Shown piece after piece: positions 1-35,517 of a DNA stretch of 35,517 bases. This stretch comes from Vulcanimicrobiota bacterium (GTDB taxonomy: Bacteria; Vulcanimicrobiota; Vulcanimicrobiia; Vulcanimicrobiales; Vulcanimicrobiaceae): NCBI GenBank assembly GCA_013044185.1, contig JABEUX010000018.1, positions 1-35,517 on the forward strand, given 5' to 3'. Every line of letters begins with the position of its first letter. Position 1 is the stretch's first letter. The translations under genes were made by a program, and so were the position numbers. The notes below the pieces were generated by a model that saw only the letters and a list, made by a program, of their open reading frames with translations, ran no database searches and was not told where the DNA came from.

Positions 1-297
1 CGGATCGCGATCGCGAGGGCGATCCTGCGCGACCCACGGATCTTGATCCTCGACGAGGCGACCAGCGCGCTCGATACCCACTCGGAGACGCTGATTGAGT
101 CGGCGCTCGATCGCTTGCTCCCCGGGAGGACGACGCTGATCGTCGCGCACCGCCTCTCGACGATCCGGCGTGCAGATCGTATTCTCTACTTCGCGCACGG
201 TCGGATCGCCGAATCGGGGACCCACGAGGAGTTGATGGCGCTCCACGGGGCCTATGCCGCACTCTACGAGGCCCAGTTCGCCGCGCACCGGGCATGA
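1..297 (+). CDS. ABC transporter ATP-binding protein, C-terminal fragment (truncated by window start)
   Basis: Frame 1 reads [25 protein letters not shown]...[18 protein letters not shown]: Walker B/D-loop and H-loop of an exporter-type ABC ATPase. Confidence 0.93.
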
Positions 298-316
298 AGC
301 GGGGAGGGCTCGGAGC

Positions 317-344
317 TTAAGTTCCCAGGCGCGAACGCCGATAG
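317..344 (+). promoter_or_regulatory. Possible sigma28-like promoter overlapping the flgB ribosome-binding site
   Basis: TTAAGTTC (317-324) - 12 nt - GCCGATAG (337-344). Same spacing as the other three candidates, but it overlaps the AGGAG SD of flgB. Confidence 0.35.
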
Positions 345-353
345 GAGAAGACG

Positions 354-788
354 ATGGCAGAGATTCCAGGACTCTCGTTCGGTTCGACGGTCGCCGTCCT
401 CAAAGAGGGCTTGTCCGGCGCTGGCCTCGAGCAGACGCAGATTGCGAATAACATCGCCAACGTCAACACGCCAAACTATCGGCGCACGACGACCGATTTC
501 AAAGAACTGCTCGCCGAGTCGTTGGGTACGCCGCCTTCGACGACCGAGTTGCCGATGAAGACCAATAGCTCGCGACAGTTTGCAATTGGCGCCGGAGCGC
601 CGCCGAAGCCATTCGACCCGGTTCCCATCGTCGATACCGGAACGCAGATGCGCGTCGATCGTAGCAACGTCGATATCGATCAAGAGATGGCGCACCTCTC
701 GATGAATTCCGGATACGCTCAAGACATGGCGAAATTACTCCTGCAGCAGTACAACCGGTACTCCGAAGCGATCAAGGAACAACCGTAA
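354..788 (+). CDS. flgB: Flagellar basal-body rod protein FlgB
   Basis: QTQIANNIANVNTPNYRRTTTDFKELL rod-protein signature; followed directly by flgC and fliE; SD AGGAG. Confidence 0.93.
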   Translation: MAEIPGLSFGSTVAVLKEGLSGAGLEQTQIANNIANVNTPNYRRTTTDFKELLAESLGTPPSTTELPMKTNSSRQFAIGAGAPPKPFDPVPIVDTGTQMRVDRSNVDIDQEMAHLSMNSGYAQDMAKLLLQQYNRYSEAIKEQP

Positions 789-789
789 T

Positions 790-1239
790 ATGGGCTTTTA
801 TACCGCGATCGATATCAGCGCCTCGGGGCTTTCGGCGGAACGGTTAGCGATGGACGTCATCGCCAACAACATCGCCAACGCCAACACGACGCTCACGCCG
901 CAGGGCGGCGCGTTCAAACGGCAGTTGGTGGTCTTCGCACAGAAGCCCGATCCGACGACGCAATCGAGCAGCGATCCGTTCAACCCGTTCCACACCTCGA
1001 ACCCCGGCCAAGCTGGCGTCGAGGTACTCGGTATCACGCAAGATCAGTCGCCGGATCGTTTGGTCTTCGATCCAGGCAATCCGCAGGCCGATGCTCGCGG
1101 GTACGTGCACTATCCCAACGTCCAAGTCGTCAAAGAGATGGTCGACATGATGGCCGCCTCGCGTGCCTATCAGGCGAATGTCGCCGCGATCAAAGAGACG
1201 CGTTTGATGAATAGTGCCGAAATCGGCCTCCTCAGCTAG
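790..1239 (+). CDS. flgC: Flagellar basal-body rod protein FlgC
   Basis: DVIANNIANANTT N-terminus and VNVVKEMVDMMAASRAYQANVAAI-type C-terminus (here VQVVKEMVDMMAASRAYQANVAAIKETRLM). Confidence 0.95.
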   Translation: MGFYTAIDISASGLSAERLAMDVIANNIANANTTLTPQGGAFKRQLVVFAQKPDPTTQSSSDPFNPFHTSNPGQAGVEVLGITQDQSPDRLVFDPGNPQADARGYVHYPNVQVVKEMVDMMAASRAYQANVAAIKETRLMNSAEIGLLS

Positions 1240-1259
1240 CGGTTCGTAAGGAGCTTCGT

Positions 1260-1604
1260 ATGGATATCAAGAGCTACGCCGATGCCGTGCGTCACGTTCT
1301 CCCCGGAACCTTCGTTCCCGACGTCACGCCGGGTGGCGGCGGCGGGGCGCCGAGCGCGACCCCCGAGGTCGCTCCGGTCGCCGGCGGTTCGTTCAAGAAC
1401 GCCGTGAAATCATTTTTAACCGGCGTGAACGACAAGATGGCGACCTCGGATCATCTGACGACACAGCTCGCCGCCGGAGAGATCCATAACAGCGGGAAAG
1501 TGATCACCTCGGTCGAGGAGGCGAATCTCGCCTTTCAATTCACGCTCGCGGTACGCAATAAACTTTTGAGCGCGTACCAAGAGATCCAACAGATGCAGGT
1601 CTAG
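1260..1604 (+). CDS. fliE: Flagellar hook-basal body protein FliE
   Basis: C-terminus ITSVEEANLAFQFTLAVRNKLLSAYQEIQQMQV matches FliE; flgB-flgC-fliE order. Confidence 0.93.
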   Translation: MDIKSYADAVRHVLPGTFVPDVTPGGGGGAPSATPEVAPVAGGSFKNAVKSFLTGVNDKMATSDHLTTQLAAGEIHNSGKVITSVEEANLAFQFTLAVRNKLLSAYQEIQQMQV

Positions 1605-1660
1605 CGGGCAATCCTCCCGCCGTTTTCGCAGCCCTAACGCGCGTCGCTCCAGAGATCGAG

Positions 1661-1703
1661 ATCCTCAAAACCCCCGTTCGTATACAAACGGGGGTTTGAG
1701 GAT
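1661..1703. terminator. Palindromic stem-loop between convergent fliE and CPBP gene; candidate bidirectional terminator
   Basis: ATCCTCAAAACCCCCGTTcgtatacAAACGGGGGTTTGAGGAT: long inverted repeat with one A bulge, lying between two converging genes. No clear T tract on the plus strand. Confidence 0.6.
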
Positions 1704-1735
1704 GTGGGGGCCCTAACGGAACTTCGGCCGTTCCC

Positions 1736-2404
1736 TTATCGCACATGCTGAAAAATGATAAGATTCGTAGCGACTGTCATAAGATCATAAACATAGTGAG
1801 ATATTAATGTTACTCCGAGCGATTTGAATCGGTAGCGCAGCCACGTCCAAATAGTAATGATAGGAACCAGCATTAAATCGCTTGTGAAATGGTAGCCGAA
1901 AAATATTGCTCCAGCGATAATCGCGCCAGCTAAGCCGAGATATTGCTGAAGACGGGTCTGAAGCCAAACGTGAAATATCATCTCTTCGACAAATGGGGCG
2001 GTTGGGATCAAAAAGATAAGCGGTGCAACCGTGTCTCCTCGAAAAAAATAATCGTGCAAGGGCGTATGCGACGACGAACTGAAGGCAACAGCTATCATCA
2101 ACTGAGCAAGCCACCATAACAAGCAGGGCACGACACCTAGAACGATTATTTGCTTAACCGTCAGATCGCCAACGACGAGCTTTTTGAACCCTTTAAAGTT
2201 AAAGATCGTTATCGCTGCGAGTGGCATCGTAAGCGTTAAGTTATAGGAAACAAAGATTGCTACGGGGACGCTCAAACCACCGTATCTGAACCCGTAAAGC
2301 GCAAGGTAAAGGAACCAACCAGCCACTACAACGAGGCCAACCCTCGTTGTAGTGACAAATTTTAGGAACGGCGCCTCTGCGCTTGACGTCGATAGGCCAT
2401 TCAC
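1736..2404 (-). CDS. CPBP family intramembrane metalloprotease (Abi/CAAX-protease-like)
   Basis: Multi-pass hydrophobic protein with EEMIFHVWLQTRL, FFGYHF and ISHYVYD motifs of the CPBP family (EExxx(R), FxxxH, HxxxD/N). Confidence 0.8.
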   Translation of the reverse strand: MNGLSTSSAEAPFLKFVTTTRVGLVVVAGWFLYLALYGFRYGGLSVPVAIFVSYNLTLTMPLAAITIFNFKGFKKLVVGDLTVKQIIVLGVVPCLLWWLAQLMIAVAFSSSSHTPLHDYFFRGDTVAPLIFLIPTAPFVEEMIFHVWLQTRLQQYLGLAGAIIAGAIFFGYHFTSDLMLVPIITIWTWLRYRFKSLGVTLISHYVYDLMTVATNLIIFQHVR

Positions 2405-2428
2405 AATACGCTGAAGGCGATCGTAAAG

Positions 2429-3058
2429 CTATGCCGTTTGGTCGAACAGAGCGCCGGACGTACCGGAGGCCGAAATACCAGAGAGAATTATCGAGAAGAA
2501 GCCTGGGACGACGCTCGCAACTCCCTTAGCCATCGCATCCTGCATAAGGCTGTTGATTGTCGCTTGATCGGCCGCTGACAACGCCCCTGCGGATATCGAC
2601 GATCCAGGAACTCTGGACGCGCCTTCAATCGGCGGCATCGGTGGGTCACCACCAGCGTCATTTTTCATCGCTTTGATTGCGGCCTGGCCAGCCGTTCGTA
2701 AAATCGTCATGATCCGCCCGCCGTACTTACCCATAATGTAGCTGACTCCGGCGACGGCAGCGGGATTTTTCTTAAACTGGTTATTTACCCAGTTATATGC
2801 CTTCTCAATGGCCTTAACGATCGGATTGTTGGCAATGCCCCCGCCAGTCGGAGTCGGGGTTGCCGGCGCACCACTGTAGGTGACAATGATTCCGCTTCCG
2901 CCGGAAGAGGGAGGGTTGGATGGGAAATTTCCGATCGTGCATATGGGCTGATTAGTGGGATCGCCTGGGGTGGATGAGCAGGCTGGGCCAACGAGTGCCA
3001 TTTTCGTGAATCCATTCAAAAATACGTGTTGTAAATTAAGGAAGTGTCCCCTTGACAT
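2429..3058 (-). CDS. Orphan Gly/Ala/Pro-rich protein of unknown function, probably co-transcribed with the CPBP protease; alternative start at 3001
   Basis: ORF ends 24 nt before the CPBP start on the same strand; no recognised family. Two Cys near the N-terminus, a cationic amphipathic middle (IVKAIEKAYNWVNNQFKKNPAAVAGVSYIMGKYGGRIM) and a hydrophobic C-terminus. Internal ATG (MALVGPACSS...) at 3001 is a plausible true start. Confidence 0.55.
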   Translation of the reverse strand: MSRGHFLNLQHVFLNGFTKMALVGPACSSTPGDPTNQPICTIGNFPSNPPSSGGSGIIVTYSGAPATPTPTGGGIANNPIVKAIEKAYNWVNNQFKKNPAAVAGVSYIMGKYGGRIMTILRTAGQAAIKAMKNDAGGDPPMPPIEGASRVPGSSISAGALSAADQATINSLMQDAMAKGVASVVPGFFSIILSGISASGTSGALFDQTA

Positions 3059-3217
3059 TCATGATCCATCGAACCAAGGGGCGTGCGATTACCGCTCAGC
3101 CGCGTCGCCCGCGACGCCAAGCGGCCCAGCGTGAAAAGCCGGGGCACTCGCCCTTTTTACCAGAGGTTTACACTACGCGCGCCGACCTTTCGCGCACCGC
3201 TCGGCCATGCTCCCCGC

Positions 3218-3244
3218 CGTTTGCCCACAAACGCACGTTTGTGG
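3218..3244. repeat. Alternating inverted repeats CGTTTG / CCACAAACG / CGTTTGTGG
   Basis: CCACAAACG-ca-CGTTTGTGG (3225-3244) is a perfect 9-bp inverted repeat. CGTTTG at 3218-3223 can alternatively pair with CAAACG at 3228-3233. Confidence 0.6.
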
Positions 3245-3491
3245 CGGCTCAAAAGCAAGTAAGCGCGCGGAAAGCCCGTCATAGCGTCGCGCACGTGCAA
3301 TCGCGACCCGCGATCCATTCGGCTGTCGTATCGCTCGACCAACGGTCGATTCGGATCGCTAGGGTTTGGCGAACAGCGTGAAGCTCGACCGATGCTCGAT
3401 TTTGCACTCCCGAATATCGCAGAGGGCGACCGGAAGCCACGTCGGGCTCCGCAGCGAATCCCGCCGGCCCACCGTCAGGGCCCACGGCGGC

Positions 3492-3519
3492 TAAAATCCC
3501 GCCTCTTTTTCGCCGATAG
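3492..3519 (+). promoter_or_regulatory. Sigma28/FliA-like promoter upstream of flgF/flgG operon
   Basis: TAAAATCC (3492-3499) - 12 nt - GCCGATAG (3512-3519); close to the enterobacterial consensus TAAAGTTT-N11-GCCGATAA. Confidence 0.65.
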
Positions 3520-3636
3520 AAGAAGTGAACGCGGCTGGACGACCTCTCGCACGGGGGCGGGGCCGCGGGTTGAACCTGATCGATTGATGGTTCGACCATG
3601 ATACAGAACACCGAATCCGTGCGGAGGGTCTTTGTA

Positions 3637-4434
3637 TTGGTACGCGGTCTTTATACCTCGGCGAGCGGGATGCTCGTCGCCCAGCAACTCGCCGACACGG
3701 TGGCGAATAACCTCGCCAACGTCAACACTAATGGCTTCAAACAGACGTTGCTGGAGATTCAATCCGCCCCGACGCTCGACATCTACCGTTTGCAGACCGA
3801 TCCGGGTCCGCGAACGGGGAAGAACGCGCTCCCGGGCGTCCCCGTCGCCGCGCAGGTCGGGCAACTCGGCACTGGCGCGTGGGTCTACGATACCCCTGAG
3901 ACCTTCTCGCAAGGCCCGCTGCAGGCGACCGGAAATCCGTACGATCTCGCACTCGGTGGAACGAACGCGTTTTTCAACGTGCAGACGCCTCAGGGGGTCC
4001 GCTACACGCGCGACGGCCAATTCACGGTCAATCCCAACGGCAATCTGGTAACGATGGACGGCAACTTGGTCCTCGGCCAAAATGGCCCGATTCAGGTGCA
4101 GCAACAGCAGGGCGCGGTCACCGTCGGCCCCGACGGGACGGTTTCGCAGAACGGTATCACGATCGATCGCCTCGCACTTACGCAATTCAATAATCTCGTC
4201 GGCCTGCGCAAGCAAGGCAATAATCTGTTCGTCAATACCGGCAACGCGCAACCGCAAGCAACCGCGAATGCGACGGTCATTCAAGGGTCGCTTGAGAAGA
4301 GCAACTCCAACGTCGTGCGGTCGATGGTCGATCTTATCGTCGCCGAGCGCTGGTTCGATTCGAACTCCAAGTCGGTAACAATCCAAGATCAAACTACTCA
4401 GCTGGCGATTCAAGGCGTCGGCACCACGCCATAA
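3637..4434 (+). CDS. flgF: Flagellar basal-body rod protein, FlgF/FlgG type (first paralogue)
   Basis: LVRGLYTSASGMLVAQQLADTVANNLANVNTNGFKQ and C-terminal SNVVRSMVDLIVAERWFDSNSKSV. Start revised from 3598 to TTG 3637, preceded by GGAGGG at 3623-3628. FlgF versus FlgG assignment rests on position. Confidence 0.85.
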   Translation: MVRGLYTSASGMLVAQQLADTVANNLANVNTNGFKQTLLEIQSAPTLDIYRLQTDPGPRTGKNALPGVPVAAQVGQLGTGAWVYDTPETFSQGPLQATGNPYDLALGGTNAFFNVQTPQGVRYTRDGQFTVNPNGNLVTMDGNLVLGQNGPIQVQQQQGAVTVGPDGTVSQNGITIDRLALTQFNNLVGLRKQGNNLFVNTGNAQPQATANATVIQGSLEKSNSNVVRSMVDLIVAERWFDSNSKSVTIQDQTTQLAIQGVGTTP

Positions 4435-4455
4435 CGGAGAGAGGCAACTTCTATC

Positions 4456-5244
4456 ATGATGCGAGCGCTCTATACGGCCGCCAGCGGGATGATCGCCCAA
4501 CAATACAATATGGACACGATCTCCAATAACTTAGCGAACGTCGATACCACGGGCTTCCGTCGTAACGTCGCGCACTTCCAGGATCTGGTCTACCAGCAAA
4601 TCCAGGCACCGGGTGCGCCGATTGGCGCCTCGATCGTTCCGGTCGGTCAGCAGGTTGGTTTGGGCGTGAAGGTCGGCTCCTCGGAGAAAGTCTTCACCCA
4701 AGGCTCGTTGCAGCAGACCGGCAACCCGCTCGACGTGGCGATCCAGGGAGATGGTTTTTTCCAGGTGACGCTTCCCGACGGCACGACCGGCTACACGCGC
4801 GATGGCTCGTTTAAGGTCGATGCGAATGGCGCGGTCGTCACCGCGGACGGCTACTTCGTCCAGCCGCAGATCACGATTCCGGCGAATGCGACCTCGGTGC
4901 AGATCGGGCAGGACGGCACGGTGACCGCCCTCGTTCCCGGCAGCGCGATTCCGCAGCAACTCGGGCAGCTCACCCTCGCTCGTTTCGTCAACAATGCCGG
5001 GCTCTCGCCGATCGGCGGACAGAATATTTACACGCAGACGGCAGCGAGCGGCCCTCCGGTCGTGACCCAGCCCGAACTCAACGGTGCCGGCTCGCTCCAG
5101 AGCGGCTACCTCGAGAACTCGAACGTTCAGGTCGTGAACGAAATCGTGAATATGATCGTCTCGCAACGCGCGTTTGAAGCAAACTCCAAGGCGATCACTG
5201 CCTCGGACCAGATGCTTCAGACGGCGAATAATTTGGTGCAGTAA
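4456..5244 (+). CDS. flgG: Flagellar distal rod protein FlgG
   Basis: MMRALYTAASGMIAQQYNMDTISNNLANVDTTGFRRN...NVQVVNEIVNMIVSQRAFEANSKAITASDQMLQTANNLVQ. Confidence 0.95.
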   Translation: MMRALYTAASGMIAQQYNMDTISNNLANVDTTGFRRNVAHFQDLVYQQIQAPGAPIGASIVPVGQQVGLGVKVGSSEKVFTQGSLQQTGNPLDVAIQGDGFFQVTLPDGTTGYTRDGSFKVDANGAVVTADGYFVQPQITIPANATSVQIGQDGTVTALVPGSAIPQQLGQLTLARFVNNAGLSPIGGQNIYTQTAASGPPVVTQPELNGAGSLQSGYLENSNVQVVNEIVNMIVSQRAFEANSKAITASDQMLQTANNLVQ

Positions 5245-5249
5245 CGAAC

Positions 5250-5966
5250 GTGCGCACCGTGCTCGTTGGATGTATGCTGCTCCTGTCGGTCCTCCATGCG
5301 CGACCGGCAGCGGCAGCATACTCCCACGCGCAGCGCATCCCCGCCGCCGAACTCGCGGCGCTCGCTCGTGCGGCGATCGCTCGGCTGCCCCACGGTGCCG
5401 ATATCGCCTATCTTCCCGTCTCGGCGCTCTCCGACCAGTTCGTCGATCTCGGCCGCGTCTCGCTGCATCTGCGCTCGCCGCTGGTAACCTCGGCGTACGT
5501 GAACGTCCCAATCGCGATCGATCTCAACGGGCACTTCTTGCGTACCGTTTTCGTCGGCTATCGCATCCAGCATTACGTCATGGCGGCGACGGCCTCGCAC
5601 GATCTGGCTCCAGGAACCGTTCTTTCAGCGCAGGATCTGAAGATGGCGATGGTGCCCTTTAGCGGTCTTCCGCTCAACGGAACGAAGGTGCTCGTCGGTC
5701 GGCAGATTATCGCGCCGGTCCGTGCGGGGCAACCGATCGCCATCGAACAGACCCTGGTGAACGAGATCGTCCGCGCCGGGATGAGCTGCGTCCTCGTGAT
5801 TCGCGACCATGGCGTCTCGCTCGTCGCCGACGTCATCGCTCGCAGCAGCGGTGGGCTCGGCGATCAGGTCTCGCTCTATAATCCCGAAACCAATAAATTA
5901 CTCTCCGGCACGGTAGTCGGGCCGGATCGCGTCGAACTCGATCTCTCCGGAGGAGATGGACGATGA
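5250..5966 (+). CDS. flgA: Flagellar basal-body P-ring formation chaperone FlgA
   Basis: Signal peptide; SAF-like HDLAPGTVLSAQDLKMAMVPFSGLP...AGQPIAIEQTLVNEIVRAGMSCVLVIRDHGVSLVADVIARSSGGLGDQVSLYNPETNKLLSGTVVGPDRVEL; adjacent to flgG and flgH. Confidence 0.9.
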   Translation: MRTVLVGCMLLLSVLHARPAAAAYSHAQRIPAAELAALARAAIARLPHGADIAYLPVSALSDQFVDLGRVSLHLRSPLVTSAYVNVPIAIDLNGHFLRTVFVGYRIQHYVMAATASHDLAPGTVLSAQDLKMAMVPFSGLPLNGTKVLVGRQIIAPVRAGQPIAIEQTLVNEIVRAGMSCVLVIRDHGVSLVADVIARSSGGLGDQVSLYNPETNKLLSGTVVGPDRVELDLSGGDGR

Positions 5967-6568
5967 ACCGAATGATTCGTAAGCTCGCGCTCGTTGGGCT
6001 CTGCCTCTCGCTCGTACCTGCGAGCGCGCTCGCAGGCTCGCTCTACGTGCCCGCACCGGCGCCGGCGGGCCCGGGGCATCCGTTGCAGTTGGGCCCCGAT
6101 CATCGCGCCTCGCAGATCGGCGACCTCGTCTACGTCGTCTACGATTTTAGCGTGGCGAGCAATAGTTCGAATATCGTCAACAACAGCAAGACCGCGAGTC
6201 TCGGATATCCCGGCGCAACGGGAAACCTTGCGTTGGCCTTCCTACGCATCCCCACCTCGATCGGAGGTTCGTCGCAAGTGCAGTCGCAGACGCAGCATAC
6301 CGGGCAGAACAGCTTCGTTTCGGCGATGATGGCGACGGTGACCAACGTGCTGCCGAGCGGGGTCCTGCAGATCGAGGGCAACCAAGGCCTCACTGTCAAC
6401 GGGAGCGCGCAGGTATTGCACGTGATCGGCTACGTTCGCCCCGAAGATATCGATTCGACCGACCAGGTGTTGAGTTCGCGCATCGCCGACGTTCAGGCAA
6501 CCTTCTCGGGGAATTTCCAGGAGGGCCATAAGGGGCTCATCCGTAAGCTGTTGGATTTCCTTTTCTAG
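5963..6568 (+). CDS. flgH: Flagellar L-ring protein FlgH
   Basis: Position between flgA and flgI; ...LPSGVLQIEGNQGLTVNGSAQVLHVIGYVRPEDIDSTDQVLSSRIADVQATFSG matches the FlgH C-terminal half. Confidence 0.9.
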   Translation: MNRMIRKLALVGLCLSLVPASALAGSLYVPAPAPAGPGHPLQLGPDHRASQIGDLVYVVYDFSVASNSSNIVNNSKTASLGYPGATGNLALAFLRIPTSIGGSSQVQSQTQHTGQNSFVSAMMATVTNVLPSGVLQIEGNQGLTVNGSAQVLHVIGYVRPEDIDSTDQVLSSRIADVQATFSGNFQEGHKGLIRKLLDFLF

Positions 6569-6570
6569 CC

Positions 6571-7719
6571 ATGAACGCTCGCAGCAACGCCCTCCGTCGA
6601 ATCGCCGCCTTGGTGGCTTCATTCGCTTTTCTCGCGACGCTCGCCGCGCCGCAAGCAACGATGGCGGCGTTTTACGAGCGCGTGCTCGTGAAGAACATCG
6701 CGCGCGTTCAGGGCGTCACCTCGAATCAGCTCGTCGGGTACGGCGTCGTCGTCGGCCTCCAGGGAACCGGCGATTCGACCTCGGTCCTCTTCACCAGCCA
6801 GACGATCCAGAATATCCTCCAATCATTCGGGCTCACCGTCAGCAGCCAAGCCGTCCGGACGCGCGATGTCGCTGCGGTGATCGTCACTGCATCGCTGCCG
6901 CCGTTCGCGCACCAGGGCGATAAGATCGACGTCACTGTTTCGGCGATGGGCGACTCATCGACGCTGCAGGGCGGCACCTTGGTCCTTACCGAGTTGCACG
7001 CTGCGAACAACCTCGTCTACGCAACCGCCCAAGGACCGATCTCGGTCGGGGGGTTCGTCGCGGGGCCCGCGGCGGGGAATAGCGTGACGCAAAATTACAC
7101 CGCCGTCGGCATGGTGCCGCGCGGCGGCATCGTCGCCCGCAGTATGAAGACGCCGATCACGAACGGGAACGGGAGCGGATTCAACTATGTGTTGACGACC
7201 CCCGATTTTAAAACCGCAGCCGACCTCGCCTACACGCTCAACGGACGCTTTGGGTATGGCACCGCTCGCGCGCTCGACGCCGAAACGATTCACGTGACGT
7301 TGCCACCTGCGTACGCGGGAAATGTCGTGCAATTTCTCGCCGACGCATCCGATCTCGGCGTTCAGCAAGACGAACCCGCGATGGTCGTGATGAACGAGCG
7401 GACGGGCACGATCGTCTTCGGAGGAGATATCAAGCTCGCGCCCTGTGCGATCGCCCACGGCAACCTCACGATTACGATTTCGACGCGGAATAAAGTCGTC
7501 CAGCAACCCTTTACCACCGCATCGCCCGGCACGCAGAGCAATACCACGGTAACCGCGACCAATAAGGGCAAGCGCCTTGAGTTTATCGCCGGCGCTGCGA
7601 CGCTCGCATCGGTCGTGCGCGCGCTGAACACGCTGGGAGTGGCGCCTCGCGACCTCATTGCAATCGTCCAGGCACTCCGTCGTGCGGGATCCTTGCAAGC
7701 GGAGGTGGTCTTACAATAA
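6571..7719 (+). CDS. flgI: Flagellar P-ring protein FlgI
   Basis: RVQGVTSNQLVGYGVVVGLQGTGDST...QTIQNILQSFGLTV...VVMNERTGTIVFGGDIKLAPCAIAHGNLTITI. Confidence 0.96.
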   Translation: MNARSNALRRIAALVASFAFLATLAAPQATMAAFYERVLVKNIARVQGVTSNQLVGYGVVVGLQGTGDSTSVLFTSQTIQNILQSFGLTVSSQAVRTRDVAAVIVTASLPPFAHQGDKIDVTVSAMGDSSTLQGGTLVLTELHAANNLVYATAQGPISVGGFVAGPAAGNSVTQNYTAVGMVPRGGIVARSMKTPITNGNGSGFNYVLTTPDFKTAADLAYTLNGRFGYGTARALDAETIHVTLPPAYAGNVVQFLADASDLGVQQDEPAMVVMNERTGTIVFGGDIKLAPCAIAHGNLTITISTRNKVVQQPFTTASPGTQSNTTVTATNKGKRLEFIAGAATLASVVRALNTLGVAPRDLIAIVQALRRAGSLQAEVVLQ

Positions 7720-8057
7720 TGAGCGAGATTGGGAAAGCGGCGCCGACGCCTTTAACGCCGGTACAGCAGCAGGCAATGAAGCGGCTCGACCAGGCGGCGA
7801 CGCAACTCGAAGGCGTCTTCCTTCAACTCGTCATGGGTGCGATGGATAAAACCGTATCGCACGATTCGATTTTCGGCAAACAGAGTAACGGCGAGCGAAT
7901 CTTCCAGTCGATGCTCGATCAGCAGCGCGCCGAGCAGATGGCCAAGACCGGAAGCATTGGGATCGCCAAAATGTTGGAGGAGCAGCTCAAAGCGAGCGTT
8001 CTCTCCGATGCATCGCAGGAAGCAAAAGTGAACGTCAAGAGGAGTAGCGGACCGTGA
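7719..8057 (+). CDS. flgJ: Rod-binding (FlgJ N-terminal domain) protein lacking a muramidase domain
   Basis: LDQAATQLEGVFLQLVMGAMDKTV...GERIFQSMLDQQRAEQMAKTGSIGIAKML; 112 aa only; TAATG overlap with flgI. Confidence 0.85.
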   Translation: MSEIGKAAPTPLTPVQQQAMKRLDQAATQLEGVFLQLVMGAMDKTVSHDSIFGKQSNGERIFQSMLDQQRAEQMAKTGSIGIAKMLEEQLKASVLSDASQEAKVNVKRSSGP

Positions 8058-8530
8058 GCGATTCATGGGAAATTTTTGCTCGAACGCTGGGAACGGAATC
8101 TGAAGCGCTGCGCCTCCTCGGCGAGCGGGCCCAGGCCCTTTCCAAAGCTTTGGTTCATCTCGACGCCGAGCAAATCTCGGTCGCTCAGCGCGAACTCGAT
8201 GAGGCTCGCGAGGCCTTTTCGCACGCTGCATCCGAGCGTCGGGCGATGCAAGTGCGCGGCTTCGGCACGATGACGTTGCGACAAGTCTGTAGTTACGCTC
8301 CTCCCGCGCTGGCGTGGGAAATGAATCAGCGCCTCGCCGAGCTGATGACGAGTTCCATTGGAGTGACGATTACGAATAACAACAATAAAGCGCTCATCGC
8401 CGGCGGCATGGATCGTTTGGTCAAGACGACCTTGGCAATGCAGCGCGCCGCGAGCGAACCGAGCACCTATCGTCGACGCGGTTTCGTCGCTCCGCCGAAT
8501 AACAGCGTCTTGGTGAGTAGTAAGGCATGA
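8054..8530 (+). CDS. FlgN-like flagellar export chaperone
   Basis: Small helical protein between flgJ and flgK with overlapping GTGA/ATGA junctions; assignment mainly from synteny. Confidence 0.6.
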   Translation: MSDSWEIFARTLGTESEALRLLGERAQALSKALVHLDAEQISVAQRELDEAREAFSHAASERRAMQVRGFGTMTLRQVCSYAPPALAWEMNQRLAELMTSSIGVTITNNNNKALIAGGMDRLVKTTLAMQRAASEPSTYRRRGFVAPPNNSVLVSSKA

Positions 8531-10686
8531 GTTTCATCCCGCAAGGCACGTTCTTCGATCTCAGCATGATGGGTGGCGCGCTCAACGCCTTCCAGTATGC
8601 CGAGAGCGTGACCTCGAATAATATCGCGAACGTGAACACGCCCGGGGCCTCGCGTCAGAGCGTCATCCTCAACGAGGCGCCGCCGATCGCGGGCTCGCCG
8701 TTCGCGCCGACCAGTTCGCAGGGAACCGTCGGCGACGGCGTGCTCGTACAGCAGATCTTACGCATTCATTCCGATAACTACGACCAGCTCTATCGCGGGG
8801 CTACGGCGTCGCAAAATTATTACAATCTCGAACAAAATACGCTCAACGCGCTGCAGTCGACGCTCGGCGACCCCAATTCGGGGATCGGCGCGCAGTATAC
8901 GGCATTTCAAACGGCGATCAATCAACTCGTCGCTCAGGGTAGCGGGGCGCAGAGCACCTCGGTTCGTGCGAGTGTCATCGCGCAGGCCCAAGCGCTCTCC
9001 ACCGCACTGAATAATGCCTCGAGCGCGATCGTCACGCAGCAGAATTCCGCGCTCTCGCAGGCGACGACACTGGTGACGACCTCGAACGGGATCCTCGATC
9101 AGATCGGTGCGCTCAACGGCCAAATTCGCGCCGCAACCGCCGCGGGCGATAGCCCGAATACCTACAAAGATCAGCGCGACCACCTGATCACGCAACTCTC
9201 GCAGTACCTGTCGACGCAGACCTCGATCCAAGCGGATGGTTCGGTCTTGGTGAGTGTGAACGGGCAGGCGCTCGTCAACGATACGGTCGTCTACCACCTC
9301 GCGGCGCCGACGGTCGGTACTGCGAGCAACGGAACCTCGACCTTCAAGATCAACTTCCAGAGCACGCCCCCCGCCTCTTCGACCGCTCCCGGGATCCCGT
9401 TGGGGAGCGGCCAACTCGCCGCCCTGCAAGATCTCTATAACAACAAACTGACCGTCTATGGCCAACAGCTCGATCAGTTTGCGAGTTCTCTCGCGAACGA
9501 AGTCAATCGCATCACCCAGTCTGCCTACGACCAAAATGGGCAGGCGGGCGCCGCGCTCTTTCAACCGATCGTCGGAAATCTCCCAATCTCGGCCGGGAAC
9601 ATCAAAGCCGGCATCACCGATCCAGCGCAGTTTCCGATCGCCTTTGCCTCGACGGCAGCGGGCAGCTTGGTGATTCCGATGAACTCCGGCAATAACAGCA
9701 TCGATACCGCGGCTTCTCTGACGAACTACGCATCGCTGGCAAATCCGCCGACCGCACCGCTGGTGGGAACGTTGACGGTAACGATCAACGGTGTCCCGCA
9801 GACGTTTTCGTACAATACCGGCACGACCGATAGCAGCGTCAATGCCTTCGTCACCCATTTTAACGGCGCGCATCTCGGCGTCACCGCATCGTTCGACCCA
9901 AACTCGCAGCAGATCGTTTTCGCGCAGGATCCTACTAACGTCGACCCGGCGAGCCGAGCGGTGCAGGGCGGCGCGCCCCAGCAACCGGGCTTCACCATCA
10001 GCGATTCGCTCGATACCGTTCCGGGGACGACTCCCACGAATCAATATCTCCTCGGCGTACTCGGTGCGGGCGGCATCGACGGCGTCGCGCAAAACGCCGG
10101 GAACGCCTTCGGTGCTCAAGACAACTCCGGCGCGAACGCACTGCTCTCGGTCTTCTCGGCGAACGTCGGCGTGCCGGCATTACTGACGACGTCGCCGGCG
10201 GCGGCGACGGCGGGAACCGCAACGACGGTCGCGTTACCGGCGGGCGTCAATAATATCGCCGTCGGCCAAGTATTGACGATCGACGCGACATCGGGCGGCG
10301 GTGCGCCGCAAGAGAACGTGGTTGTCTCGGCGATCTCGGTCGATCCGACAACGGGTATCGAGTCGGTCACCTATACGCCGAGTCTCGCGCACGCCGCCGG
10401 ATACTCGGTGCAGAGCGCGCAGACGCAGACGCTCGGGCAGTTTTACGGAAACTTCGTGACGCGCGTCGGGCTCGATGGCCAGGCCGCGATTTCGGGAAAT
10501 CAAACGCAGACGACCTTGGCTAATAATATCAACCAAGTTCGCCAGAGCATCAGCGGCATCAACATCAACGAAGAGACCCAGCACCTCGTGCAATATCAAA
10601 ACGCATATTCCGCCGCAGCGCGCACGATCAACGTGATCAACCAGATGATGCAGACGCTTATCAATAACCTCGGCGTCGGGTCCTAG
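8527..10686 (+). CDS. flgK: Flagellar hook-associated protein 1 FlgK
   Basis: ALNAFQYAESVTSNNIANVNTPGASRQSV N-terminus and GININEETQHLVQYQNAYSAAARTINVINQMMQTLINNLG C-terminus. Confidence 0.96.
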   Translation: MSFIPQGTFFDLSMMGGALNAFQYAESVTSNNIANVNTPGASRQSVILNEAPPIAGSPFAPTSSQGTVGDGVLVQQILRIHSDNYDQLYRGATASQNYYNLEQNTLNALQSTLGDPNSGIGAQYTAFQTAINQLVAQGSGAQSTSVRASVIAQAQALSTALNNASSAIVTQQNSALSQATTLVTTSNGILDQIGALNGQIRAATAAGDSPNTYKDQRDHLITQLSQYLSTQTSIQADGSVLVSVNGQALVNDTVVYHLAAPTVGTASNGTSTFKINFQSTPPASSTAPGIPLGSGQLAALQDLYNNKLTVYGQQLDQFASSLANEVNRITQSAYDQNGQAGAALFQPIVGNLPISAGNIKAGITDPAQFPIAFASTAAGSLVIPMNSGNNSIDTAASLTNYASLANPPTAPLVGTLTVTINGVPQTFSYNTGTTDSSVNAFVTHFNGAHLGVTASFDPNSQQIVFAQDPTNVDPASRAVQGGAPQQPGFTISDSLDTVPGTTPTNQYLLGVLGAGGIDGVAQNAGNAFGAQDNSGANALLSVFSANVGVPALLTTSPAAATAGTATTVALPAGVNNIAVGQVLTIDATSGGGAPQENVVVSAISVDPTTGIESVTYTPSLAHAAGYSVQSAQTQTLGQFYGNFVTRVGLDGQAAISGNQTQTTLANNINQVRQSISGININEETQHLVQYQNAYSAAARTINVINQMMQTLINNLGVGS

Positions 10687-10703
10687 GGATAGGGAGTTCG
10701 AAC

Positions 10704-12005
10704 ATGCGTATCGCCACTTCAACGATCTACGAGCAACAGACCAATGCGATCGACAACCTCGTCGTTCAACAGGCAAACGAAGGGCAGCAACTTTCGACCG
10801 GAAAGTCGCTCAATCAACCTTCCGATAATCCGTCGGTGATCGCCGAGGATCTCGCTATTCGTACCGATGGTGCGCTGGGAACGCAAACCTCGTCGAACCT
10901 CACGAATCTCTCGAATCAACTCACCACCGTCGACGGCGCTTTGAGCTCGCTGACCAGCGTGCTGCAGCAGGTTCGCTCGCTGGCAATCCAAGGGGCGAGC
11001 GATAATGTGACTCCGTCGCAGCGTCAGGCGATCGCGACCCAGGTCAATCAGCTCTTTCAAGAGAGCGTTGGGCTCGCCAATACGCAGTTTGCCGGGCAAT
11101 ACGTCTTCGCTGGAACGGCGAACCCGGCTGGAACTCCGGTTCAGGCGGTCGGTACCGCACCGAACGGCATCACTTTTTCCGGAAATTTACAGTCCCAAAT
11201 TCAACGACTTCCTAACGGTCAGGTCGTCAATTCTTCGGTAACGTTTCAACAGGCCTTTAATTTCGCTTCGTCCGATGGTTCGCCCGATGTTTTTCAGGTC
11301 ATGAAGAATCTGCAACTCGCGCTTACCAGTTCGACGGTCGTCGACAAGAGCAGCGTCGCCGTCAACCAGGGCGGTGCATTTATAACGCTGGGAACGCAGC
11401 TCAACGCCGCTGGCTTCCTCACATCGATCGCGCCCGACGGGAGCGGCCAGATATCGATTAATATCTCCAGCGTCTCGGTACCATCGGGGGTAACCCTGAC
11501 CTTCGCATCTACCGCCACCATCGGTGCGGTCGTTGCCGCGATCGATGCGTCGGGTACCGGGGTTACCGCACAATTTTATCCGGGAAGCTTTCCGCAACAG
11601 GGCGCGGAGCGCTTAGTTCTGACCGACGCCGCAGGTGCCTTCCAGGTGAACAACGTGCCGAGCGCCGGTACGACGACCTCGGCGAACTTCACCTCGGTCT
11701 TTAACCTGCAAACGCAGGCAAATACGGTTCAGCAGCTCAGCACGCAACTTGGCGACATCGACCGGGTGATCCAGGGTGTCTCGAACGCGCGCGCCTTCCT
11801 TGGGTCAAATATTCAGGCGATCCAGGCTGCGGGGACGGCGGTGAACGCACAGGTTCTGAACGATACGCAGGTGCAATCCAATATCGAAGATACCAATATC
11901 GCTCAAGTGACGTCGCAGTTCTCGCTCACGCAGACGGCTCTGCAGGCCGCCTATAGCACGACGGCTCAGTTAGAGCAGAAGAGTCTTTTCGATTACATTA
12001 CGTAA
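10704..12005 (+). CDS. flgL: Flagellar hook-associated protein 3 FlgL
   Basis: MRIATSTIYEQQTNAIDNLVVQQANEGQQLSTGKSLNQPSDNPSV; C-terminal DTQVQSNIEDTNIAQVTSQFSLTQTALQAAYSTTAQLEQKSLFDYI. Confidence 0.95.
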   Translation: MRIATSTIYEQQTNAIDNLVVQQANEGQQLSTGKSLNQPSDNPSVIAEDLAIRTDGALGTQTSSNLTNLSNQLTTVDGALSSLTSVLQQVRSLAIQGASDNVTPSQRQAIATQVNQLFQESVGLANTQFAGQYVFAGTANPAGTPVQAVGTAPNGITFSGNLQSQIQRLPNGQVVNSSVTFQQAFNFASSDGSPDVFQVMKNLQLALTSSTVVDKSSVAVNQGGAFITLGTQLNAAGFLTSIAPDGSGQISINISSVSVPSGVTLTFASTATIGAVVAAIDASGTGVTAQFYPGSFPQQGAERLVLTDAAGAFQVNNVPSAGTTTSANFTSVFNLQTQANTVQQLSTQLGDIDRVIQGVSNARAFLGSNIQAIQAAGTAVNAQVLNDTQVQSNIEDTNIAQVTSQFSLTQTALQAAYSTTAQLEQKSLFDYIT

Positions 12006-12037
12006 GCGACGTAGAAACGGCGTACTAGAGAGGCTTT

Positions 12038-12547
12038 ATGGTATTGACGATGAATGAGGTGCCGGTGCAAAGTATGCCCGAGAACACGACGATCGAGTTC
12101 CCGCGTTTTGGATCCTTCACGTTTTCTCAGACCGATATTTTCGAGTTCGACTGGGGCTTACCGGGATTCCCCGCGCTCCATCGCTGGGTCGCTTTGACTC
12201 TCGATACACAACCGAATTTCGTCTGGCTGCAGAGCCTCGACGATCTCAACGTCGCGATCCCGACCGCCGACCCGTACGCGCTCTTCGAGGATTATGCGCC
12301 GCGCATTCCTGCGTACGCCGTCGCCTCGCTCGCCATCGCCGACCCGGCCGATTTTGCGACGCTCTGCGTCGTCATCGTTTCGGCGAACGCCGAAGAGATG
12401 TCGATGAACCTTTTTGCGCCGATCCTCCTGAATCTGAAAAGTCGCCGGGGGCGCCAGGTTCCGCTCGATGGCAGCTCCTACTCGGTTCGTACGCCGATGC
12501 CCAGAAAGAGCGGCGCCGGCGAATCGGTCGCCCCTCAGGGCGGCTAG
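12038..12547 (+). CDS. fliW: Flagellar assembly factor FliW
   Basis: FSQTDIFEFDWGLPGFPALHRWVAL...FVWLQSLDDLNVAIPTADPYALFEDY...TLCVVIVSANAEEMSMNLFAPILLN. Confidence 0.93.
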   Translation: MVLTMNEVPVQSMPENTTIEFPRFGSFTFSQTDIFEFDWGLPGFPALHRWVALTLDTQPNFVWLQSLDDLNVAIPTADPYALFEDYAPRIPAYAVASLAIADPADFATLCVVIVSANAEEMSMNLFAPILLNLKSRRGRQVPLDGSSYSVRTPMPRKSGAGESVAPQGG

Positions 12548-12644
12548 CGACTCCGCATAGCGCAGGGGGGGGGACTCCTTCCCGCGAAAATTGCCCTCGA
12601 AGCGAGCCCATCTGCGGCTTGCAGCAGCCACGGAGGGCAGCCCA

Positions 12645-12908
12645 ATGCTCGTACTTAGCCGCAAAGCGAATCAGTCGATCATGATCGGCGACGATATTCG
12701 TCTCGTGGTCGTTTCGCTCGATCACGACCAGGTGAAGCTCGGCATCGATGCCCCGCGGGAGATCCCGGTTCACCGCTCGGAGGTCTACGAAGAGATCCAG
12801 CGGGCGAACCAGCGCGCCGCCGCCGAATCGCCCACCTCTGGGGAACCTGCCGTCGGGAAGACGGGCATCGCCGCCCTTCGACCACATATCCCCTCGAAAA
12901 AGCGCTAA
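12645..12908 (+). CDS. csrA: Carbon storage regulator CsrA
   Basis: [55 protein letters not shown]. Start revised from 12591 to 12645 with SD GGAGGG upstream. Confidence 0.96.
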
Positions 12909-12925
12909 AAAAGGCTCCGTCCCGC

Positions 12926-12953
12926 TAAAGTCGCTGCTCGTGTCCTCCGATAC
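12926..12953 (+). promoter_or_regulatory. Sigma28/FliA-like promoter of the flagellin gene
   Basis: TAAAGTCG (12926-12933) - 12 nt - TCCGATAC (12946-12953), upstream of flagellin. Confidence 0.7.
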
Positions 12954-12956
12954 CCA

Positions 12957-12981
12957 GAGGGAGGGGGCAGGACGCTCCCTC
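12957..12981 (+). promoter_or_regulatory. Flagellin leader hairpin presenting AGGA in loop; candidate CsrA-binding element
   Basis: GAGGGAG (12957-12963) / CTCCCTC (12975-12981) stem with loop GGGGCAGGACG containing AGGA; a second GGA-containing site is the SD AAGGAGGA (13025-13032). Confidence 0.45.
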
Positions 12982-13038
12982 GCAGATGACTAGTCTCTAC
13001 CTGTGCGCTCAGCGCGCAACAATCAAGGAGGAACCACC

Positions 13039-14316
13039 ATGGCTCAAGGTCTGAGCATCGCCAACAACCTGTTGGCAAATAGCGTTCAGTTTAACCTGAA
13101 CAATAACCAGGCTGCGCTGAAGAACATTGTTACTCAGCTTTCGTCTGGCTTGCGCATCAACTCCGCGGCGGACGATCCGTCCGGACTCGCCATCGCAACG
13201 AACCTGCAAACGCAGGTCGATGGCTTCAACACCGCCGTACAGAACGTCCAGAACGCGAACAACGCGGCGCAGGTCGCGCTCGGTGCGCTTTCGACGACGA
13301 CCGACATTCTGCAACGCATTCGTAGTCTCGCGGTCGAGGCTTCGTCTTCGCTCAATAGCAACCAGGATCGCCTCAACCTTCAGGCTGAAGTGAGCCAGCT
13401 GCTCCTTGAAGTGAACAGCATCTCGCAGAGCGTCAACTTCAACGGACAGCCGCTCCTCGATGGTAGCCATGCTGGCTTCCAGCCGCAGGTGCAAGCCGCG
13501 TTGAACGTCACCTCGAACTCGGCGCTCTCCACCAACGGAGCGCTCCAAGTCTCGGGCTTCAACTACGGCTTCCTCGCCGCTTCGGCGGTCGCGAGCGCCA
13601 CGAACTTCTACACGACGGCAGCCGGCGTCGCAGCCGGTCTCTCGGGTGCGACGGGTTCGACGCTCGATGGGACGATCGAACTGCAGGTGGTGAACACCGG
13701 CGTCTCGATCGCCGTTCAAGAGACCTTCGTCGCCAGCGCGACGGGCCAGGTCTGCGTCTCGAGCACGCTCTACGGTGCCACCAGCATCGCAGGTGCGTTC
13801 GACAACGTGAACGTCACCATCGGTACGATCAGCTCGCTCGATGTCGGCGTAACGTCGTACGTCAAAGTGACGCAGAACGTTGCGGCGCTGACCAATCCGA
13901 ACAACCCCGCGTTCAACTTCCAATCGGGAGCGAACGAGGGCGACGTCATCCAAATCGGCATCCAGGCAACGAATACGCAGACCCTGCGCATCTCGAATAT
14001 CAACCTGGCGCTCTCGGCGGCGAACAACCCGTCGATCGGTTCGGAAGATGCCATCGGTCAGATCGACCAGGCGCTCAACACGATTCTCAACCAGCAGGCG
14101 CTCCTCGGCGCGGTCGTCGTTCGTCTGAACGAGGATTCGCAGAACGCGAATATCGCGGCCGTGAACCTGCAGGCCTCGGAATCGTCGATCCGCGACCTCA
14201 ATGTCGGTCAGGCTACGACGCAGTTCACGAAACTGCAAGTGCTGGTACAGGTCGGCACCTCGGTGTTGGCTCAGTCCAACACGAACGCTCAGTCGGTTCT
14301 CGGACTCTTCCGCTAA
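13039..14316 (+). CDS. fliC: Flagellin
   Basis: MAQGLSIANNLLANSVQFNLNNNQAALKNIVTQLSSGLRINSAADDPSGLAIA...ASESSIRDLNVGQATTQFTKLQVLVQVGTSVLAQSNTNAQSVLGLFR. Start revised from 13003 to ATG 13039 with SD AAGGAGG. Confidence 0.97.
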   Translation: MAQGLSIANNLLANSVQFNLNNNQAALKNIVTQLSSGLRINSAADDPSGLAIATNLQTQVDGFNTAVQNVQNANNAAQVALGALSTTTDILQRIRSLAVEASSSLNSNQDRLNLQAEVSQLLLEVNSISQSVNFNGQPLLDGSHAGFQPQVQAALNVTSNSALSTNGALQVSGFNYGFLAASAVASATNFYTTAAGVAAGLSGATGSTLDGTIELQVVNTGVSIAVQETFVASATGQVCVSSTLYGATSIAGAFDNVNVTIGTISSLDVGVTSYVKVTQNVAALTNPNNPAFNFQSGANEGDVIQIGIQATNTQTLRISNINLALSAANNPSIGSEDAIGQIDQALNTILNQQALLGAVVVRLNEDSQNANIAAVNLQASESSIRDLNVGQATTQFTKLQVLVQVGTSVLAQSNTNAQSVLGLFR

Positions 14317-14344
14317 GGCGGAATCCTCGGGTAACCAACCTGGG

Positions 14345-14376
14345 ATCGGGGCTCGCGCAAGCGGGCCCCGATTTTT
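14345..14376 (+). terminator. Intrinsic terminator of flagellin
   Basis: ATCGGGGCTCGC-GCAA-GCGGGCCCCGAT followed by TTTTT; 12-bp stem (one G-U) capped by a GNRA tetraloop. Confidence 0.93.
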
Positions 14377-14433
14377 GCATGCGTCGGGTAAACGAGTAAG
14401 AGGCCGTCACGAAGATGCCGAAGAGAAGAGAGA

Positions 14434-16530
14434 ATGCCCGTCCGAATCAAATCGAAAAAACAGGGGGCCGCACCGCCGAGCGTCGCGCCCCCGCCGGCGC
14501 CGCCAGCAACCATCGCACAAACGATCTCTTTGCCGCGTCCCCCCGCCGACGCGCCTCAACTGCCCGCAGGCTTGAGTCTCTGCATGATCGTCAAAAATGA
14601 AGAGAAATTTTTAGCAAAATGTCTGCAGAGCATCGCCCCTCACGTCGATGAAATCTGCATTGTCGATACCGGATCGACCGATCGTACCGTCGAGATCGCG
14701 CGGGAGTTCGGCGCAAAAGTCGAGTTGCGTGAATGGCGGAACGATTTTTCCTGGGCGCGTAACGAAGCGATCGCGATGGCCTCGTACCGGTGGATTTTTA
14801 TGCTCGATGCCGACGAAGAGTATCTGCCCGGCAGCGAATCGCTCCTCGCACAACTCAAGAGCGTTCCCGCCTTCGATACCGGAATCTGGGTACGCTGCTA
14901 TAACGAATCAAACGACTACCAGGGCACCGGGCAGATGTCGCATCTCTTGATCCGTATCTTCCCAAACCATCCGCGGATACGGTATCGCGGTTTGATCCAT
15001 GAATTTATTACGCTCGATCAGTCGCAGCTGGGGCTGAAGGCTTCGGCTTCGCCGATTGCGATCAAACATAGCGGCTACCTCAAAGAGATCGTGACCGAGC
15101 GAGATAAGGGGGCGCGGAACCTTGCGATTGTGAAAGCGGCGGTCGAACGCGAACCGGAAGAAGCCTTTCATTGGTTCAATCTAGGAACCACTGCCTTTCT
15201 CATCGGCGATTACGAAACGGCGCGCAGCGCGCTGGAGATGATGATCGAGGTCAACAAAGAGCAACCTCGAGGTTTTTTTGCCAACGGGCTATCCGCGCTC
15301 GCCGATGTCTATACAGAAAAGTTTAACGACCCGGTGAAAGGCGAAGAAGCCGCGCGCCTTTGTTTGAAATTTTCGCCGCGGTACGCCAACGGACATTTTG
15401 CGCTCGGTAAAGCGCTCGTTGCGCAAAAGCGACTCGCCGATGCACGCGAGGCCTTTCAAGCGGCGATCGCCGACGGCGAGTACAATCACCTCCAGTTTGT
15501 CGTCGATGACGAAGTCTCGAAATGGAAGGCCCACAGCGAAGTCGGCGCGACCTACGTTGCGGAAGGCAACGACGTTGCGGCGGTCGAGTGGTTCGAAAAG
15601 GGGCTCAAAAATCGCCCTTCGGCGTTGCCGTTGCGCCTCAATATCGCTCGTGCGTACGAGCGCCTCAAGCGTATCGATGAAGCGGCTACGACCTTTGCGG
15701 CGGCATTTCGCGATCTTCCATCCGACCAGAGCGCGGTCGACTATGTCAATTTTCTCCTACGCGCGCATCGCGATCGCGAGGCGCTCGATGCGATTCGTGC
15801 GGCGATGCCGCAGATCTCTCCGGCGGCACAGTTCCCGGTGTTGATGGCCGGCGCAGCGGTCTGCGAACGGAACGGCTGGCCCGAGCGCGAGCAGTTTTTG
15901 CTCGATGCCGCCGAGCGCATGCCGGGTGCAGCCCTCGCGCTCGATCCCTTGGAGGCACTGCTCCGTGCGAGAGGCGATCTCGCGGCCATCGAACGCCTCT
16001 ATGACGCCGAAGACGCGACCGAGCCGCTCGAGATCGCCGATTTTCGCCGGCGGGCGAGTCGGTTGCTCGCACAGGGGCGCTTTTCGGAGTCGCGCGCGAT
16101 CGCCGAGCGCGGGTTGGAGCGCGACGGGCGCGACCCCTCGCTCCTACTCGGTGCTGCGCTTGCCTCGTCGAGTATGGGCGATTCGGAGAGCGCGCGACGC
16201 TGGGCACATGCCGTTCCCCCGGAGAGCGGCGAGTTTTTTCTGCGTGCCGGAATGATGCTCGCCCTCGACGCTCGCGGGCGCGGGGAGTTTGAAGAGGCAA
16301 TCGCTGCAACGGAAGCCGTTTTGTCGCGCGCTCCGCAGAACATCGAAGCGGTGGTTCTGCGTTCGAGTATGTTGCAGCAACTCGGCCGGGATCGGGAGAG
16401 CGAAGAGATGCTGCTCGCAGCGCTCCGTTTCGACCCGCAGCGCATCGCCGTCGAACTCTCGATGCTCTATTTAAAACAGGAACGCTTTGAGGACGCGCGC
16501 CGCATCGCCGACGCCGCACTCGTTCGATAG
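14434..16530 (+). CDS. GT2 family glycosyltransferase with C-terminal TPR-like repeats
   Basis: LSLCMIVKNEEKFLAKCLQSIAPHVDEICIVDTGSTDRTVEIAREFGAKV...WIFMLDADEEYLP followed by helical TPR-type repeats (FHWFNLGTTAFLIGDYETARSALEMM; ANGHFALGKALVAQKRLADAREAFQAAI). Confidence 0.9.
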   Translation: MPVRIKSKKQGAAPPSVAPPPAPPATIAQTISLPRPPADAPQLPAGLSLCMIVKNEEKFLAKCLQSIAPHVDEICIVDTGSTDRTVEIAREFGAKVELREWRNDFSWARNEAIAMASYRWIFMLDADEEYLPGSESLLAQLKSVPAFDTGIWVRCYNESNDYQGTGQMSHLLIRIFPNHPRIRYRGLIHEFITLDQSQLGLKASASPIAIKHSGYLKEIVTERDKGARNLAIVKAAVEREPEEAFHWFNLGTTAFLIGDYETARSALEMMIEVNKEQPRGFFANGLSALADVYTEKFNDPVKGEEAARLCLKFSPRYANGHFALGKALVAQKRLADAREAFQAAIADGEYNHLQFVVDDEVSKWKAHSEVGATYVAEGNDVAAVEWFEKGLKNRPSALPLRLNIARAYERLKRIDEAATTFAAAFRDLPSDQSAVDYVNFLLRAHRDREALDAIRAAMPQISPAAQFPVLMAGAAVCERNGWPEREQFLLDAAERMPGAALALDPLEALLRARGDLAAIERLYDAEDATEPLEIADFRRRASRLLAQGRFSESRAIAERGLERDGRDPSLLLGAALASSSMGDSESARRWAHAVPPESGEFFLRAGMMLALDARGRGEFEEAIAATEAVLSRAPQNIEAVVLRSSMLQQLGRDRESEEMLLAALRFDPQRIAVELSMLYLKQERFEDARRIADAALVR

Positions 16531-16538
16531 CACCGACC

Positions 16539-19160
16539 TTGCTTTATTCGATCGTCATTCCCGTCTTCAATAAGGCCGCGCTGACGCGCGTCTGTTTGCA
16601 GGCGCTTGCAGAGACGCTGCCGCGTGATATCTTGGGCGAGGTGATCGTCGTCGATAACGGCTCGACCGACGACACTGCAACGGTGCTCGCCGAGTTCCCA
16701 TGGATCAAGACGATCGTCAACGAGCGGAACCTCGGCTTTGCCGTGGCGAACAATCAAGGCGCGGCGGTCGCATCGGGGCGTTTTCTCGTGCTGCTGAATA
16801 ACGATACCAAGGCGCTGCCGGGTTGGTTGGAAGCAATGCTCGCGCATCTCGAAAGCGAGGATGTCGGTGCGGTCGGCGCTCGGCTGCTCTTCGGCGACGG
16901 CCTGATTCAACACGCGGGCGTCATATTTAACGAAATTCTCAGCGGCGTGAATACGATGGCGCCGACGCACTACGGCTTCCTCGCTCCCGGCGATGAGCCG
17001 ACGGTGATGAAGCGTCGCGACGTCCAGGCGGTTACCGGCGCCTGCCTCGCGACGCCGCGAGAGCTTTACGTGCGCCTCGGCGGACTCGATGAAGGTTTTT
17101 GGAACGGCTACGAAGATGTCGATTACTGTTTAAAAATCCGCCATGCTGGTTTACGTATCGTCTACGAGCCGAAGGCCGTGCTCTTCCACTATGAGTCGCA
17201 GTCCGGCTCGCAACGCTTTCGGCGCGTCATGCCGAATATCGCTCGGTTGGAAGGGCGTTGGAGAGACTTCCCGCGGATCGATGCCGGCCTTTGGGATTAC
17301 GAACGGCATCTCGTTAAGCGCACGGTCGTCATGCCGAATGCCGTCGTCTCGGCACAAATGCTTCCGACGCCGTCGATCTCCGTCGTCGTACATGGCGAGA
17401 CGACGAAGAGCGACCGCGTACGCATCGAGCGCGCGCTCCGTGCATCGCCCGTAAATATTGAAAGAATCGCATGGACGGCAGGCGACGATCTTGATGCGGC
17501 GCGCCAGGCGATGGAATTGCGAGGCAATCGATATGCCTTTTTCCTCGATGCTCGCGCCACATTGGCTCCATCGTGGTTCGAACATCTCTCGCGTCGTCTC
17601 GAGATTCGGTACGATGCACTCGCTGCGACGGGAGCGCCCGAGTCGATGGTCGGCTTCGACGCCTCGCCGGCGTGCGGGGACGCGCGAGCGTTGCTGATCG
17701 CACTCTGGCGTTTGCCGCAACACTATCGTCTTGCCGATTTCCCTACCATCGATGGCGCCCTCGCCGACCTCTGCGTTCGCGCGCTCGAACTCGGGCTCGG
17801 GGTCGTTGGAATGGACGAGCCCATTCTCGAAGTTTCGCCGGAGCCGGCACGCGACGATCTCTTCGAACGAACGTATCAGCGGAGCATCGCCTCGCTCATC
17901 GGCGGCGACGATCGCTTTTTGATGGAACGATTTGCAGCGATCCGGCGTCCCGCCGCAGGGCTCGTTTCGATCGTTACGCTCAGTTGGAACGCTCCCGAGT
18001 ATACGAAGCTGGCAATCGCCTCACTATTAGCCCGCACGAGGGAGCCATTTGAAATTATCGTCGTCGATAATGGTTCGGGCCCCGACACGATTGCCTACCT
18101 CCGCTCGATCGACGACCCACACGTCCGCGTCATTTATAATGCAACGAATCGCGGTTTCGGCGCGGGCAATAATATCGGATTGGCGGCCGCAAACGGCGAC
18201 TTCGTCGTCGTACTCAATAACGATGTTTTGGTTAGCGATGGTTGGCTCGACGCCTTGTTGCGTCCATATGGGGATATGCGCGCCCTCGGTATCACGGCAC
18301 CGCGAAGCAACAGCGTCTCCGGGCACCAACAAATTCCCAACGCGCGCTACGATGACGAAGCGGCGATGCTCGCGTTTGCGGCGGAGAGAGGACTCCGCTT
18401 CAGCGGGCGTGGCTATTTTACCGATCGCGCGGTGGGCTTCTGTCTCTGCATGCCGAGAGTCCTCATCGACGAAATCGGCGGATTCGACGAGCGCTTCGCG
18501 GTCGGTAATTTCGAAGATGACGACCTCTGTATGCGCGCACGCGCGGCGGGGTATAAAATCTTTGTCTGCGAGGATGCGTTTATCCATCATTTTGGTAGCC
18601 GGAGCTTTGTCGCTAATAATGTGGATTACGGAGCGACGATGCGGGCGAACTGGAGCTATTTTGCGGCGAAGTGGGGCTACGCGCCCACCTATCCCGAGAG
18701 TGGTTACGACCCGCGCCCCGGCTATTATAACGGCTTCGATCGTGCGCTTCATTATGCGGCGCTCCCGAAACCCAAACGCGCTATGGAAGGAGCGGAGCGC
18801 GCGGACGACTCGGCCGCTCTCGCGACGGTCGGCGTGCGCTTCCTCGCAGAGGTTCCCGATAGCGATGCCGCGTGGGAGCCCGTTGGACGCTTCCTTCGGC
18901 GGTATCTCCGCGCGTTCCGCGCCGAGGATGCCGTCGTACTGACGCTGCGCCTCGGAGCTGCCGGCGATGCCTCGACGATCGAGCGTCGCATCGAAAGGGT
19001 GCTGTCGTCGTTGAACATTTCGGCGGATATCTGCGCCGATATCGAGGTGCTCGATGCCGATGAGGAGCTCGTTGCATCGTCGCGCACGATCGCAATAGCC
19101 GATATTGAATCGGCGAGCCCGAGTGCATTGCGACGGCTTATCGGGATGGAGAATCCATGA
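16539..19160 (+). CDS. Large protein with two GT2 glycosyltransferase domains
   Basis: First domain YSIVIPVFNKAALTRVCLQAL...VDNGSTDDT...LLNNDTKALPGWL; second VSIVTLSWNAPEYTKLAIASLL...VDNGSGPDT...VLNNDVLVSDGWL. TTG start. Confidence 0.9.
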   Translation: MLYSIVIPVFNKAALTRVCLQALAETLPRDILGEVIVVDNGSTDDTATVLAEFPWIKTIVNERNLGFAVANNQGAAVASGRFLVLLNNDTKALPGWLEAMLAHLESEDVGAVGARLLFGDGLIQHAGVIFNEILSGVNTMAPTHYGFLAPGDEPTVMKRRDVQAVTGACLATPRELYVRLGGLDEGFWNGYEDVDYCLKIRHAGLRIVYEPKAVLFHYESQSGSQRFRRVMPNIARLEGRWRDFPRIDAGLWDYERHLVKRTVVMPNAVVSAQMLPTPSISVVVHGETTKSDRVRIERALRASPVNIERIAWTAGDDLDAARQAMELRGNRYAFFLDARATLAPSWFEHLSRRLEIRYDALAATGAPESMVGFDASPACGDARALLIALWRLPQHYRLADFPTIDGALADLCVRALELGLGVVGMDEPILEVSPEPARDDLFERTYQRSIASLIGGDDRFLMERFAAIRRPAAGLVSIVTLSWNAPEYTKLAIASLLARTREPFEIIVVDNGSGPDTIAYLRSIDDPHVRVIYNATNRGFGAGNNIGLAAANGDFVVVLNNDVLVSDGWLDALLRPYGDMRALGITAPRSNSVSGHQQIPNARYDDEAAMLAFAAERGLRFSGRGYFTDRAVGFCLCMPRVLIDEIGGFDERFAVGNFEDDDLCMRARAAGYKIFVCEDAFIHHFGSRSFVANNVDYGATMRANWSYFAAKWGYAPTYPESGYDPRPGYYNGFDRALHYAALPKPKRAMEGAERADDSAALATVGVRFLAEVPDSDAAWEPVGRFLRRYLRAFRAEDAVVLTLRLGAAGDASTIERRIERVLSSLNISADICADIEVLDADEELVASSRTIAIADIESASPSALRRLIGMENP

Positions 19161-21163
19161 GGTTTCACGATCGGCATCGTCGATTCGCGCTCGCTCCGAT
19201 GCAGGAGGCGCAGGCGGCGATTGATGCGGCCTCGCTGGCGTTTGCACGCTTAGAGCCGGGCTGGTCGCTCACCCAACGCTCCGCCCTCGATCTCGGATTT
19301 CGCAAGGACGATCGTTGGACGATTGTGTTCGGCTGTGAGGTAGAGGTCGCCCCGCTCTTGGAGCGGGAGAGTAGCGTGCTACTCTGGCCGCTCGATTATC
19401 GCTCGCTCGATCGGCAACGCGTCGACGATATCGAACGCGCGATCTTTCCGTGGCTGCGCGTACAGTTTTTTAATCGACGCGCGCGCTCTACGAGCCTGGA
19501 AATTTTCGATTCCCGCGCGGGGGGCGAGATCGAGCGCGCGCGCGAGATGGGGCTACTCGGCGTTACAAGGTATACCGAGCTCTACGAGGATCTCGCACCA
19601 TACGTCTATGCCGCGCGTCACGTTCGCTCCGGAACGCGGGCAGCGATCGTCGATTCGCGCGGCGCGGTTGGGGCGCTCTCGTTAGAGCGTGCCGGCGCTC
19701 GTATCTCGCTCGATCTCGGTGACCTCGATGCGCTCGCCTTCGCTACGCGTTGGCTCGATATCGCGCCCGTCGACCTCGATCGCGCCGATCGCTACGATAT
19801 CGCCATCGCGAACCGCCCCGGCGCGCTACCGGCCGCGCGCGTACGCGTCCTTCGCGATGGAGGGGAGAGCGGCGATATCGCGATACCCGTTACCATCGCA
19901 TTGCCGCCCGCGATCACGGTCTCGTTCGATCCCGACGACGGGCCGACGGCGAGTACGCTCGGCATTTCGTTCGATGGTGTTCCCGCCGAAGCGCGCGCGA
20001 GCGTCTTCAACGAACCGGCGGCGCACGGTGGATCGTCGGGGAGAATCGCAATGCTCGTGCGAGGAGATGCGCTGGCGAATCCCGATGCCGATACGATGGC
20101 GATGCACGTCCTCGCTCGACGATTGGAACGCGAAGGCTTCGAAGTCGGCGTCTTTCCGGTTGGGGCGCGCGCCGATCTCTCCTCCTACGATCTCGTACAT
20201 GCTTGGGGGAGCGAGGTCGCTCCGGCGACGCTCGCGTTGCTGCAATCGTTACCCGCGATGCCGCTCGTTGCTTCGCTCTCCATCGACGACCCGCGCGGCG
20301 AAGCCTTCTCCGGGCCGAAGGCCGCGAAAGCGGTCTACGGTAACGTCAGCGATGCCGCGATGTTCGATCTCTATTTTGCAGCGCTCGGCGCACGTTCGCT
20401 CTCGATCGATAGCGTCGCGCCGGAGCGAGAGTTCGATCCGCTCCCGGCGGTAGAGGCAGGGGTGCGGGCGATGCTCGGCCGCTGCGATGTCGCAATCCTC
20501 TCGGGGCCGGTTGAAGAAGCCTTATTGCGTAGCCGCTTCGGTTGGTCCGGAAGCGCGATCTCCGTTTCCGCGCTCGTCGAGGGCTCGCCGCCCTGTGAGG
20601 ATGCGGCCGTGCTCGTCGGCGAGGGAGAGTTCGTCCTCTGCGATCTTCCCGTCGAGGCGCGCTGCAACCAAATCGCCCTGGCGCTCGCCGCGAAAAAGCG
20701 CTCGATTCCCATCGTCTTTACCGGCCCGGTCATCGACCATCAGTGGTTCCAGGGACTGATGGAGTCGATGGGGGTGCACGCTCTCTGGATTCCCCAACGG
20801 CACCTCAACCAGGCAAATAGATCCTGGCTGCGGGCGCGCGCGAGGGTGGTCGCCGACTGCGCCTGGAGCGGGCGGGGAATTCATTCGGTGGTCGCCGCAG
20901 CCGCGACGGGAGCCTTTCCTCTGCTATCGGCCGCGGGATACGGGCGCGAACTCTTCGCTCCCTTCGCCGAGATCGTCGATCCCGGAGCGCATGCCAACAT
21001 CGAGGAGGGGCTCGTACGGGCCTGGGAGCGGGCACCCGAAGAGCGCGACGCCCTCCGTTCGCACGTCCGCGTCGCCTTCGACCAAACCTCGGCCTTTATC
21101 GCCTCGGTGACCGCATATCAGCTCGCCGGCGAGCGGGCCCGGAGCCGCACTCCAACGAGCTAA
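19157..21163 (+). CDS. Uncharacterised protein with a divergent GT-B-like (GT4-type) C-terminal half
   Basis: IPIVFTGPVIDHQWFQGLMESMGVHALWIPQRHLNQANRSWLRARARVVADCAWSGRGIHSVVAAAATGAFPLLSAAGYGRELFAPFAEIVDP resembles the GT4 C-terminal domain; ATGA overlap with the preceding glycosyltransferase. Confidence 0.6.
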   Translation: MRFHDRHRRFALAPMQEAQAAIDAASLAFARLEPGWSLTQRSALDLGFRKDDRWTIVFGCEVEVAPLLERESSVLLWPLDYRSLDRQRVDDIERAIFPWLRVQFFNRRARSTSLEIFDSRAGGEIERAREMGLLGVTRYTELYEDLAPYVYAARHVRSGTRAAIVDSRGAVGALSLERAGARISLDLGDLDALAFATRWLDIAPVDLDRADRYDIAIANRPGALPAARVRVLRDGGESGDIAIPVTIALPPAITVSFDPDDGPTASTLGISFDGVPAEARASVFNEPAAHGGSSGRIAMLVRGDALANPDADTMAMHVLARRLEREGFEVGVFPVGARADLSSYDLVHAWGSEVAPATLALLQSLPAMPLVASLSIDDPRGEAFSGPKAAKAVYGNVSDAAMFDLYFAALGARSLSIDSVAPEREFDPLPAVEAGVRAMLGRCDVAILSGPVEEALLRSRFGWSGSAISVSALVEGSPPCEDAAVLVGEGEFVLCDLPVEARCNQIALALAAKKRSIPIVFTGPVIDHQWFQGLMESMGVHALWIPQRHLNQANRSWLRARARVVADCAWSGRGIHSVVAAAATGAFPLLSAAGYGRELFAPFAEIVDPGAHANIEEGLVRAWERAPEERDALRSHVRVAFDQTSAFIASVTAYQLAGERARSRTPTS

Positions 21164-21188
21164 ACTGCATCTCGTGCGCCGCCGATGA
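21161..21188 (+). promoter_or_regulatory. Sigma28/FliA-like promoter of flaG-fliD-fliS
   Basis: TAAACTGC (21161-21168) - 12 nt - GCCGATGA (21181-21188), about 30 bp upstream of the flaG start. Confidence 0.65.
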
Positions 21189-21219
21189 TAGTAAAGAGAG
21201 TACTCGAGGGGGATTTCAC

Positions 21220-21675
21220 ATGGATGTTTCGTCAGCTGCGGCCGTTGCGCCGCCACCGGTCGCCGGAAACGTCGGCGCCTCGGGCGCGAGCGGCGTTGCT
21301 CCGGGCGCAGGTGAGGGCGCCCCACTTGGAGGGACGACGCCACCCATTGCGAGTCTCCCACCCGTTCCGGTGGGGCCGGTCGGCACGCCGAGTTCATCTG
21401 GCGCTCCCCCCTCGGTCGGTTTTGGCCCGGCGCCGACCAGCGGCGACGGGAAAGTTGTGTCGTCGGTCGCGCGCTTCTTCGGTCCGCCCTCGAATCCGCA
21501 TCCCGTTACGCTCAACGTCTCGTATCGGGTTTTGCACCACCCGAACGAAATCGTGACCGTTTTTTCCGACCCGCAGACCAATCAGGAAGTCGCGCAATTT
21601 CCTCCGGAGATTCTCATCGGCATCGCCGAATTTTTCGACCAGCATCAAGGAGTGACGCTCGACAGCAACGCGTAA
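21220..21675 (+). CDS. flaG: FlaG family protein with Pro/Gly/Ser-rich N-terminal extension
   Basis: C-terminal TLNVSYRVLHHPNEIVTVFSDPQTNQEVAQFPPEILIGIAEFFDQHQGVTLDSNA is FlaG-like; directly upstream of fliD. Confidence 0.8.
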   Translation: MDVSSAAAVAPPPVAGNVGASGASGVAPGAGEGAPLGGTTPPIASLPPVPVGPVGTPSSSGAPPSVGFGPAPTSGDGKVVSSVARFFGPPSNPHPVTLNVSYRVLHHPNEIVTVFSDPQTNQEVAQFPPEILIGIAEFFDQHQGVTLDSNA

Positions 21676-21711
21676 CGCGATGCACGACGGGCGCAGTTAG
21701 GAAAGGAATCC

Positions 21712-23739
21712 ATGTCCACGAGTCAGATCCCTGGGACGAACGTTCCCCCCATTTCTTTCCCCGGCATCGTGTCGGGTATCGATTATAACTCGATCATTCA
21801 AAAGTTGACCGCGCTGACGCTGGCGCCGACGACGCAGATCAATCAGCAGATCGCGACGCTCAATGCAGCCAATCTCGAACTGATCAAAATTAACAATCTC
21901 CTTTCCTCCGTACAGGCCTCGCTCGGCGCGCTTTCCCAGCCGAACGTCTACGATGCGGTTTCGGCGACGAGTACGAACACGGCTGCACTCGTGGCGACCG
22001 GCATCTCTGGTGGGAACGCGGTTCCCGGCGTCTACACGATCGACTCGGTTCAAACCGCAACCCCGACCTCGATTCTCAGCAATACGGCGGCCGGGCATAC
22101 CATTACCGATCTTTTGCCGGCGACTGCCGGTATCTATGCGAACCAGGCCTCGAACACCGTTCCGCTCGCAAACTCTTATGCAGCTATTACGCCGAGCAAC
22201 GGCAGCGGATCGACCGGATCGGTAACGATCGACGGCGTCTCGGTTCGCTACGACGTCAACACGCAATCCCTCAATACGATCTTGGCGAACATTCAAACGG
22301 CGGTACAGGCGTACGACCCGTCGTTTACCGCGACGCTAAATGCTTCGGGCGCCGTCGTTCTCAGCGGCAGCAAGCCCATCACACTGGGTAGCGCGAACGA
22401 TCAGGGCAATTTGCTCGACGTACTACGTCTTTCGGGAGCGCAGATCAATAACACCGGGCCGACGACGGGCGTTACGGGGACCGCGGGAGTCGGCGGCATC
22501 AATCAGGCGGTATCGTTCGATTCGACCGGCACGAATGCGGGCTTCGTCACGCCGGTGACCAGCGGAAACTTTACGATTAACGGCGTTTCGATTAGCGTCT
22601 CCGCCTCGGGGGATAATCTCGCCTCGGTGCTGGCCAAGATCAACGCGAGTAACGCGGGCGTCGTCGCGACCTACAATGCACAGACGGGCGGAATTTCGTT
22701 AACGAATAAGAGCAGCGGCGCGCAATCGATCGTCGTCGGCTCCTCGAGCGACACGAGCAATTTTCTCACCGCAGTCGGTCTTACGTCGGCAGCTGGAGCG
22801 ACCACGACGGTCGGCCAGCAATCGCAAGTGGTCGTCGCCAACCCCTCGGGCGGTGCGACGACCTATTACAGCAACAGCAATACCGTTACGACGGCGATTC
22901 CCGGGGTCTCGTTGCAACTGACGGGTAATACGACGACTCCCTTTACCGTGACCGTGGCGCAAGACAACTCGCAGTTAATCAATGCGCTCAACACTTTTGT
23001 CTCGGCCTATAATTCCGCCGTCAGCGAGATCAATAGCGCGACTCAGGCGCCGATCGTGTTGCAGTCGCAGCAAGGAACGGCATTGCCGGGGCAGCCTGCG
23101 CCGGCGGTCGGCGGCGGCATTCTCTTCGGAGTCGACAGCGTTTCGAATCTCCGGGATCAGTTGACGAATATCGTCAGTGGGTTCTTGGGAAGTGGATCCT
23201 TCGGCGGCTACAATTCGCTTTCCCAAATCGGGCTGCAGATTAGTAGTTCGTTCTCGCAACTATCCTATAACAGTCAGGCGACTCAGCCCGGTTCGAGCGG
23301 TCAGCAGGCGATTAATACGACGACCTTCCAGGGAAGCGATGGTACCTTACAGCCGCTAAACGTCACGCAATTCGATACCGCACTGGCAGCAAATCCGAGT
23401 GCCGTTCAAGATCTCCTCAACGGCGCACAAGGCCTTACGAACCAACTTGGATCGTACCTCACCTATGCCACCGGGCTTCCAACCTTGTTAAATAACGGCA
23501 TCGTTGGAACCGTCCCCTCGGTCTCGCTCTTGCAGACCTTCCAAAACCAAAACACGAACCAGATCACGCAATTGCAAGCCCAGGTTTCGCAAATTCAAGA
23601 TAACGCGAATCAACAGGCGAATACGCTGAGGCAAGAGTTCGTGCAAACCGAAGCGACGCTCGCGCAGTATCAATCGTTGCAGTCGCAGCTTTCTTCATTC
23701 TTTGGTGGTTCGAGTTCGAGTTCGAGTTCGGGAACCTAG
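21712..23739 (+). CDS. fliD: Flagellar hook-associated protein 2 (filament cap) FliD
   Basis: FPGIVSGIDYNSIIQKLTALTLAPTTQINQQIATLNAANLELIKINNLLSSVQASLGAL; followed by fliS. Confidence 0.94.
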   Translation: MSTSQIPGTNVPPISFPGIVSGIDYNSIIQKLTALTLAPTTQINQQIATLNAANLELIKINNLLSSVQASLGALSQPNVYDAVSATSTNTAALVATGISGGNAVPGVYTIDSVQTATPTSILSNTAAGHTITDLLPATAGIYANQASNTVPLANSYAAITPSNGSGSTGSVTIDGVSVRYDVNTQSLNTILANIQTAVQAYDPSFTATLNASGAVVLSGSKPITLGSANDQGNLLDVLRLSGAQINNTGPTTGVTGTAGVGGINQAVSFDSTGTNAGFVTPVTSGNFTINGVSISVSASGDNLASVLAKINASNAGVVATYNAQTGGISLTNKSSGAQSIVVGSSSDTSNFLTAVGLTSAAGATTTVGQQSQVVVANPSGGATTYYSNSNTVTTAIPGVSLQLTGNTTTPFTVTVAQDNSQLINALNTFVSAYNSAVSEINSATQAPIVLQSQQGTALPGQPAPAVGGGILFGVDSVSNLRDQLTNIVSGFLGSGSFGGYNSLSQIGLQISSSFSQLSYNSQATQPGSSGQQAINTTTFQGSDGTLQPLNVTQFDTALAANPSAVQDLLNGAQGLTNQLGSYLTYATGLPTLLNNGIVGTVPSVSLLQTFQNQNTNQITQLQAQVSQIQDNANQQANTLRQEFVQTEATLAQYQSLQSQLSSFFGGSSSSSSSGT

Positions 23740-23755
23740 GGGATACGACGAGCAC

Positions 23756-24202
23756 GTGACGCGTTCGGCAAACGACAAGTACGTCGAGACGGCGATCTTG
23801 ACGGCTTCGAAGGAAGACCTTATCGTCCGCGTTTTCGATATATTGGTCGTTGCGGCGCAGCAGGCGATCGAGAAAATGAACGCCGACGTTGGAGATATCG
23901 AGGGAATTCACCGGGCCCTCTTGCGTGCCCAACGCGCTCTCGCCGTGTTGATGGGAGCGCTCGACATGGAGATCGGCGGCGAGCTCTCGGCAAATCTCTT
24001 TCGGGTGTATGAGTTTTGGCATCACGAACTCGTGATGGCGAACATGCAGAAGGACGTCTCGCGCGTCGAGCGTTTGCTTCCGGATTTTATCGATTATCGA
24101 AAGACCTGGGCGGAGGCCGTATTGCAGTGGAAGGCGATGCAGCGCACCGAGAGCGAGGATATCCAACCTACTGCGAGCAGCGGCTTTGCAGCCGTCGGAT
24201 AG
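23756..24202 (+). CDS. fliS: Flagellar export chaperone FliS
   Basis: NDKYVETAILTASKEDLIVRVFDILVVAAQQAIEKMN...IHRALLRAQRALAVLMGALDMEIGGELSANLFRVYEFWHHELVMANMQKDVSRVERLLPDFIDYRKTW. Start revised to GTG 23756. Confidence 0.9.
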   Translation: MTRSANDKYVETAILTASKEDLIVRVFDILVVAAQQAIEKMNADVGDIEGIHRALLRAQRALAVLMGALDMEIGGELSANLFRVYEFWHHELVMANMQKDVSRVERLLPDFIDYRKTWAEAVLQWKAMQRTESEDIQPTASSGFAAVG

Positions 24203-24575
24203 CCCGGCGCGCTCGGCGGCCCTCGCGGAGATCGGCGCGCTCGAGAGTTCGTGCGCGGAGCTGGAAGCGGCGTTGCAGGAGCACGATTGGGAGCGCTTGG
24301 ACTCGGCGATCGGGAGTGCGCGCCGCATCACGCATTCGTTAGAGAAGGAGCTCGAGCGCGAGGATCTCGATCGTGACGAGGCCTTCGATACGCTCGTGCG
24401 CGAGCGGCTCGAACGCATCCATGCCATCCGAGATCGCCAGATCGTACGCTTGAGCGCCTACCACGAAGAGCTCGGCGAACGTTTGAAAACGTTCGTGAAA
24501 TTCAAGGCCTACGCGCGATCGATCGGTGCGAATTCAATTCCCCCGCGTCGCGCCGGGCTCGACTCTCAACGGTAA
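24186..24575 (+). CDS. Small helical protein in FliT position (possible flagellar chaperone)
   Basis: Overlaps the 3' end of fliS; coiled-coil composition (ALESSCAELEAALQEHDWERLDSAIGSARRITHSLEKELERED). Assignment from synteny only. Confidence 0.5.
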   Translation: MQPSDSPARSAALAEIGALESSCAELEAALQEHDWERLDSAIGSARRITHSLEKELEREDLDRDEAFDTLVRERLERIHAIRDRQIVRLSAYHEELGERLKTFVKFKAYARSIGANSIPPRRAGLDSQR

Positions 24576-24582
24576 AAAGCGC

Positions 24583-26034
24583 TTATCCGGCGTCCTTCGT
24601 GCGCTTGATGCATTCGACGATGCGTCGTGCTGCCGTATCGAGTGCCGGATCGCGACCTTGGACGACGGCGATACTCGGTTCGAGGCGCGCCCGGACAAAG
24701 AGCCGTTGCAGAGCGCCTTGCCAGAGCGAGCGATATTCGGCAAATGCCTCGCGGTCGATCGCTGCCTCGCGATCGCTCGGTGAGCCTCCAAGGATCGATT
24801 CGGCCATCAACGCGAGTTCGAGACGGCGAGCGCGATGAAAATCCCACGGGCGTTCTCCGCCGATCGCGCTCGCGATCCGTTCGCGCACCGCATCGGTGAC
24901 CTCGAGAGCGAGGACGACCTCAGCCTTTGCCGGTGAGGGTGGAGGCAGATCGACCGCAATCGTCGGAACGAACGCCTCGCCCGCGTAGGAGGCGAGCTTC
25001 TCCGCACGTCCGAGTTTGGCGTGGAGCGTGATGCGGTGGAGCAGCGCTGCCTGCCGATCTAGGTGGGCGAGCAACGGCGCGGCTTCGCCGTCGACGCAAG
25101 CGAGTGCTGAGGCGAAGAGGGCGTGCGTGACGAGCGTCGCGCCACGATCCGCAGCAAAGGAGCGTTCGAAAAACGCGACCGAGGCGCGGTCGAGGCGGCG
25201 ATGCAGCGCTGGGGCGCCGCGAACGAGCTGCGGCGGATCGGGCACCGAGAAGACGGGTTCGGGAGCGAGTTCGGAGAGCGGAGCGGGCTCCGGGGGCGCG
25301 GGTTCGGCGGTTTGAACCAAAGGGGGCGCCGCCGTTGAGAGCGCCGCTGCGGTCGCTTCGTACTCGAGTTGCTCCTCCTCGTCGAGTTCGTAGATCGGCA
25401 GCTCGACGGCAGGCTCCGCGGGTACCGGTGCTGGGATATCGGCGAGTTCGCTCCGCACGGCGGCAGAGAAGGCCGTCCCGCTGCTGCCGCGAGCGAGGCG
25501 CATCGGGCGAGCGCCGATGACGGCGGCGTTGATCGAGCGCGCATGCGGCAATAAGAGCAGCGGGGTTACGCCGGCACCGACTTCAATGCGGTACGAGATC
25601 GTGCAACGCTCGCCGGGAGCGATGGCGCCGATAGCGAGCCCTTCGCCGAAGAGCTCCTCGCTGCGGTCGTCGTCGAGCGGGCGGGAATCGCGTTGCAGCG
25701 TGCCGCTGCGATAGCGCGCGGCCGCCGGCAGCGGAAGAGAGAGGAGAATGCCTTCAGCGGGTACGCCACCATCGTTCGAGAGCGCCAAGGTGACGCTGAC
25801 GAGTGCGCCGGGGATGAGGCCGCGCTCCGGGCCCGCAGCGAGCGCGAGGTGAAGAACCGCTCCGGTCGATGATGGGGTCGCTGCCTCGGCGACATCCGGG
25901 GCATCTTCGAGTTCGTCGAGATCGGCGGAACGCGGTTCCCAGCGCGTTTCGCGAACCGGGGCTCCTGCGGCCTGACGCTGGAGTTCGAGCAGCCGCATAT
26001 CGGCGCTCACTTCGAAGTCGGGGCGCTTCGCCAT
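24583..26034 (-). CDS. Hypothetical protein with DUF11-like (extracellular-type beta) segment
   Basis: LIPGALVSVTLALSNDGGVPAEGILLSLPLPAAARYRSGTLQRDSRPLDDD...IGAIAPGERCTISYRIEVG resembles DUF11-type repeats; 6-nt gap to the upstream ATPase gene. Confidence 0.6.
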   Translation of the reverse strand: MAKRPDFEVSADMRLLELQRQAAGAPVRETRWEPRSADLDELEDAPDVAEAATPSSTGAVLHLALAAGPERGLIPGALVSVTLALSNDGGVPAEGILLSLPLPAAARYRSGTLQRDSRPLDDDRSEELFGEGLAIGAIAPGERCTISYRIEVGAGVTPLLLLPHARSINAAVIGARPMRLARGSSGTAFSAAVRSELADIPAPVPAEPAVELPIYELDEEEQLEYEATAAALSTAAPPLVQTAEPAPPEPAPLSELAPEPVFSVPDPPQLVRGAPALHRRLDRASVAFFERSFAADRGATLVTHALFASALACVDGEAAPLLAHLDRQAALLHRITLHAKLGRAEKLASYAGEAFVPTIAVDLPPPSPAKAEVVLALEVTDAVRERIASAIGGERPWDFHRARRLELALMAESILGGSPSDREAAIDREAFAEYRSLWQGALQRLFVRARLEPSIAVVQGRDPALDTAARRIVECIKRTKDAG

Positions 26035-26040
26035 CGTCGG

Positions 26041-26958
26041 CTACTTCGTGGCGAATCGCCGAAAGAGCCGCGCGAAGAACGATTCATGCGGCTGCGACCC
26101 GTGCGCTCCCGAGGCGGCCGGCGGCGGCGTCGCCGGAAGTTCGATCCCGCGGGCGAAGAGCGCGCTGCGCACGTGATCTTCGAGAACGAGCGGAGCGCTG
26201 CGATCGGCGGCCTCCTCCATCGCGATATGCGCGAGCATCGTGAGGCGTCGCGGAAGCCCCGCTGCAGCTCGGATGAGCACCTCGCGTGCCTCCGGTGAGA
26301 AGATCGCTCGCCCCGGCGGTAAGCCGGCGCGCGTGAGGCGATAATCGAGCAGGGCCGAGGCCATCCCGTCATCGAGGCGATCGAGCCGGAGCCAGCCATC
26401 GACGCGGTCGGCGAGATTTCCGCGCGCTTCGATTCGCAGCGCCAGTTCACTCTGACCAAAGAGCAGAATATTGAGGAGTTTTTTCGCCGGAACTTGGTAG
26501 TTCAGCAGCATGCGCAGCGCTTCGAGATTCGCATCGCTGAGGTTCTGCGCCTCGTCGATGATGAGGACGAGGGTCCGCTTCTCGAGGATCGCCGACTCGA
26601 AGAGAAAGTTCTTCAGCGCGTTCTTGAGCGCCGCGCTCGAACGTGGCGGCAACGCGAGGCCGAAGACCTTGCCAACCGCCACCAAAAACTCCGTGTCGCT
26701 CGCGAAGGTGGGGTCGAGAATCTTGCCGAGGACGATCGCGTCGTCGGAGAGCAACTCTTGCTCCAGGGCGGCGCAGAGGCTGGTCTTCCCGGTTCCCGGC
26801 TCGCCGAGTACCACCGTCATCCCGCGCGAAGCATCGACCGAGGCAGAGAGCCGCGTTCGGGCCTTCGCCAACGCGCCGAGCTCGCAGTAAAAAAACGGAT
26901 CCGCGGTGTCCAGAAAGGGATCCCGCTCGAGCCCAAAGTGTCGATGATAGCGCGCCAT
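26041..26958 (-). CDS. ExeA/GspA-type AAA ATPase
   Basis: HFGLERDPFLDTADPFFYC N-terminus, Walker A GEPGTGKTSL, Walker B LVLIIDEAQNL, and LLFGQSEL. Confidence 0.9.
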   Translation of the reverse strand: MARYHRHFGLERDPFLDTADPFFYCELGALAKARTRLSASVDASRGMTVVLGEPGTGKTSLCAALEQELLSDDAIVLGKILDPTFASDTEFLVAVGKVFGLALPPRSSAALKNALKNFLFESAILEKRTLVLIIDEAQNLSDANLEALRMLLNYQVPAKKLLNILLFGQSELALRIEARGNLADRVDGWLRLDRLDDGMASALLDYRLTRAGLPPGRAIFSPEAREVLIRAAAGLPRRLTMLAHIAMEEAADRSAPLVLEDHVRSALFARGIELPATPPPAASGAHGSQPHESFFARLFRRFATK

Positions 26959-27059
26959 GCAGCGGAGGTTATTGGCGCTATGGGCGGAGAATCATCTCGA
27001 CGGGGGGTGTGCTTACGGGGCGCACGCACCACCGACCGCGGACCCGGTCTTGAGGCGCC

Positions 27060-28382
27060 TTGCCGACTGCCGTGATGCTCTCGGCACTCTCGTTGCCTTG
27101 GAGTAAGATGCAGCAACACGTTCCTCAAGTGGTTGACTCGATGCTGCGCGTGGTTCGAACCGAGTTCGATGGCCGGTACTACAGAGAGACCTACCGCGAC
27201 GTCGCGCTCTCCGGAATAGATCCGGTATACCATTATGTGAATTATGGATGGAAGGAAGGCCGGCGTCCCCGCGCCGATTTCGATCCAACCACCTATCTCC
27301 AGTGCAACCAGGACGTCGCATCGGCAGGCGTCGAGCCGTTCTATCATTATCTCAAGCATGGTCGCCGCGAAGCTCGCGCCCCGTACGGCAAGGTGATGGC
27401 GGCCGTTCCTCATGCTCCCGCTCCGACCGTATCGATCCTCGTGCCGGCATTCCGTCCCGACTTTTTGGATATCTGTATTTCGAGCGCTCTGGGGCAATCG
27501 TACGGAGATTTCGAACTTCTTATAAGTGACGATTCGATAGGCGACTCCGTACAGTCGGTAGTCTCAAAATGGCAAGACGAAAGAATTCGGTATATAAATA
27601 ACCCAAATCGCCAGCAGCCCGGCGCCAATCGCGATTGTTTGATTGAAAATGCCAGAGGGCGTTATCTGAAGTTTCTTTTTGACGATGATTTTTTGTTGCC
27701 TAAGTCAGTATCAACATTAGTTACACTCGCCGATGAGCTTGAAGCAGACTTGGCATTTCATTCACGATATGAAGTGGACAAGAATGGAAAAATTCTCGAA
27801 GCAACGATCCCCTTTGGCTTTGATAAGTCACGTTTATTTGAAAAACACGAATTTGCGGAACGAGTCGTGAGCGTTTCAGGAAATATCATTGGCGAACCGA
27901 GCAATATACTCATCGCCGGCGAGTCTCTGCGTCGACTCGATCGGCCGTTTATGTTGCACGAGCGTAGGATGCGATTTCTGACGGACGTCGCTCTTTATTG
28001 CAACTTCTTCGCAGCCGACATGAAGATCGCGTTAATTGGGTATTTGGGGAGCGCGTTTCGTCGGCATTCCTCACAGAACTCCCAGGCAAAGGGAGCCATA
28101 TATTCAGCAGGCATCTTCGAGTGGGAGTTTATCCTTCGCTGGGCCGCCGATCGAGGCTGGGTCGACGAAGCAAGCTATTTGCGAGCCATGGCCCGACTGC
28201 TGGTTGAACTCTATCGGCCGAATTATGTCGACTTTCCCGAGCTGAACGGATTTATCGCTTTGGCCGGGCGAGGCAGCAATGGGAAATATCTAACGGCCGA
28301 GTTTTTAGAGGTTCTCGATTCGGCACACGCGGTCGTTGATTCACGGGTGGGGCATTCTTCGCCCATGCGAGCGATCGACTAG
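27060..28382 (+). CDS. GT2 family glycosyltransferase with N-terminal repeat module
   Basis: FDGRYYRETYRDVALSGIDPVYHYVNYGWKEGRRP / FDPTTYLQCNQDVASAGVEPFYHYLKHGRREARAP tandem repeats, then VSILVPAFRPDFLDICISSALGQSYGDFELLISDDS GT2 core. Confidence 0.88.
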   Translation: MPTAVMLSALSLPWSKMQQHVPQVVDSMLRVVRTEFDGRYYRETYRDVALSGIDPVYHYVNYGWKEGRRPRADFDPTTYLQCNQDVASAGVEPFYHYLKHGRREARAPYGKVMAAVPHAPAPTVSILVPAFRPDFLDICISSALGQSYGDFELLISDDSIGDSVQSVVSKWQDERIRYINNPNRQQPGANRDCLIENARGRYLKFLFDDDFLLPKSVSTLVTLADELEADLAFHSRYEVDKNGKILEATIPFGFDKSRLFEKHEFAERVVSVSGNIIGEPSNILIAGESLRRLDRPFMLHERRMRFLTDVALYCNFFAADMKIALIGYLGSAFRRHSSQNSQAKGAIYSAGIFEWEFILRWAADRGWVDEASYLRAMARLLVELYRPNYVDFPELNGFIALAGRGSNGKYLTAEFLEVLDSAHAVVDSRVGHSSPMRAID

Positions 28383-28383
28383 G

Positions 28384-29112
28384 ATGCCGGATGTCGAGGG
28401 TGGCGGCCCCACATTCCCTAAGCACGACTACGACGAGTATCCGAAAACCCTCGCCCCGGACGATTTTTGGGGGCAGGTTCGGAGAACGGTACATGGAGCG
28501 CCCATCGACGATCTGCAAATATCGATGATCGTCACAGCGGTACGTGATGGCCTGCTATTCACGCCAAAAGATGGTTTGTTGGATATCGCTTGTGGAAACG
28601 GGGCGCTATCGAAGGAATTTTTTAGCAATATTGCATCGTTTTACGGAATCGACTCCTCGGAATATTTGATTCAGGTAGCCAAAAAAAACTTTGCCCGTCC
28701 ACCGGACTTCACTTTCGATCGCCTTTTTATACGTGAAATGATAGGCGATCCCACCACGAATGTTAGGGTCACCAAAGCGCTCTGCTACGGAAGCTTTTCC
28801 TATTTTAGTTACGATGATGCGAATGAACTCATTTTTAAATTGCCGCTAAAATGCCCGAATCTTACAAAATTATATATTGGAAATATTCCGGATTTAGAGC
28901 GCGCTCGAAAGTTTTACGGAGAAGTGGATATCGAAGCAGCCTCGCTCGCGCGACATCAATCGCAGATCGGCATTTGGCGATCTCAAAGTGAAATGATGGA
29001 ACTGGCACTCAGCGCCGGGTGGTCGTGCGAAGTGCGATTTATGCCAAGCTCGTTTTACGCATCGCATTACCGGTTTGATGCGATTTTGTCGCGATTGGTT
29101 AAACCTAACTAA
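28384..29112 (+). CDS. SAM-dependent methyltransferase
   Basis: Motif I LLDIACGNGALSKEFF...YGIDSSEYLIQVAKKNF. Start revised to ATG 28384, just after the GT2 stop. Confidence 0.8.
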   Translation: MPDVEGGGPTFPKHDYDEYPKTLAPDDFWGQVRRTVHGAPIDDLQISMIVTAVRDGLLFTPKDGLLDIACGNGALSKEFFSNIASFYGIDSSEYLIQVAKKNFARPPDFTFDRLFIREMIGDPTTNVRVTKALCYGSFSYFSYDDANELIFKLPLKCPNLTKLYIGNIPDLERARKFYGEVDIEAASLARHQSQIGIWRSQSEMMELALSAGWSCEVRFMPSSFYASHYRFDAILSRLVKPN

Positions 29113-30506
29113 TGGAACGAGGAATTGGTTCGACAATTATTACCATTAATGGCGTGCCGTTTGAAATAAAGGTCGCTCTTTCGTTCGACGACATCGATGC
29201 GAATGGTGTAGCGTGGTGCGAGCCGGTCCGCGCACTTATCGCAAAACCGGAAGATTCGGTGCGCCTTCTAGGAACGTTAGTGGTTATTGCCGCAATCTGC
29301 CGCGATAGCGGCCGTCTGGAAGAAGCATTTGGCGCCCTGCGTATGGCGCGAAGAATGGCCAATACGCCAATACACTCGATCGACGGCTCGATTGCTAATC
29401 TTCTAGGGGAACTTAGGCCGCTTGAAGCTACGAGTAAAGCATATGAGATTATCTCGTATGATTCCGAGCCGAACCGTTTTATGGGCCATTTGAAAGTGAG
29501 TCGCATATACGAAAGCATATATCATCCGGGTCTTCCTTATGGAGGATTACTGGGGATTGTCGGGTATGAGCCATGCGTTAAACCAATATCAGTCGATAAT
29601 TTGTCATTCCACGTTATACGTCAGGATCGTATAGTTGCAACCGTACCGTTACTTGTGTATGCCGATCACGTTGGATCGTGGGTTCGTTGGGTCGAGGGCA
29701 TGCCGGGAATGCCCGTCGAGATTAACTACGCGGATCACGTTCCAGAGCGGCATGAGATTAACAATGTAATCGCGACGCATTTGGTGTCGCTCGCGCGGAG
29801 ATATTCCATTCGTGAGTTACTCTTTCAATCGGTGCCTAATGACGGGGCGAGCCTTGCCCGAGCACTAGGCCGACGTTTTCGCTATTCGGCCGAACTGTGG
29901 GATCGGCCGATTGTTGATTTAACTTTAGAAAATGACCTGTTGTTTAAGGACGTTCGAAAGAGCTATAAGGCATCGATAAATTGGGGAATGCGAAACCTTC
30001 GGATGGAGTACCTATCTGGGAGTATGTTAGACGATATCGAAAAAGCCAGGGTGTATTCACTGTTTCGCACCTGTCAGGCTGATATGTATGCCCATTTCGG
30101 CGATGCCTTTAGCCGTCAACTTTTCGACGAAGCCTTGCATATGTGTACGCATGGCTCGGGTGAAGTTGCGATTTCGTATGAACTCGATAATAGTGTTTGC
30201 GGCGTCGTTATAAGTAGCGATGCCGGCGGAAAATCATACTATGCACTTGGAGGGTCGCGGGTTGTCGAAGGCCGTCGTAGTCCCTCGCATTGGCTCGTGT
30301 ATAATGCGATTCAGCGTGCCAAGGTCCGCGGTAACCGAGAGTATCACTTGGGAAGATTATTCGGGGCGCCGATATCGGTATCGGGTTACGCAACGCGAAT
30401 AATGTCAAAACGCGAAATTGACGTATCGTTTTTCAAGCATGGATTTTCGGAGCGTAGCGACCTGAGGTATGTGTATCGCTTTGTAACCGGTGCGATCGGT
30501 GGATAG
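29112..30506 (+). CDS. FemAB/GNAT-like acyl- or aminoacyltransferase
   Basis: RPIVDLTLENDLLFKDVRKSYKASINWGMRN...VCGVVISSDAGGKSYYALGGS...SHWLVYNAIQRAKVRGNREYHLGRLFG resembles FemAB/GNAT (lipid II glycyltransferase-like) proteins. Confidence 0.65.
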   Translation: MERGIGSTIITINGVPFEIKVALSFDDIDANGVAWCEPVRALIAKPEDSVRLLGTLVVIAAICRDSGRLEEAFGALRMARRMANTPIHSIDGSIANLLGELRPLEATSKAYEIISYDSEPNRFMGHLKVSRIYESIYHPGLPYGGLLGIVGYEPCVKPISVDNLSFHVIRQDRIVATVPLLVYADHVGSWVRWVEGMPGMPVEINYADHVPERHEINNVIATHLVSLARRYSIRELLFQSVPNDGASLARALGRRFRYSAELWDRPIVDLTLENDLLFKDVRKSYKASINWGMRNLRMEYLSGSMLDDIEKARVYSLFRTCQADMYAHFGDAFSRQLFDEALHMCTHGSGEVAISYELDNSVCGVVISSDAGGKSYYALGGSRVVEGRRSPSHWLVYNAIQRAKVRGNREYHLGRLFGAPISVSGYATRIMSKREIDVSFFKHGFSERSDLRYVYRFVTGAIGG

Positions 30507-30520
30507 CAGGATGCCGCAAC

Positions 30521-31258
30521 CTATCGGTGGGATCGTAATACGATAGCGGCGCTCTCGATAGCTTGAACGTCGATATTGTAATCGAGAACGTTCTTCAGCC
30601 TTGGAGGTTGAGTTGCGGATATGCAAACGTTATCGGTGCTGATAAAAAATGAGTTGTTGCCTTTTAGGGAAACCGTGGTCTCGAAGCGCGGGACGAGAAG
30701 TTCGGCGATGCGCTTGTGTTCGATCGCTGGGGCGTTTATAGCAAATGTGCCATCGCTCCTTAACAATGCGTTTACGCGGTCGTAGAAGTCGCCGGTTTTG
30801 AGAAACCCCGGGGCCTCAAGGAGTGAACCCCATACGTCGCAGCAGATAAGGTCGTACTTTTCGTGTGTGGCATTTAAAAACTCGGCGGCATCTGCATGAA
30901 TAAGGTGGACCATTGGATGATCCAATGAATAAAAAAAACGATGCGACACCTGAAATAGTTCTTGACATTGATCTACGATATCCAGCTCGGCTAATGGGAA
31001 CCATGTACGAACTGCATGAATCGCCACGCCCGCCCCGAGGCCAAGAAACAAGACGCGTTGTAGTTCGTTTGGGACGGCGAGGGCCGCATATGTTAAATGC
31101 CGGGTAAATTCATGGACGTGATACCACGGTTTGTCGCGCTTAATGGCTCCCTGACAGTGTGTAAAGGATGGGCCAAAGTAGAGTTGCCTTTGCGCTTCCC
31201 CGTCGGCGTCGAGAATTTCAGTAACGCGAATATCGGGCGACTGGTAGAGGATGTCCAT
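30521..31258 (-). CDS. Spermidine synthase-like methyltransferase-fold protein
   Basis: VLFLGLGAGVAIHAVRTWFPLAELDIVDQCQELFQVSHRFF...DLICCDVWG. Start set at internal ATG (MDILYQSPDIRV) with upstream GGAAG; the longer ORF reaches 31393. Confidence 0.75.
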   Translation of the reverse strand: MDILYQSPDIRVTEILDADGEAQRQLYFGPSFTHCQGAIKRDKPWYHVHEFTRHLTYAALAVPNELQRVLFLGLGAGVAIHAVRTWFPLAELDIVDQCQELFQVSHRFFYSLDHPMVHLIHADAAEFLNATHEKYDLICCDVWGSLLEAPGFLKTGDFYDRVNALLRSDGTFAINAPAIEHKRIAELLVPRFETTVSLKGNNSFFISTDNVCISATQPPRLKNVLDYNIDVQAIESAAIVLRSHR

Positions 31259-31492
31259 TTCGTGCTTCCTTATGCCGTGCAGGGCCGCGGATTTTCGATT
31301 CTTCGTGTCGGTTACGCTTTCCCGGCACATAAAACGGCCTTGAAAGGGATCCGACTGCGTGGGCTCGCCTACGAAAAAGCACTTGAGCTGCACGTCCTGC
31401 GGGGCCGAAGGGGAGTTCGGTGACGTCCGGCGGTATCGAGCTGATGAGCTAGGCAGGTTCCGCCCTGCGGGGTAAAAAACAGGATTACCGTG

Positions 31493-32710
31493 ATGTCGAA
31501 GGTTAGCGGAAAATTCGGGGTTTCGGACCTCGCTCGCTTCGGCGGGGAGAAGATGTTCGGTCGAGTTCGCGGCACCCCGAATTTGGTGCGGCCAAACGTC
31601 GAGCAGTTTTTGACCTATTCTCGCGAGTTCTTTGAAGCTCGACGGTATACGAACGCCGGACCTCTCGTTCGGCGGTTAGAGGCTCGGTTGGCGCACATGC
31701 ATGGAGTAAAGTATTGTATCGCGTTTGCGAACGCGTTTTGGGCGATCGTGATGACGATCCGTTCTCTCGCTCTAGAAGGACGGAGCGAATTGGTGATGCC
31801 ATCGCTGACCTATCGCCGCCTCGCGGATATCGTTTCCTGGACGGGCCTCACGCCGCATTTTTGTGAAGTTAATAAAGACACGTTAGCTATGGATCCGAAA
31901 TTTGCGGTGAAGGCCGTCAACGAGCGGACCGCCCTACTCTTGGCTCCCCATCCGATCGTCAACAACTGTGACGTCGCCGGCATGGAGGAGCTTTCGGCGA
32001 AAACGAAAATTCCGCTGGTATTCGATTCCGTTGAATCTGCTATGGAAACCTATCGCGGAACGATGATTGGTGGTTTTGGAAGGGCCGAGTGTTTTTCCAT
32101 GCACTCCAGTAAATTAATCAACGGATTCGAAGGCGGATACGTCACGACGAACGATGCGGTCCTCGCCGAGCGGCTAGGCTACGTTCGCGGCTTTGGCTTT
32201 GCAGCGGAAGATAGAGTCGTTGCCCTCGGATTGAATGCAAAACTCAACGAAGTGCACGCGGCGATGGCGCTCGCGGCTATCGACGATCTCCCCGCTCAAA
32301 TCGAACGAAATCGTGCAAAATACGTACTGTATCGAGAGTTGCTTCGAGGCATCCCGGAGATCCGCTTACTCGAGTTCGACGATAACGAAAAGCGATGTTA
32401 TAAAACGATTGTGGTCGAATTGTTGAATTCGTGGCCGTTAAGTCGCGGTCGAACGATCGATATATTGCATGCTGAGGGTGCGTTGGTGAGGCCGTATTAT
32501 TCTCCTCCGCAGCATCTGAAGAAAATGGCCTACGAGACGATCGCCGAGGATCTTAGCGAAACCGAACGGTTGGCAGAGCGATTCTTGCTGCTTCCGTGCG
32601 GCGCTCACGTAGATGAAGACGATATTTCGCAGGTGGTTGACTTGCTTGCGTTTCTGAGATCGCGTGCGGCGGAGATCGGGTCGGCGTTCGATCGGGCGGC
32701 GTTAGCATGA
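31493..32710 (+). CDS. DegT/DnrJ/EryC1/StrS-type PLP-dependent aminotransferase (divergent)
   Basis: RRYTNAGPLVRRLEARLAHMHGVKYCIAFANAF...VFDSVESAMETYRGTMIGGFGRAECFSMHSSKLINGFEGGYVTTND; candidate PLP lysine in HSSK. Confidence 0.85.
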   Translation: MSKVSGKFGVSDLARFGGEKMFGRVRGTPNLVRPNVEQFLTYSREFFEARRYTNAGPLVRRLEARLAHMHGVKYCIAFANAFWAIVMTIRSLALEGRSELVMPSLTYRRLADIVSWTGLTPHFCEVNKDTLAMDPKFAVKAVNERTALLLAPHPIVNNCDVAGMEELSAKTKIPLVFDSVESAMETYRGTMIGGFGRAECFSMHSSKLINGFEGGYVTTNDAVLAERLGYVRGFGFAAEDRVVALGLNAKLNEVHAAMALAAIDDLPAQIERNRAKYVLYRELLRGIPEIRLLEFDDNEKRCYKTIVVELLNSWPLSRGRTIDILHAEGALVRPYYSPPQHLKKMAYETIAEDLSETERLAERFLLLPCGAHVDEDDISQVVDLLAFLRSRAAEIGSAFDRAALA

Positions 32711-33906
32711 AGCAGAAGAAGCTGACAAGCGATTTTGCCGTCGCCGGCGGCGAAGCGACGTTTTCGGAAATACTCCCGGTCGGGCAGCTCTATTTCCCAT
32801 CCTGGGAGCGCTATGAAGCGGCGATGCGGGATATTTTCGAGCGCAAGTACTACACGAATCACGGCCCGCTGCTGGAACGATTGGAAGCGCGACTCGAGGA
32901 GTTCTTCGGCGTAAAACATGCAATTTGCGTTACGAATGCAACCGTCGGGCTCATCATGGTTGCGAAGGCGCTCTTTCGCGACGGGAAAATTATGGTGCCC
33001 GGGTTCACCTTTGTCGGAACCGCGCAGGCCGTCTCTATCGCCGGGCTCGATCCCGTGTTTTGCGACGTGGATGCGTCGACGCATCACCTGACGCCGGAGA
33101 CGCTCGATGCGGCATACGAGAACGAGGTTCGCGCGATTCTCGGGGTCAATTTATGGGGAGGGGCGGTGGATTTCGAAGCGCTTGATCTCTACGCTCGTTC
33201 CAAAGGTATTCCGATATTCTACGATTCGGCACACGGATTGGGTTCTCGCATCGCGGGCAAACCATTGGGAGGGTTTGGGCTCGCCGAGGTGTTTTCGTTC
33301 CACGCCACCAAGGTGCTTGGTTCGACTGAGGGCGGGTGTATCTGTACGAACGATAACGATCTCGCGGCGCTGCTTCGAAATATGCGTTGTGGGTATGGAA
33401 TGGGACGTATCGTAGAGGTCCCGGTCACCACGAACGGCCGGATGTCGGAGGCGCAAGCGGCGATCGCACTGATGAGCCTCGACGATCTCGAGGAGCACAT
33501 GGCGCGCAATCGAGCTCTGGCGTCGGGCTACGAGGATGCCTTACGCGACATACCGGGCCTCTCCATTTGTACGCCGACGGGAGTCGACGTTACGAACCGA
33601 CAGTATTTTGTTTGCGAAATCGACGAACGCGAGATGGGAATGTCGCGCAACGAGTTAGCGGAGGTTCTCAAGGCGGAAAACATCTATGCGCGTCGTTATT
33701 TTTTCCCGGGCGTGCACCGTAGCGTTCCCTACGCGGAGCGATATCCACAGTACGTTGAGAGCCTACCGACGACCGATGCGCTATGCGGGAGGCTTATTCA
33801 GCTTCCAATCGGCGCGCTCGTGACCGACGAGGACGTGAGGGTTATCGGCGACGTCATTCGGGGCGCGGTACGGCATGTTGAGGGGCTCCGGAAGCATCTC
33901 GCGTAA
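32707..33906 (+). CDS. DegT/DnrJ/EryC1/StrS-type PLP-dependent aminotransferase
   Basis: KYYTNHGPLLERLEARLEEFFGVKHAICVTNATVGLIM...YDSAHGLGSRIAGKPLGGFGLAEVFSFHATKVLGSTEGGCICTND; ATGA overlap with the preceding gene. Confidence 0.93.
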   Translation: MKQKKLTSDFAVAGGEATFSEILPVGQLYFPSWERYEAAMRDIFERKYYTNHGPLLERLEARLEEFFGVKHAICVTNATVGLIMVAKALFRDGKIMVPGFTFVGTAQAVSIAGLDPVFCDVDASTHHLTPETLDAAYENEVRAILGVNLWGGAVDFEALDLYARSKGIPIFYDSAHGLGSRIAGKPLGGFGLAEVFSFHATKVLGSTEGGCICTNDNDLAALLRNMRCGYGMGRIVEVPVTTNGRMSEAQAAIALMSLDDLEEHMARNRALASGYEDALRDIPGLSICTPTGVDVTNRQYFVCEIDEREMGMSRNELAEVLKAENIYARRYFFPGVHRSVPYAERYPQYVESLPTTDALCGRLIQLPIGALVTDEDVRVIGDVIRGAVRHVEGLRKHLA

Positions 33907-33910
33907 CAGC

Positions 33911-34633
33911 ATGCGCTTAGGCATCATGCAGCCGTATTTCTTCCCGAATCTCGGTCATTTCGCGCTGATCGCCCATACGGATCGTTGGATCGTTTTCGAT
34001 ATTACCCAGTATACGCCGAAATCGTGGATGACGCGAAACCGCGTACTCAAGCTCGAGGGTGGTTGGAGCTATATCAATCTTCCCGTTTGCGATTCATCGC
34101 GCTCGCAACGAATATACGAAGTTCGCGTCAACGAACCGGCTGCCGCCCAGGCGAAGCTCCTTGGGGCGTTGAGCCATTATCGTAAGCGAGCGCCGAATTC
34201 GTCGGCGGTCGAGGAGATCGTGCGAGAGTGCTTTAGGAGCTCCGAGGACTCGCTCGTCGCGATCAACGCACGCTCGCTACGAATCGTATGCGAATACCTC
34301 GGAATTCCTTTTCATTATGATATTTGCTCGACGATGGGACTCGAACTTCCCGATCGAGCCGGGCCGGGAGGCTGGGCACCACGAATCGCTGCAGCGGTAG
34401 GGGCGAGCGAGTATATCAATCCGATCGGTGGGCGAGAACTTTTCGACCCATTGGAATTTTCCTCGCGCGGTGTTCGGCTTGCCTTCCTCGAACCACCGGA
34501 TTTTCTCTATCGTACGGCCCCGTTCGCCTTCGAACCGGGGCTCTCGATCCTCGATGTGATGATGTGGAACGAGCCGGCGGCGATACGCTCTGCTTTGCAG
34601 GGCGCACGAATCGTTCCGGCTATTTCTTCGTAA
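33911..34633 (+). CDS. WbqC family protein
   Basis: MRLGIMQPYFFPNLGHFALIAHTDRWIVFDITQYTPKSWMTRNRVLK...INLPV; start revised to ATG 33911. Confidence 0.88.
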   Translation: MRLGIMQPYFFPNLGHFALIAHTDRWIVFDITQYTPKSWMTRNRVLKLEGGWSYINLPVCDSSRSQRIYEVRVNEPAAAQAKLLGALSHYRKRAPNSSAVEEIVRECFRSSEDSLVAINARSLRIVCEYLGIPFHYDICSTMGLELPDRAGPGGWAPRIAAAVGASEYINPIGGRELFDPLEFSSRGVRLAFLEPPDFLYRTAPFAFEPGLSILDVMMWNEPAAIRSALQGARIVPAISS

Positions 34634-35330
34634 AGAGAAAGAACGGCTCCAACGGATTGCAGCCGTAGTGAGCGGCGTCGTGCTGAGGAAGCACGTGTTC
34701 GTGCGGGAACAAGTTCCCCTCGAGCCCGGAGCTGCGAATACAATCGGCGACGTCGCGTCCGAAAAGACGAACGTGGTCTTCCTGGCCGTAGAAAAAGCGT
34801 GCTTGCTCCGGCGAAATGCCGCCGATAAACTCCAAGCGGAACTTCAGGGTCGGGACGTAGGGCGTCTGCGCGACGAGATAACCGTCGGGTACGAGCGTTC
34901 GATGGAATTCGCGCGATGCGGCTTCCGGGTCGGAGACATGCTCGAGCACGTGGTTGCAAATGATGAGGTCGAAACTGTCGTCGGGAAACTCCATCCGCTC
35001 GCAATCGACGCGTAGGAACTCCGGCGAGGTTGGAAAGAGATCGCCGCGGATATATTCGGCGGGGTGACGGGCGGCGATAAGCGGCGCAACTTTGGCTTCC
35101 GGCGCGATATGGAGAATGCGCGCTCCCTTCATGCGGTCGGCGAGCCCGGAGACCGTGAGGTAGAGCCAGAGGTGGCGATCGCGATCGTTGCAGCCGCAGT
35201 GCGGACAGAGATAGTGCTGAAGATCGGATCCGACGGTTCCCATCATCACCATCAAGGGACTACGGGCATCGGCATGGGGATGCGGCAACCAGGCGTCGAC
35301 CTGGGTCTCGCAGAGGGCGCAGAAGGGCAC
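34620..35330 (-). CDS. Class I SAM-dependent methyltransferase with N-terminal Cys-rich segment
   Basis: CALC...CPHCGCNDRDRHLW N-terminal cysteines; DSFDLIICNHVLEHVSDPEAASREFHRTLVPDGYLVAQTPY type-11 methyltransferase motif. Confidence 0.88.
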   Translation of the reverse strand: MPFCALCETQVDAWLPHPHADARSPLMVMMGTVGSDLQHYLCPHCGCNDRDRHLWLYLTVSGLADRMKGARILHIAPEAKVAPLIAARHPAEYIRGDLFPTSPEFLRVDCERMEFPDDSFDLIICNHVLEHVSDPEAASREFHRTLVPDGYLVAQTPYVPTLKFRLEFIGGISPEQARFFYGQEDHVRLFGRDVADCIRSSGLEGNLFPHEHVLPQHDAAHYGCNPLEPFFLFTKK

Positions 35331-35345
35331 CGCGCTACCCCGCGC

Positions 35346-35517
35346 TCACGAGCTCTCGCCCGATCCCATGCGCTCGCGCGCGATTAACTGCGTCGCGTTG
35401 AAGAGCGATTCGAACTGCCCGGCATCGGTCCACCAACCGTCGAGGACGTCGTAATGCAGGTCGCCTTCTCGGATATAGTGGTTGTTGACGTCGGTGATCT
35501 CGAGCTCGCCGCGATGC
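35346..35517 (-). CDS. Nucleotidyltransferase (glucose-1-phosphate thymidylyltransferase-like), C-terminal fragment truncated by window end
   Basis: Reverse strand reads [55 protein letters not shown]; RmlA-like C-terminal ELEITDVN...WxDAGxxxSL. Confidence 0.85.

What the first reader, a model, noticed from the sequence alone, without database searches (positions are those of the whole stretch)
1736..3058. Orphan Gly/Ala-rich ORF plus CPBP protease cassette inserted in the flagellar locus
A two-gene minus-strand unit (24-nt gap) sits between fliE and the flgF/flgG rod genes and points against the flagellar genes. It is visibly more AT-rich than its surroundings. The upstream ORF has no family I recognise: two N-terminal cysteines, a cationic amphipathic stretch (IVKAIEKAYNWVNNQFKKNPAAVAGVSYIMGKYGGRIM) and a hydrophobic Gly/Ser C-terminus. 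CPBP proteases are established as bacteriocin self-immunity or peptide-maturation factors in some systems. A secreted or membrane-active peptide precursor with its processing/immunity protease is therefore a reasonable, untested hypothesis. Alternatives are a CPBP anti-sigma-type protease or a degenerate genomic insertion.
Basis: partly seen in the sequence, partly recalled or inferred. Interest (0 to 1): 0.62.

Follow-up and report, generated by a model that had tools for sequence, protein, structure and literature searches.

The report
Swappable toxin-like gene with membrane partner
A small helical protein gene and its membrane-protease neighbour, lodged among flagellar genes of an uncultivated bacterium, belong to a family of swappable gene cassettes that look like antibacterial toxins each paired with its own membrane protector, a system I could not find described for this lineage.

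Summary
The two-gene unit is real. The orphan (window 2432-3001, minus strand, 190 aa; the 209-aa start is unlikely) is followed after 24 nt by a CPBP protease gene (1739-2404, PF02517). Whole-genome searches show it is one cassette of a modular system in this genus. Cassettes share a conserved upstream DNA block and an exchangeable N-terminal leader, then carry a variable C-terminal core and a downstream membrane-protein gene. The same fliE-flgF junction is empty in two sister genomes and holds other cargo in three. Within G000, a paralogue shares the leader (98% DNA identity over its first 20 codons) but has a different core and partner. The window's core type occurs five times in 149 genomes of the phylum, once in another genus, and a CPBP gene follows it every time, under three leader types. 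Leader I occurs with at least four partners. The partner thus tracks the core, not the leader, which favours core-specific immunity over leader processing. Purifying selection acts. Sister cassettes behind the same upstream block include a lipoprotein with an endolysin-like domain. Best reading: polymorphic, probably membrane-active antibacterial toxin with cognate immunity. Toxicity, export and target are untested; no C39 exporter or contractile injection system was found.

The parts
   Evidence: alignment of sister cassettes begins at this ATG; dN/dS
2837..3001 (-). exchangeable leader I (55 aa, MALVGPACSSTPGDPTNQPIC...TPTGGG), Pro/Gly/Ser/Thr-rich, predicted disordered, no Sec-type signal seen
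   Evidence: shared with G000:C208 and G004 paralogues, then identity collapses; AF2 pLDDT below 50 for residues 17-56
2432..2836 (-). variable core, type A: five predicted helices, Gly/Ala-rich, net charge +4, hydrophobic helix near the C-terminus
1739..2404 (-). CPBP (Rce1-like, PF02517) intramembrane protease-like protein, 222 aa, GTG start; motif 1 is EExxxH where four relatives have EExxxR; FxxxH and HxxxD present
3040..3159 (-). conserved 5' untranslated block shared by leader I and leader II cassettes
3155..3190 (-). promoter-like box (GTCGGCGCGCGTAGTGTAAACCTCTGGTAAA) conserved upstream of leader I/II cassettes; function inferred
   Evidence: alignment
3224..3322 (-). U element: upstream block found at several variable-cargo sites per carrying genome of this genus
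1659..1706 (.). strong hairpin between the convergent fliE and CPBP genes, possible bidirectional terminator
   Evidence: fold; related hairpins seen in G004 and G009
1605..3486 (.). variable slot: empty (150 and 181 nt junction) in G005 and G008, other cargo in G002, G004 and G009; homology with the empty site resumes at the hairpin GGCGGCTAAAAT

Best explanation
The window holds one cassette of a polymorphic toxin-like system. A shared upstream region drives a protein with an exchangeable, disordered leader (delivery or export, inferred) and a variable helical core that probably acts on membranes (inferred). The membrane protein encoded just downstream, here a CPBP family member, is the core-specific immunity protein that protects the producer (inferred). 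The modular architecture, the strict core-CPBP pairing, the slot polymorphism and the purifying selection are shown; toxicity, delivery, target and immunity are inferred.
For: Core A is followed by a CPBP gene in 5 of 5 loci across two genera, with only 2-8 PF02517 genes per genome. The partner tracks the core: core A with leader I (window), leader II (G002, G009) or another leader (G090) always has CPBP; core B in G004 and G007 has different leaders and slots but the same membrane protein (core 78%, partner 87% identical); leader I with core C or D has unrelated membrane proteins. Within one genome the leader is near-identical and the core is not. The same slot is empty in G005 and G008 and holds different cargo elsewhere. 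dN/dS is 0.18-0.34 for the less diverged pairs. The same U element precedes lipoproteins whose C-terminus is endolysin-like: G006:C18 matches a PHROG endolysin family at 3e-6, and the G000:C43 domain is its homologue. Core A is predicted all-helical.
Against: No experiment. No known toxin family or fold matches the core. AF2 confidence is moderate (mean pLDDT 63, pTM 0.52). No C39 exporter in the cassette carriers and no contractile gp25 gene, so the delivery route is unknown. Helix hydrophobicity is only modest apart from residues 165-178.
Confidence: 0.62

Rival explanations
1. The CPBP protein is a core-specific maturation protease: it cleaves or releases the core, which is a secreted peptide or signal (as SagE or MroQ do for their precursors), and is not an immunity protein.
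For: CPBP proteins act as processing proteases in some peptide systems (PMC9298176); FxxxH and HxxxN/D are kept and four of five pairs keep EExxxR; the window CPBP weakly resembles NCBIfam myxosortase-like CPBP models, far below their cut-offs.
Against: Other cores behind the same leader have unrelated, non-protease membrane proteins in the same position; the window copy has EExxxH; I saw no cleavage motif shared by the cores.
Confidence: 0.15
2. The cassettes encode polymorphic surface or adhesion proteins (antigenic variation, phage-receptor change) with helper membrane proteins, not toxins.
For: Low-complexity Gly/Pro leaders, multi-slot variation and lipoprotein members at other slots.
Against: Leader I and II proteins have no signal peptide; each core has a dedicated membrane protein; the endolysin-like core at a sister slot fits antibacterial action.
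Confidence: 0.1
3. A toxin-antitoxin or phage-defence pair: the core is an internal membrane toxin kept in check by CPBP and released on infection.
For: Two-gene unit, island-like insertion, helical core, membrane partner.
Against: No PADLOC match; the exchangeable leader and shared upstream block look like a delivery module; lipoprotein and endolysin-like members point outward.
Confidence: 0.09
4. A degenerate insertion without function.
For: AT-rich CPBP gene; the G002 copy has an apparent frameshift at a C9 tract.
Against: dN/dS of 0.18-0.34 for several pairs, conservation across genera, intact ORFs.
Confidence: 0.03

Closest known systems
CDI ionophore toxins (CdiA-CT type 10) and their CdiI proteins (PMC11630599)
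   Same: Variable five-helix domain behind an exchangeable N-terminal region, with a cognate, highly divergent membrane immunity protein
   Different: No CdiA/CdiB two-partner context seen; partner is a CPBP protein and not a two-helix hairpin; no sequence or fold match found
SitA/SitI lipoprotein polymorphic toxins of myxobacteria (PMC5562445)
   Same: Conserved N-terminal region plus swapped C-terminal domains at several loci, each with a downstream cognate gene; the sister cassettes here include lipoproteins
   Different: The window protein is not a lipoprotein; TraA-type outer-membrane exchange was not tested
Bacteriocins with CPBP (CAAX/Abi) self-immunity proteins of Gram-positive bacteria
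   Same: Small membrane-active-looking precursor next to a CPBP gene; CPBP immunity has been reported (PMC9298176 introduction)
   Different: No double-glycine leader cut site confirmed, no C39 exporter, larger core, different lineage, partner replaced by unrelated membrane proteins in sister cassettes
Pore-forming colicins (from memory)
   Same: No signal peptide, disordered Gly-rich N-terminus, helical membrane-active domain, multi-spanning membrane immunity protein
   Different: Core is about 135 aa and not about 200 aa, no receptor domain, no lysis gene seen, no fold match

Membership tests
CPBP/Rce1-like (PF02517) family, for the 222-aa protein | Pfam PF02517 match above the gathering score | tested here: met
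   46.3 bits against cut-off 22.4
CPBP/Rce1-like (PF02517) family, for the 222-aa protein | catalytic motifs EExxxR, FxxxH, HxxxN/D | tested here: inconclusive
   FxxxH and HxxxD present; motif 1 reads EExxxH in the window, EExxxR in the four relatives
Polymorphic toxin system | shared N-terminal region with exchanged C-terminal domains | tested here: met
Polymorphic toxin system | cognate gene directly downstream that tracks the C-terminal domain | tested here: met
Polymorphic toxin system | known delivery system | tested here: inconclusive
   no C39 exporter in carriers, no gp25; others not searched; genomes 61-96% complete
Polymorphic toxin system | toxicity of the core and protection by the partner | not testable with these tools
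   needs expression assays
Class II double-glycine bacteriocin | peptidase C39 ABC exporter in the genome | tested here: not met
   PF03412 absent from G000, G002, G004, G007, G009; present in the genus only in G005; the genomes are incomplete
CDI ionophore toxin family | sequence or fold match of the core | tested here: inconclusive
   no PDB sequence match, no Foldseek hit with E<=0.001, but CDI ionophore sequences or models themselves were not compared

The most novel reading that the evidence does not exclude
A new polymorphic antibacterial toxin system in an uncultivated bacterial phylum: fixed chromosomal slots, a shared upstream block and leader, a diverse set of helical and enzymatic cores, and core-specific membrane immunity proteins that include CPBP family members, delivered by a route that is neither C39 export nor a contractile injection machine.
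Probability: 0.45. Interest if true: 0.75.

Novelty: new variant of a known kind. Interest (0 to 1): 0.62.

Why it matters
If right, it extends polymorphic toxin competition to a poorly studied phylum, supplies a natural experiment separating leader, core and immunity functions, and gives CPBP proteins a core-specific immunity role outside Gram-positive bacteriocins. The natural swaps make the open question of what CPBP proteins do in such clusters directly testable.

Tried and rejected
Rfam search of the upstream block found no RNA family above its cut-off. Weak hits of the orphan in G014, G015, G020, G021, G029, G045 and G050 were other frames or unrelated proteins. The single genome-contig scan found only G004's own contigs (JAJZVP01, 'bacterium isolate SKS5.bin58'); no paper in the held library was found for that MAG, so the phylum is not established here. 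Viral contigs and plasmids hold no relative. The AF2 model of core D was useless (pLDDT 31) and core D has no PDB match. Foldseek on core A gave nothing. Double-glycine export by a C39 transporter and T6SS/eCIS delivery were tested and not supported. A first script for the U element timed out and was replaced. The library search for CPBP as a toxin immunity protein outside bacteriocins found only CPBP entries in a table of a Morganella T6SS survey.

Full report
What is there. The window carries fliE (1260-1604), then on the opposite strand a CPBP gene (1739-2404) and the orphan (2432-3001), then flgF (3598-4434). The orphan's 209-aa reading frame can start at 3058, but sister cassettes align from the ATG at 3001, which in the relatives follows AAAGGA, so I take a 190-aa product. 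The CPBP gene is AT-rich (46.2% G+C); the orphan is only slightly so (54.5%), against 59.0% for the window.

The island is polymorphic. In G005 and G008, of the same genus, fliE and flgF are 150 and 181 nt apart with no gene between. G004, G009 and G002 have about 2.0, 2.3 and 3.0 kb of other cargo there. In G004 it is a different cassette: another leader, another core and another membrane protein. In the occupied genomes homology with the empty site resumes inside a terminator-like hairpin.

Modules. In G000 itself a paralogue on contig C208 has nearly the same leader (98% DNA identity over the first 20 codons, 90% over the next 20), after which the alignment drops to about a third; the next plausible downstream gene encodes a 132-aa membrane protein. 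In G004 two cassettes share a block of about 420 nt at 97-100% identity that spans the 5' region and leader and then diverge to about 60%. In G009 two copies share 120 identical nt, differ in the middle of the core, and are followed by CPBP proteins only about 54% identical. Cassettes lie in recurring slots next to flagellar, 2-oxoacid dehydrogenase E2, SCO1 and sigma-factor genes.

The partner follows the core. Core A occurs in G000, G002, G009 (twice) and, in a different genus, G090; nothing else in 149 genomes of the phylum matches. All five are followed by a CPBP gene on the same strand; in G090 the gap is 12 nt. A query with a G009 CPBP found, in 31 relatives, only the four CPBPs next to core A, while the carrier genomes hold 2-8 PF02517 genes in all. 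Core A is found behind leader I, leader II and the G090 leader. Core B in G004 and G007 has different leaders and different slots but near-identical partners. Leader I sits before cores A, C and D with different membrane proteins. This dissociation argues that the partner acts on the core, as an immunity protein would, and not on the leader.

Selection. Pairwise dN/dS (NG86) is 0.29 (core A plus leader, G009 pair), 0.32 (core B), 0.26 (its partner), 0.18 (core D) and 0.21 (CPBP, G009 pair). More diverged pairs give 0.23 (window CPBP against G009), 0.34 (core A, G009 against G002), 0.50 (window orphan against G009) and 0.73 (window orphan against C208); the last two are near saturation or span unrelated cores. 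fliE for comparison is 0.08.

The common upstream block. A U element about 100 nt long, with a 21-nt box that has zero matches in the reversed-pattern controls, occurs in eight of the 41 genomes searched (seven in the genus plus one 3-mismatch match outside it), up to four times per genome. It also precedes lipoprotein genes with variable C-termini. The C-terminal domain in G006:C18 matches a PHROG endolysin family (3e-6) and is homologous to that of G000:C43 (E=5e-6 pairwise); Pfam NLPC_P60 is only a sub-threshold hit (0.052). In G007 a Gly-zipper-like 141-aa ORF with a 91-aa membrane-protein-like ORF follows the core B cassette.

Structure. AF2 with eight sequences gives a disordered leader and five helices between residues 60 and 178. 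Foldseek against the PDB finds nothing significant. The five-helix count recalls the CDI ionophores (PMC11630599), but this is a resemblance, not a test.

Mechanism. I propose leader-mediated delivery (inferred), membrane insertion of the helical core in competitors (inferred) and protection of the producer by the cognate membrane protein, here CPBP (inferred from pairing). Protease activity may not be needed: the window copy has EExxxH in motif 1, and several CPBP proteins are reported to act without catalysis (PMC9298176).

Limits. The genomes are incomplete MAGs (G000 is 73% complete), several cassettes lie at contig ends, the phylum is not named by any tool result (a relation to Eremiobacterota/Vulcanimicrobiota is only a guess from memory), and no experiment exists.

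Noticed in passing
L004 (G002:C4), about 1560-1575: The leader II start of the G002 cassette contains a run of nine C, and as assembled the reading frame is broken there. Either a homopolymer assembly error or phase variation.
   Followed up: partly
L044:102-806 (G007:C193): A 141-aa Gly-zipper-like ORF followed by a 91-aa membrane-protein-like ORF, a possible second toxin-immunity pair in the same slot.
   Followed up: partly
L076 about 2640-4060 (G000:C43): Lipoprotein with a Gly-rich linker and an endolysin-related C-terminal domain, followed by an ORF with a signal-like N-terminus: a possible periplasmic toxin-immunity pair in the window's own genome.
   Followed up: partly
window 27060-30506: AT-rich stretch (about 45-50% G+C) holding a glycosyltransferase-like, a methyltransferase-like and an acyltransferase-like ORF, judged by eye.
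   Followed up: no
L079 (G006:C164): A lipoprotein-leader cassette is cut short by what looks like an integrase/transposase ORF of 525 aa directly downstream, judged by eye.
   Followed up: no
L098:3823-4215: In G090 a third ORF (130 aa, membrane-like) follows the core A-CPBP pair immediately after the CPBP stop.
   Followed up: no
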